NCBI RefSeq assembly: GCF_014219065.1
Contig: NZ_JACLGO010000001.1
Coordinates: 186,001-250,000, forward strand
Origin: Halopseudomonas xiamenensis
GTDB lineage: Bacteria > Pseudomonadota > Gammaproteobacteria > Pseudomonadales > Pseudomonadaceae
Direction of reading: 5' to 3'
Length of the DNA: 64,000 bases
Shown here piece by piece: positions 1 to 64,000 of this stretch. A program made the translations under genes and the position numbers. Each line of letters starts with the position of its first letter. Positions within the stretch are counted from its first letter, which is position 1. The notes beneath the pieces were generated by a model. It saw nothing but the letters and a program-made list of their open reading frames with translations. It was not told the origin of the DNA and made no database searches.

Positions 1-134
1 GAGACTGGGTGGAGTCCTGCACGGCATTGATCGAACACTGGGATGGCAGCATCAGCCAGTATCGCTGGGCGGAAGCGCCGGCAACGGCAGCGGAGCGCCT
101 GGAAGGCGTGGAGAAGGTGCCAGACGCGGTTTGA
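1..134 (+). CDS. C-terminal end of an unidentified protein (partial)
   Basis: An open frame runs from the window edge and stops with TGA at 132-134, giving 43 residues. The peptide is rich in Glu and Ala (it includes ALIEHWDGSISQYRWAEAP) and looks coding, but it is too short for a family assignment. It ends 9 bp before the convergent cyaB stop codon, which fits a real gene end. I do not recognise the product. Confidence 0.5.
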   Translation, partial: DWVESCTALIEHWDGSISQYRWAEAPATAAERLEGVEKVPDAV

Positions 135-143
135 CTGCAGCTG

Positions 144-1523
144 CTAGATGATCACCTTGTCCCGCAGCTTGCGGGCTGCCAGTTCCAGTGCCTTGACGAT
201 CTCTTCCTTGTCGTAGTTGCGGATGCCATTGGTGTCCAGGTACATGGAGAAGCCGGGCAGCTCGTGCTCGACGAAGGTAGGTGCGGCGCCCAGGTCGCGG
301 CGCAGGCCGACCACCTGGTAGATCTGGACTGGTCGGGTGAAGCCCTTGACGTTGATATGGCCCTTGTCGCGGCACATGACCAGGTCCTTGGTCAGCGACC
401 AGGTTTCATGCGGGATCAATATCTCACCGGCTTCGGCGGCACTCTCCAGGCGGCTGGCCAGGTTCACCTCGCGGCCGATGATGGTGTAGTCCATGCGCAT
501 GTCGGCACCGAAGTTGCCCACCGTGCAGTAGCCGGTACTCAGGCCCATGCGGATTTCCAGTGGCCGGGTGATGCCCTGGCTGCGCCACTGCTGGCGCAGC
601 ACCTTCATGTGCTTGCGCATGGCGATGGCCATGCATACCGCGGCCTCGGCATCCTGCTTGGCGCCGCGGCTGACCGGATCGCCGAAGAACACCATGACGC
701 TATCGCCGATGAACTTGTCGATGGTGCCGCCGTACTGCAGGGCGATGCGTGACATCTCGTTGAGATAGTTGTTCAGCAGGTCGGTCAGCGCCTCGGCTTC
801 CATTTCCTCGGCCAGCTCGGTGAAGCCACGAATGTCGGAGAAGAACACCGTCAGCTTCTTGCGCCGGGTTTCCAGGGTGACCCGCTGGTTGCCGGAGAAG
901 ATCGACTGCCATACCTGTGGTGACAGGTACTTGGCCAGGTTGCTGGTCAGCTCGGCGGTCTTCTCCTGTTCGGCGCTGATCAACTGCTGCGCATGTTCCA
1001 GGCGCCGCCCCTGGCGGTAGACGAAGGCGGCGATGATGACCATGAACACACCGCCGCTGGCCAGGCTGCAGAAGGCCAGCAGTGGGCTGCTGGCCAATTG
1101 CGGCGCCGGTGTCAGCAGGGCCGCCGAGAGCATGGTGCCGGTAAGGGTCAGCAGGATGGCGCAGAACAGGTACAGGGGGCCGCCGATGATGATGCTGGCG
1201 AAGCTGATCAGCAATACCAGTACCAGGCTGGGCACCATGCTGAACTGGCACAGGGTGATGAATACACCGGTATGCAGGGCATCCAGCGCCAGCAGCAACA
1301 GGTTCAGGTTGCGCCGGCCAGCCTTGCGCCGCACCTCGGCGATCACCCGCAGTGCATGGGGGTAGATCAACGCGTAGAGCGTGACGCCACCGAGCAGCGG
1401 CGTGAGACCCTGCTCATGGATGAGAGCGGCGAAGATAATCGCCACGCACAGGTAGGCCATGACCCTGGAATAATAACCTTCCAGCGGCGGTCGGACCGGT
1501 TGTATGCGGGTTTGCAAAGTCAT
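144..1523 (-). CDS. cyaB: Class III adenylate cyclase with MASE2 membrane domain (CyaB)
   Basis: Makes cAMP from ATP; in Pseudomonas CyaB feeds the Vfr virulence/surface-sensing regulator. The first ~180 residues are a multi-helix membrane domain of the MASE2 type. A cyclase homology domain follows from about residue 210 and begins FFSDIRGFTELAEE. The first metal Asp lies in FSDIRG and the second in FIGDSVMVFFGD. The adenine-selecting Lys is in TIDKFIGD and Asp in MDYTIIGR; the transition-state Asn/Arg are in VNLASRLE, so the enzyme looks fully competent. I chose ATG at 1523, which has an AGGGAA-like ribosome site upstream; an in-frame ATG 11 codons earlier has less support. At 459 residues it is close to P. 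aeruginosa CyaB. Confidence 0.9.
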   Translation of the reverse strand: MTLQTRIQPVRPPLEGYYSRVMAYLCVAIIFAALIHEQGLTPLLGGVTLYALIYPHALRVIAEVRRKAGRRNLNLLLLALDALHTGVFITLCQFSMVPSLVLVLLISFASIIIGGPLYLFCAILLTLTGTMLSAALLTPAPQLASSPLLAFCSLASGGVFMVIIAAFVYRQGRRLEHAQQLISAEQEKTAELTSNLAKYLSPQVWQSIFSGNQRVTLETRRKKLTVFFSDIRGFTELAEEMEAEALTDLLNNYLNEMSRIALQYGGTIDKFIGDSVMVFFGDPVSRGAKQDAEAAVCMAIAMRKHMKVLRQQWRSQGITRPLEIRMGLSTGYCTVGNFGADMRMDYTIIGREVNLASRLESAAEAGEILIPHETWSLTKDLVMCRDKGHINVKGFTRPVQIYQVVGLRRDLGAAPTFVEHELPGFSMYLDTNGIRNYDKEEIVKALELAARKLRDKVII

Positions 1524-1633
1524 GATCAGTCGTTCCCTGGCCTGATGGACCGGCATTGCTGATCAGCATGGTAGAGCTGATCGGTCCGATATGCCAGACC
1601 GATCTTGATATGCGCGCAGAGGGGGGATGGGTC

Positions 1634-2200
1634 TCAGGCGTACACGGACTGACGCGGCCGTGCGAACACCCGCCGCAGCATGGGCTCGAAGAATTCCAGT
1701 GGCTCGGATGGATAGTCCTGATCGAAGGCCGGCGCATCGTACAGCGCGCAGAATTCGGCGGTGCGCTGGTACAGCGGATGATCCTTGAACTGCTCGCGCA
1801 GGTGCCGGTCCATTCCCAGGTGATGGAAGAAGTAATAGCCCTGGAACACGCCGTGCTTCTCCACCATCCACAGGTTCTCTTCCGAGACGAAGGGCTTGAG
1901 CATGGCGGCGGCGATATCCGGATGGTTGTAGCTGCCGAGGGTGTCGCCGATGTCGTGCAGCAGTGCGCAGATCACGTACTCCTCATCACGCCCATCGCGG
2001 TGCGCGCGGGTGGCGGTCTGCAGCGAGTGTTGCAGGCGGTCGATGGGAAAGCCACCGAAGTCGCCGTCGAGCAGTTTCAGGTGCGTAAGGATGCGGTCAG
2101 GCAACTGCTGGGCAAAGGGACGGAAATGACCGGCAATGATACCCCAGTCCTCGGCAGTACCTTCCTGCATGGCGCGGAAGGTGGCGCGCTGTTCGCTCAT
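1634..2200 (-). CDS. HD-domain metal-dependent hydrolase
   Basis: A 188-residue cytoplasmic protein with an HD-type metal site: an early His in RLQHSLQTATRAHRDG, then the HD pair in ICALLHDIGD, and later conserved His in YNHPD and FFHHLGMD. This resembles small HD oxygenases/phosphohydrolases (PhnZ-like and inositol-oxygenase-like), but the substrate cannot be inferred. The start at 2200 has a very good ribosome site (AGGAGAT, 7 bp spacing); an in-frame ATG 14 codons upstream lacks one. It is a single gene between cyaB and the DUF962 gene, in the same direction. Confidence 0.8.
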   Translation of the reverse strand: MSEQRATFRAMQEGTAEDWGIIAGHFRPFAQQLPDRILTHLKLLDGDFGGFPIDRLQHSLQTATRAHRDGRDEEYVICALLHDIGDTLGSYNHPDIAAAMLKPFVSEENLWMVEKHGVFQGYYFFHHLGMDRHLREQFKDHPLYQRTAEFCALYDAPAFDQDYPSEPLEFFEPMLRRVFARPRQSVYA

Positions 2201-2348
2201 GGCATATCTCCTCTGATTGTCGTTATGCCGGCGATGGTACACCGCTGGCGCTGGCGTAACTGTCGGCTGCTGGACAGTCTGAGGGCGCCGCCTGCTTGAT
2301 CCTGAAGTTTACAGGGTCCGCTGCAGGTACCCGGCGTGGGCCGAGGTC

Positions 2349-2426
2349 GGGGTGTAGCGCCCCTGCGCTACGCCTGCGGAGTGGCGGGAGATACCGCTGT
2401 CGTCGAGCAGGCGCTCGACAACCCGG
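2349..2426. repeat. Two-hairpin intergenic repeat, single unit
   Basis: One unit of the family found at eight other places in this window. Hairpin 1 is GTAGCGC-loop-GCGCTAC and hairpin 2 is TCGTCGAGC-loop-GCTCGACAA, separated by about 30 bp. It lies just beyond the 3' end of the DUF962 gene and ahead of the HD-domain gene. Confidence 0.85.
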
Positions 2427-2431
2427 CATTG

Positions 2432-2764
2432 CTAGAAGCGAATGCGCCCGGTGAGCATGTCCCTGAGCATTACCCAGTCACCCATGAAACTGTACAGGGG
2501 GTATTTGAAGGTCGCCGGGCGGTTCTTCTCGAAGAAGAAATGGCCGACCCAGGCGAAACCGTAACCGGCCACCGGCAGGGCCAGCAGCCACCAGCCATTG
2601 CCGCTGAGAATGGCCCAGGCCAGGATCGCCAGGACCAGCAGGCTGCCGACATAATGCAGGCGCCGGCTGGTGTCGTTGCGGTGTTCGCTGAGATAGAACG
2701 GATAGAACTCGGCGAACGAGTGGAATTCACCGGTGGCGGTTTTCGAAGTCTCACTGGCAGGCAT
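2432..2764 (-). CDS. DUF962 / Mpo1-like membrane protein
   Basis: A 110-residue protein with the DUF962 signature: F-x-EFYPFYLSEHRND near residues 17-30, RRLHYVGS at about 34-41, two hydrophobic helices at about 42-75, and a terminal FEKNRPATFKYPLYSFMGD segment. Yeast Mpo1 of this family is an iron-dependent dioxygenase in 2-hydroxy fatty acid alpha-oxidation; the bacterial role is not established. The conserved His residues (SEH, LHYVG, GHFFFEKNRP) are present, so activity is possible. The 3' end abuts the repeat at 2349-2426. Confidence 0.85.
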   Translation of the reverse strand: MPASETSKTATGEFHSFAEFYPFYLSEHRNDTSRRLHYVGSLLVLAILAWAILSGNGWWLLALPVAGYGFAWVGHFFFEKNRPATFKYPLYSFMGDWVMLRDMLTGRIRF

Positions 2765-2836
2765 GGAAGGCTCCCTTTATTGTTCTGTTCGACCTGGTTG
2801 TTGCTATGCTGCGCAACTCATGTTTCTGGAGTCTTG

Positions 2837-3406
2837 ATGATAATGGACGCACTGAGCGCATTGCACAACCGGGTTTCCATGCCACGTCTGACCGGGCCGG
2901 CGCCCACTGCCGAGCAGCAACAGGCGCTGTTCCAGGCCGCCCTGCGGGCGCCGGACCATGCCTGGCTGCGGCCCTGGCGGTTCCTGGTGCTGGAGGGCGA
3001 GGCGCTGGAGCGTCTGGGCGATCTGTTCCACGCCGCCGCCCTGGCGAAAACCGGCGACCCGACGACCGAGGCGGTGCAGCGCGCACGTAGCCTGCCGCTG
3101 CGCGCACCCTTGATGATCATCGCCATCAGCAGTCCCAGGCCACATCCCAAGGTGCCCGAGCAGGAGCAGGACATGTCCTGCGCTGTGGCGGTCGGCAACA
3201 TGCTGGTCGCCGCCCATGCCATGGGGCTGGGCGCGGTCTGGCGTACCGGTGAGCCGGCCTATGACCCGCTGATCCGGGAGGGGCTGGGGTTGGCGGCGGC
3301 GGAGAAGATCATCGCCTTCCTGTATGTCGGTCAGTCGTTGGGGGAAGGCAAGGCGGTACCGGCATTGGACTCGCGGGACTTCTTCCGGCGCTGGCCGGTG
3401 GAATGA
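2837..3406 (+). CDS. Nitroreductase family protein (YdjA-like)
   Basis: A 189-residue FMN-dependent oxidoreductase of the small nitroreductase family. An Arg-containing phosphate-binding stretch (LRAPDHAWLRPWRF) lies near residues 35-48, and the family's AVGNMLVAAHAMGLGAVWRTG segment near 118-138. E. coli YdjA is the nearest type I recall. The start is ATG at 2837, with a second ATG two codons later at 2843; GGAGT lies just upstream. The final 76 bp overlap, tail to tail, the 3' end of the histidine kinase gene on the other strand. Confidence 0.85.
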   Translation: MIMDALSALHNRVSMPRLTGPAPTAEQQQALFQAALRAPDHAWLRPWRFLVLEGEALERLGDLFHAAALAKTGDPTTEAVQRARSLPLRAPLMIIAISSPRPHPKVPEQEQDMSCAVAVGNMLVAAHAMGLGAVWRTGEPAYDPLIREGLGLAAAEKIIAFLYVGQSLGEGKAVPALDSRDFFRRWPVE

Positions 3407-4719
3407 CTACCTCGCGGTAGATACAGGCGTGCCTGCAGTCCGCCTGCATCGCCATTGCTGAAGCTCAGGCTGCCGCCATGTCGCGCTACCGCACGCCGGG
3501 CGATGGCCAGCCCCAGGCCGTGACCACTGTCGGTCGGCTGGCCGGGCACCCGGGCGAAGGGTTCGCCAAGCCGTTCCAGCCACTCCTCGGGCACGCCTGG
3601 CCCCTGGTCGGTGATGATTACCTCGCAGCCGCGGACATCGGCGCTCAGGCTGACGCTGATATGTCCGTGTGGCGGGGAGAAGCGCAGCGCATTGCGCAGC
3701 AGGTTGTCCAGCGCACTGGAGATCTGGTCCGCCCAGCCGTGCAGCTCGCAGCCAGTGGCGCCGTGAATGTCCAGGCTCTGGGTGTCGGCGGCGAAGCGGG
3801 CATCCTCGACCGCGGTGGCGACCAGTTGATCCAGCTGGAACGGGGCGGCCGGCATGTCCCGGGCATCGAGTCGGCTGAGGGTCAGGATATCGCCGATCAG
3901 GCTGTCCAGCCGGCTGCATTCGCGGTCCAGCCGGTCCCATAGCGGATCGTCCGCGCTCAACCCCTGCTTGCTGCCCAGGGCCAGGCCGATGCGCAGCCGG
4001 GCCAGCGGCGAGCGCAGCTCATGGGAGATGTCGCGCATCAGTTGGTTCTGGCTGTTGAGCAGGCTCTGCACCCGTTCGGCCATGCTGTGGAAGCGCCGCG
4101 ACAGCTGGCCGATTTCATCCCGTCGCCGACCGATGCGCGTCAGTGCTCTGGCATCGAAGCGTCCCGCGGCCAGGTCTTCGGCGGCCACCCCGAGTTTCTG
4201 CAGTGGCGCGGTCAGGTAGCGGCTCAGCAACAGGCTCAGCAGGGCCAGTAGCAGCATGACCATGGTGATATTGGAGAGCATGGCCAGCGGGGTGCGCTGC
4301 CAGCGGAACAGCTCCTGCGCCGGGACGTGCAGCAGCAACTGATAGGAGGCCTGCTCGGAGTCCCAGGCCAGCTGGAACAGGCGCCCATGGCGGGTGCGTT
4401 GCTCGGCGCCGGCAAGATTCGGTGCCTCGTAGCGGGGCAGGGTGGGTAGGGTGCCGCGGACCAGGCGTTGGCCCTGGCTGTCGAACAGTTCGGCGCGCAG
4501 GCGATGCCGTTGCTGCTGGCGCTCCAGCCATTGCTGGGCGTCCATCGGACCCTGGCGTTCATAGACGGTGACCAGTTGCTCGCTGAAATCGCGCAACTGG
4601 GGATGAAACTGCAGCAGCAACCAGTCCTGCTGCAGGGCGCGGCTGATCAGGAAGCCCGAGCCACCCACCAGCAGGGTGGCCAGCCAGAGAACGGCGAAGA
4701 CCTTCCAGAACAGCCGCAT
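3331..4719 (-). CDS. cpxA: Sensor histidine kinase CpxA
   Basis: Inner-membrane sensor kinase of the envelope-stress pair. An N-terminal helix (residues 5-27), a periplasmic domain to about 145 and a second helix at about 147-168 are followed by a HAMP linker. The H-box is MRDISHELRSPLARL with the phosphorylated His. The N-box is DNLLRNALRFSP, and G-boxes DQGPGVPEE and GHGLGLAIARR mark the ATP domain. The gene starts 5 bp after cpxP. The last ~25 residues (from about GSHSTGQRRKK) extend beyond the usual kinase end and are encoded antisense to the nitroreductase C-terminus, so they may be non-functional read-through. Confidence 0.85.
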   Translation of the reverse strand: MRLFWKVFAVLWLATLLVGGSGFLISRALQQDWLLLQFHPQLRDFSEQLVTVYERQGPMDAQQWLERQQQRHRLRAELFDSQGQRLVRGTLPTLPRYEAPNLAGAEQRTRHGRLFQLAWDSEQASYQLLLHVPAQELFRWQRTPLAMLSNITMVMLLLALLSLLLSRYLTAPLQKLGVAAEDLAAGRFDARALTRIGRRRDEIGQLSRRFHSMAERVQSLLNSQNQLMRDISHELRSPLARLRIGLALGSKQGLSADDPLWDRLDRECSRLDSLIGDILTLSRLDARDMPAAPFQLDQLVATAVEDARFAADTQSLDIHGATGCELHGWADQISSALDNLLRNALRFSPPHGHISVSLSADVRGCEVIITDQGPGVPEEWLERLGEPFARVPGQPTDSGHGLGLAIARRAVARHGGSLSFSNGDAGGLQARLYLPRGSHSTGQRRKKSRESNAGTALPSPND

Positions 4720-4724
4720 GGGCC

Positions 4725-5114
4725 TCAGTTACTCCCGCTGTCGGCTTTGTCGGCCGGGGCACGCTCACCACGGTGCGGGCGGCCCTTGCGCTCATGGCGT
4801 TCCTGCATGTGCTTCTGCATCTTCTCGCGGCGCTCCTCGCGCAGCTGCTGCAGCTTGGTGCGCTGCTCATCGGTGAGGATGGCATCGACCTTCTGCTGCT
4901 TCTCTTCGCGCAGGGCCTTCATTTTCTCGAACTGTTCGCTGTGCACGGCCCGCAGCTGTTCCTGCTGCTCGGTGGTCAGTTGCAGTTCGCTGGCCATCCG
5001 TTCCAGGTGTCGTTCATGGTGCTTGCCGGTATTGGCTGCATCGGGCGCGGCCAGCGCGGCGCCGGCGGTAGCGGTGGTCAAGGCGAACAGGCCTGCGATC
5101 AAGGTCTTTTTCAT
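4725..5114 (-). CDS. cpxP: Periplasmic Spy/CpxP-family chaperone
   Basis: A 129-residue protein with a Sec signal peptide (MKKTLIAGLFALTTATAGAALA) followed by a highly charged helical domain. It carries the two LTxxQ motifs that define this family (LTTEQ and LTDEQ). Family members bind unfolded periplasmic proteins and damp Cpx signalling. The start has AGGAG 8 bp upstream. Its position between cpxR and cpxA, in the same direction, suggests the feedback partner is co-expressed with the two-component system; in E. coli cpxP is divergent instead. Confidence 0.85.
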   Translation of the reverse strand: MKKTLIAGLFALTTATAGAALAAPDAANTGKHHERHLERMASELQLTTEQQEQLRAVHSEQFEKMKALREEKQQKVDAILTDEQRTKLQQLREERREKMQKHMQERHERKGRPHRGERAPADKADSGSN

Positions 5115-5226
5115 GGCTGTAGCTCCTGGTTTTGCTGCAGGCCGGTGAATCCGGCCATTGCTCAGCAGTCTATCGAGCTGGATGTCAGCCGACGCCGGTG
5201 CTTGGTAAAGGCAATGTAAAGCTTGG

Positions 5227-5910
5227 TCAAGCGTACAGATACCCTCGTCCGCGCACCGACTGGATGCGGTTGCGGCCATCGGGATGCAGGCCCAGCTTGC
5301 GCCGCAGGTTGCTCATGTGCATGTCCAGGCTGCGGTCGTAGGGCCCCAGCGGCTTGCCCAGCGCCTGGCGTGACAGCGTCTGGCGGTCGATGAGCTGGCC
5401 GGGGTGCTCCAGCAGTTCGCGCAGGATCAGCGCCTCGGTCTGGGTCAGTGGCAGCAGCTCGTCATTCTGCCAGGCCATCAGGCTGCCGGTGTCCATGCGC
5501 AGATCGCCGACCTGCAGGGTCGGGCCATCCGCCGCCGGCGCACTGCGGCGCAACAGCGCCCGTAGCCGTGCGACCAGCTCGCGCGGGTCGCACGGCTTGG
5601 CCAGGTAATCGTCGGCGCCCAGTTCCAGGCCGAGAATGCGGTCCACCGGCTCGCCCCGGGCACTGAGCATCAGCAGCGGGGTATTGCAGGTCTGGCGCAG
5701 TGCACGCAGCACCTCCAGGCCGTTCATGCCGGGCAGCATCATGTCCAGCACTATGGCTTCATAGCTGCCGGCCCGGGCCGCCTCCAGTCCGGCGGCGCCG
5801 TCGTGCACGCTGGTCAGGCTGAATCCTTCGGCCTGCAACCAGGAACCCAGCAGTTCGCAGAGTTCCTGGTCGTCGTCGATCATCAGGATATGCTGTTTCA
5901 ATTGAGCCAC
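5227..5910 (-). CDS. cpxR: Response regulator CpxR (OmpR family)
   Basis: A receiver domain (acidic pocket in HILMIDDDQE, phospho-acceptor Asp in IVLDMMLPGMNG, Lys in YLAKPCDP) is joined to a winged-helix DNA-binding domain that ends RGRGYLYA. It works with the CpxA kinase encoded downstream. No ATG fits the receiver start. I use GTG at 5910, which gives MAQLKQHILMIDDD. TTG at 5901 is an equally serious candidate because it overlaps the upstream stop codon by 4 bp (TTGA), suggesting translational coupling. Neither has a strong ribosome site. Confidence 0.85.
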   Translation of the reverse strand: MAQLKQHILMIDDDQELCELLGSWLQAEGFSLTSVHDGAAGLEAARAGSYEAIVLDMMLPGMNGLEVLRALRQTCNTPLLMLSARGEPVDRILGLELGADDYLAKPCDPRELVARLRALLRRSAPAADGPTLQVGDLRMDTGSLMAWQNDELLPLTQTEALILRELLEHPGQLIDRQTLSRQALGKPLGPYDRSLDMHMSNLRRKLGLHPDGRNRIQSVRGRGYLYA

Positions 5911-6305
5911 ATGCTGCGTTTGCGGCGACCACCGAGCTGCGCCAGCAGCCAGCCGGCCAGTAGGCTCAGTGCAACCGTGCTGCCGCCGATGATGAACCAC
6001 TTGCGTTGCTGTTCCTCACGGCGGCTGTCGGCCAGTTGCTCCATGGCCGACAGGCGGTCGCGCAGGGCCAGGTTCTGTTCGGTCAGGCGCTCGACCTGGG
6101 TGCTGTCGACGCTGTTGGCCAGCTCGTCAGCCAGGCGTTGGCGCTCGGCCTCGACCTTGGCCAGCTCGGCCTGCAGGGTGCCGACATCCTGCTCGCCCGC
6201 AACGACTGCCTCCGCTTCAGTCGGAGCATCGACCGGTTGGGCCAGCAACGGCAATGGCAACAGCAGGATGCTGAGCAAGGGCAGCATCGCGGGGCGGATG
6301 GACAT
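5898..6305 (-). CDS. Small coiled-coil membrane protein preceding cpxR
   Basis: A 135-residue protein with a signal sequence (SIRPAMLPLLSILLLPLPLLAQ), an acidic linker, a predicted coiled coil (about 45-100, rich in EVERxxLADELA-type heptads) and a C-terminal helix (about 108-126) followed by RRKRSMWLN. The coiled coil plus tail anchor resembles the C-terminal half of YgiM/TIGR04211 SH3-domain proteins, but no SH3 domain is present. The ATG at 6305 has a perfect AGGAG site 7 bp upstream. It overlaps cpxR, so it is probably the first gene of that operon. Function unknown. Confidence 0.75.
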   Translation of the reverse strand: MSIRPAMLPLLSILLLPLPLLAQPVDAPTEAEAVVAGEQDVGTLQAELAKVEAERQRLADELANSVDSTQVERLTEQNLALRDRLSAMEQLADSRREEQQRKWFIIGGSTVALSLLAGWLLAQLGGRRKRSMWLN

Positions 6306-6324
6306 TCTGACTCTCCTCATGACA

Positions 6325-6627
6325 TCAGGCCGGCAGGACGCGTTTGAACGGCTTCACCAGCACCTGATCATATACGCCGGCGGCGATATAGGGGTCGGCA
6401 TCGGCCCAGCTGCGAGCCTGCTCCAGGGAGGCGAACTCGGCCACTACCAGGCTACCGGTGAAGCCGGCGCTGCCGGGGTCGTTGGAGTCGATGGCCGGGT
6501 GCGGGCCGGCCAGCAGCAGGCGGCCTTCGTCCTGCAGTTGCTGCAGGCGGGCGAGGTGCGCCGGGCGGGCTGCCAGGCGGGCGTCGAGGGTGCCGGGGGC
6601 GTCGCTGGCCATGATGGCGTAGAACAT
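6325..6627 (-). CDS. yciI: YciI family protein
   Basis: A 100-residue ferredoxin-like-fold protein beginning [12 protein letters not shown], with the YciI core [22 protein letters not shown], the conserved Asp in [19 protein letters not shown], and the ending [22 protein letters not shown]. Family members include dehalogenase-like enzymes, but most, including this type, have no proven reaction. It lies upstream of the coiled-coil/cpxR operon with a 19 bp gap and may be its first gene. It is divergent from rnm. Confidence 0.88.
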
Positions 6628-6752
6628 AGTGTTTCCTTAGTTGACGGTTACGATGGACGATAAACGGTAACTTATGCCATTCGGTTAGGTGTTGTCAGTG
6701 TCCAGACGGCATAATAGCCAAATTCTTTCATCGAATAAGCAGGGGCTGTTGA

Positions 6753-7622
6753 GTGTTGGTAGATCTGCACATGCACAGTACCGCCTCGGACGGGGTGTTG
6801 GCACCCGCCGAGTTGATGGCGCGTGCGGCGGCTGCCGGGGTCGATCTGCTGGCGCTGACCGACCACGATTGTGTCGACGGCCTGGCTGAGGCGTGGGATG
6901 CCGCGCGCAGTCACGGCATGCGCTGGGTCAGCGGTGTGGAGCTGTCGGCGCAATGGCAGGGGCATACCGTGCACGTGCTGGGCTACGCTTTCGATCCGCA
7001 GGCGAGGGTGCTGGTGGACGCCCTGGTGGCGGTGCGCGACGGCCGCTGGCAGCGTGCCGAGCAGATTGCCGCACGTCTGGCCGCCAAGCGCATGCCCGGT
7101 GCGCTGGAAGGTGCCCAGGCGATCCAGCAGGCTACCGGCAGTGACCCGCACAGCCCGCCGGCGCGCCCGCACTTCGCCGACTGGATGGTCCAGGCCGGCC
7201 ATGTGCGTGACCGTGCCGAGGCGTTCCGCAAGTGGCTGGGGGCGGGCAAGCTGGGCGATATCAAGCAGCACTGGCCGGCATTGCCGGAAGCGGTGCAACA
7301 GCTGCGTGCCAGTGGTGGTGTCGCCGTGCTGGCCCACCCCTGGCATTACGGTTTCACCCGCGCGCGCCTGCGCCGCCTGCTGCGCGATTTCGCCGAGGCC
7401 GGCGGGCGCGGCATCGAGGTGGTCAACGGCAAGCAGTCGCCCGAACAGGTGGCAGTGCTGGCACGTCTGGCCGGCGAGTTCGGATTTCTGGCCAGTTGCG
7501 GCAGCGACTTCCACCACCCGGATGCGCCATGGATGGCCCTCGGCGCGATGACGCCACTGCCCGCCAGCTGCGCTCCGCTATGGGCCGATGCCCGTTTCGC
7601 CGAGCGGGTATCTGGCTTGTGA
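6753..7622 (+). CDS. rnm: PHP-domain 3',5'-nucleotide bisphosphate phosphatase / RNase AM
   Basis: A 289-residue PHP-family metal-dependent phosphoesterase (E. coli Rnm/YciV type), which trims 5' ends of rRNAs and hydrolyses pAp. Metal ligands are visible in VDLHMHSTASDG, LTDHDCVDGL, SGVELSAQWQGHTVHVLGY, LAHPWHYGF and CGSDFHHPD. The start is GTG at 6753, with AGGGG about 8 bp upstream. yciO follows 51 bp later in the same direction, the standard Pseudomonas pairing. Confidence 0.9.
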   Translation: MLVDLHMHSTASDGVLAPAELMARAAAAGVDLLALTDHDCVDGLAEAWDAARSHGMRWVSGVELSAQWQGHTVHVLGYAFDPQARVLVDALVAVRDGRWQRAEQIAARLAAKRMPGALEGAQAIQQATGSDPHSPPARPHFADWMVQAGHVRDRAEAFRKWLGAGKLGDIKQHWPALPEAVQQLRASGGVAVLAHPWHYGFTRARLRRLLRDFAEAGGRGIEVVNGKQSPEQVAVLARLAGEFGFLASCGSDFHHPDAPWMALGAMTPLPASCAPLWADARFAERVSGL

Positions 7623-7673
7623 TGAAGCGTCCGCAGGCCCTACACTTCGATAAAACAGAATGAGAATGCAGCC

Positions 7674-8306
7674 GTGAGCCAATATTTCCAGATTCATCCG
7701 GACAATCCGCAATCGCGCCTGATCAGCCAGGCGGTGGAAATCATCCGTGGTGGTGGCGTGATCGCCTATCCGACCGACTCGGCCTATGCGCTGGGTTGCC
7801 ATCTGGGCGACAAGAACGCGCTGGAACGCATCCGCCGCCTGCGCCAGTTGGATGACAAGCACAACTTCACCCTGGTGTGCCGTGACCTGTCCGAACTGGG
7901 CGTCTACGCCAAGGTCGACAATGCCACCTTCCGCGCGTTGAAGAACAACACGCCGGGGCCCTATACCTTCATCCTGCACGCCACCACCGAAGTCCCCCGG
8001 CGCCTGCTGCACCCCAAGCGGCGCACCATCGGCCTGCGCATCCCGGACCACAGGATCACCCTGGCGCTGCTGGAGGCGCTGGGCGAGCCGCTGATGAGCG
8101 TGACGCTGATGTTGCCGGGCGAGGATCTGCCCTTGACCGATCCGGAGGATATCCGCGACCGGCTGGACAAGCAGGTCGACCTGATCATCGATGGGGGTGC
8201 CTGCAACATCGAGCCGACCACCGTGGTGGCGCTGCTCGATGGCGAAACCGAAGTACGCCGTATCGGCCTGGGTGACCCGGAACCCTTCGGCGCCAGCCGC
8301 GACTGA
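7674..8306 (+). CDS. yciO: YciO, Sua5/YrdC-type threonylcarbamoyl-AMP synthase homologue
   Basis: A 210-residue YrdC-fold protein. The nucleotide/threonine site is marked by GGVIAYPTDSAYALGC, RIRRLRQLDDKHNFTLVC and KNNTPGPYTFILHAT; the C-terminal SVTLMLPGEDLP and GGACNIEPTTVV segments are typical of YciO rather than TsaC. Its cellular role is less clear than that of TsaC, which makes the t6A precursor. The start is GTG at 7674. It precedes trpS by 67 bp. Confidence 0.88.
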   Translation: MSQYFQIHPDNPQSRLISQAVEIIRGGGVIAYPTDSAYALGCHLGDKNALERIRRLRQLDDKHNFTLVCRDLSELGVYAKVDNATFRALKNNTPGPYTFILHATTEVPRRLLHPKRRTIGLRIPDHRITLALLEALGEPLMSVTLMLPGEDLPLTDPEDIRDRLDKQVDLIIDGGACNIEPTTVVALLDGETEVRRIGLGDPEPFGASRD

Positions 8307-8373
8307 CGCCGCCGGCTGCCCGTATAATAACGACTGCCAACATGACGAATCACCAGATAATCAGGAGTGTCCC

Positions 8374-9594
8374 TTGAGTTCCGTTGAATCCCAGCGCCGG
8401 GTAGTGTCCGGCATGCGCCCCACCGGTCGCCTGCACCTTGGTCACTATCATGGCGTGCTGAAGAACTGGGTCAAACTGCAGCATGAGTACGAGTGCTTCT
8501 TCTTCGCCGCCGACTGGCACGCACTGACCACTCTGTACGAAACCCCGCAGGACATCGAACAGAACGTCTGGGACATGATGATCGACTGGCTGGCGGCCGG
8601 GGTCAGCGGCACCTCGGCGACCATGTTCATCCAGTCGCAGGTGCCCGAGCACGCCGAGCTGAACCTGCTGCTGGGCATGTCCACGCCGCTCAGCTGGCTG
8701 GAGCGGGTGCCGACCTACAAGGACCAGCAGGAGAAACTGCGCGAGCTGGACCTGGCCACCTATGGCTTCCTCGGCTATCCGCTGCTGATGAGCGCGGATA
8801 TTCTCGTCTACCGTGCCGGACTGGTGCCGGTGGGTGCCGACCAGCTGTCCCACGTCGAGATCACCCGCGAACTGGCACGCCGCTTCAACCACCTGTACGG
8901 CAAGGAGCCGGGCTTCGAGGACAAGGCCCGCGCGGCCATCCAGAAGATGGGCAAGAAGGCCGCCAAGCTGTACAGCAACCTGCGCAATGCCTACCAGGAG
9001 CAGGGCGACGCCGAGGCGCTGGATACCGCCCGGGCGCTGTTGCAGGAGCAGCAGAACATTACCCTGGGCGACAAGGAGCGGCTGTTCGGCTACCTGGAAG
9101 GTGGCGGCAAGGTGATCCTGCCCGAACCCCAGGCGCTGCTGACCCCGGCCTCGAAGATGCCCGGCCTGGACGGACAGAAGATGTCCAAGTCCTACGGCAA
9201 CACCATCACCCTGCGCGACACCACCGACGAAGTCAGTGAGAAGATCCGCCGCATGCCGACCGATCCTGCGCGGGTGCGGCGTACCGACCCGGGTGATCCG
9301 GACAAGTGCCCGGTCTACCAGCTGCACCTGGTATACACAGACCAGGCTACCCATGACTGGGTGAACCAGGGTTGTCGCAGTGCCGGTATCGGTTGCCTGG
9401 ATTGCAAGAAGCCGGTGATCGACGCCATCTGCACCGAACTGGCGCCCATGCAGCAGCGCGCCGCCGAATACGAGAGCAATCCCGACGCGGTACGCCTGAT
9501 CCTCAGCGAAGGTGCCGAGCGCGCCCGCGATGCTGCCCGCGATACCCTGGTCGAAGTGCGCCAGGCCATCGGCCTGAGCTACCGTCGTAGCTGA
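8374..9594 (+). CDS. trpS: Tryptophanyl-tRNA synthetase
   Basis: A class I aminoacyl-tRNA synthetase, 406 residues. The ATP-binding HIGH-type motif is RLHLGHYHG, preceded by the typical SGMRPTG, and the KMSKS loop is QKMSKSYGN. I chose TTG at 8374 because it has AGGAG 6 bp upstream and gives an N-terminus (SSVESQRRVVSGMRPTG) of the expected length; no in-frame ATG lies near. The stop overlaps the scpA start (TGATGA), so trpS, scpA and scpB look like one transcription unit. Confidence 0.92.
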   Translation: MSSVESQRRVVSGMRPTGRLHLGHYHGVLKNWVKLQHEYECFFFAADWHALTTLYETPQDIEQNVWDMMIDWLAAGVSGTSATMFIQSQVPEHAELNLLLGMSTPLSWLERVPTYKDQQEKLRELDLATYGFLGYPLLMSADILVYRAGLVPVGADQLSHVEITRELARRFNHLYGKEPGFEDKARAAIQKMGKKAAKLYSNLRNAYQEQGDAEALDTARALLQEQQNITLGDKERLFGYLEGGGKVILPEPQALLTPASKMPGLDGQKMSKSYGNTITLRDTTDEVSEKIRRMPTDPARVRRTDPGDPDKCPVYQLHLVYTDQATHDWVNQGCRSAGIGCLDCKKPVIDAICTELAPMQQRAAEYESNPDAVRLILSEGAERARDAARDTLVEVRQAIGLSYRRS

Positions 9595-10463
9595 TGACTG
9601 CCCGGCAACCAGGTTCCTCCGAGATCGCCGCCGCTGCGGCGATGGAGCCGGTTGCCCAGGTCCCGGTGCAGCAGGAACTGCCGCTGGCCATCATCAATGG
9701 CCAGCCGCTCACCGAACTGCCACAGGACCTGTATATCCCCCCTGAAGCGCTGGAAGTGTTCCTCGATGCCTTCGAGGGGCCGCTGGACCTGCTGCTGTAC
9801 CTGATTCGCCGGCAGAACCTGGATATCCTGGATATCCCGGTGGCCGAGATCACCCACCAGTACATGGGCTATGTCGAGCTGATGAAGGCGGTGCGCCTGG
9901 AGCTGGCCGCTGAATACCTGGTCATGGCCGCCATGCTGGCCGAGATCAAGTCGCGCATGCTGCTGCCGCGCCAGGAACAGCAGGTCGACGAAGAGGACGA
10001 TCCGCGCGCCGAGCTGATCCGCCGCCTGCAGGAGTACGAGCGGTTCCGCCAGGCTGCCGAGCAGCTCGATGCCTTGCCCCGGGTCGGGCGCGACATCGCC
10101 CTGGCCGGGGCCGCGCCACCGGCACTGGAAGCTCGGCGGGCGCATCCGGAGGTGAGCATGGAGGAGCTGCTGCTGTCGCTCAGCGAAGTGCTGCGCCGCG
10201 CCGACATGTTCGAGAGCCACCAGATCAGCCGCGAGGTACTGTCCACCCGCGAGCGCATGGCCGATGTGCTCGAGCGTCTCAAGGGTGGGCAGTTCGTGCC
10301 TTTCATCAGCCTGTATAGCTTGGAAGAGGGCAAGCTCGGGGTGGTGGTGACCTTCATGGCGGTGCTCGAACTGGTCAAGGAACAACTGATCGACCTGGTG
10401 CAGAACGAACCCTTCGCAGCCATTCACGTCAAGGTAAAAGGCGATGTCGCAACCAGCGCTTGA
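9594..10463 (+). CDS. scpA: Segregation and condensation protein A (kleisin)
   Basis: The kleisin subunit that bridges SMC heads and binds ScpB in chromosome condensation. The family hallmark FEGPLDLLLYLIRRQNLDI is near residues 61-79 and is followed by AEYLVMAAMLAEIKSRMLLP. The C-terminal winged helix ends KEQLIDLVQNEPFAAIHVK. A 50-residue Ala/Pro-rich N-terminal extension precedes the conserved region. It overlaps scpB by 20 bp. Confidence 0.93.
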   Translation: MTARQPGSSEIAAAAAMEPVAQVPVQQELPLAIINGQPLTELPQDLYIPPEALEVFLDAFEGPLDLLLYLIRRQNLDILDIPVAEITHQYMGYVELMKAVRLELAAEYLVMAAMLAEIKSRMLLPRQEQQVDEEDDPRAELIRRLQEYERFRQAAEQLDALPRVGRDIALAGAAPPALEARRAHPEVSMEELLLSLSEVLRRADMFESHQISREVLSTRERMADVLERLKGGQFVPFISLYSLEEGKLGVVVTFMAVLELVKEQLIDLVQNEPFAAIHVKVKGDVATSA

Positions 10464-11166
10464 ACGGATTTTGGAGGCGGCCCTGCAGGCTGCCGGCAAG
10501 CCCCTGTCCCTGGAGCGGATGCGTGAGCTGTTCGACGAGGACGGCGCGCCGTCGCCGGCCGAGCTGCGCCAGGCGCTGGAACGGCTGGCCGAGGACTGTG
10601 TCGGCCGCTCGGTCGAGCTGCGTGAAGTGGCCGGTGGCTGGCGCCTGCAGGTGCGTGACGATTATGCGCCCTGGGTCGGCCGGCTGTGGGAGGAGCGCCC
10701 GCAGCGCTATTCCCGGGCGCTGCTGGAAACCCTGTCGCTGATCGCCTATCGCCAGCCGATCACCCGCGGTGAGATCGAGGATGTGCGTGGCGTGGCGGTG
10801 AGCAGCCAGATCATCCGCACCCTGCTCGAACGCGAATGGGTGCGGGTGGTCGGGCACCGCGAGGTGCCGGGGCGGCCGGCGATGTATGCCACCACCCGGC
10901 AGTTCCTCGACTACTTCAATCTGCGCAGCCTGGCCGAGCTGCCGCCGCTGGCGGAGTTGCGCGAACTGGTTGAGGAACAGCTGCCGGCAGCCGCGGCGGC
11001 GATACCCGAACAGCCCGGCGAAGCGGTCGCCTGGAACCCGCAGCCACTGGCCGATGACGAGCCGGAGGCTGGCGGCGACTTCCGCGCCCTGCTGGAAGAA
11101 CTCAGCGCCATGGAGACCGACCTCAAGACCGACTTCGATGACCTGCTGCCACCCGAGGACGAATGA
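10444..11166 (+). CDS. scpB: Segregation and condensation protein B
   Basis: A 240-residue partner of ScpA with two winged-helix domains. The segment LLETLSLIAYRQPITRGEIEDVRGV near residues 94-118 is the family signature, followed by EREWVRVVGHREVPGRPAMYATT. The acidic C-terminal tail (about 170-240) is typical of Pseudomonas ScpB. It overlaps the scpA 3' end, implying coupled translation. Confidence 0.93.
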   Translation: MSQPALERILEAALQAAGKPLSLERMRELFDEDGAPSPAELRQALERLAEDCVGRSVELREVAGGWRLQVRDDYAPWVGRLWEERPQRYSRALLETLSLIAYRQPITRGEIEDVRGVAVSSQIIRTLLEREWVRVVGHREVPGRPAMYATTRQFLDYFNLRSLAELPPLAELRELVEEQLPAAAAAIPEQPGEAVAWNPQPLADDEPEAGGDFRALLEELSAMETDLKTDFDDLLPPEDE

Positions 11167-11238
11167 CCTTGGTCGCCGGCAGGCACAGTGCTATCCTGCG
11201 CAACCACAAATGATCCATCACACCGGGAGGTGCCACGC

Positions 11239-12162
11239 ATGACTGAACAACCCCTTAACCCCGCCCTCAACCCCGAGCAGGAAGAGATTCCCGCCGCCGG
11301 GGAAAAACTGCAGAAAGTACTGGCCCGCATGGGGCTGGGTTCGCGCCGCGAGATCGAAGGCTGGATCGGTGCCGGCCGCGTTACCGTCAATGGCGAGATC
11401 GCGCAGCTGGGCTGCCGGGTCGACAGCCTCGACCAGATCATGGTCGATGGTCGACCGCTCAAGCGCGACCTGAATACCGAAGTGGTGCGCCGCGTACTCA
11501 TCTACAACAAGCCCGAAGGCGAAGTCTGTACCCGTGATGATCCCGAAGGGCGCCCGACCGTGTTCGAGCAGCTGCCGCGCCTGAAGCAAGGCCGCTGGAT
11601 CAACGTTGGTCGCCTGGATATCAACACCACAGGCTTGCTGCTGTTCACCACCGATGGCGAACTGGCCAACCGGTTGATGCACCCGTCGTGGCAGATGGAC
11701 CGCGAATACGCGGTGCGGGTCATGGGCGAGGTCGACGAGGAGATGATTGCGCGGCTGCAGGAAGGTGTCATGCTCGAAGATGGCCCGGCCAGGTTCACCG
11801 ACGTGGTCAGCTCCGGCGGCGAAGGCATCAACCGCTGGTTCCATGTGTGCCTGCTGGAAGGCCGCAACCGCGAAGTACGGCGGCTGTGGGAGTCCCAGGG
11901 CATGCGGGTCAACCGGCTCAAGCGGGTGCGTTTCGGACCGGTGTTCCTCGGTCCCGAGCTGCCGGTAGGGCGCTGGCGGGAAATGAAGCAGAACGAGCTG
12001 GACATCCTCAGCGAGGAGGTCGGCCTCAAGCCGATCCGGCTGCCCGAGACCAGTGTTGCCGAGAAGGAAAAGCAGAAGCGTCAGGCACGCAAGCCGTCGA
12101 TGCATCAGGCGCGGGTAGTGCGTCAGAGCAAGCCCAAGGGTGGTGATCGCGGGCGCAGGTAA
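11239..12162 (+). CDS. rluB: 23S rRNA pseudouridine(2605) synthase RluB
   Basis: A 307-residue RsuA-family pseudouridine synthase. An S4 RNA-binding domain ([19 protein letters not shown]) is followed by the catalytic domain with the Asp in [13 protein letters not shown]. The conserved [21 protein letters not shown] and [26 protein letters not shown] segments distinguish RluB from RluE/RluF. A basic tail ([19 protein letters not shown]) follows. The start at ATG 11239 has GGGAGG about 8 bp upstream. Confidence 0.93.
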
Positions 12163-12221
12163 TTGTCGTTAAGGCCGGCGTTCTGCGCCTGCCCATCGCG
12201 GCGGGGCGCCGTTCCCACAAA

Positions 12222-12535
12222 AGGGGTGTGGCGCCCCGGTCCGCGTTCGGGCGCTACGCCTGCGGCCTCCGAGCCGCTGCGTCGTCGAGCAGGCGCTCGA
12301 CAACCCCAGGGCAGGCACTGTTGTGTCGGGGTGTAGCGCGCCTGCGCTACGCCTGCGGCTTCCGAACCGCTGCGTCGTCGAGCAGGCGCTCGACAACCCC
12401 AGGGGCAGGAACTGTGATTGGGGTGTAGCACCCCGATCTGCGTTCGGGCGCTACGCCTGCGGCCTCCGAGCCGCCGCGTCATCGAGTCGAGCGCGACCCG
12501 GCCCGATCGCGGTCCGAGGCGCTCGATAACCCGAT
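12222..12535. repeat. Array of three two-hairpin repeat units
   Basis: This fills the 373 bp gap between the convergent rluB and yciK genes. Three direct units start near 12224, 12330 and 12420. The first hairpin has a long-loop form in units 1 and 3 (loop containing CCCGGTCCGCGTTCGGG or similar) and a short loop in unit 2. The second hairpin is short in units 1 and 2, and in unit 3 is expanded with a CGACCCGGCCCGATCGCGG-type insert. No open frame here is convincing. Confidence 0.85.
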
Positions 12536-13279
12536 TCAGCCCCGCGCATCCAGCGCCTGGCCATTCACGCCCTTGCTGTCCGGCCCGAGCAGGTACAGGA
12601 ACACCGGCATGATCTGTGCCGGCTCCGGGTTCTTCTCCGGCTCCTCCGCCGGGTAGGCGGCCTTGCGCATGGCGGTGCGGGTGGCGCCGGGGTTGACGCT
12701 GTTGACGCGGATCTCGCTGGTGCCTTCCTGCTCGTCGGCCATCACCTGCATCAGGCCCTCGATGGCGAACTTGCTGACCGCATAGGGCCCCCAGTAGGCG
12801 CGTGCCTTGCGCCCGACGCTGGAGGAGACGAAGATCACCGAGGCGTCCGGGGCGGTGCGCAGCAGTGGCATCATTGCCTTGGTCAGGGCGAACGGGGCGT
12901 TCACGTTGACCTGCATCAGCTGTTGCCAGGCTTCGTTCTTGACGCTGTCGAGCAGGGTGCGCGGGCCGAGCAGGGCGGCATTGTGCACCAGCCCATCGAG
13001 CTTGCCGAAGGTGTCGAACAACTGGTCGGCCAGCTCGTCGTAGTCCTTCTCCGCCGCGGTTTCCAGGTTCAGCGGGCAGATCGCCGGCTGCGGATGGCCG
13101 GCTGCCTCGATCTCGTCGTAGACCGCCTCCAGCTTGCTCAGGGTGCGGCCCAGCAATACTACGCTGGCGCCGTGGGCGGCGCAGCTCAGGGCGCAGGCGC
13201 GGCCGATGCCGTCACCGGCGCCGGTGACCAGGATGACGCGACCTTTGAGCAGGTCCTGCGGGGCGCTGTAGTCAAACAT
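12536..13279 (-). CDS. yciK: YciK family short-chain oxidoreductase
   Basis: A 247-residue NAD(P)-dependent SDR. The cofactor motif is TGAGDGIGR, the NAG-like motif is VHNAALLG, and the catalytic residues lie in FVSSSVGRKARAYWGPYAVSKFA (Ser, Tyr, Lys). The substrate is unknown. The start at 13279 has AGGAGTT upstream and lies 8 bp inside the 3' end of mupP, so ubiG-mupP-yciK is a compact operon, as in P. aeruginosa. Confidence 0.9.
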   Translation of the reverse strand: MFDYSAPQDLLKGRVILVTGAGDGIGRACALSCAAHGASVVLLGRTLSKLEAVYDEIEAAGHPQPAICPLNLETAAEKDYDELADQLFDTFGKLDGLVHNAALLGPRTLLDSVKNEAWQQLMQVNVNAPFALTKAMMPLLRTAPDASVIFVSSSVGRKARAYWGPYAVSKFAIEGLMQVMADEQEGTSEIRVNSVNPGATRTAMRKAAYPAEEPEKNPEPAQIMPVFLYLLGPDSKGVNGQALDARG

Positions 13280-13952
13280 GGGATAACTCCTGTGTCCGTT
13301 GCTGCTCCAGCCAGGGGCGCAGGGCAGCGGCGTTCTCGATACTGTAGTTGGCATTCCACTGTTGCGGATCATCGCCGGCCGGCAGGTAGCCGTAAAGCGC
13401 GGCCACGGTACGCATGCCGGCGGCGCGCCCGGCCTGGATGTCGCGCAGATGATCGCCGACGAAGACGCTGCGGACCGGGTCCACGCCCATCTCGGCGCAG
13501 GCCTTGAGCAGCGGTTCCGGGTGTGGCTTGCCATGTTTGACCTGGTCCGGGCAGACCAGGCTGGCGCAACGCCCCGCCAGGCCGGTGGCCTCCAGCAGCG
13601 GGATGCTGAAACGACTCAGCTTGTTGGTTACCACGCCCCAGGGCAGCCCCTCGGCGTCCAGCCAGTCGAGCAGCTCGGGGATGCCGGGGAACGGCCGGGT
13701 GTGCAGCGCCAACTGGCGCTGGTAGCGCTCCAGGAAATCATCGCGCAGGGCGGCGAACTCGTCGTGCTCCGGGGTGATGGAGAAGGCGGCGCAGAGCATG
13801 CCGGCGGAGCCGTCGGATACCGTGGAGCGGATCAGCTGCAGCGACGAGTCCGCCAGGCCGCGGTCCTGACGCATGCTGCGGATGATCGCCAGGAAGTCAT
13901 CGACGGTATCCAGCAGGGTGCCATCCAGGTCGAACAGTACGCTGTCGAGCAT
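13272..13952 (-). CDS. mupP: N-acetylmuramic acid 6-phosphate phosphatase MupP (HAD family)
   Basis: A HAD phosphatase with motif I FDLDGTLLDTVDD, motif II VVTNK, motif III Lys in KHGKPHPEP and motif IV FVGDHLRDI. The position between ubiG and yciK is that of Pseudomonas MupP, which dephosphorylates MurNAc-6-P in the peptidoglycan recycling route that bypasses de novo UDP-MurNAc synthesis. A generic phosphoglycolate phosphatase (Gph) assignment would rest on similarity alone; context favours MupP. The start is ATG at 13952, two bases after the ubiG stop, with GGAG 7 bp upstream. Confidence 0.87.
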   Translation of the reverse strand: MLDSVLFDLDGTLLDTVDDFLAIIRSMRQDRGLADSSLQLIRSTVSDGSAGMLCAAFSITPEHDEFAALRDDFLERYQRQLALHTRPFPGIPELLDWLDAEGLPWGVVTNKLSRFSIPLLEATGLAGRCASLVCPDQVKHGKPHPEPLLKACAEMGVDPVRSVFVGDHLRDIQAGRAAGMRTVAALYGYLPAGDDPQQWNANYSIENAAALRPWLEQQRTQELSHV

Positions 13953-13954
13953 GC

Positions 13955-14656
13955 TCAGTCTCCGCGCCGGCAATGGACCATGTAGTTGACGTCCACATCG
14001 GCGGCAAGCTTGTAATGACGCAGCAGCGGGTTATAGGTCAGGCCGATGATGTCCTGCATGTCCAGCTGCGCCTCGCGCGACCACTGGCCCAGCTCGGCCG
14101 GGCGGATGAACTTGGCGTATTCGTGGGTGCCGCGCGGCAGCATGCGCAGCAGGTATTCGGCACCGACGATGGCGAAGGCGAAGGACTTGGGGTTGCGGTT
14201 GATGGTCGAGAAGAACACGTGCCCGCCGGGCTTGACCAGGGTGGCGCAGGCGCGGATCACCGAGGCCGGGTCCGGTACGTGCTCGAGCATTTCCATGCAG
14301 GTCACCACATCGAAGCGGCCGGGATGCAGTTCGGCCATTTCCTCGGCGGTGGATTGCTGGTAGTCGACCTCGACGCCGGACTCCAGTTGGTGCAGGCGGG
14401 CCACCGCCAGCGGCGCCTCACCCATGTCGATACCGGTTACCCGCGCTCCGCGCTGGGCCATGGCCTCGGCGAGAATGCCGCCGCCGCAGCCGACGTCCAG
14501 CACTTCCTTGCCGGCCAGAGCGGCCTTGTCGTCAATCCAGTTGGTGCGCAGCGGATTGATCTCGTGCAATGGCTTGAATTCGCTTTCGCGATCCCACCAG
14601 CGGCTGGCCAGAGCCTCGAATTTGGCGACTTCCGCCCGATCGACATTAAGCGTCAT
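13955..14656 (-). CDS. ubiG: Ubiquinone biosynthesis O-methyltransferase UbiG
   Basis: A 233-residue SAM-dependent methyltransferase that performs both O-methylations of ubiquinone synthesis. It begins [22 protein letters not shown], has the SAM motif [12 protein letters not shown], the acidic residue in VTGIDMG, and [10 protein letters not shown]. The C-terminal TYNPL and DVDVNYM segments are typical. The ATG at 14656 is preceded by AAGGGGAT. It overlaps mtaD by 11 bp. Confidence 0.93.
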
Positions 14657-16007
14657 GATGATCCCCTTGTTGAATCCGCCGGGCCCATGCCTGGGCCCTG
14701 GCAATCAGTGTGTTGTGCTCGATACCGATCAACTGCCGGTCACGCACGGCCTGCCGGCCGGCAACCCAGACATCGCTGACCTGCGCCGCCGAGCAGGTGT
14801 GGAGTAACTGCGACACCGGCTGGTAGACCGGCTGGTGGGCGACGCCGGACAGGTCCACGGCGGTCATGTCCGCGGCCTTGCCCGGCTCCAGCGAGCCGGT
14901 TTCATCCTCCAGGCCCAACGCCCTGGCTCCGGCCAGTGTAGCCATATACAGCGCCGCGTGCGCGTCCAGCGCGGTGGGCATGCCGGATACCGCCTTGGCC
15001 AGCAGAGTGGCGCTGTGCAGTTCGCCGAGCATGTCCAGATCGTTGTTGCTGGCGGCGCCATCGGTGCCCAGTGCCACGTTGATACCTGCCTCCAGCAGAC
15101 GCTGCACCGGACAGAAACCGCTGGCCAGTTTCATGTTGGACTGCGGGCAATGGATCACCGACACCTGGTGCTCGCGCAGCAATTGCAGGTCCTGGTCGTC
15201 GACCTGGGTCATGTGCACCGCCTGCAAACGCGGGCCGAGCAGGCCCAGGCGCTGCAGTCGCTGCAACGGGCGCTCGCCGGTCTGGCGCAGGGCGTCGGCG
15301 ACTTCTCCGGCGGTTTCGTGCAGGTGCATCTGGATCGGCAGTTCCAGCTCGTCGCTCAAGGTGCGCACCCGCTGCAGCAGCTCATCGCCGACGGTATAGG
15401 GTGCGTGCGGGCCGAAGGCGATGCTGACCAGCGGGTGGTGACGGTATTCGTCATGCAGCTGTAGGCCGCCGGCCAGGGCGTCGGCGCTGTCTGCGACGCC
15501 GGGCATCGGGCCGTCGCTCAGCGGGAAGGCGATCTGCGCGCGGATGCCCAGCTCCTGCGCCGCGCGGGCGGCCACCTGCGGGTAGAAGTACATGTCGGAG
15601 AAGCAGGTGGTGCCGCCCAGCAGCATTTCCGCGATCGCCAGTTCGGTACCGCATTGCACGAAGGCGCCATTGACCCAGCGCGTTTCGGCCGGCCAGATAT
15701 GCTGCTGCAGCCAGGTCATCAGCGGCAGGTCGTCGGCCAGGCCGCGGAACAGTGTCATCGCCGCATGCCCGTGGGCATTGATCAGGCCGGGAATCAAGAC
15801 ATGCTCCGGCAGCTCGCGGCGCTCGCGCACCTGCAGCGAGGTGGTGGCGCTGAGCGGTACAATGGCGACGATGCGGCCCTGGTGCACGGCCACGGCATGT
15901 TGCTCGAGCACCTGGCGCGCCGGTACCACAGGTACAATCCAGCGTGGAATGACCAGCAGGTCCAGTTCGTCGGCAAGTGAATGCAGTGGCAAGTCGTTCT
16001 GTCTCAT
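14646..16007 (-). CDS. mtaD: 5-methylthioadenosine / S-adenosylhomocysteine deaminase
   Basis: A 453-residue amidohydrolase (TRZ/ATZ family). The HxH metal motif is NAHGHAAM, later ligands are in MHLHETAGE and [14 protein letters not shown], and the final Asp is in [13 protein letters not shown]. In P. aeruginosa this gene deaminates methylthioadenosine to methylthioinosine, the first step of an unusual methionine salvage route. It is divergent from the mtnA homologue, the next enzyme family in that route. A TATACT hexamer near 16014-16019 on the minus strand may be its -10. Confidence 0.88.
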
Positions 16008-16117
16008 GGCTGGCAGTATACCTGCTGGCCTTTGCCGCGGGCAGCGACATTCGTTCGCATCTCGACAGTCTCCGGCGCCCAGTCCGGGTATAATGGCGTT
16101 TTCCGCTGGAGTCCTTC

Positions 16118-17146
16118 ATGCAGTTTCAATCCCAGGTCGCCGAACAGGGCGGCGTGCAGGCCATGGAGTGGTGTGGTAGCAGTCTGCGTATTCTTGATCA
16201 GCGATACCTGCCCGGACAGCGGCTCTGGGTCGAGTGCCATGATGCTGCCGAGGTGGCCGAGGCCATCAGGCAGGGCGCGGTCCGTGGCGCGGCGGCGGTC
16301 GGTATCGCCGCAGCCTACGGCATCGCCCTGGCTGCCCGGCGTCTGGGGCATGCCGATGACTGGACCGAGGCGCTGGAGGCCGACTTCATTCTGCTGGGGC
16401 AGGCGCGCCCGGCCGCAGCCAATCTGGCCTGGGCGCTGCGCATCATGCACGACCGGCTGCATCGTCCCGCCGCGCGGATGCCCGAGCAACTGGCGCAGGC
16501 GGCGGTGAGCATTCACCTCAGTGACCTGGAGGCCAATCGCAGCATGGCGCACCTGGGCATGCAGCTGATCCGTCGGCATCAGCGTCAGCCGCAGCGGCTG
16601 ATGACCCTGGGCAACGCCGGTGCGCTGGCCGGTGGCGGTTACGGCAGCGCCTTGGGGGTGATCCGCGCGGCTCACGGTGCCGGCCTGGTGGAGCAGGTGT
16701 ATGCCAGCCAAAGCCGCCCCGGGACCGCTGGCGAGGTGACCGCGTGGGAGCTGGCCCAGGACCAGGTGCCGGTGGTCTTGCATGTCGATACGGCGGCCGG
16801 GCAACTGATGAAGTCGGATAATCCGAGCTGGGTGGTGGTCGGTGCCGAGCGTATCGCCGCCAATGGTGATGTGATCAATGCCGTGGGTACCTACACGCTG
16901 GCGGTGCTGGCCATGCACCATGGTCTGCGCTTCATGGTGGTGGCGCCCAGTTCGGCGATCGACCTGACCCTGGACGCCGCCGATGAACTCGATCTGGCTG
17001 GCGAAGCCCTGGAGCAGGGCGTGCAGCCGCTGCTGGATGTGACGCCAGCAGATCTGATCGATGTGATCGTCACCGAAAAGGGTATCGTCGAGCGCCCGGA
17101 TGAGAGCAGAATCGCCGAGCTGCTGAGTCACCGCCGCCTGCACTGA
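16118..17146 (+). CDS. mtnA: Methylthioribose-1-phosphate isomerase homologue lacking catalytic residues
   Basis: Full-length similarity to MtnA (342 residues) and the syntenic position of Pseudomonas mtnA between mtaD and gyrA identify the family. It normally isomerises MTR-1-P to MTRu-1-P in methionine salvage. The active site is altered: the catalytic Cys of THCNxGALA is Gly165 (TLGNAGALA) and the Asp of GADRI is Glu244 (GAERI). The ETRPxxQGxRLT binding segment reads QSRPGTAGEVT, and ANKIGTY reads INAVGTY. About 15 residues before the terminal DVTPADLID are missing compared with the P. aeruginosa protein as I remember it. The frame is intact, so this looks like functional divergence rather than decay. 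TATAAT at 16089-16094 may be the -10. Confidence 0.8.
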   Translation: MQFQSQVAEQGGVQAMEWCGSSLRILDQRYLPGQRLWVECHDAAEVAEAIRQGAVRGAAAVGIAAAYGIALAARRLGHADDWTEALEADFILLGQARPAAANLAWALRIMHDRLHRPAARMPEQLAQAAVSIHLSDLEANRSMAHLGMQLIRRHQRQPQRLMTLGNAGALAGGGYGSALGVIRAAHGAGLVEQVYASQSRPGTAGEVTAWELAQDQVPVVLHVDTAAGQLMKSDNPSWVVVGAERIAANGDVINAVGTYTLAVLAMHHGLRFMVVAPSSAIDLTLDAADELDLAGEALEQGVQPLLDVTPADLIDVIVTEKGIVERPDESRIAELLSHRRLH

Positions 17147-17317
17147 GGCATGGCCCGCGGAAGTGTGAAACGCCCCGCGGCATTGTCTTACAACTCCCGT
17201 CGGGGCCCGCAGTGTGGTATCATTCGCGGCTTTGATCCGGCCCCGACAGGGCCTCGTTCCGCGCCGCATGCGCATTGGCTCCATCATGGTAGCCAACAAT
17301 AAAAGGAATGCCGTTTC

Positions 17318-19978
17318 ATGGGTGAGCTGGCCAGAGAAATTCTTCCAGTCAATATCGAAGATGAGCTGAAGCAATCGTACCTCGACTACGCCATGAGCGT
17401 GATCGTCGGACGGGCGTTGCCTGATGTGCGTGACGGCCTCAAGCCGGTGCATCGTCGGGTGCTGTTCGCCATGCACGAACTGAAAAACGACTGGAACAGA
17501 CCCTATCTGAAATCCGCCCGTGTGGTTGGTGACGTGATCGGTAAATACCACCCGCACGGCGATTTGGCGGTCTACCACACCATAGTGCGCATGGCCCAGC
17601 CGTTCTCCCTGCGTTACCTGCTGGTCGACGGCCAGGGCAACTTCGGTTCGGTCGATGGCGACAGCGCCGCGGCCATGCGTTACACCGAAATCCGCATGAC
17701 CAAGCTCACCCACGAACTGCTGGCGGACCTGGACAAGGAAACCGTCGACTGGGTGGACAACTACGACGGCTCGCTGCAGATCCCGGACGTGCTGCCGACC
17801 AGGGTGCCCAACCTGCTGGTCAACGGCTCCAGTGGTATCGCCGTGGGTATGGCGACCAACATTCCGCCGCACAACCTGACCGAGGTGATCAACGGCTGCC
17901 TGGCGGTGATCGCCAACCCGGACATCGGCATCGACGAGCTGATGGAGCACATTCCCGGCCCCGATTTCCCCACCGCCGGTATCATCAACGGCCGTGCCGG
18001 GATCGTCGAAGCCTACCGGACCGGGCGCGGGCGCATCTATGTGCGTGCCCGTTGCACCATCGAAGATATCGACAAGGTCGGTGGCCGCCAGCAGATCCTG
18101 ATCCATGAGCTGCCCTACCAGGTGAACAAGGCCAAGCTGATCGAGCGCATTGCCGAGCTGGTCAAGGAAAAGAAACTCGAAGGTATCAGCGAGCTGCGCG
18201 ACGAGTCCGACAAGGATGGCATGCGCGTGGTGATCGAGCTGCGCCGCGGCGAGGTGGCCGAGGTCGTGCTCAACAACCTGTACGCCCAGACCCAGATGCA
18301 GAACGTGTTCGGCATCAACGTGGTCGGCCTGCTGGATGGCCAGCCGCGCATCCTCAACCTCAAGGAGCTGCTCGACGCCTTCATCCGCCACCGCCGCGAG
18401 GTGGTGACCCGGCGTACCGTCTACGAGTTGCGCAAGGCCCGCGAGCGCGGTCACATCCTCGAAGGCCAGGCGGTGGCGCTGTCCAACATCGACCCGGTGA
18501 TCGAGCTGATCAAGGCCTCGCCGTCGCCGGCCGAAGCCCGCGAGCGGTTGCTGGCCAAGGGCTGGGAGCCGGGTACGGTGATGTCCATGGTCGAGCGCGC
18601 CGGTGCCGAATCCTGCCGTCCCGATGGCTTGCCCGAGGAGTTCGGCCTGCGCGATGGCCACTATTACCTGTCGCCGGAACAGGCCCAGGCCATTCTCGAC
18701 CTGCGTCTGCACCGCCTGACCGGCCTGGAGCATGAAAAGCTGCTGACCGAGTACCAGGAAATCCTGGCGCAGATCGGCGAGCTGCTGCGCATCCTCAACA
18801 GCGAAGAGCGGTTGATGGAAGTCATCGTCGAGGAGCTGGAGCACATCAAGACCAACTTCGGCGACGAGCGTCGCACCGAGATCGTTGCCTCACGCATGGA
18901 TCTGAGCGTCGCCGACCTGATCACCGAGGAAGACCGCGTGGTGACCATTTCCCACGGCGGCTATGCCAAGAGCCAGCCGCTGTCGGACTACCACGCCCAG
19001 CGTCGCGGCGGGCGTGGCAAGGCGGCCACCGGAGTCAAGGACGAGGACTACGTATCGCACCTGCTGGTCGCCAACAGCCACACCACGCTGATGCTGTTCT
19101 CCAGCAAGGGCAAGGTCTACTGGCTGAAGACCTACGAGATTCCGGAAGCCTCGCGTACCGCGCGCGGTCGCCCGCTGGTCAACCTGCTGCCGTTGGACGA
19201 GGGTGAGTACATCACTACCATGCTGCCGGTGGAGGAATATACCGAGGGCTGGTTCGTGTTCATGGCCACCGCCAATGGCACGGTGAAGAAGACCCCACTA
19301 CCGCAGTTCAGCCGCCAGCGCAGTGTCGGCCTGATCGCCCTGGACCTGGACGAGGGCGATACCCTGATCAGCGCCGCGCTGACCGACGGCAGCAAACAGG
19401 TCATGCTGTTCTCCGACGGTGGCAAGGTTACCCGCTTCGAGGAAACCGACGTGCGCGCCATGGGCCGTACCGCCCGTGGTGTACGTGGCATGCGCCTGGC
19501 CGAGGGCCAGCGCCTGGTGTCCATGCTGATTGCCGAAGACGGCACGCAGATTCTCACCGCATCGGAAAACGGCTACGGCAAGCGCACCCCGGTCGAGGAC
19601 TTCCCGCAGTACAAGCGCGGTGGCCAGGGCGTGATCGCCATGGTCACCAACGACCGCAACGGCCCGCTGATCGGTGCCGTGCAGGTGGTCGATGGCGAGG
19701 AAATCATGCTGATTTCTGACCAGGGCACACTGGTGCGTACCCGGGTTGCCGAAGTGTCCAGCCTGTCGCGCAACACCCAGGGCGTGACGCTGATCAAGCT
19801 GGGCAATGGCGAGAAACTGGTGGGCTTGGAGCGTGTGCAGGAACCTTCCGATGATGAGGAAGAGGATGCAGGCGCCGCGGCGGACGATGCGAACGCGGAT
19901 GCACCAGCCAGCGAGGCTGGCGAGACTGATTCCGGTGTGGCTGACGACAGCGCCGGTACCATTGACGATCAAGAGTAG
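17318..19978 (+). CDS. gyrA: DNA gyrase subunit A with altered quinolone-resistance residues
   Basis: The catalytic subunit of DNA gyrase, 886 residues: winged-helix and tower domains with the active-site Tyr in [10 protein letters not shown], then a C-terminal beta-pinwheel with the GyrA box (QRRGGRGKA) and an acidic tail. It lacks the ~40-residue insertion I recall in the P. aeruginosa C-terminal domain. In the resistance-determining region the sequence reads [13 protein letters not shown]: position 83 (Ser/Thr in sensitive strains) is Leu (TTG, 17564-17566) and position 87 (Asp) is His (CAC, 17576-17578). Both affect the water-metal bridge that anchors fluoroquinolones. AAAAGGA precedes the start. 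Confidence 0.97.
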
Positions 19979-19986
19979 AGGCGAAG

Positions 19987-21072
19987 GTGAGCAAGCGACT
20001 GTTCAATTTCTGTGCGGGCCCGGCTGCATTGCCGGAGGCGGTACTGCAAACGGCCCAGGCCGAGCTGCTGGACTGGCAGGGCAAGGGCCTGTCGGTCATG
20101 GAAATGAGTCACCGCAGTGACGAGTTCGTCGGTATTGCCGAACAGGCCGAACAGGACCTGCGCGACCTGCTGACCATCCCCTCGGACTACAAGGTGCTGT
20201 TCCTGCAGGGCGGCGCCAGCCAGCAGTTCGCCCAGATCCCGCTGAACCTGATGGGCGAAGGCGGCAGCGCCGACTATATCGATACCGGTATCTGGTCGCG
20301 CAAGGCCATCGAGGAGGCGTCACGCTACGGCCATGTCAACGTGGCGGCCTCGGGCAAGGCCCGCGACTACTTCGCCATCCCCGGGCAGAACGAGTGGCAG
20401 CTGTCCGATGACGCCGCCTATGTGCATTATGCGTCCAACGAAACCATCGGTGGCCTGGAGTTCAGCTGGATTCCCGAGGTCGGTGACAAGCCGCTGGTGG
20501 TGGACATGTCTTCGGACATCCTGTCGCGTCCGCTGGATGTGTCGCGCTTCGGCCTGATCTACGCCGGCGCGCAGAAGAACATCGGCCCCAGTGGCCTGGT
20601 GGTGGTCATCGTGCGTGAAGATCTGCTGGGCCGGGCACACAGCAAGTGCCCGACCATGCTCGACTACAACGTCGCGGCGCAGAACGGCTCGATGTACAAC
20701 ACCCCGCCGACCTTCGCCTGGTATCTGTCCGGGCTGGTATTCAAGTGGCTCAAGGAGCAGGGTGGGGTCGAGAGCATGGCGCGTCTCAACGATGCCAAGC
20801 AGCGCAAGCTGTATGCGGCGATCGACGCCAGCGAGCTGTACAGCAATCCGATCAACATCGCCGACCGCTCGTGGATGAACGTGCCTTTCCGCCTGGCCGA
20901 TGACCGCCTGGACAAGCCGTTCCTGGCCGGTGCCGAGCAGCGTGGCCTGCTCAACCTGAAAGGCCATCGTTCGGTCGGTGGCATGCGTGCTTCCATCTAT
21001 AACGCGGTACCGGAAGCGGCGGTGGATGCGCTGGTGGCCTACATGGCCGAATTCGAGAAACAGCACGGTTGA
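19987..21072 (+). CDS. serC: Phosphoserine aminotransferase
   Basis: A 361-residue class V PLP aminotransferase for serine (and pyridoxine) synthesis. The N-terminus NFCAGPAALPEAVL, the glycine loop FLQGGASQQFA, the PLP-Lys in IYAGAQKNIGPSGL and the Arg-containing GHRSVGGMRASIYNA are all present. The start is GTG at 19987, eight bases after the gyrA stop; co-transcription with pheA follows from a 6 bp gap downstream. Confidence 0.95.
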   Translation: MSKRLFNFCAGPAALPEAVLQTAQAELLDWQGKGLSVMEMSHRSDEFVGIAEQAEQDLRDLLTIPSDYKVLFLQGGASQQFAQIPLNLMGEGGSADYIDTGIWSRKAIEEASRYGHVNVAASGKARDYFAIPGQNEWQLSDDAAYVHYASNETIGGLEFSWIPEVGDKPLVVDMSSDILSRPLDVSRFGLIYAGAQKNIGPSGLVVVIVREDLLGRAHSKCPTMLDYNVAAQNGSMYNTPPTFAWYLSGLVFKWLKEQGGVESMARLNDAKQRKLYAAIDASELYSNPINIADRSWMNVPFRLADDRLDKPFLAGAEQRGLLNLKGHRSVGGMRASIYNAVPEAAVDALVAYMAEFEKQHG

Positions 21073-21078
21073 TCAGAC

Positions 21079-22176
21079 ATGTCAGAAGAAGCCCAACTCA
21101 AGGCCCTGCGTAACCGTATCGACTCGATCGACGAGAAGATCCTGGAGCTGATCAGCGAGCGTGCCCGCTGTGCCCAGACGGTCGCCGAGGTCAAGCAGAA
21201 GACCCTGGCCGAGGGCGAGCAGCCGGTGTTCTACCGGCCCGAGCGCGAAGCCTGGGTGCTCAAGCACATCATGGAGCAGAACAAGGGGCCGCTGGACAAC
21301 GAGGAAGTGGCGCGGTTGTTCCGCGAGATCATGTCCGCCTGCCTGGCCCTGGAGGAGCCCCTGCGGGTCGCCTACCTGGGGCCGGAGGGCACCTTCACCC
21401 AGGCCGCTGCGCTCAAGCACTTCGGCCACTCGGTCAACAGCGTGCCAATGGCGGCGATCGACGAGATCTTCCGTGAGGTGGCCGCCGGGGCGGTGCATTT
21501 CGGCGTGGTTCCGGTGGAGAACTCCACCGAAGGGGCGATAAACCACACGCTGGACAGCTTCCTGGAGCACGACCTGGTGATCTGTGGCGAGGTCGAGTTG
21601 CGCATCCACCATCATCTGCTGGTGGGGGAAAACACCCGTACCGACAAGATCTCCCGGGTCTACTCCCATGCCCAGTCGCTGGCCCAGTGCCGCAAGTGGC
21701 TGGATGCGCACTATCCGAATATCGAGCGGGTGGCGGTGGCGAGCAACGCCGAGGCGGCGCGGCGGGTCAAGGGTGAGTGGAACTCGGCGGCGATCGCCGG
21801 AGACATGGCCTGCGAGCTGTATGGCCTGACCTGCATTGCCGAGAAGATCGAGGACCGCCCGGACAACTCCACGCGGTTCCTGATCATCGGCAACCAGGAA
21901 GTGCCGCCGACCAGCGACGACAAGACCTCGGTCATCGTCTCGATGAGCAACCGTCCGGGTGCGCTGCATCACCTGTTGCAGCCGTTCCACGACAACGGTA
22001 TCGACCTGAGCCGCATCGAAACGCGCCCCTCGCGCAGTGGCAAGTGGACCTATGTGTTCTTCATCGACTTCTTCGGTCACCAGCATGACCCGCTGATCCG
22101 GGATGCGCTGGAGAAGATTCGCGAGGAATCCGTGGGGCTGAAGATCCTTGGTTCCTATCCCAAGGCGGTACTTTAA
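21079..22176 (+). CDS. pheA: Bifunctional chorismate mutase / prephenate dehydratase (P-protein)
   Basis: Makes phenylpyruvate from chorismate. An AroQ-type chorismate mutase (about 1-90, LRNRIDSIDEKILELISERARCA) is followed by prephenate dehydratase (about 95-275) with AYLGPEGTFTQAAALKHFG, the catalytic VPVENSTEGAINHT and the NSTRFLII segment. A C-terminal ACT domain (about 285-360; GALHHLLQPF and the ETRPSRSGKW variant of the usual ESRP loop) binds phenylalanine for feedback inhibition. Confidence 0.95.
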   Translation: MSEEAQLKALRNRIDSIDEKILELISERARCAQTVAEVKQKTLAEGEQPVFYRPEREAWVLKHIMEQNKGPLDNEEVARLFREIMSACLALEEPLRVAYLGPEGTFTQAAALKHFGHSVNSVPMAAIDEIFREVAAGAVHFGVVPVENSTEGAINHTLDSFLEHDLVICGEVELRIHHHLLVGENTRTDKISRVYSHAQSLAQCRKWLDAHYPNIERVAVASNAEAARRVKGEWNSAAIAGDMACELYGLTCIAEKIEDRPDNSTRFLIIGNQEVPPTSDDKTSVIVSMSNRPGALHHLLQPFHDNGIDLSRIETRPSRSGKWTYVFFIDFFGHQHDPLIRDALEKIREESVGLKILGSYPKAVL

Positions 22177-22265
22177 CTGTAGCGGCAAGCCGCAAGCGAC
22201 AGGCTGCAAGCGGTTCGGCAGATGGTCTTGCTGGTGGCTCGCCGCTTGAAGCTTGAGGCTTTGTC
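22177..22265. other. pheA-hisC spacer with short inverted/direct GCAAGC-type repeats
   Basis: This 89 bp spacer contains repeated GCAAGC words (GGCAAGCCGCAAGCGACAGG, GCTGCAAGCGG) and the self-complementary CTTGAAGCTTGAGG near 22245-22258. Similar GCAAGCTGCAAGC words are common in Pseudomonas intergenic DNA. No ribosome site or promoter of note is visible, so hisC may be read from the upstream operon. Confidence 0.4.
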
Positions 22266-23378
22266 ATGAGTTGCGATTTTCTGAGCCTGGCGCTGCCGGG
22301 TGTGCAAAAGCTGTCCCCCTATGTTCCCGGCAAGCCGGTGGAGGAACTGGCCCGGGAGTTCGGTCTCGAGGCCGCTGAGATCGTCAAGCTGGCCAGCAAT
22401 GAAAACCCCCTCGGCCCGGCACCCAAGGCGCTCAAGGCGATCCAGCAGGCGTTGCCGGAGCTGACCCGCTACCCCGATGGCAACGGCTTCGTGCTCAAGC
22501 AGGCATTGTCCCAGCGCTTCGGCTTCGAGCAGTCGATGATTACCCTGGGCAATGGCTCCAACGACATTCTCGAACTGCTCGGACGGGCCTTCGCCATGCC
22601 CGGCACCGAGGTGGTATTCAGCCAGCACGCCTTTGCCGTCTATCCAATCGTCACCCAGGCGGTAGGCGCCACCGCGGTCGAAGTGCCGGCTCGGGACTGG
22701 GGTCATGACCTTGCCGCCATGGCCGCTGCCATTACCCCGACCACCCGCCTGGTGTTCATCGCCAACCCCAACAACCCGACCGGTACCTGGTTCGAGCGCG
22801 GCGAATTCGAGGCGTTCATGGCGCAGGTGCCCGAGCAGGTGCTGGTGGTGCTGGATGAGGCCTACACCGAATATGTGATGGTCGAGGATGCGCTCAACGG
22901 CTTCGACTATATCGACCGTTACCCGAACCTGGTGGTCAGCCGCACCTTCTCCAAGGCCTACGGCTTGGCGGCGCTGCGCGTCGGCTACTGCATCAGTCAT
23001 CCGCAGGTGGCCGATGTGCTCAACCGGGTGCGCCAACCGTTCAACGTCAACAGCCTGGCGCTGGCCGCCGCGGTGGCCAGCCTGGAGGATGACGTCTACC
23101 TGGCGGAAAGCCGGCAGGTCAACCATGAAGGCATGCGCCAGCTGGAGCAGGGCCTGGGCGAGCTGGGCCTGCAGTGGATTCCCTCGCGCGGCAACTTCAT
23201 CGCCGTGGACCTGGGGCGCGACGCCGGCCCGGTCTATCAGGGGTTGTTGCGTGCCGGCGTCATCGTGCGCCCGGTAGCCGGCTACGGCATGCCCAACCAC
23301 CTGCGCGTATCGATCGGCCTGCCGCAGGAGAACAAACGTTTCCTCGATGCGCTGGCCGGAGTCCTGGCCGGTGAGTAG
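22266..23378 (+). CDS. hisC: Histidinol-phosphate aminotransferase
   Basis: A 370-residue class I/II PLP aminotransferase. The PLP-Lys lies in SRTFSKAYGLAALRVGY, the Asp/Tyr contacts in VVLDEAYTEY and NPNNPTGTW, and the phosphate-binding Arg in VRPVAGYGMPNHLRVSIG. Placement before tyrA-aroA matches the second hisC copy of Pseudomonas, which also serves aromatic amino-acid transamination; that wider role is inferred. The C-terminus overlaps the tyrA start by 8 bp. Confidence 0.93.
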   Translation: MSCDFLSLALPGVQKLSPYVPGKPVEELAREFGLEAAEIVKLASNENPLGPAPKALKAIQQALPELTRYPDGNGFVLKQALSQRFGFEQSMITLGNGSNDILELLGRAFAMPGTEVVFSQHAFAVYPIVTQAVGATAVEVPARDWGHDLAAMAAAITPTTRLVFIANPNNPTGTWFERGEFEAFMAQVPEQVLVVLDEAYTEYVMVEDALNGFDYIDRYPNLVVSRTFSKAYGLAALRVGYCISHPQVADVLNRVRQPFNVNSLALAAAVASLEDDVYLAESRQVNHEGMRQLEQGLGELGLQWIPSRGNFIAVDLGRDAGPVYQGLLRAGVIVRPVAGYGMPNHLRVSIGLPQENKRFLDALAGVLAGE

Positions 23379-25620
23379 ACAGGTCACCACATTGTCACCT
23401 GCGTCGCCGATAATCGGCCGCGTGACGGTCGTCGGCCTGGGGCTGATCGGCGGCTCCTTCGCCAAGGGGCTACGTCAGTCCGGCCTGTGCCGGGAGGTGG
23501 TCGGCTGTGATCCCGATCCGGTAATCCAGCGCCTGGCGGTGTCGCTCGGCGTGGTCGACAGCATGTCCGATGATCTGGCCAGCGCAGTGCAGGGCGCCGA
23601 GCTGATCCTGCTGGCGGTACCGGTGCTGGCCATGCAGGGCGTGTTGCGACAGCTGGCGGCGCTGCAGCTGGACCAGGCGGTGATTACCGATACCGGCAGC
23701 ACCAAGAGTGCCGTGGTTGAGGCGGTACACGAAGCCTACGGCTGCGTGCCGCCGCATTTCGTGCCCGGCCATCCGATCGCCGGTTCCGAGCGCAGTGGGG
23801 TGGAAGCGGCCGATGCGGGGCTGTTTCGCCGGCACAAGGTGATCCTCACCCCGCTGGCCGATACCAATCCGGCGGCGCTGGCTCTGGTGCGCCGGGCCTG
23901 GCAGGCACTGGGCGCGGATGTCGAGGACATGCCGCTGCAGGACCACGACGAAGTGCTGGCCGCTACCAGCCATCTGCCGCACCTGCTGGCCTTCTCACTG
24001 GTGGATACGCTGGCTTCGCGCAGCGAAAACCTGGAGATATTCCGCTATGCTGCCGGTGGTTTTCGAGATTTCACCCGGATCGCTGCCAGCGACCCGGTAA
24101 TGTGGCGTGATGTGTTCCTGGCCAACCGCGATGCGGTACTGCGCAGCCTGGATACCTTCACCCGTGATTTAAGCCGCTTGCGCGCGGCGGTCGAGGAGGG
24201 TGACGCCAATACCCTGCTGGGGGTGTTTACCCGGGCCCGCTCCGCACGCGAGCATTTCAGCAAGATCTTGGCCCGCAGGGCATATATGGAACCCATGCAG
24301 ACTCAATCTATCAACTTCATTGCCAGCCCCGGGGCCAACGTACAAGGTCGTATCCGTGTTCCGGGCGACAAATCCATTTCCCACCGCTCGATCATGCTCG
24401 GCTCCATCGCCGAAGGCGTGACCGAGGTCGAGGGCTTTCTGGAGGGCGAGGACAGCCTGGCCACCCTGCAGGCGTTCCGCGACATGGGCGTGGTCATCGA
24501 GGGGCCGCAGCACGGTCGGGTAACCATCAATGGTGTTGGCCTGCACGGCCTGCAGGCTCCTCCCGGACCTATCTATGTCGGCAACTCGGGCACCTCGATG
24601 CGCCTTTTGGCTGGCTTGCTGGCCGGGCAGAACTTCTCCACCGAACTGACCGGTGACGCCTCGCTGAGCAAGCGTCCGATGGGGCGGGTAGCCAATCCGC
24701 TGCGCGAAATGGGCGCGAGCATCGACACCGCCGACCAGGGGCGTCCGCCGCTGCATATCCACGGCGGGCAAAGCCAGCTCAAGGGCATGGACTATGTCAT
24801 GCCGATGGCCAGTGCCCAGGTCAAGTCCTGCCTGCTGCTCGCCGGCCTGTACGCTGCCGGCAGCACCTCGGTGACCGAGCCGGCGCCGACCCGGGATCAT
24901 ACCGAGCGCATGCTCAAGGGCTTCGGTTATCCGGTCAAGGTCGAGGGTGCCAGGGTCACCATCGAGCCGGGCCACAAGCTGACCGGTTGCAAGATCGATG
25001 TGCCGGCGGACATCTCCTCGGCCGCCTTCTTCATGGTCGCCGCCAGCATCGCCGAAGGCTCGGACCTGACCCTGGAACACGTGGGTATCAACCCGACCCG
25101 GGTCGGCGTGATCAACATCCTGCGTGCCATGGGCGCCGACATCACCCTGGGCAATGAGCGTGAAGTGGGTGGTGAGCCGGTGGCCGATATCCGCGTGCGC
25201 TACGCCGGTCTCAAGGGCATCGAGATCCCGCTGGACCAGGTGCCACTGGCGATCGACGAGTTCCCGGCCCTGTTCATCGCTGCCGCCTGCGCCGAAGGGC
25301 GTACCGTACTGCGTGGTGCAGAGGAACTGCGGGTCAAGGAGTCCGACCGCATTCAGGTCATGGCCGATGGGCTGCAGACCTTGGGTATCAAGGCTGACCC
25401 GACCCCCGACGGTGTCATCATCGAAGGTGGCGAGATGGGCGGCGGCACCATCGACAGCCATATGGATCACCGTATCGCCATGTCCTTTGCCATTGCCTCG
25501 CTGCGCGCCACCGGCCAGATCCGCATCACCGATTGTATTCATGTCGGCACCTCGTTCCCCGGGTTCATCGACCTGGCGAAGTCGGTGGGTATCGTGATCC
25601 GCCAGGAGGAAAACGCGTGA
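23371..25620 (+). CDS. aroA: Fused prephenate dehydrogenase / EPSP synthase (TyrA-AroA)
   Basis: A 749-residue fusion typical of Pseudomonas. The N-terminal half (to about 300) is prephenate/cyclohexadienyl dehydrogenase: NAD motif [15 protein letters not shown], then [24 protein letters not shown] and the C-terminal helix bundle. From about residue 310 it is 5-enolpyruvylshikimate-3-phosphate synthase with [46 protein letters not shown] and NPTRVG. I chose GTG at 23371, inside the hisC end, with GGAG about 9 bp upstream. A longer ATG-initiated form (23347) adds eight residues. Confidence 0.93.
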
Positions 25621-26309
25621 GTCAGCAAGCGGCACCGGTCATCACCATCGACGGCCCGGGCGGTTCCGGCAAGGGCACCCTGGCGGGCATGCTGGCCGCG
25701 CGGTTGGGCTGGCATCTGCTCGATTCCGGCGCACTGTACCGGCTGTTGGCCTTCGCTGCGCGCAACCACGGCGCCGACCTGACCAACGAGGAAATCCTCA
25801 CCAGCCTGGCCGCGCACCTGGACGTGCAGTTCATCGTTGACCAGGACGGCGGCGAGCAGCGCATCATCCTCGAAGGCGAGGACGTCACCCGCGGCATCCG
25901 TACCGAAGCAACCGGCGCTGGCGCTTCCCAGGTGGCGGCGCTGCCGGCCGTTCGTCAGGCGCTGCTGGCGCGCCAGCAGGCGTTTCGTGAGGCCCCCGGG
26001 CTGGTAGCCGACGGTCGCGACATGGGCACTGTGGTGTTTCCCGATGCCCAGCTGAAGATATTCCTTACCGCCAGTGCGGAAATCCGCGCCGAACGGCGCT
26101 ACCGGCAGTTGCTCGAAAAGGGCGAAACTGCTAGTCTTGCGGGTCTTCTCGATGAAATCAATGCCAGGGACGAAAGGGACATGAACCGCAGCATCGCGCC
26201 ATTACGGCCTGCTGAGGACGCCATCCTGATCGATTCCTCGCACATGAGCATCGAAAGTGTACTTGAAACAGTGCAGACGGAAGCGCGCAAGCGCAACCTG
26301 CTGGGCTGA
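25617..26309 (+). CDS. cmk: Cytidylate kinase
   Basis: A 230-residue nucleoside monophosphate kinase converting (d)CMP to (d)CDP. The P-loop is [16 protein letters not shown], with [13 protein letters not shown] and [15 protein letters not shown] of the CMP site, and the lid-region RAERRYRQL. The start is GTG at 25617, overlapping the aroA stop by GTGA and preceded by AGGAGG, so translation is coupled. Confidence 0.95.
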
Positions 26310-26318
26310 TCAGGGAGT

Positions 26319-26351
26319 CCTTTGCCGGGTAACCAGCACCACCGGCAAAGG
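26319..26351 (+). promoter_or_regulatory. Perfect 10-bp hairpin in the rpsA leader
   Basis: CCTTTGCCGG at 26319-26328 pairs with CCGGCAAAGG at 26342-26351 across a 13-base loop. No T-run follows, so it is not an intrinsic terminator. It lies between cmk and rpsA, 113 bp ahead of the S1 start; S1 is autoregulated through its leader in E. coli, so a role in control of rpsA is possible but inferred. Confidence 0.5.
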
Positions 26352-26463
26352 TGTCAATATCATCAACCCACGCAAGCTGGTGGCGTGGCGGGCAAGTCGG
26401 CTGCAGGGCCCGCGTTGAGCGGCCGGGCGGTTACTGCCTTATTACACTTTTACAGGAATCCAA

Positions 26464-28146
26464 ATGAGCGAAAGCTTTGCCGAACTTTTTGAAGAAAGCC
26501 TGAAAACCCTTGATATGGAGCCGGGCTCCATCATCACCGGTATCGTTGTGGACATCGACTCCGACTGGGTCACCGTTCACGCCGGCCTGAAATCCGAGGG
26601 TGTCATTCCGCGCGAGCAGTTCCTGAACGATCAGGGCGAACTGACCATCAGCGTGGGTGATGAGGTACACGTTGCACTGGACGCCGTCGAAGACGGTTTC
26701 GGTGAAACCAAACTGTCCCGTGAGAAGGCCAAGCGCGCCGAATCCTGGAAAGTCCTCGAAGCAGCTTTCGCCGCAGAAGAAATCGTCAAGGGTGTCATCA
26801 ACGGCAAGGTCAAGGGTGGCTTTACCGTCGACGTCAACACCATCCGTGCGTTCCTGCCGGGTTCCCTGGTCGATGTCCGCCCGGTTCGCGACACCGCGCA
26901 CCTGGAAGGCAAGGAACTGGAATTCAAGGTCATCAAGCTGGACCAGAAGCGCAACAACGTTGTCGTTTCCCGCCGTGCCGTGCTCGAAGCCGAGAACAGC
27001 GCCGAGCGCGAAGCCCTGCTGGAAACCCTGCAGGAAGGCCAGGTTGTCAAAGGTATCGTCAAGAACCTCACCGACTACGGTGCGTTCGTTGACCTGGGCG
27101 GCGTAGACGGCCTGCTGCACATCACCGACATGGCCTGGAAGCGCATCAAGCATCCGTCCGAGATCGTCAACGTTGGTGACGAGATCGACGTCAAGGTGCT
27201 GAAGTTCGACCGCGAGCGCAACCGCGTTTCCCTGGGTCTGAAGCAGCTGGGCGAAGATCCATGGGTTGCCATCACCGGTCGCTACCCGGAAGGCACCCGC
27301 GTCAACGCCAAGGTCACCAATCTCACAGACTACGGCTGCTTCGCCGAGCTGGAAGAGGGCGTCGAAGGCCTGGTTCACGTCTCCGAAATGGACTGGACCA
27401 ACAAGAACATCCATCCTTCCAAGGTCGTTCAGGTTGGCGACGAAGTGGAAGTCATGGTGCTGGACATCGACGAAGACCGTCGTCGTATCTCCCTGGGCAT
27501 CAAGCAGTGCAAGATGAACCCGTGGGAAGAGTTCTCCAGCAAGTTCAACAAGGGCGACAAGATCTCCGGCTCCATCAAGTCGATCACCGACTTCGGTATC
27601 TTCATCGGTCTGGACGGCGGCATCGACGGTCTGGTTCACCTGTCGGACATCTCCTGGAACGAAGTCGGCGAAGAAGCCGTACGTCGCTTCAAGAAGGGTG
27701 ACGAGCTGGAAACCGTTATCCTGTCCGTTGACCCCGAGCGCGAGCGCATCTCCCTGGGTATCAAGCAACTGGAAGACGATCCGTTCTCCAACTTCGTATC
27801 CCTGAACGAGAAAGGCGCCATCGTTACCGGTACCGTCAAGGAAGTTGACGCCAAGGGCGCGGTAATCACCCTGGGTGACGACATCGAAGGCACCCTGAAA
27901 GCCTCCGAAATCAGCCGCGACCGCGTTGAAGACGCACGCAACGCGCTGAACGTCGGCGACGAAGTCGAAGCCAAGATCATCAGCGTTGACCGCAAGAGCC
28001 GTGTCATCAGTCTGTCGATCAAGGCCAAGGACGTCGAAGACGAGAAAGAAGCCATTCAGGACCTGCGCAAGCAGGAAATGCTGTCCGCTGGCCCGACCAC
28101 CATTGGTGATCTGATCAAGCAGCAGATGGAAAACAAGGGCAACTGA
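26464..28146 (+). CDS. rpsA: 30S ribosomal protein S1
   Basis: A 560-residue RNA-binding ribosomal protein with six S1/OB-fold domains (approximately residues 20-88, 105-170, 190-260, 277-347, 364-434, 451-520). Domains 3-6 carry clear repeats such as [40 protein letters not shown] and [19 protein letters not shown]. It delivers mRNA to the 30S subunit. Codon choice is strongly biased, as expected for high expression. A CAGGA ribosome site precedes ATG, and a strong terminator follows. Confidence 0.98.
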
Positions 28147-28170
28147 TCAATAGTGCCTGCGTGATCCAAT

Positions 28171-28200
28171 GAAAAAGGGCGACTTCGGTCGCCCTTTTTT
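28171..28200 (+). terminator. Intrinsic terminator of rpsA
   Basis: GGGCGAC at 28177-28183, loop TTCG, GTCGCCC at 28188-28194, then six T residues, with an A-run on the upstream side. It ends the rpsA transcript 24 bp after the stop codon. Confidence 0.95.
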
Positions 28201-28251
28201 GTGGTCTGCCATCCCTGGCGACCACCCTTCGGGCCGTCACTGCGTGACGTC

Positions 28252-28274
28252 AAAAATGGCTCCCGGCCATTTTT
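28252..28274. terminator. Second, bidirectional terminator-like hairpin
   Basis: AAAAATGGC (28252-28260) pairs with GCCATTTTT (28266-28274) around TCCCG. With A-tract and T-tract arms it could act in both directions, shielding rpsA from the repeat/transposase block to its right. Confidence 0.65.
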
Positions 28275-28294
28275 TGTGGCCGCAGTGCTGGCCC

Positions 28295-28667
28295 GGCGTA
28301 GCGCAGGCGCGCTACACCCCCAGGAGCGCGGTGCGTGTTTCGGGTTGTCGAGCCCCTGCTCGACGACAGCGGGCGGCCAGCCAGCCCCGTGCCACCCTGC
28401 AAGCCCGTCCGGCGTAGCGCGGGCGCGCTACACCCCCAGGAGCGCGCTGCGTATCTCGGGTTGTCGAGCGCCCGCTCGACGACAGCGGACAATCAGCCAG
28501 CCCCGTGCCACCCTGCAAGCCCGTCCGGCGTAGCGTAGGCGCGCTCCACTCCAGGAGCGTGGTGCGTGTCTCGGGTTGTCGAGCCCCTGCTCGACGACAG
28601 CGGACGACCAGCCAGATTCATACTTCCCTTCAAGTCCGCTCGACGTAGCGCAGGCGCGCTACACCCC
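28295..28667. repeat. Left repeat array flanking the RAYT gene (about 3.5 units)
   Basis: Hairpin 1 (GTAGCGC-loop-GCGCTAC, here in reverse orientation) occurs at 28295-28320, 28411-28437, 28527-28552 (one arm mutated) and 28640-28667. Hairpin 2 (TTGTCGAGC-loop-GCTCGACGA) is at 28341-28371, 28457-28488 and 28572-28602. The period is about 112-118 bp, and the stretch CCCGTGCCACCCTGCAAGCC is conserved between units. It occupies most of the 577 bp gap between rpsA's terminators and the transposase gene; no gene is seen. Confidence 0.9.
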
Positions 28668-28779
28668 AGTATCCGGCAACGCGATGGCCGGAAATCCCAA
28701 ATTGTGGCTCAGGTCGCGGAATGGAATGCCGAGCATCAGTAGAGTGTTCAACCACTGCATGGATATGGAGGAGGGGGAC

Positions 28780-29394
28780 ATGCCACGGAGTGATTATCCA
28801 AGCCCCGCCTGGAAAGGCTGGTACTACTCCGGCTCCGCTCCGCACCGGGATGTACCGGCCGTTTATCAATTCATCACCTTCCGCCTGGCTGACTCTCTAC
28901 CGCAATCCCTGTTGAGACAATTGCTCAAGGAAGATCGATCGATGCCGGCTATGCAGCAGGACGGGTTCAGGAGGCGCTCCATCGAAGGGTGGCTCGACGC
29001 CGGGTTGGGCTGCTGCGCCCTGGCTCATCCGGAGCTGGCCGCGGTGGTGCGGGAGGCGCTTTTCCATCATGACGGCCGTCGCTATAGGCTCATCGCCTGG
29101 TGCATCATGCCGAACCATGTGCATGTGCTGATCGAGCCGCAATATTCGCTGCCGCGCATAGTCCAGACCTGGAAATCCATGACCACGCGGTGGATGCTGT
29201 TGCATAACGCAAGGCTCGGGCTGGGTGTGCCCGGGCGCACTCTCTGGATGCGGGATTATTGGGACAGGTTCATACGCGATGAGCAGCATCTCACGACGGC
29301 TGTTCATTACATTCATCAGAATCCGGTGAAGGCGGGATTATGTGCTTCGCCAGAGCAGTGGCGCTGGTCAAGCACCTATCGTGCTGAAGGGTAA
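28780..29394 (+). CDS. REP-associated tyrosine transposase (RAYT, IS200/IS605-like Y1 family)
   Basis: A 204-residue single-strand DNA transposase of the Y1 HUH family. ITFRLADSLP near the N-terminus, the HUH motif in WCIMPNHVHVLIEP and the catalytic Tyr177 in HYIHQNPVKAGL are all present, so it looks active. RAYTs are thought to move or maintain REP palindromes, whose 5' side carries GTAG. Here the gene is flanked on both sides by an array of hairpins beginning GTAG, in the same orientation. I use ATG at 28780, which has GGAGGAGGGGG just upstream; two in-frame ATGs (28759, 28765) precede that site. No terminal inverted repeats of a normal insertion sequence are visible. Confidence 0.85.
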   Translation: MPRSDYPSPAWKGWYYSGSAPHRDVPAVYQFITFRLADSLPQSLLRQLLKEDRSMPAMQQDGFRRRSIEGWLDAGLGCCALAHPELAAVVREALFHHDGRRYRLIAWCIMPNHVHVLIEPQYSLPRIVQTWKSMTTRWMLLHNARLGLGVPGRTLWMRDYWDRFIRDEQHLTTAVHYIHQNPVKAGLCASPEQWRWSSTYRAEG

Positions 29395-29429
29395 TGGCAG
29401 GAGCCCGGAGTACCGCTGCACCTCGAGTT

Positions 29430-29716
29430 CGGGTTGTCGAGCGGGCAACCAGTCATACCCGTGCTTGCCTTCAAGCCCGCCCGGCGTAGCGCAGGCGCGC
29501 TACACCCCGGGTGCGGATGTTCCGAGCTTTGGGTTGTCGAGCGCCCGCTCGACGACAGCGGACGACCAGCCCCTGCTTCCCTTCAGGCCCGCTCGGCGTA
29601 GCGCAGGCGCGCTACACCCCCAGGTGCGAGTATCCCGGGTCTTGGGTTGTCGAACGCCTCGGGCCGCGATTGGACCGGGTCACGTTGACTGGGCCGCGAT
29701 CGGACTCGACGACAGT
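29430..29716. repeat. Right repeat array flanking the RAYT gene
   Basis: A truncated hairpin 2 (only one arm, 29430-29443) is followed by full hairpins 1 at 29482-29508 and 29594-29621, a short-loop hairpin 2 at 29530-29560 and a long-loop hairpin 2 at 29643-29716. In the long loop the word GGGCCGCGAT occurs twice around a GGACCGGGTCACGTTGACT-type core. All are in the same orientation as the left array. The rest of the 487 bp gap (29717-29881) holds no recognisable gene before ihfB. Confidence 0.88.
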
Positions 29717-29881
29717 GGTGCGAGCCTCGTGCGTTCCGGTTGACAGGCCTTGGCTTGCTTCACCATCGCCAGTGGAGCAGGGCGCTGACCTACGCATCGC
29801 ATATCAGGCTGTTCAAATTCCGTCAAGCATGGTAAAACCAATTAAAACGGATCCTAGTCGATTGAATAAAAAGGGAAAATC

Positions 29882-30175
29882 ATGACCAAGTCTGAGTTGA
29901 TCGAACGCATAGTCGAGCAACAGGGCCAGTTATCAGCCAAGGATGTCGAACTGGCCATCAAGGCCATGCTGGAACACATGTCGATGGCGCTTGCCACGGG
30001 GGAGCGCATTGAGATACGGGGGTTTGGCAGTTTTTCACTGCACTACCGGGCGCCGCGTATTGGCCGCAATCCCAAGACCGGCGATTCGGTCGCGCTGGAA
30101 GGCAAGTACGTGCCGCATTTCAAACCCGGCAAGGAACTGCGTGACCGGGTCAACGAGTCGCTTGAAACCACCTGA
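29882..30175 (+). CDS. ihfB: Integration host factor subunit beta
   Basis: A 97-residue DNA-bending protein, partner of IhfA. The DNA-intercalating arm [15 protein letters not shown] with its conserved Pro, and [10 protein letters not shown], are diagnostic. It begins [10 protein letters not shown] with an AAAGGGAAAA ribosome site. IHF commonly assists sigma-54 promoters such as the two proposed in this window. Confidence 0.96.
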
Positions 30176-30242
30176 CTCGGTATAACTGGGCGTCAGGCTG
30201 CGCTATACTGCCCTCCTGCTTAACGGATGGGAGTGGTGTGGC

Positions 30243-30542
30243 ATGCAATGGCTCAAGCGCGCGGTGCTGATCATCGTTCTGTTACTGGTGGCACTGGCGA
30301 CCATGGATTTCATGCTGGAGAACCAGCAGAATATCGCCTTGCAGTTTCTCGAAGTATCCTCTCCCGAACTTCCCGTTTCCCTGTTCGTCGTCATCGCCTT
30401 CATTCTCGGCAGTCTGCTGGGCATCTTCATCGGCTGGCTGATCACTACCCGCCTGCGCCTGCGCCTGATGGTGCAGACCAATGAGCTGAACCGCTATCGC
30501 AAGGAAGTCGACAAGCTGCGTACCCAGGCTGTCAAAGGCTGA
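30243..30542 (+). CDS. lapA: Lipopolysaccharide assembly protein LapA
   Basis: A 99-residue inner-membrane protein with two hydrophobic helices (about 5-22 and 42-68; FVVIAFILGSLLGIFIGWLI) and a short cytoplasmic coiled tail (RLRLMVQTNELNRYRKEVDKL). LapA works with LapB in controlling LpxC/LPS assembly. lapB follows after 5 bp. Confidence 0.9.
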   Translation: MQWLKRAVLIIVLLLVALATMDFMLENQQNIALQFLEVSSPELPVSLFVVIAFILGSLLGIFIGWLITTRLRLRLMVQTNELNRYRKEVDKLRTQAVKG

Positions 30543-30547
30543 TCATC

Positions 30548-31753
30548 ATGCAGGAACTGCTGTTCCTCGGGCTGTTCATGGGGGCGCTTGGGATTGGCTG
30601 GTTTCTTGGGCGCCGTGAGGCGATCAAGGTCGGTGTGATGCTGGCGCCCCATGGCAGTGCCATCGACAAGCAATACTTCATCGGCCTCAACTACCTGCTC
30701 AACGAGCAGCCGGACGAGGCGATCGAAACCTTCATCCGTGCCCTGGAAGTCAACCCCGAGACCGTGGAAACCCATATCGCCATCGGCAAGCTGTTCTGCC
30801 AGCGTGGCGATGTCGAGCGGGCGATCAAGGTGCATCAGAACCTGCTGGCCAGGCCCAACCTCACTGCCTTGCAGGCCGACCGTGTGCAGTTCGAGCTGGC
30901 CCGGGACTATCTGGCGGTGGGGCTGCACCATCGGGCCGAGCGATTGCTCGACGAACTGGTGGACTCGGACTCGAGCCTGCGTGCCGAGGCGCTGGCTGAC
31001 CTGGTGCGCATCCACGAGCGCGAGCGGGACTGGCAGCAGGCGGTGGATGTCGGACGGCGATTGGTCAAGGAGCGCGACGCTTTCGCCGTGACCCTGGCCC
31101 ACTACCATTGCGAGCTGGCCCGGGAAGCGCTGGCACGCAAGGAACAGCAGCAGGCCCGGCGCCACCTGCTCGACGCGCTGGCTACCCAGCGGGAAAACGT
31201 GCGCGCCATGCTGATGCTGGCCGAGCTGGAGTTGGCCCAGGGGCGTGAGCGGGAAGTGCTCAAGTGGTTGCGACGGCTGGCCGCCCACGATCCGGATTTC
31301 GTGCCCCAGGCGTTGCCGCTGCTGCACCGGTTGGCCGATGCCGGTTCGCTGGATCTGCTGGCATATCTGGACGGGGTACTGGAAAATAACCAGCCGCCGA
31401 TGATGGCGACGGTGCTGGCCCGGGCCGATGAGCTGAACAAGCGCAGTGGCCTGAATGCGGCGAGCAAATACGTGCTTGTCCATTTGCAGCAGCAGCCGTC
31501 GCTGAGCGGGCTGCTGTACCTGATCGACCTGCACAAGGACAGTGTCGAGCCGCGCGGACATGCCAACCTGATGATCCTGCGCGGGATTGTCGAGGCCTTG
31601 CTGATCGACAAGCACAAGTATCGTTGCCAGGTCTGCGGCTTCTCCGGCAAGCAGCTGCACTGGCAATGCCCGACCTGCCACGGCTGGTCGACGATACGAC
31701 CTTTGAAAGGGCGGGAGCTGGCTGCGGCCAGTCCGTCGCTGCGACCCATTTGA
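30548..31753 (+). CDS. lapB: Lipopolysaccharide assembly protein LapB (YciM)
   Basis: A 401-residue TPR protein anchored by an N-terminal helix ([18 protein letters not shown]). TPR repeats follow (for example [22 protein letters not shown] and [14 protein letters not shown]). A C-terminal rubredoxin-like metal site, [21 protein letters not shown], holds four Cys. LapB directs LpxC to FtsH degradation. The length is close to E. coli LapB. Confidence 0.94.
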
Positions 31754-31767
31754 TACAGGAAAGAGAA

Positions 31768-32469
31768 ATGCCCTGCCAAACCCCGATAATTGTTGCTCTG
31801 GATTTCCCTGACATGGCCGCGGCGCTGGCCATGGCTGATCGCCTTGATCCGGCGCAGTGCCGCGTCAAGGTCGGCAAGGAGCTGTTCACCGCAACCGGTC
31901 CGGCTGTGGTCGAGGCCCTCCAGGACAAGGGTTTCGAGGTCTTTCTGGATCTCAAGTTCCACGACATCCCCAACACCGCGGCGCATGCGGTGCAGGCTGC
32001 CGCCGAGCTGGGGGTATGGATGGTCAACGTGCATGCCAGTGGTGGTCGGCGCATGATGGAAGCCTGTCGCGAGATACTCGAGCGCCGCGCCGGTACGCGC
32101 CCGCTGCTGACCGCGGTTACCGTGCTGACCAGCCTGGAGCAGGAAGACCTGCAGGAAGTCGGCATCGATATCGAGCCGATGGTGCAGGTGCAGCGCCTGG
32201 CGCGGCTGACCCAGGACTGCGGCCTGGATGGCGTGGTCTGTTCGGCGCGCGAAGCCAAGGCACTGCGTGGGGCCCTTGGCGAGGAGTTCAGGCTGGTGAC
32301 CCCGGGTATCCGTCCGGAGGAAGCCAGTGCCGATGACCAGAAGCGCATCGTCACTCCACGCCAGGCCATGGACAATGGCAGCAGCTATCTGGTGATGGGT
32401 CGCCCGATCACCGGCGCTGCCGACCCAGCCCAGGCATTGCGCGCCGTTCTCGACAGCCTGCAGAGCTGA
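31768..32469 (+). CDS. pyrF: Orotidine 5'-phosphate decarboxylase
   Basis: A 233-residue TIM-barrel enzyme of UMP synthesis. The catalytic Lys/Asp cluster is [12 protein letters not shown]; the phosphate-binding end is TPGIRPEE and [12 protein letters not shown] at 31768 is preceded by AGGAAAGAG and lies 14 bp after lapB, consistent with the usual lapA-lapB-pyrF order. Confidence 0.96.
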
Positions 32470-32472
32470 ATA

Positions 32473-32832
32473 TCAGGACTCGGGGCGAGTCCACAGCCAG
32501 AGCGCAACGCAGGGCAGGAACAGGCTGAGAAACACACGCAGCAGCATCGGTGCCGGCAGCAGCCAGATCATCAGGATACTGCTGGCCATCAAGGCGCTGG
32601 CCAGCCACTTGGCGCGACGTGGGACGGCGCGGTGCTCGCGCCAGTCGCGGATCATCGGACCATAGTGCGGGTGCCGCAGCAGGCGTTGCTCCAGCTCCGG
32701 CCAGCCGCGTGCGCCAGCCCAGGCGGCCAGCAGCAGAAAGGGCGTGGTCGGCAGTCCCGGCAGCAGCACACCGAGGGCGCCGAGGGCCACGGCGACCGAG
32801 GCGATGCTGCGCCATACCCACTTCATCAGCAT
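32473..32832 (-). CDS. DUF454 (YbaN-like) membrane protein
   Basis: A 119-residue inner-membrane protein. The DUF454 signature ALGALGVLLPGLPTTPFLLLAAW lies near residues 17-39, followed by RHPHYGPMIRDWREHRAVPRRAK and two more hydrophobic helices. Function unknown. The start is ATG at 32832 (or 32826). It follows the DNR-type regulator gene by 8 bp, so it is probably in the same transcript, and it is convergent with pyrF. Confidence 0.85.
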   Translation of the reverse strand: MLMKWVWRSIASVAVALGALGVLLPGLPTTPFLLLAAWAGARGWPELEQRLLRHPHYGPMIRDWREHRAVPRRAKWLASALMASSILMIWLLPAPMLLRVFLSLFLPCVALWLWTRPES

Positions 32833-32840
32833 GTTCGTTT

Positions 32841-33581
32841 TCAGGGGGTATCGCTGGCGATGATGCCAGCCTTGTACTCGGGACTCTGCTGGCCGCCGGC
32901 GAACTCGTCGAGCAGGTTGCGGATACTGGGAATGCTGATATGCCGGGCCCGGCTGTCGATCAGCCCACGCTCGCGCAGATTGGCGATGGCCCGCGAGAAG
33001 GTTTCCGGCTTGATCGACAGGCGTGCGGCGATCAGGCTCTTGGGTAGCACCAGTTCGATTTCAGCACTGTCGGTCGCACGGTCGCGCACCTGACCGACCA
33101 GATACAGTGCCAAGCGCTGGGTGGCATTCTGCAGGGTCAGGTTCTCCAGCTCATCCAGGCGTTGGTGCAGGCGCACGCTCATGTGCCCGAGCAGATTCAG
33201 GCAGGTCTGCGGATTCTGCTCCAGGTGCCGCAGCATCAGGCGGTTGGAAAAGCCGACCAGCCTGACTGGCTCCAGCGCCTCGGCGCACACCGGGAACACC
33301 GATTTCTGCATGAACATGACCGCCTCGGCAAAGGTATTGCCGGCGGTAATGATCTCCACCACCTTCTCCTTGCCATCGGCCGAGATGCGATACAGCTTTA
33401 CCTTGCCGCTTTGCACCAGATAGAAACGCTCAGCGGGATCGCCCTGGCGCTGGATCAGAGCCTGGGGCGCATATTCGCGTACCTGCGCATCGGCCAGCAG
33501 TTCTTCCTGGGCGGCCTGGTGAAAATGAGAAAACAGCGGATGACGAAGAATCATCTGCCGTTGTTCCTGGGTCGAGATCAT
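32841..33581 (-). CDS. DNR-type Crp/Fnr family transcription regulator
   Basis: A 246-residue regulator with a cAMP-type beta-barrel, a long dimer helix and a C-terminal helix-turn-helix (SLIAARLSIKPETFSRAIANLRERG). It has no N-terminal Cys cluster, so it is not an iron-sulfur ANR/FNR protein. NTFAEAVMFMQ and LSIKPETFSR resemble P. aeruginosa Dnr, the haem-dependent NO sensor. The recognition helix keeps the E-xx-S-R pattern that reads TTGAT half-sites. It is divergent from hemN, whose promoter has such a site. The assignment as DNR rather than another FNR subgroup is inference. Confidence 0.8.
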   Translation of the reverse strand: MISTQEQRQMILRHPLFSHFHQAAQEELLADAQVREYAPQALIQRQGDPAERFYLVQSGKVKLYRISADGKEKVVEIITAGNTFAEAVMFMQKSVFPVCAEALEPVRLVGFSNRLMLRHLEQNPQTCLNLLGHMSVRLHQRLDELENLTLQNATQRLALYLVGQVRDRATDSAEIELVLPKSLIAARLSIKPETFSRAIANLRERGLIDSRARHISIPSIRNLLDEFAGGQQSPEYKAGIIASDTP

Positions 33582-33727
33582 GGCTTGTCTGCTCTTTATT
33601 CACTTGCTTGCAGAGTAAGCATTTACGCTGCTGCATGCCATACCCAAGGTACTAATTATGCTGTCTTCGGGCCACATGGACTCGTCGTCAGGCGCAACAG
33701 CTCCGGCGAGCACGATCCGGAGTCTTC

Positions 33728-33768
33728 TTGATATGCGTCAAAGTGGCGCGGTAGGGAAGCGCGTAGTC
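33728..33768 (+). promoter_or_regulatory. ANR/DNR-dependent promoter of hemN
   Basis: TTGAT-ATGC-GTCAA at 33728-33741 matches the FNR/ANR/DNR box with one mismatch. A -10-like TAGTCT lies at 33763-33768, so the box centre would be about 41 bp upstream of a start near 33775: a class II activator position. Confidence 0.75.
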
Positions 33769-33807
33769 TCGCCAGCATCAGCACGATATGCACCGGAGCA
33801 CCTATCC

Positions 33808-35190
33808 ATGTCCGATCCAGTCGAGTGGGACGCGGGCCTGATCCGCCGTTACGATAAGCCAGGACCGCGCTACACTTCCTACCCCACGCTTGCCCAGTAC
33901 CAGGATGGTATCCTGCCGGGCGATCTGTTTGCCGCATTGCATGAAAGCGGCAGAAAAGGGCGGCCCTTGTCGCTGTATGTGCACATCCCGTTCTGCGCCA
34001 ACATCTGCTATTACTGCTCCTGCACCAAGGTCATCACCAAGGACCGCAGTCGCGCCCAACCCTACCTGCAGGCACTGTACCGGGAAATCGATCTGATCAG
34101 CCCACATCTGGGCGGCATGCAGCAGGTGGAGCGGCTGCACCTGGGTGGGGGCACGCCGACCTTCCTCGGGCATGACGACCTGCGCGGGCTGATGGGCAGG
34201 CTGCGTGAACGCTTCAATCTGCATGAGGACGATACTGCCGACCACAGCATCGAAATCGACCCGCGGGAGGCCGACTGGTCGACGTTGGGGTTGCTGCGCG
34301 AGCTGGGCTTCAATCGGGTCAGCTTCGGCGTCCAGGATCTGGACGTGGAGGTGCAGCGGGCAGTCAACCGTCTGCAAAGCCTGGAGCAGACCCAGGCGGT
34401 GATGGACGCGGCGCGAGCACTGGCCTACCGCTCGGTCAATATCGATCTCATCTACGGCCTGCCCCGGCAGACAGTGGAGTCCTTCGCCCGCACCGTGGAG
34501 ACCATCATCGAGCTGAAGCCGGACCGGCTGACCCTGTACAACTACGCTCACCTGCCGGACCTGTTCCTGCCCCAGCGCCGGATCGATATGGCCGAGCTGC
34601 CGAGTACCGATGCCCGCCTGCAGATCTGCGGCAACAGCGTGGCCCGGCTGCAGCAGGCCGGCTACCGCTATATCGGCATGGGCCAGTTCGCCTTGCCCGA
34701 TGACAGCCTGAGCAACGCCCAGGAGACCGGCGAGTTGAGCCGCAGCTTCCAGGGCTATGTCGCCGGCGTCGAATGTGACCTGATCGGCCTGGGTGTTTCC
34801 GCCATCAGCCAGGTGGGTGATCTCTATTGTCGCAACAGCAGTGATCTCAAGCAGTATCAGCAAAGCCTGGAGGAAGGCCGCCTGGCACTGCGTCAGGGCT
34901 TGAAGTGCAGTGCCGACGACCGGCTGCGGCGGGTGGTGATCAGCCAGTTGATGTGTCATTTCCGGCTGCGCTACGCGGATATCGAGCAACGCTTCAATAT
35001 CGACTTCGCCACCTATTTCACCGATTGCCTGGGTACGCTGCGGCAGATGCACGAGGATGGACTGATTCGCCTGAGCATTTCCGGTATCGAAGTGCTGCCG
35101 GCCGGCCGACCGCTGGTGGCGCGCATCTGCATGGTGTTCGATGCGTACCAGTACGCCACCGACAGCACGCGTTACGCCCAGATCGTCTGA
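33808..35190 (+). CDS. hemN: Oxygen-independent coproporphyrinogen III dehydrogenase
   Basis: A 460-residue radical SAM enzyme of anaerobic haem synthesis. The iron-sulfur motif CANICYYCSC has the CxxxCxxC pattern plus HemN's extra Cys. GGGTPTFL and the PGPRYTSYPT N-terminal stretch are also characteristic. ATG at 33808 has GGAG 10 bp upstream and gives the expected N-terminus; the frame is open further upstream across the promoter. Its ANR/DNR box fits oxygen-limited expression. Confidence 0.94.
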   Translation: MSDPVEWDAGLIRRYDKPGPRYTSYPTLAQYQDGILPGDLFAALHESGRKGRPLSLYVHIPFCANICYYCSCTKVITKDRSRAQPYLQALYREIDLISPHLGGMQQVERLHLGGGTPTFLGHDDLRGLMGRLRERFNLHEDDTADHSIEIDPREADWSTLGLLRELGFNRVSFGVQDLDVEVQRAVNRLQSLEQTQAVMDAARALAYRSVNIDLIYGLPRQTVESFARTVETIIELKPDRLTLYNYAHLPDLFLPQRRIDMAELPSTDARLQICGNSVARLQQAGYRYIGMGQFALPDDSLSNAQETGELSRSFQGYVAGVECDLIGLGVSAISQVGDLYCRNSSDLKQYQQSLEEGRLALRQGLKCSADDRLRRVVISQLMCHFRLRYADIEQRFNIDFATYFTDCLGTLRQMHEDGLIRLSISGIEVLPAGRPLVARICMVFDAYQYATDSTRYAQIV

Positions 35191-35254
35191 CATTTGCAAA
35201 GGTAATCGCATCAAGGGCAAGGGTAAGGCTTTCAACACGCTACCTTCAAACACC

Positions 35255-35336
35255 GTCATCCTTCCCATGCGCGGTCATCCTTCCCACGCCCGGTCATCCT
35301 TCCCATACCCCGTCATCCTTCGCGCAGGCGAAGGAT
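35255..35336. repeat. Four 19-bp direct repeats ending in a perfect hairpin
   Basis: GTCATCCTTCCCA-type units begin at 35255, 35274, 35293 and 35312, exactly 19 bp apart. In the last copy the sequence changes to ATCCTTCGC-GCAG-GCGAAGGAT (35315-35336), a perfect 9-bp stem. This resembles the widespread GTCATTCCCGCGCAGGCGGG-type small repeat. It occupies the hemN/SbcD-like spacer. Confidence 0.8.
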
Positions 35337-35466
35337 CCACCGGCCACTTTGAGTCAATCGGCACCATGCAATGCGGCAGCATTGTTCGCCCCATGCGTTT
35401 ACAATCCTCTGTCCATGGCATCGCGCGCAACGCGCGGTACCGGACAGATTCGCATGGGGGAAATAC

Positions 35467-36591
35467 ATGCCGCGCTTTCTGCATACCGCCGACTGGCAGA
35501 TCGGTCGCCAGTACGACCGCTTCGGCCCGGAGGACGGGCCGGCCCTGGCCCAGGCCCGGCTGGGCACTGTCGAGCGCATCGCCGCCCTGGCAACCGAACT
35601 GGCGGTGGATGCGGTGCTGGTTGCCGGTGACGTATTCGACGCCCAGACCATTTCCGATCGCACACTGCGCCGTCTGTTCCTCGCTACCCAGGGCTATGCC
35701 GGGCCCTGGATCATGCTCCCCGGTAACCATGATGCCGCCCTGGCGGAAAGCATCTGGAGTCGCGCCCAGCGGCTCAACGCGGTGCCCGGCAACGTCCACC
35801 TGGCATTGACCCCGGAGGTGATGCCGTTCGCCGAACTGGGCTTCGCCATCCTGCCGGCGCCGTTGACCCAGCGCCAGAGCTTCGATGACCTGAGCGCCTG
35901 GTTCGACCATGCGCAGACCCCGCCGGGCCTACTGCGTATCGGCCTGGCCCACGGCAGTGTGCAGGGCATTCTCGCTGAGGATATCGACTCGCCCAACCCG
36001 ATCGACCCGCAGCGTGCAGAACGTGCCCGGCTCGACTACCTGGCCCTCGGCGACTGGCATGGCTGCCGGCGGATCGACGACCGTACCTGGTACAGCGGTA
36101 CGCCGGAGCAGGACAGGTTCAAGAGCAATGGCGCCGGACAGGTACTGGATGTGCGCCTCGAAGCGCCTGGTGACGCACCGCAGGTGACGCCCATCGCCAT
36201 CGGCGAGTTCACCTGGCTGCAGTGGCAGCGGCGCTTGCAGGTGGCCTCGGACCTGGATGCGCTGATCGAGGAGCTGGATCAGGTCGAGCGCAGCAGCGTC
36301 ATCAGCCTGACCCTGGAAGGGGAGCTGGATCTGGCCGGAGAACAGCGGTTGCAGCTCGCCCTCGGCCGCGCCGAAGCGCAGCACCGGGTACTGGAATGTG
36401 ATCTGGACGGGCTGCGGCTGTTGCCCACCGAGGCGGATATCGCTGCGCTGCAGGCCGATGGCTATCTGGACGAGGTGATCGGCCAGTTGCGTGACATGCA
36501 GCAGGCGGATGAGCCGGAACTCGCCCGGGAAGCGCTCGGCATCCTCGCGGGCCTGCTGCGTGAACGGCAGGCGGGGGGAACCACGGCATGA
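35467..36591 (+). CDS. SbcD/Mre11-like (YhaO-type) DNA repair exonuclease subunit
   Basis: A 374-residue calcineurin-like metallophosphoesterase. The metal motifs are in order: FLHTADWQIG, LVAGDVFDAQ, LPGNHDAAL, GLAHGSV and YLALGDWHG. The C-terminal ~130 residues would carry the capping and ATPase-binding region. It starts at ATG 35467 with GGGGGAA upstream. Its stop overlaps the start of the SMC-like ATPase gene (ATGA), so the two subunits are coupled, as in SbcDC, Mre11-Rad50 and YhaO-YhaN pairs. Confidence 0.85.
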   Translation: MPRFLHTADWQIGRQYDRFGPEDGPALAQARLGTVERIAALATELAVDAVLVAGDVFDAQTISDRTLRRLFLATQGYAGPWIMLPGNHDAALAESIWSRAQRLNAVPGNVHLALTPEVMPFAELGFAILPAPLTQRQSFDDLSAWFDHAQTPPGLLRIGLAHGSVQGILAEDIDSPNPIDPQRAERARLDYLALGDWHGCRRIDDRTWYSGTPEQDRFKSNGAGQVLDVRLEAPGDAPQVTPIAIGEFTWLQWQRRLQVASDLDALIEELDQVERSSVISLTLEGELDLAGEQRLQLALGRAEAQHRVLECDLDGLRLLPTEADIAALQADGYLDEVIGQLRDMQQADEPELAREALGILAGLLRERQAGGTTA

Positions 36592-39266
36592 AGCTCGAAC
36601 AATTGCGCGTCAGCCAGTTCCGGCAGTTTCGCGAGCCGCTGGTCATCGACGGCTTCGACCCCGGATTGAACCTGATCTGCGGCCCCAACGAGTCCGGCAA
36701 GAGCACCCTGGTGCGCGCCATCCGCGCGGCCTTTTTCGAGCGGCACAGTTCCGGCACGCTCACCGACCTGCGACCCTGGGGAGATTCCGCTGCGGCGCCG
36801 GAGGTGGAGTTGCAGTTCAGTCACGGCGACCGGCAGTGGCAGTTGAGCAAGCGCTTTCTGCAGCGCAAGCGCTGCGACCTCAGCGTCGACGGCCAGCGCT
36901 TCAATGGCGACGAAGCGGAGGAACAGCTCGCCGCCATGCTCGGCTTCAATGTGGCTAACCGGGGCGCCAGCAAGGCCGAGCACTGGGGCATACCGGGGCT
37001 GCTGTGGATCGAGCAGGGCATGGGCCAGGAACTGGGCGAGGCGGTCAGTCATGCCGGTGACCATCTGAAAGCGGTGTTGGGCGCCAGTCTGGGGGAAGTC
37101 ACCAGCAGCGGTGGCGACGAGATCACCAGGCAGGTTCGCCTCCAGCTCGACGAGTTGCTCACCGGCACCGGCAAGCCCCGTGGTGACTACAAGGCCAGTG
37201 GCGAACGGATCGCGGCGCTGGATGAGCAACTGCAGGCGCTCGACCAGCGGATTGTCGCCTATCGCCAGCAGGTCGATCGGCTGGGTGAGCTGCGTCAGCA
37301 GCAGGCCCGGGATGAGGCCGACAAGCCCTGGGAGGCGCTGCGGGTGCAGCAGCAGGAGGCCGAGCGCAAGTACGCCGAGGTCCAGCGTCAGGCCGAAGAA
37401 CAGCAGCGCGATCTGCAGGCGCTGGAGCGGGTGCGCAGCCACCGGCAGATAGTGCTGGAGCAGTTGCGCAGCCAGGAGGAACAGGCTAGCGAACTGCAGC
37501 AGCGCCAGGGCAAGCGCCAGCAGTTGCAGCAGCAGCTCGAGCAGCTCGTCGGGCAGCAGGCGGAACTGCTGGCGGCGCGAGATGCTGCACAGGCAGCCTA
37601 CCAGCAGACCCAGCAGCAGGAGCGCCAGGCTCGACAACAGGCCCGCTACCAGACGCTTGAGCGGGAGCGGCAGCAACTGCTGAAACAGCAGCAGCAACTG
37701 CAGCTCAGCCTGGGACAGGCGCGTCAGTTGCAGAACGAACTGGTCGCCCAGCAGCAGGCATTGGCCGCCGTCCGCATCGACGACAGACAGCTGGCGCAGC
37801 TGGAGCAGGTGCACAACCAGCTGCGGGAGCTGGATATTCGCCAGCAGAGCAGCGCCACCCGGTTGCGTTATGAACTGCTGCCCGGCCAGCAGATCAACCT
37901 GGACCAGCAGCAGCTCAGCGGCAGCGATGACCTGCTGCTGCTGCAGGAAACCCAACTGGATATCGCCGGTCTCGGCAAACTGATCATCACCCCCGGCGGC
38001 CAGGACCTGGCCAGACTGGCCCGCGACAGCGAACGCGCCCGGGAGCAATGGCAGGCCCTGTGCGAGGAACTGGGCGTCAGTTCGCTGGACCAGGCGCGGC
38101 AACAGCTGCAGCAGGCCAAGGCGCAGAGCGCCGCCATCCAGGCCAACCGCAAGCTGCTGCTCAGCCACGCGCCGGCCGGTATCGAGGTGCTGGAGCAGGA
38201 ACTGGCCGGTGCGGCTGCGCGCCTGGCCGAGCTGGACCAGGCGCTGGCCGGTCTGGAGCCGCAGTTGGGACAGGCGCCGGTCGATACCGCGGCGGTCGAC
38301 ACCGCGGTGGTGGGCACTGAGGCCGTTGATACAGCCTCGGTTGAGCGAGCATTGCAGCAGGCTGCCGAGAAACTACAGCAGAGCGAAGCCGCCAGCAGCC
38401 GTCACAACGAGCAGCTTATCGGCCTGCGCCAGAGCCTGGCCAGCGCCGAGGAAGAGTGCCGCCTGCTGCAGGCACGCCTGGATGATCCGCAGCGCCAGCA
38501 GCAACAGCACAAGCTCAACGACAACCTGCTGACCCTGCGCGCGGAAGAGGCGCGGCTGCAGCAACGCAGCGACCAGCGTGCCGCACGTATCGCCAGTGCC
38601 AGGCCGGATATCCTCGAACAGGACATCCAGCGCTACCGCAGCAGCGCCGCCCAGCTGGAGCACGGCTTCAACCAGCGCCGCGACGAACTGATCGCCCTGC
38701 AGGCGCGGTTGCAGGGGGAGGGCGCTGACGGGCTGGAGGAGCAACGCGCCTCGCTGGCCACCGAACTGGAAAGCGAGCAACGCCGCTACCGCCAGCTCGA
38801 CCGTCGTGCCCGGGCGTTGACGCTGCTGCACGAACTGCTCAGCGAGAAACGCCAACAGCTGACCCGACGCTTGCAGGCACCGCTGCAGAAACACCTGGAT
38901 CACTACCTGCAACTGCTGTTTCCCCAGGCGACTCTGGAGGTCGACGAGAACCTGATGCCCGGCCGGTTACTACGCCAGGGCCAGGACGCCGGCGAATTCG
39001 ATGCCCTGAGTTTCGGAGCCCGGGAGCAGATGGGACTGATCAGCCGGCTGGCCTATGCCGACCTGCTGCGCGAGGCGGGCCGCCCGACCCTGATCATCCT
39101 CGACGATGCCCTGGTGCACAGCGATCAACCGCGGCTGGGGCAGATGAAACGCATCCTGTTCGACGCTGCCCAGCGGCACCAGGTGCTGCTGTTCAGTTGT
39201 CATCCGGACAAATGGCGGGACATGGGTGTGCCGGTGCGGGAGCTGGAGAGCCTGAAGGTGCAGTGA
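36588..39266 (+). CDS. SbcC/Rad50-like (YhaN-type) AAA ATPase with long coiled coil
   Basis: An 892-residue SMC-like protein. Walker A (CGPNESGKSTLV) is at the N-terminus; the ABC signature LSFGAREQMGL and Walker B LIILDDALVHSD are at the C-terminus. Between them are two very Gln-rich coiled-coil stretches (about 190-430 and 490-770). At the middle is a short beta-like insert (RYELLPGQQINLDQQQ to GKLIITPGGQD) instead of the CxxC zinc hook of Rad50/SbcC. VDTAAVDTAVVGTEAVDTAS in the second coil is an internal repeat. Probably forms a nuclease complex with the upstream gene; a role in repair or phage defence is inference. Confidence 0.83.
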   Translation: MKLEQLRVSQFRQFREPLVIDGFDPGLNLICGPNESGKSTLVRAIRAAFFERHSSGTLTDLRPWGDSAAAPEVELQFSHGDRQWQLSKRFLQRKRCDLSVDGQRFNGDEAEEQLAAMLGFNVANRGASKAEHWGIPGLLWIEQGMGQELGEAVSHAGDHLKAVLGASLGEVTSSGGDEITRQVRLQLDELLTGTGKPRGDYKASGERIAALDEQLQALDQRIVAYRQQVDRLGELRQQQARDEADKPWEALRVQQQEAERKYAEVQRQAEEQQRDLQALERVRSHRQIVLEQLRSQEEQASELQQRQGKRQQLQQQLEQLVGQQAELLAARDAAQAAYQQTQQQERQARQQARYQTLERERQQLLKQQQQLQLSLGQARQLQNELVAQQQALAAVRIDDRQLAQLEQVHNQLRELDIRQQSSATRLRYELLPGQQINLDQQQLSGSDDLLLLQETQLDIAGLGKLIITPGGQDLARLARDSERAREQWQALCEELGVSSLDQARQQLQQAKAQSAAIQANRKLLLSHAPAGIEVLEQELAGAAARLAELDQALAGLEPQLGQAPVDTAAVDTAVVGTEAVDTASVERALQQAAEKLQQSEAASSRHNEQLIGLRQSLASAEEECRLLQARLDDPQRQQQQHKLNDNLLTLRAEEARLQQRSDQRAARIASARPDILEQDIQRYRSSAAQLEHGFNQRRDELIALQARLQGEGADGLEEQRASLATELESEQRRYRQLDRRARALTLLHELLSEKRQQLTRRLQAPLQKHLDHYLQLLFPQATLEVDENLMPGRLLRQGQDAGEFDALSFGAREQMGLISRLAYADLLREAGRPTLIILDDALVHSDQPRLGQMKRILFDAAQRHQVLLFSCHPDKWRDMGVPVRELESLKVQ

Positions 39267-39284
39267 TTCACAAACTCCGCGCTT

Positions 39285-39535
39285 TACGGGTTGTCGAGCC
39301 CCTGCTCGACGACGGCGGATCACCAGCAACACCAATGCTATCTGCCAGCCCGCAGGCGTAGCGCCCGAACGCGGACCGGGGCGCTACACCCCCAGGGGAG
39401 GCGCAGCCCGGGTGTCGGGTTGTTGAGCACCTCGGGCCGCGATCGGCTCGACGACAGCGGACCGCCAGTAACACCAATGCCGCATGCCAACCCACGGGCG
39501 TAGCGCCTGAACGCGGACCGGGGGGGTACATCCCT
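39285..39535. repeat. Two-hairpin repeat array between the SbcC-like gene and ddh
   Basis: Hairpin 2 short form at 39288-39316, hairpin 1 long form at 39355-39393, hairpin 2 medium form (loop with ACCTCGGGCCGCGATCG) at 39417-39460, and a decayed long hairpin 1 at 39498-39535. It fills most of the 384 bp gap; the remaining bases up to ddh hold only a possible promoter. Confidence 0.85.
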
Positions 39536-39560
39536 ATTGAGGGCGCCGGCGCAGTCCCTG

Positions 39561-39618
39561 TTCGATAAAGCTGCATAACAGCCTGTATAATTTCACCTTT
39601 TCCGCCGCTCAACGGCGG
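39561..39618 (+). promoter_or_regulatory. Possible ddh promoter and leader hairpin
   Basis: A consensus -10 TATAAT lies at 39586-39591, with a weak -35-like TTCGAT at 39561-39566. Just downstream CCGCCG-CTCAA-CGGCGG (about 39602-39618) can fold in the leader, about 33 bp ahead of the ddh ATG. Position supports a promoter; the hairpin's role is unknown. Confidence 0.45.
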
Positions 39619-39650
39619 CTATGGCACACAGACAAGGTACAGGTTTTCAT

Positions 39651-40637
39651 ATGCACCCGAGAATCAAGATTGGCATCGCAGGCTACGGCAACCTGGGCAG
39701 AGGCGTGGAAATGGCCATCGCCCAGAGCCCGGACATGGAGCTGGTCGGGGTCTTCACCCGGCGCAACCCGGCCGATGTGCAACTGCTCGACAGCAGCGTT
39801 GCAGTTCATCCCCAGGCCGATATCGAACAGTTCCGTGACCAGATCGACGTGCTGATCCTCTGTGGTGGCTCGAAGAACGACCTGCCGGAGCAGGCCCCGG
39901 CCCTGGCGGCGCTGTTCAATACTGTCGACAGCTTCGACACTCATGCGACCATTCCCGAATACCACGAAGCGGTGGACCGCGCGGCCAGACCGGCTGGCAA
40001 GACCGCACTGATCTCGGTCGGATGGGACCCGGGGCTGTTTTCGCTCAACCGCCTGTACGGCGAAGCCATCCTGCCGGTCGGCAGCACCTACACCTTCTGG
40101 GGCAAGGGTCTGAGCCAGGGGCATTCCGATGCTGTGCGCCGTGTGCCGGGCGTCAAGGCCGGGGTGCAGTACACCATTCCGGCGGACGCTGCCATCGAGC
40201 GGGTACGCAATGGTGAGCTGCCGGAGCTGAGCACCCGGGAAAAGCACAAGCGCGAATGCTACGTGGTGCTGGCCGAAGGTGCCGACGCGGCAGAGGTGGA
40301 GCAGAGTATCGTCAGCATGCCGCACTACTTCGCCGAGTACGACACCAGCGTGACCTTCATCAGCGAGGAAGAACTCAAGCGCGACCATGCTGCGATGCCC
40401 CACGGCGGTATTGTCATGCGCAGCGGCACCTCCGCTGCCGGCACCACCCAGGTGGTGGAGTACACCCTCAAACTGGGCAGCAACCCCGAATTCACCGCCG
40501 CTGTGCTGGTGGCCTATGCACGTGCGACATATCGCCTGAATCGCAGTGGTGTGGTCGGTGCGCAGACCGTGCTGGATGTGGCACCCGGATTGCTGTCGCC
40601 GAAGTCGCCGGCGGATTTGCGTAGGGAGTTGTTGTAG
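39651..40637 (+). CDS. ddh: meso-Diaminopimelate D-dehydrogenase
   Basis: A 328-residue NADPH enzyme that aminates L-tetrahydrodipicolinate directly to meso-DAP, the one-step variant of lysine/peptidoglycan precursor synthesis. The cofactor motif is KIGIAGYGNLGRGVE. FTRRNP, VDSFDTHATIPEY, SVGWDPGLFSLNRLYGEA, TFWGKGLSQGHSDAVRRVPGV and the C-terminal ARATYRLN segment match the Ddh family. ATG at 39651 gives this N-terminus. Most Pseudomonas use the succinylase route, so the gene is unusual here; it is bounded by repeats on both sides. Confidence 0.88.
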   Translation: MHPRIKIGIAGYGNLGRGVEMAIAQSPDMELVGVFTRRNPADVQLLDSSVAVHPQADIEQFRDQIDVLILCGGSKNDLPEQAPALAALFNTVDSFDTHATIPEYHEAVDRAARPAGKTALISVGWDPGLFSLNRLYGEAILPVGSTYTFWGKGLSQGHSDAVRRVPGVKAGVQYTIPADAAIERVRNGELPELSTREKHKRECYVVLAEGADAAEVEQSIVSMPHYFAEYDTSVTFISEEELKRDHAAMPHGGIVMRSGTSAAGTTQVVEYTLKLGSNPEFTAAVLVAYARATYRLNRSGVVGAQTVLDVAPGLLSPKSPADLRRELL

Positions 40638-40675
40638 GGCTGGGTGTTTTGTCTGGCGGGGAGCTGGTTACATGT

Positions 40676-40703
40676 GCTTCCTGCTTCCTGCTTCCTGCTT
40701 CCT
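40676..40703. repeat. Heptanucleotide tandem repeat (GCTTCCT x4)
   Basis: Four perfect tandem copies of GCTTCCT, followed by an imperfect fifth (GCTTTCC). It lies downstream of ddh at the left edge of the inverted GC-rich repeat. Confidence 0.85.
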
Positions 40704-40708
40704 GCTTT

Positions 40709-40972
40709 CCCCCCTCTCCCCCGGCCCCTCTCCCGCGAGGGGCGAGGGGTGACTCGCGCTTGGCATACCGTGTGCTTCCTGCTCGAACCGGTGCTGGGCT
40801 GCGCCTTGAGTGTTGACTTACCTTCAGTGTAAACATTTTGGTTGCGACTCACTCACTCTGCGCGCTTTGTAGTGGTATCGGCAACAACCGCATTACTGCA
40901 GAACAAACTCGCAACCTCAGACGCGAGTCACCCCTCGCCCCTTGCGGGAGAGGGGCCGGGGGAGAGGGGGAG
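40709..40972. repeat. Inverted GC-rich repeats bounding a 150-bp core (MITE-like)
   Basis: The left arm (about 40709-40765) reads CCCTCTCCCCCGGCCCCTCT then a CGCGAGGGGCGAGGGG part. The right arm (about 40916-40972) is its near-perfect reverse complement, ending in the same GACTCGCG word. About 150 bp of AT-richer DNA lie between. A third, interrupted copy is at 62571-62700. The 353 bp ddh-nnrS gap contains no convincing gene. Confidence 0.7.
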
Positions 40973-40990
40973 CCAACCCCAACCCAACCC

Positions 40991-42166
40991 TCACCCCTGC
41001 CGCCCGTCCGGTCTCGGCGCCAGCAGGATCGGTGCGTAATGCCACACGAACAACCCGAACGCCACCGCCCAGCACAAGCTGGCCAGCCAGAAGCCGGTCA
41101 GTGGCATGGGAATAGTCAGCCATACGCGCAGCGGTACCGCCAGGTTGATCAGGATGAACGCCACACTCATGGCCGCGGCCGGTTGCAGAGGGCGGCCGGT
41201 GTGGCCCAGGCTGACGCGGGAGATCATGGCCAGGATCATGCCGCTCATGCCGCCGATAACCAGCAGGTGGATGGCCTGGCTAAAGCCGAGTAGCCAGCCG
41301 CCGTGCCACAGTGCCATGGCGATCATCGCCAGCGCCAGCCAGGCGTAGGACAGATGCAGGGACCAGAGCAGCGGTACGGTCCAGATGCGCGGGTGGTGCC
41401 AGCGCAGCAGGCGTACGATATGCCCCAGGCCCAGCAGCAGATAGATAGGTGCCTGCCATAGCGACGGTCGCAGGCCGATACCGCTGAGCATCAGCAGGGC
41501 GACGAAGATGCTGCCGGCCATGAGCAGGTTGTCCAGGCGGGGTATTGCCTGCACCTGTTCGTTCAGGCCCAGGCCGCGCTGGGTAAAGAATGGAATCACC
41601 CGACCGCCGATCAACCCCATCAGTCCGGCGATCAACCACAGTGCGGCGACCGCGCCATGGCGCTGCAGGGCGAAATCATCCTGGGCCAGGCCGAGCAGGG
41701 CCAGCAGGTTGCACAGGGTCAGGAGCAGCAGCATGACCACGATCGGATAGTTGCGTGCCTGGCGGGCCAGCCATAGCGAGCGACCGATGGCCAGGGCTAC
41801 CAGCGGCAGGAACAGCAGGTCGACCGGAAACAACAGCCAGAGCGGGGCGTTGAACAGCCACAGCAGGCGCCCGGCCAACCACAGTGCAGCCAGCAGCAGC
41901 ACCGGCATGCCGGTCAGGGCCGGCACGCCGGTCCAGGCCTGGATGGCGGTCAGCAGGAAGCCGGCGACGATGGCGATACCGAAGCCGAAGATCATTTCAT
42001 GCCGATGCCAGGTCAGCCAGCCACCGGCCGGAGTCAGGTCGACATGGCCGAACAGCGCGGCAATCCACAGCGGCACGGCAAGCACGGCGAACAGGCTGCC
42101 TGCCAGGAACATCGGGCGAAAGCCCAGGGCAAACAGCACGGGTAAGGCGGTACGACGGTCCTGCAT
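40991..42166 (-). CDS. nnrS: NnrS family haem/copper membrane protein
   Basis: A 391-residue polytopic membrane protein with about 12 hydrophobic helices. NnrS signatures are the N-terminal LFALGFRPMFLAGSLFA, WHRHEMIFGFGIAIVAGFLLTA, GGRVIPFFTQRG and HLLVIGGMSGMILAMISRVSLGHTGR. NnrS proteins protect against nitrosative stress and are usually in NO-responsive regulons. ATG at 42166 has CAGGAG upstream. It is divergent from the small membrane protein at 42257; CGGGCA-AAC-TGCCCG near 42210 in the spacer is a possible operator. Confidence 0.92.
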   Translation of the reverse strand: MQDRRTALPVLFALGFRPMFLAGSLFAVLAVPLWIAALFGHVDLTPAGGWLTWHRHEMIFGFGIAIVAGFLLTAIQAWTGVPALTGMPVLLLAALWLAGRLLWLFNAPLWLLFPVDLLFLPLVALAIGRSLWLARQARNYPIVVMLLLLTLCNLLALLGLAQDDFALQRHGAVAALWLIAGLMGLIGGRVIPFFTQRGLGLNEQVQAIPRLDNLLMAGSIFVALLMLSGIGLRPSLWQAPIYLLLGLGHIVRLLRWHHPRIWTVPLLWSLHLSYAWLALAMIAMALWHGGWLLGFSQAIHLLVIGGMSGMILAMISRVSLGHTGRPLQPAAAMSVAFILINLAVPLRVWLTIPMPLTGFWLASLCWAVAFGLFVWHYAPILLAPRPDGRQG

Positions 42167-42256
42167 GAAAATCTCCTGATTGCTTGATATGCTTTTTGCG
42201 CTGGCCGCTCGGGCAAACTGCCCGGTTGGCATCCTGTTGAACGACTGGAAAACCCC

Positions 42257-42691
42257 ATGACCTATCTACTGATCAAGACACTGCATCTGCTCGCTGCCAT
42301 GGCCTTCGTCGGCACGTTGTTCTTCCAGGTGCTGATTCTGGCACCCGCCGGACGACGCCTGGATGCCTCGGTACGCGGTCCGGTCAGCCAGGCTCTCGGT
42401 CAGCAGGCGCGGCGGGTCATCCATGTGGTTGCCATCGTCCTCTATGGTGCCGGCCTGACCCTGGCCTGGCCGTACCGCAGCCTGCTGGCCAATCCGCTGT
42501 CCAGTCACTTCGCCACCCTGCTCAGCCTGAAGATCCTGCTGGCGCTGCTGATCATAGGTCATTACGCGGCGCTGATCTTCCTGCGTCGCAGCCAGCGCAT
42601 CACCGAGCGTGGCATGCATCTGCTGAATGTCAGCCTGCTGGTGCATGCAGTGCTGCTGGTGATCTGCGCCAAGAGCATGTTCGTCCTATAG
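42257..42691 (+). CDS. Small four-helix membrane protein (CopD/DUF2269-like)
   Basis: A 144-residue protein with four hydrophobic helices. The N-terminal LLIKTLHLLAAMAFVGTLFF pattern (His in helix 1) and the His in LIIGHYAALIF resemble CopD-type or DUF2269 proteins that may bind haem or copper. It lies between nnrS and the RIC-type gene, so a role in NO or metal stress is suggested only by context. The 3' ends of this gene and the RIC-type gene overlap by 6 bp. Confidence 0.75.
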   Translation: MTYLLIKTLHLLAAMAFVGTLFFQVLILAPAGRRLDASVRGPVSQALGQQARRVIHVVAIVLYGAGLTLAWPYRSLLANPLSSHFATLLSLKILLALLIIGHYAALIFLRRSQRITERGMHLLNVSLLVHAVLLVICAKSMFVL

Positions 42692-43240
42692 CAGCTCCCC
42701 GGCCGCCGGGCCAACGAACAGCACCTCGTTCTCCAGCTGGATGTGCCGGGTCAGGTCCCGGCAGAACTCGTCCAGCCCGCGATACAGCGTCTGCCAGGTA
42801 TTGCAGGCATGCAAAGGCGCGGTTATCCGGTTGGTCAGCGCATACAGCTGGTCCAGCGCCTGGCCGTGCTGGTCGTGCTCGAAGCGCATCACGCTGATCG
42901 GCCCGCGTGACAGGTTGTGCTCGCCGCGCAGCAGCATCGGGAAAAGAATCTGCTCCTCCTTGGCCATATGGCTTTCCAGTGCCTGATGCATATCCGAGAG
43001 GTGATCGGCCAAGCCGTTCGGGCATTGCGGGTGGTCGCCATGCACCTGTTCGACGCGGCGGGCCAGGCGGATCAGCTCCGGCAACTGCTCGCGGTGGCGC
43101 TGGTGGTAGCACGTCAGGATATGCTGGATCAGCTCATCGGCCGGTGCATCCTGCCAGTCGTCTATCCGGGTATCGACCGCTGCTGGTACGGCGTTGGGCG
43201 GATGTGGCTGGAGGGTGGAATCGGAAAGGGGACGAGACAT
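42686..43240 (-). CDS. RIC/YtfE-type di-iron (hemerythrin-like) NO-stress protein
   Basis: A 184-residue hemerythrin-like protein. Iron-ligand residues are visible in YHQRHREQLPEL, VHGDHPQCP, SHMAKEEQILFPMLLRGE, MRFEHDQHGQALD and RHIQLENEVLF. This is the YtfE/ScdA/NorA/DnrN family, which repairs or protects iron centres under NO. It is shorter than typical YtfE (~220), lacking the separate N-terminal ScdA domain. ATG at 43240 has GGAG 9 bp upstream. A perfect sigma-54 promoter precedes it, and a NorR gene is divergent. Confidence 0.88.
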   Translation of the reverse strand: MSRPLSDSTLQPHPPNAVPAAVDTRIDDWQDAPADELIQHILTCYHQRHREQLPELIRLARRVEQVHGDHPQCPNGLADHLSDMHQALESHMAKEEQILFPMLLRGEHNLSRGPISVMRFEHDQHGQALDQLYALTNRITAPLHACNTWQTLYRGLDEFCRDLTRHIQLENEVLFVGPAAGELL

Positions 43241-43285
43241 GTTGGTAGGCTCCAATGAATGGCTGGATACTGCCCTTGATCTAAA

Positions 43286-43300
43286 GCAACCTGTGTGCCA
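43286..43300 (-). promoter_or_regulatory. Sigma-54 promoter of the RIC-type gene
   Basis: On the minus strand the sequence is TGGCAC-ACAGG-TTGC, an exact -24/-12 match. It predicts a transcript start near 43275, 35 bp ahead of the RIC ATG. Confidence 0.88.
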
Positions 43301-43339
43301 TGCATAACTAATTGAAACTTAAAGAGAATAAATTTAATT

Positions 43340-43397
43340 GGTTGTTTGTACCCGATTGCGTTATGGTTCTCTCAACCACGCGAGGGTATATCCAACC
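43340..43397. promoter_or_regulatory. Three NorR operators (GGT-N7-ACC)
   Basis: GGTTGTTTGTACC at 43340-43352, GGTTCTCTCAACC at 43365-43377 and GGTATATCCAACC at 43385-43397 all match GGT-N7-ACC. Start-to-start spacings are 25 and 20 bp. The centres lie about 48, 73 and 93 bp upstream of the -24 element of the RIC promoter, and the last site touches the norR start codon. Confidence 0.85.
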
Positions 43398-44924
43398 ATG
43401 ATTGAAGACTTTCTCCTGCCGGACCTGGTGGCTGAACTGCCGGCAGCCATTCGTTTGCAGCGTCTGGTGCAGGTGCTGCGCGAGAGTTTTGGCTGTGGCG
43501 CCGTGGTGCTGCTGCAGCGTGAGGATGACTGCCTGCGCCCGGTAGCGGCGGTCGGACTGGTACAGGACGCGCTGGGGCGGCGCTTCGATATAGCTCGCCA
43601 ACCACGTCTGGCGGCCCTGTTGTCGCGGCGCGAGATCACCTGGTTCGAATCCGACAGCCCTTTACCCGACCCCTACGACGGCCTGCTCGATGAAACCCCC
43701 GGCGAACCGCTGCCGGTGCATGATTGCATGGGTGTGAGCCTGTATGTGCAAGGCGACCTGTGGGGCGCCCTGACCCTGGATGCGTTGAATGCCGGCACCT
43801 TCGACGAGCGTGCCCGGCAGAAGCTGCAGCGCCTGTTGCCGCTGGTCGAGGCGCTGCTGCGGGTGACCCGGTTGGAGCAGGAGAACCGTGCCCTGCGCAT
43901 GGTCCGTGCCGATGACCACCGCGCGCTGCCCGGTCTGCAGCAGCACGGCATCGTCGGCCACAGCCCGGCGGTGACGCGCCTGCTGGACGAGCTGGCGGTG
44001 GTGGCCGATTCGGACCTGACTGTGCTGATCACCGGCGAAACCGGGGTCGGCAAGGAGCTGTTCGCCCATTGGCTGCACCGGCACTCGCCGCGTGCCGACA
44101 AGCCGCTGGTGCAGGTCAACTGCGCGGCGCTGCCTGAATCGCTGGCCGAGAGCGAGCTGTTCGGACACGTCAAGGGCGCCTTCTCCGGGGCCAGCAGCGA
44201 CCGGGCAGGGCGCTTCGACGCAGCCAATGGTGGCACGCTGTTTCTCGACGAAGTGGGTGAATTGCCGCTGCATGTGCAGGCCAAGCTGCTGCGCACCCTG
44301 CAAAATGGCGAAATCCAACGCCTGGGCGCCGACCAGCCGCTGCGGGTGGATGTGCGCATCATCGCCGCGACCAACCGCAACCTGGCCGACTCGGTAGCCA
44401 AGGGCGACTTCCGCGCCGACCTCTACCATCGCCTGTCGGTCTATCCGGTGCCGGTACCGCCGCTGCGCGAGCGCGGTAACGATGCGTTGCTGCTGGCCGG
44501 GCACTTCCTGGAACTCAATCGCGCCCGTCTCGGGGTGCGCAGCCTGCGGCTGTCGCCGGACGCCGAACAGGCCCTGCTCAACTATGACTGGCCAGGCAAC
44601 GTGCGCGAGCTGGAACACGTCATCAGCCGCGCGGCGATCAAGGCCCTGGGACGCAATGGCTCGCGTCAGGCGATGCTGTCGCTGGACGCTTCGCTGCTGG
44701 ACATCCCGATTGGTGGCACCAGCGCCCCGACCGGAATGGACACAGCGGCCGCACCCGATGCCGAGGATATCCAGCCACTGCGCCTGAGTGTCGAGGCCTG
44801 CCAGCGCGAGCAGATCCGCCAGGCGCTGGCTGCCGTCGATGACAACTGGAGCGCGGCCGCCCGGCTGCTGGAGCTGGATGCGAGCAACCTGCACAAGCTG
44901 GCGCGGCGGTTGGGGCTGAAATAA
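43398..44924 (+). CDS. norR: NorR-type sigma-54 activator (first copy)
   Basis: A 508-residue NO-responsive enhancer-binding protein. An N-terminal GAF domain (about 20-160) is followed by an AAA+ domain with Walker [17 protein letters not shown], the sigma-54 contact loop GAFSGA (usual form GAFTGA), Walker [12 protein letters not shown] and the R-finger region. The C-terminal Fis-type helix-turn-helix is NWSAAARLLELDASNLHKLARRLGLK, close to E. coli NorR. ATG at 43398 fits the GAF start better than the longer frame. It is divergent from its likely target, the RIC-type gene. Confidence 0.9.
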   Translation: MIEDFLLPDLVAELPAAIRLQRLVQVLRESFGCGAVVLLQREDDCLRPVAAVGLVQDALGRRFDIARQPRLAALLSRREITWFESDSPLPDPYDGLLDETPGEPLPVHDCMGVSLYVQGDLWGALTLDALNAGTFDERARQKLQRLLPLVEALLRVTRLEQENRALRMVRADDHRALPGLQQHGIVGHSPAVTRLLDELAVVADSDLTVLITGETGVGKELFAHWLHRHSPRADKPLVQVNCAALPESLAESELFGHVKGAFSGASSDRAGRFDAANGGTLFLDEVGELPLHVQAKLLRTLQNGEIQRLGADQPLRVDVRIIAATNRNLADSVAKGDFRADLYHRLSVYPVPVPPLRERGNDALLLAGHFLELNRARLGVRSLRLSPDAEQALLNYDWPGNVRELEHVISRAAIKALGRNGSRQAMLSLDASLLDIPIGGTSAPTGMDTAAAPDAEDIQPLRLSVEACQREQIRQALAAVDDNWSAAARLLELDASNLHKLARRLGLK

Positions 44925-45166
44925 CCGTTCTGGAAAGCCCATGCCGGTATGGCCTTCCGCCTCAGGCCACAGCGGCGCGGGCTGCCCTCCAAGCCCGCAA
45001 TCCGAGGCCATTGCAAGCCTTGGGTCACCCATTTGGGTGGTGCCTTTGTAGGGTGATATCAGCGTAGTTTATGTGGCGGCAGATCATATGCCGTCTCGAC
45101 TATGCTCATGAATGCGCTGGGCCGCTCGCGCCCAGGTAGCTATTACAAAAACAATGGAGGTTTACC

Positions 45167-46606
45167 TTGCGCATCACACCTTTCCCCCTGGCCGTGTTAC
45201 CCCTTACCTTGAGTGCCTTGCTGATATCCGGTTGTCTCGGTGGTGGAGGCGGTGGAAGCAGTAGTAGCGGTGATCCTGATGAAACTGCTCCGCCCGAGAT
45301 GACCCGTGAACATGACGAGCGCGTTTTCGCCCCGCGAGAGGCTCCGGTGGCTGCCCGCCCCGGTAGTAGTACTTATGTTGGCACATACCCGGGATTGCAG
45401 GGTGAGGCGGTCTATGTCGTCGAAGTCCCCGACGGTTGGGATGGCGATGGGTTGATCATGTACACTCATGGTTATCGCGGCACAGGTCCGGATCTTCCGC
45501 CATCGGTACCGGGGACCCCATGGCGCGATGCGGCACTGGCGGCAGGATACGCCTGGGCATCGTCTTCCTATTCGGCCAATTACTACGATGTACGAGCCGG
45601 TATCGAAGACACCAACAAGCTGGCGCTGAATTTCATCGACTATCTTGAGGCAGACCATAGTGTACGGCTTGCCGAGCCTGATCATTACCTGATCTCCGGT
45701 GAATCTCTGGGTGGTCATGTCGCCGCTGCGGCGGTGGACCGCGAGAACATGGAAAGGACCTTGAACAAGGTGCCCTATGCGGGCGCGATGCCGCTATGTC
45801 AGGCGGAGCAGAATCAGTTCCAGTGGCTGGGCGACTATCCGCGGGTGCTGATGGAACTGAGCGGTTATGGCGATGCGGACTACACGGACTTCCAGGATCT
45901 GCTACCGCAGATGCTCGGAGCCTTGTTCAATTTCAACGGTACCTCTCCGAACTGGAGCTCGCCACGCGGTGTGAACGGCGAGCGGCTGGTAGGTATCGCC
46001 CGCAATCTCACCGGTGGCGAGCGTCCGGTCTTCGACGAAGGCTTTGCGGTTGATGTATGGCAGGGTGCGGTGCTGAGTACCGGCGGCTCCGAAGGTAATA
46101 TCACCGGCATTCTTGCCCGTAATGGCTATGGTAACGAGAATCAGGTTTACCGCTGGACCAGCGGCTCGGAGCCGACCGAGGACGAGCTGGCTTTCAATGA
46201 ACAGATCGCGCGAGTCAGCGCTGATGAGGATGCCAATCTCCCGCGGGAAGATGGGGTGCGCTGGATTCCGCTGGTCGCGGGCGACTTCGGCGTGCCGGTG
46301 CTGACCTTGCATACTCTGGGTGACTTCTATGTGCCGTTCCGGCATCAGCAGCTGTATCGCGAAGGGGCCGAGGAGCATGGTAACGAGGAACTCTTGGTAC
46401 AGCGCGCTATCCGGGCAACCGGTCACTGTGGATTCTCCGACGAGGAAATTACCCGGGCGATGAACGACTGGCTGGACTGGGTGAATGGCGGTAGCGCACC
46501 GGCCGGCGATGAGGTGCTTGATCCTGCCGTGGTGGCCGATGCGAATTACGGTTGTACCTTCACCACCCCTCAACGGGGGGACGTGCCTGCCTGCGGGGCA
46601 AACTGA
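45167..46606 (+). CDS. Lipoprotein with alpha/beta-hydrolase domain
   Basis: A 479-residue probable outer-membrane lipoprotein: signal peptide with lipobox LISGC (Cys23), then a GGGGGSSSS linker. The hydrolase domain shows an oxyanion-type LIMYTHGYRG, nucleophile elbow SGESLGGH (Ser180), an Asp in LHTLGDFYVPF and a terminal His in RATGHCGFSDEE. The substrate is unknown; tannase/feruloyl-esterase-like or amidase-like hydrolases are possible. The start is TTG at 45167 with GGAGG 6 bp upstream. An AAAAACAA word (Crc/Hfq-type CA motif) directly precedes the ribosome site. Confidence 0.8.
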   Translation: MRITPFPLAVLPLTLSALLISGCLGGGGGGSSSSGDPDETAPPEMTREHDERVFAPREAPVAARPGSSTYVGTYPGLQGEAVYVVEVPDGWDGDGLIMYTHGYRGTGPDLPPSVPGTPWRDAALAAGYAWASSSYSANYYDVRAGIEDTNKLALNFIDYLEADHSVRLAEPDHYLISGESLGGHVAAAAVDRENMERTLNKVPYAGAMPLCQAEQNQFQWLGDYPRVLMELSGYGDADYTDFQDLLPQMLGALFNFNGTSPNWSSPRGVNGERLVGIARNLTGGERPVFDEGFAVDVWQGAVLSTGGSEGNITGILARNGYGNENQVYRWTSGSEPTEDELAFNEQIARVSADEDANLPREDGVRWIPLVAGDFGVPVLTLHTLGDFYVPFRHQQLYREGAEEHGNEELLVQRAIRATGHCGFSDEEITRAMNDWLDWVNGGSAPAGDEVLDPAVVADANYGCTFTTPQRGDVPACGAN

Positions 46607-46719
46607 GCTGAACCAGCCGTGGCGAGGGATCGCCACGGCTGGCCGCACATCACCTGATCGTGCAGCATTCTGCGGTAACAGCTACAATCTGCCGTTTTTC
46701 CACTCCGGCGGTCCTGTCC

Positions 46720-48717
46720 ATGCCCCTACCCAAGCACCATCTCGAACTGCTCAGCCCGGCCCGGGATGTCACCATCGCCCGCGAGGCCATCCTGCATGGC
46801 GCCGATGCGGTGTATATCGGCGGCCCGAGTTTCGGTGCTCGGCACAATGCCGAAAACAGCGTTGCCGATATCGCCGAGCTGGTGCGTTTTGCCCGGCTGT
46901 TCCATGTGCGCATCTTCGTCACGCTCAATACCATCCTGCATGACGACGAGCTGGAGCCGGCACGCCAACTGATCCACCAGCTGTACGACGCCGGTGTGGA
47001 TGCGCTGATCGTGCAGGACATGGGCATCATGGAGCTGGATATCCCGCCGATCGAGATCCATGCCAGCACTCAATGCGATATCCGCACGCTGGACAAGGCC
47101 GCCTTTCTCGACCGTGCCGGTTTCTCGCAGCTGGTGCTGGCCCGCGAGTTGAACCTGCAGCAGATCAGCGCCATCCACCAGCAGGTCGACTCAACCATCG
47201 AGTTCTTTATCCATGGCGCCCTGTGCGTGGCCTTTTCCGGGCAGTGCAATATCTCCCACGCGCAGACCGGACGCAGTGCCAACCGCGGCGACTGCTCCCA
47301 GGCCTGTCGCCTGCCCTATACGCTCAAGGATGAACATGGCGGCGTGGTCGCCTATGAAAAGCACCTGCTGTCGATGAAGGACAACAACCAGAGTGCCAAC
47401 CTGCGCGCTCTGGTCGATGCCGGCGTGCGTTCGTTCAAGATCGAGGGGCGTTACAAGGATGTCGGCTATGTGAAGAACATCACCGCCTATTATCGCCAGC
47501 GCCTGGATGAGATTCTCGAGCAGCGCCCCGACCTGGCCCGCGCCTCCAGCGGCCGTACCGCGCATTTCTTCGTGCCCGACCCGGACAAGACCTTCCATCG
47601 CGGCAGCACCGATTATTTCGTCACCGACCGCAAGATTGATATTGGTGCCTTCGACTCGCCGACCTTCACCGGCTTGGTGGTCGGCGAGCTGCAGCAGGTG
47701 CGCAAGAATGACCTGCTGGCGGTGACCCATGAGCCTCTGTCCAACGGCGACGGGCTGAACGTGCTGGTCAAACGCGAGGTGGTGGGCTTCCGCGCCAACG
47801 TCGCGCAGCAACTGAGCCAGTTCGAGGAGGACGGCCAGCCGCGCTGGCAATACCGCATCGAGCCCAACGAGATGCCCGAGCAACTGCGCCGGGCGCGACT
47901 GCCGCAGACGCTGAGTCGCAACCTGGATCACAACTGGCAGCAAGCCTTGCAGAAAGTCTCGGCGGAGCGGCGCATCGGTTTGCGCTGGCAGGTCGAGCTG
48001 TCCGCCGACAGCCTCAAGTTGACTGCCTCCAGCGAAGAAGGGATTCGCGCCAGCAGTGAGCTGGCCGGGCCATTCGAGTCGGCCAAACAGCCGGAGAAGG
48101 CACTGGATCAGCTACGCGATCTGCTTGGTCAGCTGGGCACCACCAGCTATCACGCCGAACAGGCGGAGATCCTCGGCGACTTCGTGCCCTTCGTGCCCAA
48201 CTCGCAGCTCAAGGCCCTGCGCCGTGACGTCATCGATCAGCTCAGCCAGGCACGTATCGCGGCTTTCCCGCATGGCCACCGCAAACCGGTCAGCGAGCCG
48301 CCGCCGGTGTACCCGCAGTCGCACCTGACCTTCCTGGCCAACGTCTACAATCACAAGGCGCGCGCCTTCTACCAGCGCTACGGAGTGGAGTTGATCGATG
48401 CGGCCTACGAGGCGCATGAGGAAACCGGGGAAGTGCCGGTGATGATCACCAAGCACTGCCTGCGTTTCTCCTTCAACCTGTGCCCGAAACAGGCCAAGGG
48501 AGTGACCGGTGTACGTACCAAGGTCGCGCCCATGCAACTGGTGCATGGCGATGAGGTGCTGACGCTGAAGTTCGACTGCAAACCCTGCGAGATGCATGTG
48601 ATCGGCAAGATCAAGGGCAATATCCTCAACCTGCCGCAGCCGGGTAGTGGGCGCAATATCGTTGGCTCTATCACACCGGAAGATTTGCTCAAGACCATCC
48701 GCCGCGCACCGCACTGA
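46720..48717 (+). CDS. rlhA: 23S rRNA 5-hydroxycytidine C2501 synthase RlhA (U32 peptidase family)
   Basis: A 665-residue U32-family protein matching E. coli RlhA (YdcP) throughout: HLELLSPARDVTIAREAILH, IHASTQCDIRTL, SGQCNISHAQTGRSANRGDC, RSFKIEGRYKDVGYVKNITA, and the C-terminal CLRFSFNLCPKQAKG and FDCKPCEMHVIGKIK with conserved Cys. It hydroxylates C2501 of 23S rRNA using prephenate-linked chemistry in E. coli. ATG at 46720 gives the canonical N-terminus. Confidence 0.93.
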   Translation: MPLPKHHLELLSPARDVTIAREAILHGADAVYIGGPSFGARHNAENSVADIAELVRFARLFHVRIFVTLNTILHDDELEPARQLIHQLYDAGVDALIVQDMGIMELDIPPIEIHASTQCDIRTLDKAAFLDRAGFSQLVLARELNLQQISAIHQQVDSTIEFFIHGALCVAFSGQCNISHAQTGRSANRGDCSQACRLPYTLKDEHGGVVAYEKHLLSMKDNNQSANLRALVDAGVRSFKIEGRYKDVGYVKNITAYYRQRLDEILEQRPDLARASSGRTAHFFVPDPDKTFHRGSTDYFVTDRKIDIGAFDSPTFTGLVVGELQQVRKNDLLAVTHEPLSNGDGLNVLVKREVVGFRANVAQQLSQFEEDGQPRWQYRIEPNEMPEQLRRARLPQTLSRNLDHNWQQALQKVSAERRIGLRWQVELSADSLKLTASSEEGIRASSELAGPFESAKQPEKALDQLRDLLGQLGTTSYHAEQAEILGDFVPFVPNSQLKALRRDVIDQLSQARIAAFPHGHRKPVSEPPPVYPQSHLTFLANVYNHKARAFYQRYGVELIDAAYEAHEETGEVPVMITKHCLRFSFNLCPKQAKGVTGVRTKVAPMQLVHGDEVLTLKFDCKPCEMHVIGKIKGNILNLPQPGSGRNIVGSITPEDLLKTIRRAPH

Positions 48718-48729
48718 TTGATCTGGCGC

Positions 48730-49012
48730 CAGAGTGCCCCTGCGCTACGCCTGGCGGACTTCAGGGAAAACGCTGGCGTTGCTGGCAGTCCGCTGTCGTC
48801 GAGCGGGGGCTCGACAACCCGACACCCGCACGGTGTACCCCTGGGGGTGTAGCGCGCCTGCGCTACGCCTGGCGGACTTGCAGGGAAATGCTGGCGTTGC
48901 TGGCAATCCGCTGTCGCCGAGTCGATCGCGGCCCGAGGCGCTCGACAACCCGAGGTCTGTGCCCTGTGATGGGGTGTAGCGCCCCGGTCCGCGTTCGGGC
49001 GCTGCGCCTTGC
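48730..49012. repeat. Two-hairpin repeat array between rlhA and the CHAD gene
   Basis: In order: half-decayed hairpin 1 (48730-48753), short hairpin 2 (48792-48821), short hairpin 1 (48844-48870), medium-loop hairpin 2 (48909-48951) and long-loop hairpin 1 (48971-49012). It fills the 308 bp convergent gap; no gene seen. Confidence 0.88.
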
Positions 49013-49025
49013 GGACCAGACGGAA

Positions 49026-49825
49026 TCACTGGCGTTTCTTAGCTTTTTTCCCGGAGCGCTTCTTCTTGTGGTTCGGCAATACCTTCGCCAGCTTGCGCAG
49101 CAGCGTTTCGGCTTCCGCCAGTTCCTGCTCTGCTGCCTCCTCCCATGCCGGCTCTAGCACCTGCAGATCGCTTTCCTGCTGGCTCCTGAGCAGCCACTGG
49201 TAATGGTCATGCCAGGCGCCCAGTGCGGCCTGGGCTTTTTTCAGTGATTTGGTGGCCTTGCTGGACAGTGGGGACAACGACGGGAAGGCATCGGTGAGAT
49301 AGCGGGTGCGTTTGACCAGGATGCGCAGGCGGTGGCGGTCGAAGTCGGCATCATCCAGCGCTTTGTGCAGCTTGCCAACCTGCCTGTCGAGAGCCTTGCG
49401 GATGGTGCGCTTGAGCTTGCGCGAGTCCCCGCCCAGTCCGGATGCCTGGAAGGCCGCCGGCCATTGTTGCAGTTGGTTGAACAGCCGGGTCAGTTGCGGC
49501 GCCTCGACGATCTGCCGGTGCTGTACCTCCAGCTGGGGCAGGCGGGCCTGGGCCAGCGCATGTTCGCCGCGCTGGTGCAGTTCGGCGATCAGTACTTCCA
49601 GGTCCCGGGTCGGGGTGGTCAGCCGACCCACCTCGGTCGCCGCTTCGCGCAGGGCTTGGTTTTCCGGCAGTGAGCGGAGCGGGCGATCAGGCTGCGGATG
49701 CGCCTTACCGCAATGCGCAGGTCATGCAGTGCCTCATCGTCGGCTTCAACTGCCAGACGCTCGTGGGCTTTCAGCAATGCCGTTTCGAGGCTGCGAATCT
49801 CTGTTACGTAGCTGTCCAGGAACAT
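49026..49825 (-). pseudogene. CHAD-domain protein gene with a single-base frameshift
   Basis: Two frames together make one CHAD protein of about 266 residues. The first (49825 to about 49685) reads from MFLDSYVTEIRS to HDLRIAVRRIRSLI; the continuation RPLRSLPENQALREAATEVGRL then lies in another frame down to 49026. Restoring one C (ATC-CGC-CCG instead of ATCGCCCG, near 49684-49688) joins them. CHAD proteins bind polyphosphate through such basic His/Arg helices. The downstream half ends in a Lys-rich tail (NHKKKRSGKKAKKRQ). It could be a true inactivating deletion or a sequencing error. Confidence 0.8.
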
Positions 49826-49888
49826 GGCTCATCCAGCCCGGTTGTGAAATGAACCCGGTTGAGGCTAGCAGAGATTGAGCGAAGCGCG

Positions 49889-50152
49889 TCAGGACGCGCC
49901 CTCACTCCTGGCCTTGACCGCATCCTCATGCAGCGACTCGCTCAACTGGTCGACCACCAGCGCCCAAGTGGCATCGGCCTTGAGCTGTTCGCTCAGGAAC
50001 TGGCGCTGGCCGTCGTTCCAGTAGGGTGCGTCGGTGAGAGCCATGTCGGCGGGCAGTTGGTGGGTCTTGATGAACTCGGCGATGGCCGGCTCGCTGGCGT
50101 CCAGGCCCAGTTGCAGGAACAGGTTGGTCATTCTCACTTCGGTATCGTTCAT
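49889..50152 (-). CDS. DUF2789 family protein
   Basis: An 87-residue small cytoplasmic protein with the DUF2789 pattern: LFLQLGLDASEPAIAEFIKTHQ, MALTDAPYWNDGQRQFLSEQL and DATWALVVDQLSESLHED. Function unknown. It is a single gene followed by the CHAD gene in the same direction, 63 bp on. Confidence 0.85.
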   Translation of the reverse strand: MNDTEVRMTNLFLQLGLDASEPAIAEFIKTHQLPADMALTDAPYWNDGQRQFLSEQLKADATWALVVDQLSESLHEDAVKARSEGAS

Positions 50153-50273
50153 GTCTACTCCCCTTGATAGGTCTTGATATCTAACCTATCTCGTTGGCCG
50201 GGGAAAGCAAGTTGCCTGTTGCTTATCAGGCGCCGGATTGCCGGCAATGTCGGCGTTTTTCTTCAAGCCCGTC

Positions 50274-50582
50274 AAGCGTAGCGCCCGAACGCGGACCGGG
50301 GCGCTACACCCCCAGGGGTGCACCGTACGGGTGTCGGGTTGTCGAGCACCTCGGGCCGCGATTGGACCGGGTCACGTTGACCGGGCTGCGATCAGCTCGA
50401 CGACAGCGGCCAGTATCTTCAGGGCCGCTCGGCAGACTCGGCAAGGCGTAGCGCAGGGGCGCTACACCCCCAGGGGGGCGTCGTGCGAGTGTCGGGTTGT
50501 CGAGCCCCTGCTCGACGACGGCCAGCATCTTCAGGGCTGCCCGGCAGGCTTGGCAAGGCGTAGCGCGGGGCACTACACCCCC
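50274..50582. repeat. Two-hairpin repeat array between the DUF2789 and chemoreceptor genes
   Basis: Long hairpin 1 (50274-50314), very long hairpin 2 with the GGACCGGGTCACGTTGACC core (50335-50408), short hairpin 1 (50445-50472), short hairpin 2 (50492-50521) and short hairpin 1 with one mutated arm (50556-50582). It occupies most of the 457 bp gap, on the 3' side of the chemoreceptor gene. Confidence 0.88.
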
Positions 50583-50609
50583 AGAGGACTCCCGCCCGAG
50601 CACGCAGGC

Positions 50610-52499
50610 TCAGATACGGAAGCTGTCCACCAACTGCTTGAGCCGGGTGGTCTGGCGGTCGAGTTCGGAGCAGGCCTGCAGGGTCGATTGCAGGTTGTCC
50701 ACGCCCTGTTGGTTCAGGGTGTTGATCTCGGTGATGTCGACATTCAGCGACTCGATGACGTTGGTCTGCTCCTCGGTGGCGGCGGCCACCGACTGGTTCA
50801 TGGCATCGATCTCGCCGATTCGCCCGGTCACGCTGACCAGACGCTCGCCGGCCTGGTTGGCGATGCTCACGCTGTGTTCGCTTTCCTGCTGGCTCTCGGT
50901 CATGGCGTTGACCGAGTCACCGGCGTCGACCTGCAGCTCGGCGATCATCTGGTGGATTTCCTCGGCCGACACCTGGGTGCGGTGGGCCAGGTTGCGCACC
51001 TCGTCGGCCACCACGGCGAAGCCACGCCCGGCCTCACCGGCGCGGGCCGCTTCGATGGCGGCGTTCAGCGCCAGCAGGTTGGTCTGTTCGGAAATGCCGC
51101 GAATAACCTCGAGAATGTGGTTGATGTTGACGGTTTTCTGGCTCAGCGCCTCGATGCGTACGCAGGAATCGCTGATCTTTTCTGAAAGCTGCTGCATGGC
51201 GCGGATATTCTGCTCGACCACCTCGCGCCCGCCGTCTGCCTGTTGCCGCGCGTCGCTGGCCTGATGCGAGGCATGCGCGGCGTTGCTGGCGATTTCCTGG
51301 GCGGCGGCGCCCAGTTCGTTGATCGCTGCGGCGACGCTGTTGGTGCGCAGCGCCTGTTCATCGGAATTGGCCATGGACGAGTTCGAAGCGCTCAGTACCT
51401 GGGCGGCCACCGCATTGACCTGGGCCGTGGCCGAGGACACTTCGCTGATCGACGCATGGATACGCTCGACGAAGCGGTTGAAAGCACTGGCCAGCTCGCC
51501 GAACTCATCCCGGGAATCGACCGCCAGCCGGCGGGTCAGATCGCCTTCGCCCTCGGCTATGTTGGCCATGGCTTGGCCCATCGCGGTGAGCGGGCGCATC
51601 AGTACCCGGATCAGCAGGCCGAGCAGGAGGATGATGAACACCACCGACACCAGCACCGCCACCAAGGCGGAAGCGCGAAACTCCGACAGCGCCGAGTAGG
51701 CCTCGTTGCGGTCCACCAGGACGCCGATATGCCAATCGACCGACGGCAGACCGCGCACCGGTACGAAGGTCAGGATGCGCTCGACGCCGTCCAGCGTCAC
51801 GTCCTGCAGGTCGCGCGAGATGCTCAGGTTGTCGTTGGGGTACAGCTCGGCGAGGGTTTTCATCACCACGCGCTGGTCGGGGTGAACCAGTATCTTGCCG
51901 TTGCCATTGACCAGGAAGGCATAGCCCATACCGTCGAAGTCCTGGGCGTTGATCATGTCCACCAGCGTCTGCAGGCTCAGGTCGCCGCCGGCCACGCCAA
52001 TGGTCTGGCCGCTGCGCTGGACCGGCAGGGTAGCGGTGATCACCAGTTGGTTGGTGCCGGTATCCACATAGGGTTCGGTCAGGGTGGTGCCGTTGGCGGC
52101 AATCGCCGCCTGGTACCAGGGGCGCGGGCGTGGGTCGAAATCGTCCGGCAGCGGCTGCTCGGGGCGGACGATGAACTCACCGTCGCTACGACCGAAGAAG
52201 CTGTTGGTGAAGGTCGAGCGCAGCGCCGGTTGCGCCATCAGGGCGCCGATCGTGGGGGTGTCGTCCTGGCGGGCGACGGTCTGGGCGGTGTTTTCCAGCA
52301 GCAACAGGCGTCCGGCAATCCAGCTCTGGATATATTGACTGGTGGTGTCGCCGACATCGCCGAGGTAGTTGGTCAGGTTGGTGCGGATGAAGTTGCGCTG
52401 CAGGTAGTCGTTGTACAGCGTGAACATGGAGAAGGTCGCCACCACGACCAGCGAGGCGGCGAGCAGTATCTTGTGGCTGAACTTCAGATGATTGAGCAT
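50610..52499 (-). CDS. Methyl-accepting chemotaxis protein with dCache sensor domain
   Basis: A 629-residue chemoreceptor: helix 1 (about 8-28), a periplasmic double-Cache domain (about 30-275), helix 2 (about 280-302), HAMP, then a cytoplasmic signalling domain with the tip [39 protein letters not shown]. In the sensor, [15 protein letters not shown] and GVAGGDLSL resemble the amino-acid-binding dCache pattern of PctA-type receptors, so amino acids are a reasonable ligand guess. ATG at 52499 gives a normal N-terminus; the frame stays open upstream through the repeat. Confidence 0.92.
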
Positions 52500-52600
52500 G
52501 GGCGATCCCGGGGCCGGTTCAACTGGCCTCTCTATGACTTTGCAAGGTTTACTCCATATCGGCAGGTAAGCGGCAGACTTGAGCGGTGGGGGCGCGGGCT

Positions 52601-52841
52601 GGGGGTGTAGCCCCGGGCCGCGCCTGGCGGAGTTGAGGGAAGCGCCGGCGTGGCTGGCAGTCCACTGTCGTCGAGCGGGGGCTCGACAACCCGACATCCG
52701 CACGGTGTGCCCCTGGGGGTGTAGCGCCCCTGCGCTACGCCTGGCGTAGTTGAGGGGAAACGCTGGTGTGGCGGCAGTTAGCTGTCGTCGAGCTGATCGC
52801 AGCCCGGCCCGATTGCGGCCTGAGGCGCTAGACAACTCGGG
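52601..52841. repeat. Two-hairpin repeat array between the chemoreceptor gene and nrdG
   Basis: Decayed hairpin 1 (52601-52627), short hairpin 2 (52664-52693), short hairpin 1 (52716-52744) and a long hairpin 2 (52782-52841) whose loop carries CGATTGCGG/GATCGCAG words. It fills most of the 351 bp gap and abuts the 3' end of nrdG. Confidence 0.85.
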
Positions 52842-52850
52842 GTGGAGGCT

Positions 52851-53450
52851 TTAGCCGTGCAAACGCCCCTGCTGTATCACCACCGAACTCGCGCCCATCG
52901 CCAGCAGCCGCTGGCGCACCCACTGTGCATCGCTGTCATCCAGCCAGTCGGGGTGGGCGGTGATGCGGAACTGGTGGGGCACGCCGCTGGCCAGTACCAG
53001 TTCGGCGCTGTGCCAGGCGGCTTCGCCGCTGTCGCGGGTGCGGGTGATCAGATGGTAATCAGCTTGCCTGGCCTTCACGTCGAGGCCGATCCAGTCGATC
53101 AGTGGCAGCAGCCTTTCCAGCTTGCGCGGGTAGATGCCGGCGCTGTGCAGGCCGATCTTGAAGCCCATGTCCCGTACCTGTTCGATGGCCTGCGGCAACG
53201 CGGCCTGGAAGGTCGGCTCGCCGCCGGAAAACACCACCGCATCGAGCAGCCCGCGGCGGTTGTCGAGGAACTCGATTATCTGGCTCCAGGGTATCTCGCT
53301 GTCACCGCGTGCCGGCAGCAGATCGGGGTTGTGGCAGTACACACAGCGCCATGCGCAACCCTGGGTAAAGACCACCGCGGCGAGTTCGCCGGGGTAGTCG
53401 ATGCTGGTGAGGGGCACCAGGCCCCCCACCCGGAGCGTATCAGCAGCCAT
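52851..53450 (-). CDS. nrdG: Anaerobic ribonucleotide reductase activating enzyme
   Basis: A 199-residue radical SAM activase that generates the glycyl radical on class III reductase. The cluster motif is CAWRCVYCHNP, preceded by PLTSIDYPGELAAVVFTQG, with FSGGEPTFQ of the SAM site and GLDVKA. The start at ATG 53450 overlaps the end of the small glycyl-radical gene by 11 bp; the ribosome site is weak, which suggests coupling. It is the third gene of the nrdD operon. Confidence 0.92.
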   Translation of the reverse strand: MAADTLRVGGLVPLTSIDYPGELAAVVFTQGCAWRCVYCHNPDLLPARGDSEIPWSQIIEFLDNRRGLLDAVVFSGGEPTFQAALPQAIEQVRDMGFKIGLHSAGIYPRKLERLLPLIDWIGLDVKARQADYHLITRTRDSGEAAWHSAELVLASGVPHQFRITAHPDWLDDSDAQWVRQRLLAMGASSVVIQQGRLHG

Positions 53451-53613
53451 TGCTGGCTGTGGCCTGCGGCTGGAAGAACTGCCGCTCTTGGTGCTCCGAC
53501 TGCTTGCCGGGGTTCCAGGAGGACACTGGGCGGTGGTAGCCCATGACCCGGGTCCAGACCTCGCAACGTACGCGTTCATGGTCATGCAGAGTGGTGATGG
53601 CTTGCTTGTTCAT
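53440..53613 (-). CDS. Free-standing glycyl-radical domain of class III ribonucleotide reductase
   Basis: A 57-residue protein whose core CEVWTRVMGYHRPV and WNPGKQSEHQERQFF are the C-terminal glycyl-radical segment normally fused to NrdD; Gly25 (in RVMGY) is the predicted radical site. Its ATG overlaps the nrdD stop as ATGA (53610-53613) and has AAGGAG 7 bp upstream, inside the nrdD end, so it is built for coupled translation. It is therefore unlikely to be a chance frameshift product. It must associate with the NrdD body to complete the active site, much as GrcA supplies a spare domain to pyruvate formate-lyase. Confidence 0.85.
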   Translation of the reverse strand: MNKQAITTLHDHERVRCEVWTRVMGYHRPVSSWNPGKQSEHQERQFFQPQATASNGC

Positions 53614-55352
53614 GCTGTTTCTCCTTGGGTTTTGGCTTTTTGCTGCAGGATGTCCGCATCACACTTGGGGCAGAACTCGTGTTCGCCACTCAGATAACCG
53701 TGGTGCGGGCAGATGGAAAAGGTCGGGGTAATGGTCAGGTAGGGCAGCCGGTAGTTAGCCAGCGCCCGTTGTACCAGCCGTCGGCAGGCATCAGCACTGG
53801 CTAGCGGCTCGGCCATGTACAGGTGCAGCACGGTACCGCCGGTGTACTTCTGCTGCAACGGCTCCTGGCGCTGCAGTGCCTCGAACGGATCGCTGGTGAA
53901 ACCGACCGGCAGTTGCGACGAGTTGGTGTAATAGGGCTTGTCCGCCGTGCCGGCCTGCAGGATGTCGGGGAAGCGCTTGCGATCCTCCTTGGCGAAGCGG
54001 TAGGTGGTGCCCTCGGCCGGTGTGGCTTCGAGGTTGTACATGTGCCCGGTCTGCTCCTGGAATTCGGTCATGCGCCCGCGCACATGGTCCAGCAGGCGGA
54101 TGGCCATGGCATGACCCTCCGGATCGGTGATGTCCCGCGCGTTGTCGGTGAAGTTGCGGATCATCTCGTTGATGCCGTTGACGCCCAGGGTGGAGAAGTG
54201 GTTTCTCAGGGTGCCCAGGTAGCGCCTGGTATAGGGGAACAGCCCGGCATCCATATGCCGCTGGATCACCTCGCGCTTGAGTTCGAGGCTGTCACGGCCC
54301 AGTTCCAGCAACCGATCCAGCGCCTGCAGCAGGCCTACCTCATCACCCTTGTGCAGATAGCCCAGGCGCGCGCAGTTGACCGTCACCACGCCCAGCGATC
54401 CGGTCTGTTCCGCCGAGCCGAACAGCCCATTGCCGCGCTTGAGCAGCTCGCGCAGGTCCAGTTGCAGGCGGCAGCACATGGAGCGCACCATGTTCGGCTG
54501 CAGCTCCGAGTTGAGGAAGTTCTGAAAGTAGGGCAGGCCGTACTTCGCGGTCATGGCGAACAGTCGCTCGGCATTCTCGCTGTGCCAGGGGAAGTCGTGG
54601 GTGATGTTGTAGGTCGGGATCGGGAAGGTGAACACCCGCCCCTTGGCGTCGCCCTGGCTCATCACCTCGATATAGGCACGGTTGATCATGTCCATCTCCT
54701 CCTGCAGCTCGCCGTAGCAGAAGGGCATCTCCTCACCGCCGATCACCGGCACCTGCTCGCGCAGGTCCTCCGGGCAGACCCAGTCGAAGGTCAGGTTGGT
54801 GAAGGGCGTCTGGGTACCCCAGCGCGATGGGACGTTGAGGTTGTAGATCAGCTCCTGCATGTACTGGCGCACCTGCCGGTAGTCGAGCCGATCCTTGCGC
54901 ACGAAGGGCGCCATGTAGGTATCGAAGGAGCTGAACGCCTGGGCGCCGGCCCATTCGTTCTGCAGGGTGCCGAGGAAGTTGACGATCTGCCCTACAGCGC
55001 TGGACATATGCCTGGGCGGCGCCGACTCGATCTGCCCGGGAATGCCATTGAGTCCCTCGTTGAGCAGCGTGCGCAGCGACCAGCCGGCGCAGTAGCCGCT
55101 GAGCATGTCCAGGTCGTGGATATGGATATCGCCGTCGCGGTGGGCCTGGCCGATCTCAATCGGGTACACATGGCTGAGCCAGTAGTTGGCGATGATCTTG
55201 CCGGCACTGTTGAGAATCAGCCCACCCAGGGAGTAGCCCTGGTTGGCATTGGCATTGACCCGCCAGTCCTGGCGGTTCAGGTATTCATCGATGGTGCTGG
55301 CGACGTCCAGGTAGGTGCGGCCGGCCATACCGAAGGAAGTGGAAGCTGACAT
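53610..55352 (-). CDS. nrdD: Anaerobic ribonucleoside-triphosphate reductase, catalytic body (NrdD)
   Basis: A 580-residue class III reductase body. GYCAGWSLRTLL contains the first active-site Cys (Cys88) and MVRSMCCRLQLDL the second. YNITHDFPWHSENAERLF and VNCARLGYL are family segments. The C-terminus has the metal-binding ICPHHGYLSGEHEFCPKCD but then stops: the glycyl-radical segment is in the next gene. No N-terminal ATP-cone is present, and none is encoded upstream, so allosteric control differs from E. coli NrdD. ATG at 55352 has GAGG 7 bp upstream; a longer frame has no support. An ANR box controls it. Confidence 0.9.
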   Translation of the reverse strand: MSASTSFGMAGRTYLDVASTIDEYLNRQDWRVNANANQGYSLGGLILNSAGKIIANYWLSHVYPIEIGQAHRDGDIHIHDLDMLSGYCAGWSLRTLLNEGLNGIPGQIESAPPRHMSSAVGQIVNFLGTLQNEWAGAQAFSSFDTYMAPFVRKDRLDYRQVRQYMQELIYNLNVPSRWGTQTPFTNLTFDWVCPEDLREQVPVIGGEEMPFCYGELQEEMDMINRAYIEVMSQGDAKGRVFTFPIPTYNITHDFPWHSENAERLFAMTAKYGLPYFQNFLNSELQPNMVRSMCCRLQLDLRELLKRGNGLFGSAEQTGSLGVVTVNCARLGYLHKGDEVGLLQALDRLLELGRDSLELKREVIQRHMDAGLFPYTRRYLGTLRNHFSTLGVNGINEMIRNFTDNARDITDPEGHAMAIRLLDHVRGRMTEFQEQTGHMYNLEATPAEGTTYRFAKEDRKRFPDILQAGTADKPYYTNSSQLPVGFTSDPFEALQRQEPLQQKYTGGTVLHLYMAEPLASADACRRLVQRALANYRLPYLTITPTFSICPHHGYLSGEHEFCPKCDADILQQKAKTQGETA

Positions 55353-55422
55353 GCATTGCCTCTGCGGGTTGGGTGTTTTTTGCTTGGTGACACAATATGT
55401 TGTATGTGTCGGTGTTGTGCGC

Positions 55423-55464
55423 ACTATATGTGCCTGACCCTCGGTCATCTTTGACGAAGATCAA
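55423..55464 (-). promoter_or_regulatory. ANR/DNR-dependent promoter of nrdD
   Basis: TTGAC-GAAG-ATCAA at 55451-55464 is an FNR-type box with one mismatch. On the minus strand TATAGT (55423-55428) is a strong -10. The box centre lies 32 bp from the -10 centre, i.e. about -41.5 from a start near 55416. Confidence 0.8.
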
Positions 55465-55496
55465 ATCTGCTGATTTCTCCCGCGCCGACCGCTGAC

Positions 55497-55539
55497 TTGA
55501 TATTTGTCAAGTAATAATCATTCTCATAAGGCGCATACT
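55497..55539 (+). promoter_or_regulatory. ANR/DNR box, Fur-like box and -10 of the TonB receptor gene
   Basis: TTGAT-ATTT-GTCAA (55497-55510) is an ANR/DNR box. AATAATCATTCTC (55513-55525) matches 11 of 13 positions of the Fur core GATAATCATTATC. CATACT (55534-55539) is -10-like, 33 bp from the box centre. The order suggests activation under low oxygen or NO and repression by iron-loaded Fur. Confidence 0.7.
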
Positions 55540-55591
55540 TGCTCCCGTTCATATCGCCGGCTGTTCGCCGATAGTCTTCAGGGAGTCACCC

Positions 55592-57637
55592 ATGCCTTTT
55601 CAACCCAAACTCCTGGCTCTGGCCTGCCTGGCCCTGGGCAGTTGTGCCGCCTGGGCCGAGCAGCTGGAGCTGCAACCCACCGTTGTTACCGCCAAGGGCT
55701 ATGCAGCCGGTGCCCAGGACACGCCCCAGGCCATCGAGCTGTTGCAACCGCAGCCGGTCAGTGCCGAAGCCCTCGGCAGTCTGTTCCGTGGCGAGCCGGG
55801 GTTGGCGGTGCACAGCGATGGTGCCTGGGGGCAGAATCCAGTACTGCGTGGCCTGAAGAAGGAAAGCGTGGTGCTGATGGTCGATGGGGTGCGGGTCAAC
55901 TCTGCGCAACCCCAGGGCGCGCTGGCCTCCTTCAGTGACCTGGGCCTGGTGGAGCGGGTAGAAGTGGTCAAGGGGCCGGGCTCGGTGCTGTACGGCAGCG
56001 GCGCCATGGGCGGGGTGGTCAACGTGCTGACACCTCAGGCGAAATTCACTGACCAGCGCCGGCAGGGCGGCCGCTTCGGCGTCAGTGCCGGCAGCGTCGA
56101 CGATGCTCTCAGCGGCGCCCTGATACTGGAGGACTCCGGTCCGACCCATGGCCTGTTGGTCGGTGCTGCAGGCAGCAACGTGGATGATTACAAAAGTCCC
56201 GAGGGTACCGAGCAGGATACCGGTTACCGTTCCAACAGCCTGCTGCTCAAGTATAAGCAGAAGATCGCCGACGACTATGTGCTGCGCCTGAACCTGCAGC
56301 GCCATGATGACCGCGACGTCTGGTATCCCGGCTCGCGCAAGACCGCGCCGGCGGCCCAGGCTCACCTGGGCGAGATCACCATGCACTCGCCGAAGCAGAC
56401 CCGCGAGCTGTACTCCCTGGGGCTGGATGCGCCCTTGGGCTCGGGCACGCTGATGACCGAGGTCTATCGTCAGGAGGTCTACCGCGAGATCCGTGCCTGG
56501 TCATCCAACCTGCGCCGCAACTATGTGGAGAACGACGTCGATTTCACCACCCACGGCCTGCGCAGCAGCTGGCTAGCGGCGATCGGTGACAACCACCAGT
56601 TGACCCTGGGGGCTGAAGGCTGGCGCATGACAGCTGATCCGGAGCGCTACATGTCGCCATCACCGACCGGCGTGCGTCAGCTGAACAACCCGTTCGAGAA
56701 TGGCGAGATGACCTCACTCGGGGTCTTCGTGCAGGATGATTTCAGCATCGGCCAGACCCGCATCACCGCCGGGCTGCGTTATGACCGGGTCAGCGGCGAT
56801 GCCAGCCAGAAGGGCACCGGCCCGGCCGCCCAGACCAGCGGCCTGGGCAGCAGCGACAACAACCTGTCCTGGTCGCTGGGGGTGGTGCAGCCATTGACCG
56901 ACACGCTCAACGCCTACGCCAATATCGGCCAGGCCTACCGCTCGCCGGACATGCGCGAACGTTTCGAGGATGCCGCCCGCGGCGACGGCTACTATCACAT
57001 CGGCAACCCGAAACTGGATCCGGAACGCTCCACCAGTCTGGAGATCGGTCTCAAGGGCCGGGACGGCGCGCTCGCCTATCAGTTGGCGGCGTTCCATACT
57101 CGTATCGATGACTATATCGCCGGTCGGGTGATCGATGGCCAGGTGCAGCAGGGGCTGCCGGTCAAGCGCACCGAGAATGTCGACGAGGTCGAGATCTACG
57201 GTGTGGAGGGCGACCTGGACCTGCCGGTGGGCGCCTTGCTGCTGGATACCGGCTTCACCTGGCTGCGCGGCGAGAACAAACAGTACGACGAACCCCTGTA
57301 CCAGATGCCCGGCCACGAACTGCGCCTGGGCATCGGCCAGCCCGCCGAGCTGGGCCTGTCCTGGCGCCTGGGCGTGCGTGCTGTGGCCGAACAGGACCGC
57401 GTCGCCACCCGTTTCTCCGGCGGCAGCGAAGATGCCACCCCCGGCTACGCCGTAGTGGACGCGCGCCTGGGCTGGGGCTTCGGCGCCCTGGCCGGCCTGC
57501 AAACCGCCCGCGTGGATCTGCGCCTGAACAACCTGCTGGACAAGGACTACCATGAGCACCTGGCCGATGGTGTCAGCGGCTGGGAACTGTCTGCGCCGGG
57601 GCGGGGGGCGGTGTTGGCGGTGAGTGGGAGTTTCTGA
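55592..57637 (+). CDS. TonB-dependent outer-membrane receptor
   Basis: A 681-residue receptor: signal peptide (LLALACLALGSCAAWA), TonB-box-like TVVTAKG, plug domain with LFRGEPGLAVHSDGAWGQNPVLRGL, VVLMVDGVRVN and VEVVKGPGSVLYGSGAMGGVVNV, then a beta-barrel ending GRGAVLAVSGSF with terminal Phe. The ligand is not evident; haem, ferric siderophore or copper are options. The Fur-like site favours iron or haem, and the ANR box favours anaerobic use. A GGGAG ribosome site precedes ATG. Transcribed divergently from nrdD. Confidence 0.88.
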   Translation: MPFQPKLLALACLALGSCAAWAEQLELQPTVVTAKGYAAGAQDTPQAIELLQPQPVSAEALGSLFRGEPGLAVHSDGAWGQNPVLRGLKKESVVLMVDGVRVNSAQPQGALASFSDLGLVERVEVVKGPGSVLYGSGAMGGVVNVLTPQAKFTDQRRQGGRFGVSAGSVDDALSGALILEDSGPTHGLLVGAAGSNVDDYKSPEGTEQDTGYRSNSLLLKYKQKIADDYVLRLNLQRHDDRDVWYPGSRKTAPAAQAHLGEITMHSPKQTRELYSLGLDAPLGSGTLMTEVYRQEVYREIRAWSSNLRRNYVENDVDFTTHGLRSSWLAAIGDNHQLTLGAEGWRMTADPERYMSPSPTGVRQLNNPFENGEMTSLGVFVQDDFSIGQTRITAGLRYDRVSGDASQKGTGPAAQTSGLGSSDNNLSWSLGVVQPLTDTLNAYANIGQAYRSPDMRERFEDAARGDGYYHIGNPKLDPERSTSLEIGLKGRDGALAYQLAAFHTRIDDYIAGRVIDGQVQQGLPVKRTENVDEVEIYGVEGDLDLPVGALLLDTGFTWLRGENKQYDEPLYQMPGHELRLGIGQPAELGLSWRLGVRAVAEQDRVATRFSGGSEDATPGYAVVDARLGWGFGALAGLQTARVDLRLNNLLDKDYHEHLADGVSGWELSAPGRGAVLAVSGSF

Positions 57638-57686
57638 GCCGGGGCGCGGCAACCCATTGTGAGAGGGTTAATGTGGCAGGTAGCCC

Positions 57687-57953
57687 GCTGTCGTCGAGCG
57701 GGCGCTCGACAACCCGACCCCCGCACTGTGCTCCTCCTGGGGGTGTAGCGCGCCTGCGCTACGCCTTGCGGTGCTGGCCGGAGATGTTGGTGTGGCAGGT
57801 AGCCCGCTGTCGTCGAGCGGGCGCTCGACAACCCGATACCCACACGGTGCACTCCCTGGGGGTGTAGCGCCCCCGCGCTACGCCTGCGGTGCTGGCCGGA
57901 GATGTCGGTGTTGCAGGTTGCTCGCTGTCGTCGCGCGGGGGCGCGATAACCCT
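57687..57953. repeat. Two-hairpin repeat array between the TonB receptor and second norR
   Basis: Short hairpin 2 at 57687-57716, hairpin 1 at 57740-57766, hairpin 2 at 57806-57835, hairpin 1 at 57859-57884 and a mutated hairpin 2 at 57924-57953. The unit period is 119 bp, with GTGTGGCAGGTAGCCCGC-type spacer sequence conserved between units. It fills the 319 bp convergent gap. Confidence 0.9.
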
Positions 57954-57956
57954 GGG

Positions 57957-59504
57957 TCAAATCCCCAGCCGCTTCACCAGGCGGGAAAAGTTACCGCGGT
58001 CCACGCCCAGCTCCTGGGCGGCGCGGCTCTGGTTGTTGTCGTTGCGTTCCAGCGCCTGGCGGATCAGTTGTACCTGGAACCGCTCGGTGGCTTCGCGTAG
58101 CGTCTGGCCGATAGTTGGCTGGGGCAGGTCGAGGCTGCCTGACTCCACTACCGAGGCGGCAACATCCACCGGCGAGCCTCCCAGGTCCAGTAACTCCGCG
58201 GTCAGGGTCAGCAGGCGCCGGCCGCCATCCTGTCCTGCTTGAGCCTTGAGCACCGCTCGGCTGATCAGGTGTTCCAGTTCGCGCACATTGCCCGGCCAGG
58301 GGTAGGCCAGCAGCGCCTCGCGGGCGCTGGTATCCAGTCGCAGGCCGCGCAGGCCGATACGACGGCGGTTCTGTTCGAGAAAGTGCCCGGCCAGCAGCAA
58401 CACATCCTTGTGCCGCTCGCGCAGACTGGGCACGGCAATCGGGTAGACACCCAGGCGATGATAGAGGTCGGCGCGGAAGCGCCCCTCGGCCACTTCACGG
58501 TGCAGATCCCGGTTGCTCGCGGCGATGATGCGCACATCCACCTGATGATGACTGTCACTGCCCAGGCGCTGCACCTCACCGCTCTGCAGCGCGCGCAGCA
58601 GCTTGGGTTGCACGGTCAGCGGCAGTTCGCCGACCTCATCGAGGAACAGCGTGCCGCCATGGGCCAGCTCGAACTTGCCGACACGGCTCTGCACCGCCCC
58701 GGAAAACGCCCCGCGGGTATGACCGAACAGCTCGCTCTCCACCAGGTTCTCCGGCAGCGCCGCGCAGTTCAGATAGATCAGCGGCGCACGGGCGCGGTTG
58801 GACAACGCATGCACGCGCCGCGCCACCAGCTCCTTGCCGACCCCGGTCTCGCCGGTGATCAGTACCGCCAGGTCGGAGCGGGCGACCATGTCGATTTCCT
58901 GCTGTAATCGCGCCATGGCCCGGCTGCGGCCGATCAGTTCCTGCTGCCCGTCGGCCACCAGTGCCTGGGTCATCGCCTGGTGATGTTCGGTGCGGCTCTG
59001 CAACTGGTTGGTCAGCTCGGTAATGCGGATCACCGCCTCGCTCAGCCGAGCCAGATAGCGCAACTGGCCGGGGTCGATCCGGTCGAAGGCGTTGGCGTTG
59101 AGCGCGTCCAGGGTCAGCACGCCCCAGGGCATGCCCTGCAGATACAGGGCGATGCCGAGACAGTCATGCACATGCAGGTCGCCCTCGACCGCATGCAACA
59201 GGCCGTCGTAGGGATCGGGCAGCGGTGAGTCGGCGGCAAAGCGCACCGGTTCGTGACTGAGCAGGATCTTCGCCAGGCGCGGGTGGTCATCCACCACGAA
59301 ATGCCGGCCCAGGGTATCGGTACTCAGGCCATCCACCGCCAGCGGGATCAGCTCGGTGCCGCGCAACTGCAGCAGCGCCGTGGCATCGCAGGGCAGCATC
59401 TGGCGTACGGTGGCCAGCAACTGGGCGAAGCGTTCGGCAGGTGCCATGTCGCGGGCCAGGTCGGTGATCACGGCCAGCAGCGGGTAGGCGTCGTTTGCTG
59501 TCAT
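57957..59504 (-). CDS. NorR/FhpR-type sigma-54 activator (second copy)
   Basis: A 515-residue paralogue of the norR product at 43.4 kb. GAF domain (about 15-165), AAA+ domain with Walker [17 protein letters not shown], sigma-54 loop GAFSGA and Walker [12 protein letters not shown], then a Fis-type helix-turn-helix [24 protein letters not shown]. The recognition helix differs from the first copy ([10 protein letters not shown] versus DASNLHKLAR). It is divergent from hmp, the arrangement of P. aeruginosa fhpR-fhp. Its start codon overlaps the most distal operator. Confidence 0.9.
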
Positions 59505-59557
59505 ATATACAACTTGATTGTTGTTTCTACATCGAAGGTGATGTTGTTATTTATACA
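59499..59557. promoter_or_regulatory. Three NorR-type operators (TGT-N7-ACA)
   Basis: TGTCATATATACA (59499-59511), TGTTGTTTCTACA (59519-59531) and TGTTATTTATACA (59545-59557) all fit TGT-N7-ACA. Spacings are 20 and 26 bp. The centres lie about 50, 76 and 96 bp upstream of the -24 element of hmp, mirroring the layout at 43.3 kb but with a different outer base pair. Confidence 0.8.
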
Positions 59558-59599
59558 CAAGCAGCGCTGAAGTCCAGTAAAGGCGCGATTTTTTGTCTC

Positions 59600-59615
59600 T
59601 GGCACGATACATGCT
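59600..59615 (+). promoter_or_regulatory. Sigma-54 promoter of hmp
   Basis: TGGCAC-GATAC-ATGCT has a perfect -24 element and an invariant GC at -12, with one mismatch to TTGCW. It predicts a start near 59626. Confidence 0.75.
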
Positions 59616-59661
59616 CTGGACTCCCGCTTGATCCGAAGCAATGTCCAACAAGAGAGAGTCC

Positions 59662-60837
59662 ATGCTATCCCAACAGAGTAAAGACATCATCGCCGCCACC
59701 CTGCCGGTGGTTCGCGAGCACGCCGCCACCATCACCGAAGTCTTCTACCCGCTGATGTTCGAGCGTTACCCGGCGGTCAAGGCGTACTTCAACGAAGCGC
59801 ACCAGCGCCAGGGCACCCAGCCCCAGGCCCTGGCCAATGCCGTGGTCGCCTATGCGGCGAACCTGGAGCGCCTGGAGGTGCTGGGTGATGCGGTATCGCT
59901 GATCGTGCAGAAGCACGTGTCACTGAATATTCAGCCGGAACACTACCCGATTGTCGGCGAGTGCCTGCTGGCCGCGATCCGCGAAGTGCTCGGCGCCGCC
60001 AGCGATGAGGTGCTGGCCGCCTGGGGCGAGGCCTATGGTCAACTGGCGGATATCCTGATTGCCGCCGAGGAACAGCGCTACCAGCAGAACGAGCAGAAGA
60101 CCGGCGGCTGGCGCGGCGAGCGCAGCTTCACCGTGCAGCGCAAGGAGCAGGAAAGCGAGGTGATCACCTCCTTCTACCTGGTGCCCAGCGATGGCGGCGC
60201 GCTGGCGGAGTTCATGCCCGGCCAGTTCACCTGCGTCGTGGTGGATATCGACGGGCGTAGCCTGCGTCGCAACTATTCGCTGTCTGACCGTCCGGGTCAG
60301 GGGCACTACCGCATCAGCGTCAAACGTGAGGCAGAAGGGGAGGTGTCCAACTTCCTGCACGACCGGGTCCAGGTCGGCGATGAGCTGCGCCTGACCGCGC
60401 CCAGCGGTAACTTCGTGCTGAACCAGCAACAACGGCCGCTGGTGCTGCTCACCGGTGGCGTCGGCATCACACCGGCCATCAGCATGCTGCAGCCGGCGCT
60501 GGAGAGCGGCCGGCAGGTGCACTTCCTGCACGGCGCGTTGAACAGCCGCACCCACGCCTTCCGCGAGCATGTCGATGCCCTGGCGCAGCAGCATGACAAC
60601 CTCAAGGTGGGCTATGTCTACAGCGATCCGCTGGAAGGCGACCAGGCCCATGACACCGGCTTCTTCGACCAGCAGAAGCTCAGCGCCATGCTGCCCGACA
60701 GCCAGGATGTGGATGTCTACTTCCTCGGACCCAAGCCCTTCATGCAGAGCTGCCAGAAGCTGCTGAACGAGCTGGGTATCCCGGCGGAGAACCAGCGCTA
60801 TGAGTTCTTCGGGCCGTTGGAGGAGTTGTCGGCCTGA
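59662..60837 (+). CDS. hmp: Flavohaemoglobin / nitric oxide dioxygenase
   Basis: A 391-residue protein that oxidises NO to nitrate. The N-terminal globin domain (about 1-140) has the distal Tyr/Gln region FYPLMFERYP and the proximal His in VQKHVSLNIQPEHYPIVGE. The FAD domain has RRNYSLSD, and the NAD domain LLTGGVGITPAISML and YFLGPKPFMQ. I use ATG at 59662 (MLSQQSKDII), the standard flavohaemoglobin N-terminus; an in-frame ATG seven codons earlier has a weaker ribosome site. It is driven by the sigma-54 promoter and second NorR. Confidence 0.93.
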   Translation: MLSQQSKDIIAATLPVVREHAATITEVFYPLMFERYPAVKAYFNEAHQRQGTQPQALANAVVAYAANLERLEVLGDAVSLIVQKHVSLNIQPEHYPIVGECLLAAIREVLGAASDEVLAAWGEAYGQLADILIAAEEQRYQQNEQKTGGWRGERSFTVQRKEQESEVITSFYLVPSDGGALAEFMPGQFTCVVVDIDGRSLRRNYSLSDRPGQGHYRISVKREAEGEVSNFLHDRVQVGDELRLTAPSGNFVLNQQQRPLVLLTGGVGITPAISMLQPALESGRQVHFLHGALNSRTHAFREHVDALAQQHDNLKVGYVYSDPLEGDQAHDTGFFDQQKLSAMLPDSQDVDVYFLGPKPFMQSCQKLLNELGIPAENQRYEFFGPLEELSA

Positions 60838-60844
60838 ATGCTGT

Positions 60845-61633
60845 TTAGAACTTCATGCCCGGCAGGTTCAGTGAGGCGGTGTTGCCGCCATCCACGGCCA
60901 GTGCCTGACCGGTGACGTAGCTGGCGTCGTCACTGGCGAGGAAGGCGATGGCGCCGGCGATTTCTTCGGGGCGGCCATAGCGGCGCAGTTCGCAGCGTGA
61001 ACCCAGCTTGCCTTCCTTGTCGTTGGCCCGGGCATAGTCGAATACCCGCTGGGTCATGCCGGTCTCGATCAGGCCGGGGCACACGGCGTTGACGCGGATG
61101 TTCCACTGGCCAAGATCGCAGGCTGCGGTCATGGTGAAGTTGATTACCCCGGCCTTGGAAGCGCTGTAGGCGTTGCCCCCGGCACCGGAACGGATACCGG
61201 CGACCGAGGCGGTGTTGATTATCGCACCGCCGTTCTGTTCGCGCATCTGACGGGAGGCATACTTGGTGAACAGCATCACGCCGAACAGGTTGACCTGGAT
61301 GATCTGCTGCCAGGTTTCCAGACTCTGGTCAGTGGCGATGCTGTAATCGCCACCGGCGATGCCGGCGTTGTTACACAGCACGTCCAGTCGGCCGAAGTGG
61401 CCTACGGTATCCGCCACGCATTGCTCGACGGCGGCTTCATCGCTCACATCCAGCTCCCGGTGCAGTACCTCGGTGCCGGCCGGCAGCTCGGCGAGCGTCT
61501 GGGACAGCCCCTCCGCATTGCGATCCACCAGCATCAGCCGGGCACCTTCGCTGGCCAGGCGTTTGGCGGTGGCACGACCAATACCGCTGCCGGCACCGGT
61601 GATCAGAACAATCCTGTTATCGAAGCGTTGCAT
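60845..61633 (-). CDS. Short-chain dehydrogenase/reductase
   Basis: A 262-residue SDR with TGAGSGIGRA, CNNAGIAGG, catalytic Ser in INTASVAG and YSASKAG (Tyr, Lys). VTGQALAVDGG is the usual C-terminal signature. Substrate unknown. The ATG has AGGAG upstream. It is convergent with hmp (7 bp gap) and lies downstream of surE in the same direction, 63 bp away. Confidence 0.88.
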   Translation of the reverse strand: MQRFDNRIVLITGAGSGIGRATAKRLASEGARLMLVDRNAEGLSQTLAELPAGTEVLHRELDVSDEAAVEQCVADTVGHFGRLDVLCNNAGIAGGDYSIATDQSLETWQQIIQVNLFGVMLFTKYASRQMREQNGGAIINTASVAGIRSGAGGNAYSASKAGVINFTMTAACDLGQWNIRVNAVCPGLIETGMTQRVFDYARANDKEGKLGSRCELRRYGRPEEIAGAIAFLASDDASYVTGQALAVDGGNTASLNLPGMKF

Positions 61634-61696
61634 TGCAATCTCCTGTGGTGGCTGCGACCGGCTCGGCAGCGCAGCTGTTCTCGGTAAAAGACAGGT

Positions 61697-62533
61697 TCAG
61701 TGGCTGATGCTGGGGTCGTCGAATGAGGAGTCATCCCCGCTGGCAGTATCAATACCCAGTTGGTCGGCCAACTGTTCGGTATCTATCTGCCAGCTGTCGG
61801 CTATGCCGCGCTCGAAGCGTACCGGTGACAGGGCGATGAAACCGTCACGCAGGGCGCCCACGTCGGTCTCGCGACCGATGATGCGCTCGGTCTGGCGCTG
61901 GAAACCGAGCCAGTAATAGGGCACGTTGCGGGTATCCTCCCGGCGCTCGATCTTGACCCCGCCGATGCTGCCCCGTTGCGGCCGGCAGATGGCTATCCCG
62001 CGAACCTGTTCCGGCGTGCGGGCCGGGAAGTTGATGTTCATGGCGCAGTCCTCCGGCCAGCCGGTAGCCAGCAGTTGGCGTATCAGTGGTGCGCCATACT
62101 GCCGGGCGGTTTCCCAGTGTACGGGACTGCTTGAATGGAAGGCCTGGCTCAGGGCAATCGAGGGCACGCCTAACAGGGTACCGGTCAGCGCGCCGCCGAT
62201 AGTGCCGGAGTAGGCGACCGAGTCGCTGATATTGGCACCCCGGTTGACGCCGGACAGGATCAGGTCCGGTTTGAACTGCAGCAGTTCGGCTACGCCGAGC
62301 AGCACGCAGTCGCTGGGTGTGCCGCTGACGCTGAAGCGCCGCTCCTCGAACTGGTGAACCCGCAGCGGGTGGTGGATCGAGATGGACATGGACACGCCAC
62401 TCTGGTCCAGATCAGGCGAGACGATCCACACTTCCTCGGCGATCTGTGCGGCAATTTCCTCCATGACCTCGAGACCGGGCCCGCGCCAGCCGTCATCGTT
62501 GGTGAGCAGAACGCGTTTTATGGGTTTGGACAT
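61697..62533 (-). CDS. surE: SurE-family 5'/3'-nucleotidase
   Basis: A 278-residue acid phosphatase acting on nucleoside monophosphates. The metal site is LLTNDDGWRGPGLEVM and the conserved Ser/Asn cluster SGVNRGANISDSVAYSGTIGGA. It is about 25 residues longer than the canonical surE product that accompanies pcm in Pseudomonas, and that neighbour is absent here, so it is probably a second SurE-type protein. AAAGG precedes the ATG. Confidence 0.85.
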   Translation of the reverse strand: MSKPIKRVLLTNDDGWRGPGLEVMEEIAAQIAEEVWIVSPDLDQSGVSMSISIHHPLRVHQFEERRFSVSGTPSDCVLLGVAELLQFKPDLILSGVNRGANISDSVAYSGTIGGALTGTLLGVPSIALSQAFHSSSPVHWETARQYGAPLIRQLLATGWPEDCAMNINFPARTPEQVRGIAICRPQRGSIGGVKIERREDTRNVPYYWLGFQRQTERIIGRETDVGALRDGFIALSPVRFERGIADSWQIDTEQLADQLGIDTASGDDSSFDDPSISH

Positions 62534-62570
62534 GAAGATACCTTTTGATTTTATTGGGGGTGAGATGGTG

Positions 62571-62700
62571 CCCCCTCTCCCCCGGCCCCCGCTCCGCGCC
62601 CCGGCCCTTCGCAGAGCTCAGGGCGCTCAAGCGGGCGAAGCAGTGCTTCGCTTTTCCCGCTTTCGCCCCGCGAGGGGAGAGGGGTGACTCGCGCTTGAGG
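62571..62700. repeat. Interrupted third copy of the GC-rich repeat
   Basis: The ends match the arms at 40.7 and 40.9 kb (CCCCTCTCCCCCGGCCCC at left; GAGGGGTGACTCGCG at right), but about 75 bp are inserted in the middle. The insert contains the hairpin GCGAAGC-AGT-GCTTCGC (62635-62651) followed by four T residues. It lies in the 269 bp gap upstream of surE; no gene seen. Confidence 0.7.
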
Positions 62701-62802
62701 CTTTGTGTTGTCCTGGGGCGCTGTACAAGGGGTGGTTTAGTGGGCCGTCGATGCTGCCGGCTGGCTTAGGTATGAGCTGCTGCTCGAATCTCCCCGCAAG
62801 AC

Positions 62803-63852
62803 TCACTTACCCTGCGCAATCTCCCACCCGGTATCGGCCAGCAAGCTGGCACGTTTGCCGACTTCCAGCGCATCGGCGTTGCTGGCGTTGCCCTGCAGTG
62901 CGCGGTGGTACACGCCCTGGACGATCGCGGCCAGGCGGAACAGGGAGAAGGCGAGGAAGAAGTTCCAGTTGGGGATTTCCGTGCGGCCGGTGTACTCGCA
63001 GTACCAGTCCAGCACCTGCTGTTCTTCCGGCACGTTGTAGTCCTTGAGGTTCAGGCCCTTGAGGCCGCGCATCCCTTCAAAACCGGTGTCCTGATGATAG
63101 GGCAGGCAGCAGTAGGCCAGGTCCGACAGCGGGTGGCCCAGGGTGGCCAGTTCCCAGTCGAGGATGGCAACCACTTCCGGGCGTTCGGGGTGCAGGATCA
63201 GGTTGCCGATACGGAAGTCACCGTGGGCGATGGTGGTGAAGTCGTCCTGCGGCGCGTTTTCCGGCAGCCAGGCCATCAGCGCATCCATGGACGGCATGTC
63301 ACCGGTGCGGCTGGCCTCGAACTGGCCGCTCCAGCGCTTGATCTGGCGCTGAACGTAGCCTTCGTGCTTGCCGTAGTTCTCCAGCCCGACCGCCTTCCAG
63401 TCGACATTGTGCAGCTTGGCCATGGTCTCGATCATCGAGCGATGGATCGGCATGCGCTGTTCGATGTCGACCTTCTCCAGCAACGGATGGGAATGCACCC
63501 GGCCTTCAACGTGATCCATGATGTAGAACGGCGTACCGATCACCTCGGGGTCTTCGCACAGCAGGCGGGCGGTGGGCACCGGCACGTTGGTATCACCCAG
63601 CGCACTGATCACCTGGTACTCGCGCTCGACCATGTGCGCCGACGGCAGCAGCTTGCCCGGCGGCTTCTTGCGCAGTACATAGCGTTTTTCGCCAATGGTC
63701 AGCAGGAAGGTCGGGTTGGACTGCCCACCCTGGAACTGTTGAATGTTCATGCCGTGCTCAACGCCCGGAATGCGTCCTTTCAGGTAGGCGGCCAGTTTCG
63801 CTTCATCAAAACGGTGGGCCGACAGCACATCGATCAGGGTGGCTTCGCTCAT
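62803..63852 (-). CDS. Phosphotransferase family protein (APH/choline kinase fold, ACAD10/11-like)
   Basis: A 349-residue kinase-fold protein. The ATP-binding FQGGQSNPTFLLTIGEKRYVLRKKPPG, catalytic loop IAHGDFRIGNLILHP and metal-binding ILDWELATLGHPLSDLAY are present. YIMDHVEGRV and the terminal GKRASLLADTGWEIA are typical of the acyl-CoA-dehydrogenase-associated subgroup, which phosphorylates hydroxy-acyl substrates in the eukaryotic members. The neighbouring SDR genes fit acyl-CoA metabolism. It is not expected to be an antibiotic kinase. Confidence 0.88.
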   Translation of the reverse strand: MSEATLIDVLSAHRFDEAKLAAYLKGRIPGVEHGMNIQQFQGGQSNPTFLLTIGEKRYVLRKKPPGKLLPSAHMVEREYQVISALGDTNVPVPTARLLCEDPEVIGTPFYIMDHVEGRVHSHPLLEKVDIEQRMPIHRSMIETMAKLHNVDWKAVGLENYGKHEGYVQRQIKRWSGQFEASRTGDMPSMDALMAWLPENAPQDDFTTIAHGDFRIGNLILHPERPEVVAILDWELATLGHPLSDLAYCCLPYHQDTGFEGMRGLKGLNLKDYNVPEEQQVLDWYCEYTGRTEIPNWNFFLAFSLFRLAAIVQGVYHRALQGNASNADALEVGKRASLLADTGWEIAQGK

Positions 63853-63958
63853 GTAGAAGATCCCGTGGTATCTGGTTTCATGGTTGTTGTTGGACTGTCA
63901 AAGCCTGCCACCGTGGCGGTAAATATGCCAGCGGCGCAGGCCTTTCACCGAAAACGAC

Positions 63959-64000
63959 TCAGGTAATGGTATCGCCACCGTCGGCGACAATGGTCTGGCC
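63959..64000 (-). CDS. C-terminal end of a short-chain dehydrogenase (partial)
   Basis: The last 13 codons before TGA read GQTIVADGGDTIT, the standard C-terminal signature of SDR enzymes. The gene continues beyond the window edge, upstream of and in the same direction as the phosphotransferase gene, about 106 bp away. Confidence 0.7.
   Translation of the reverse strand, partial: GQTIVADGGDTIT

Follow-up and report, generated by a model that had tools for sequence, protein, structure and literature searches.

In the textbook view of class III (anaerobic) ribonucleotide reductase (RNR), the radical resides on the main chain. The NrdD proteins of E. coli, T4, T. maritima and P. copri have the same family, fold, metal-site residues, finger-loop MCCR motif and NrdG2-type partner as the locus described below; however, the NrdDs described in PMC11226230 carry the glycyl-radical domain on the same chain, whereas here it was found as a separate protein of 57 aa. 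An RNR divided over two consecutive ORFs is known from the same bacterial family, namely the split class II enzyme NrdJa/NrdJb of Pseudomonas (PMC4009431, PMC9669993), but its class and cofactor differ, the present body belonging to NRDD/NF006126 and not to the B12-dependent class II. Fragmented nrdD genes are also known from phages, in six cases out of 128 RNR-carrying phage genomes; an intron or, in phiAS4, a breakage of unknown cause has been given as their origin (PMC3653736), not a conserved radical subunit. YfiD/GrcA and T4 Y06I are likewise small proteins with a glycyl-radical loop that complete a loop-less body, and here, too, a phage version exists (PMC8683613). The open-access literature searched describes RNRs of class I and class II that are split, and phage nrdD genes that are broken, but a split-off class III glycyl-radical domain was not found in it; an earlier mention in older papers is not excluded. 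For the locus analysed here, we give a probability of about 0.92 to the reading that it encodes a class III RNR obligately made of two polypeptides, in which a physical complex, activation by NrdG2 and exchange of the small part are inferred.

Locus anatomy and the two parts of the NrdD family

In the window (the whole 64,000-nt stretch of Halopseudomonas xiamenensis DNA that was analysed), the body, the small gene and nrdG were overlapping cistrons on the minus strand. The NrdD body (53610..55352, minus strand; 580 aa from the ATG at 55352, the ORF ending ...CPKCDADILQQKAKTQGETA-TGA) comprised a catalytic barrel, the finger loop SMCCR (C293/C294), the reductive Cys88 and the metal-site residues C548/H551/C561/C564, with metal-ligand and reductive roles assigned by analogy with NrdD structures. 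The glycyl-radical subunit (53440..53613, minus strand; 57 aa) had Cys17 before EVW and a predicted Gly25 in RVMGY, the codon of this predicted radical glycine (53539..53541, minus strand) lying within the NRDD profile match. Stop and start of the two genes overlapped in ATGA (53610..53613, minus strand), and a putative ribosome-binding site of the small gene, AAGGAG (53621..53626, counted by eye, minus strand), was located inside the last codons of the body, 7 nt from the small-gene ATG. The first-pass annotation had described a 580-residue body ending shortly after CPKCD and a 57-residue glycyl-radical protein as separate cistrons, joined by the ATGA overlap and preceded by AAGGAG 7 nt before the ATG; the sequence, the ORFs and the Pfam matches given below agreed with it on all these points.

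Adjacent to the two genes was a radical-SAM activase, as expected of a class III RNR: nrdG (52851..53450, minus strand; 199 aa, start picked by eye), which was assigned to type NrdG2 by TIGR02495 (200 bits versus a cut-off of 131, with one extra codon at the start of the query). The ATG at 53450 is most likely its start, giving an overlap of 11 nt with the small gene. Two Anr/Dnr (FNR)-type boxes were located upstream of nrdD, TTGACGAAGATCAA at 55451..55464 and TTGATATTTGTCAA at 55497..55510 (no strand assigned to either), the second lying between nrdD and a divergent gene at 55592; the window contained 3 such boxes versus 0.02 expected. The divergent gene, judged by eye only, was TonB-receptor-like. 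Anr/Dnr is presumably the regulator of these boxes. The presence of two FNR-type boxes upstream of nrdD is consistent with nrdDG being controlled by Dnr in P. aeruginosa (PMC5645315).

The body matched Pfam NRDD (PF13597) over profile positions 2-528 (E 8.3e-175) and NF006126 with 1046.6 bits (cut-off 548), and the small protein matched NRDD over profile positions 532-562 only (E 4.1e-9; 36.1 bits versus a cut-off of 26.2), so that the two ORFs carry two parts of one family. The small protein contained CEVWTRVMGYHRPV and GKQSEH, and the radical glycine in RxxGY was absent from the body chain and located on the separate protein. The class III RNR member here is the pair, not the single chain. 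In Pfam at E <= 0.1 the small protein matched nothing except NRDD, and in particular no PFL-type glycine radical domain; NCBIfam gave no model specific to it, the matches being ends of whole-NrdD models, below their cut-offs. The two ORFs are already visible in public annotation, where the small protein is called 'nrdD: anaerobic ribonucleoside-triphosphate reductase' ('hypothetical protein' in Paracoccus ferrooxidans). The only NRDD matches in the window's genome were this body and this small gene, so that a fused NrdD in reserve is lacking; the same genome had two matches to the class I/II RNR large-subunit family.

Values of pN/pS for the small gene were 0.11-0.24 (six pairwise comparisons of four copies within the genus; first 52 codons), and the radical motif was unchanged across ten aligned small proteins, which argues that the small ORF is not a chance one. 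To judge from its sequences, the small gene is under purifying selection. The radical Gly was present in 176 of 177 aligned host rows, the remaining row having a gap, and the 113 aligned split bodies retained C293 and C294 throughout, C88 in 111 (2 gaps) and C548, H551, C561 and C564 in 112 each (1 gap). The absence of an ATP-cone from the body, also noted at first pass, was confirmed by the match to NF006126, which began at profile position 96 or 93. Within the genus, the cone was present in three split members (G002, G021 and G034) and absent in six; since the three keep the cone yet are split, its loss is unrelated to the split. The P. aeruginosa NrdD, with a length of 675 aa, would fit an ATP-cone plus this body. 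Calling of the ATP-cone by regular expression was unreliable on truncated loci and was left out of the results.

Two residues were considered as marks of the split. Cys before E[VI]W occurred at all 176 split junctions analysed below and in 77 of 81 viral solitary rows, as well as, by eye, in L099, L119 and L133; it was dropped as a mark of a separate chain, the second viral solitary set often having Thr. Asp after the CPxC pair was found in 112 of 113 cellular split bodies (one gap), with Gly, Ala or a gap in eight fused ones, and was rejected as a general mark because Ala or Glu can stand at this position in split bodies of viruses.

Distribution in bacterial genomes and virus records

Among relatives, 11 of the 14 matches in 58 genomes were split, the others being a fused NrdD of another type (L012) and two unrelated stretches. 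In the genus, 9 of 37 genomes had the body, and exactly these 9 also had the small gene, small-gene matches in G017 and G028 having been rejected as unrelated stretches; an identical set of 9 has a chance of 8e-9 if the genomes are independent, which they are not. The family draw gave 112 of 298 genomes matching the family at E <= 1e-100 (110 above the cut-off), and of the 60 regions fetched, 59 were split and one was fused. Together with nine loci of the genus and G219, G419 and G569, the total for Pseudomonadaceae was 71 split loci out of 72, a count that leaves out 40 of the 112 matching genomes, known only from match rows. The first-pass annotation would have been refuted if most close relatives were fused; the opposite was found.

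In wider draws, which have genomes in common with each other and with that of the family, 19 of 229 genomes of the class were above the cut-off (besides the window, 15 split and 3 fused among 18), and 16 of 398 genomes of the phylum gave 13 split loci, one of them detached (G583), and 3 fused ones. For named genomes, 79 of the best 80 loci were split and one was solitary; this set was picked by likeness to the small protein and is hence biased to split forms. By their titles, most of these loci belong to beta- and gammaproteobacteria; Verrucomicrobiota, Omnitrophota, Elusimicrobia and Thermoflexus appear as the labels of a few MAGs. Among plasmids, 29 records matched, 12 of which were inspected along with one virus record. 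In these, the gene tables of C. necator H16, Sulfuricurvum (Campylobacterota), Shinella and Paracoccus ferrooxidans list a body, a small gene and an activase. The loci of C. metallidurans CH34 and P. denitrificans, which came without a gene table, were split by sequence, and Thiothrix and Bradyrhizobium, with small gene and activase in an incomplete table, were counted as split by junction analysis. Acidiphilium, Actinomyces and Geoalkalibacter were fused, and the 7 kb plasmid stretch examined from A. vinosum carried a solitary small gene. In the genome paper of C. metallidurans, NrdDG is given as Rmet_5137 and Rmet_5139 (PMC2864759), and we infer that the skipped number between them is probably the small gene.

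A FastTree of 123 bodies was rooted on two distant NrdDs (G583 was included twice, as L126 and L202). Three fused members (L204, L106 and L107) formed a sister clade to a mostly split clade of 118, within which five further members were fused. One of these five, G911, is a re-fusion: it was placed beside a split sister with a support of 0.98, far inside the split Pseudomonadaceae. The other four (L100, L105, L135 and L203), for which backbone support was weak, could be re-fusions or older fused forms.

Virus sequences with the radical piece alone, which had not been foreseen at first pass, were also noticed. When IMG/VR was searched with the small proteins, 169 relatives were retrieved, the best 80 of which had no body in the examined flanks, also when a broader body profile was used. 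Thirty whole records (16-108 kb) were chosen from these 80, larger contigs being preferred; the segment was their only NRDD match, and no NrdG2 or other RNR large subunit was detected in them. With fused-type segments, 414 relatives were found; of the best 80, 52 were fused, 27 had no body and 1 was partial. In these 27 records, already classed as being without a body, nothing of NrdD was found beyond the segment, which one record had twice. Altogether, another NrdD part was lacking in 57 of 57 whole viral records tested, all picked from loci without a nearby body. The viral loci include repeat copies of the same virus, so that the counts of 80, 30 and 27 are not independent, and the records may be fragments. 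Solitary viral copies had been expected to be of the split type only, but 27 of the best 80 relatives found with fused-type segments were also without a body; hence a pairing with split hosts only is not supported.

At least one neighbour gene had a phage-family match in 12 of 13 tested contigs, the neighbours being terminase (L210), portal (L271), head-tail (L212, L214), tail (L237, L255, L257), integrase (L284), DNA polymerase (L226), helicase (L260), transposition (L417) and replication initiation (L404) genes; in L243, the single neighbour gene tested had no phage match. PHROG 4132, listed as function unknown, matched the viral solitary proteins, and a likely function is thereby indicated for this viral family. 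Viral contigs with this body type were 62 fused, 14 split and 4 unclear (best 80 of 140). Cultured phages (50,697 records) gave two weak matches only, so that the evidence on viruses comes from IMG/VR contigs, which are metagenomic or, in a few cases, genome-derived. A solitary copy from a bacterial bin (L024) may be viral too, since it lies near RecT-like and RNR genes.

With no NrdG2 and no other RNR large subunit found in the 30 first-set records, the solitary proteins would act with or on host proteins. We lean, by a small margin only, towards regarding the glycyl radical of class III RNR as a mobile, exchangeable cartridge, which a large, mainly proteobacterial clade adds as a 6-kDa subunit and which many phages and microbial viruses carry alone, restarting or taking over the oxygen-damaged or under-supplied anaerobic RNR of the host. 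If true, this would be a second, RNR-directed class of spare-part protein beside YfiD/Y06I. It is also possible that the viral copies act as decoys, occupying the body of the host and so halting its dNTP synthesis, as would suit the lack of NrdG2 and other RNR large subunits in 30 of 30 first-set records (possibly fragments), and the motif alone cannot separate help from block. However, the radical glycine, which a decoy would not need, was kept in 80 of 81 viral solitary rows (one gap), and the T4 precedent, Y06I, is a helper (PMC8683613); a decoy role is considered unlikely, without being dismissed.

Junctions between body and small gene

The frame offsets of 176 split junctions were distributed over all three frames (52/66/58), the spacing ranged from -41 to +483 nt with a median of 32, and the small gene started with ATG in 175 of them. 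A Shine-Dalgarno match of at least 5 nt was present at 150 of the 176 junctions versus 6.3% of 3429 random ATGs, a contrast that is inflated because the junction starts were picked by best Shine-Dalgarno score and no such choice was made in the random-ATG control. L099, L119, L133 and L161 (motif variant) and L202 (no start kept) had been dropped before this count, the first three being split; known duplicates were removed, and a few genomes are still present twice (e.g. G051 as L005 and L132). In G583, the small gene (13144-13398), with nrdG2 (12444-13139) next after it, was located 9 kb from the body (L202, 1997-4042).

A single protein might still be made by programmed frameshifting or stop read-through at the junction, considering that the overlap in the window is just 4 nt, that twenty listed junctions are in frame with a single stop, and that the small frame of L083 has no ATG. 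Against this stand the near-equal use of the three offsets, spacings of up to 483 nt, the small gene's own start and Shine-Dalgarno sequence, the distant small gene of G583 and an in-frame linker that contains 7 stops, and we regard such a fused product as very improbable. Since the split is conserved while frame, spacing and, in one genome, location change, it is not a frameshift, and the two-gene arrangement that the first-pass annotation had preferred is supported.

Fold model, proposed working and known spare parts

The fold was predicted by AlphaFold for a proxy, the relative L083, in which body and small gene are in one frame and the stop was read through, rather than for the separate chains of the window. 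With an alignment of 68 sequences, 50 of them fused viral NrdDs, the chain had a mean pLDDT of 89.8 and a pTM of 0.91; pLDDT was 87-93 in the small part (residues 581-620), 72 in residues 621-630, 71 in the linker and 40 in the tail. An earlier run with 20 sequences had left the radical loop (601-638) below pLDDT 50. VIA-align superposed model residues 2-624 onto P. copri NrdD 91-735 (Z 35.3, rmsd 2.5, 547 aligned), the ranges denoting the first and last aligned residues only. The radical domain of P. copri NrdD spans 676-739 with Gly711 (PMC11226230), and the aligned range ended at 735, beyond this glycine. In the model, the small part would be compatible in fold with the position of the glycyl-radical domain; binding of the free chains is not shown, and the proxy says nothing on their association, because a read-through chain was aligned with 50 fused homologues.

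In the proposed two-polypeptide enzyme, the body would provide the NTP site, the finger-loop cysteines and the metal site, and the small protein the glycyl-radical loop, which is the C-terminus in an ordinary NrdD. The two would be co-translated, and the small protein would dock next to the metal site, its RVMGY loop lying inside the barrel. With S-adenosylmethionine, NrdG2 would then generate the Gly25 radical in the assembled complex, the radical would move to a finger-loop cysteine, and NTPs would be reduced. As the oxygen-sensitive residue is on the 6-kDa part, oxygen would ruin nothing but the small protein, for which a new copy could be substituted. By analogy with YfiD, activation of which was undetected until the cleaved body was present (PMC8683613), activation is expected only in the complex. 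What was demonstrated is the gene anatomy and its conservation, the purifying selection on the small gene, the co-occurrence of the two genes, their detachment to different loci in a single genome, the re-fusion and a proxy chain compatible in fold; there is no direct evidence for the complex, the radical or the exchange.

Alternatively, the small protein might be a dedicated repair part only, the body having another radical source in normal turnover; the solitary copies in virus records and on the plasmid stretch do show that it can travel alone, like YfiD. However, the body is without a glycine loop of its own, the genome is without another NRDD match, and we know of no other radical source for NrdD, which leaves this proposal with very little room. 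Damage or an assembly error, with a dead class III enzyme, could not be excluded from one genome alone and fused relatives do exist, but the same split in nearly all family loci examined, the purifying selection on the small gene and the conserved active-site residues leave practically no place for it.

An obligate two-polypeptide enzyme would place the radical residue on a separate peptide in a large bacterial group that includes Pseudomonadaceae and C. necator H16. It offers a small substrate for studying NrdG activation and suggests that body-only constructs would be inactive. PMC8683613 names YfiD and Y06I as the only spare parts that have been validated and allows that other glycyl radical enzymes may have theirs, an open question that the present locus makes directly testable. 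YfiD and Y06I are proteins of about 14 kDa that repair an oxygen-cleaved PFL which is normally whole, whereas the body encoded in the window lacks the loop from the outset, and the part is a 57-mer of the NrdD type.

The cysteine preceding E[VI]W

In the window, the small-protein residue immediately preceding E[VI]W is Cys17 (codon at bp 53563–53565), and a cysteine occupied this position in all of the split small proteins counted (176/176). Among the 63 aligned rows of fused viral relatives, the same position was Thr in 29 and Cys in only 4, and 25 rows were gapped there.

Gene arrangement and other window features

In one genome (G583), the small gene was paired with nrdG2, 9 kb from the nrdD body. 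In Candidatus Thiothrix singaporensis (L083, bp 3962–4162), the frame encoding the small part was without an ATG from the body stop to the motif, for which a TTG start, an error or read-through are alternatives.

Besides the two FNR-type boxes upstream of nrdD, a third (TTGATATGCGTCAA, bp 33728–33741) was located distant from this gene. By eye, GALHPQG/ARSTTAG-like strings recurred in ORF translations on both strands (bp 50238–52835 and 57547–57960), which suggests a dispersed intergenic repeat.

Viral fused and solitary forms

Inspection by eye revealed a thioredoxin/glutaredoxin-like tail, mostly with CPNCK or CPKCK, C-terminal to the radical domain in viral fused NrdDs of the window type (loci L306–L308, L310–L312, L314, L317, L319–L321 and L323–L328); perhaps this tail is a built-in reductant.

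A stand-alone NrdD glycyl-radical segment, with no NrdD body found, was present in IMG/VR viral contigs L210–L289 (the best 80 of 169 relatives of the small proteins) and in 27 loci within L394–L449 (from the best 80 of 414 relatives retrieved with fused-type segments); a single IMG/VR record (G963) had two such segments. In ANMV-1 virus (GenBank:KP703175.1), the host of which is an uncultured archaeon, an ORF of 145 aa that carries the annotation anaerobic RNR (L208, bp 2680–3114) contained only cysteine pairs and the glycyl-radical segment.
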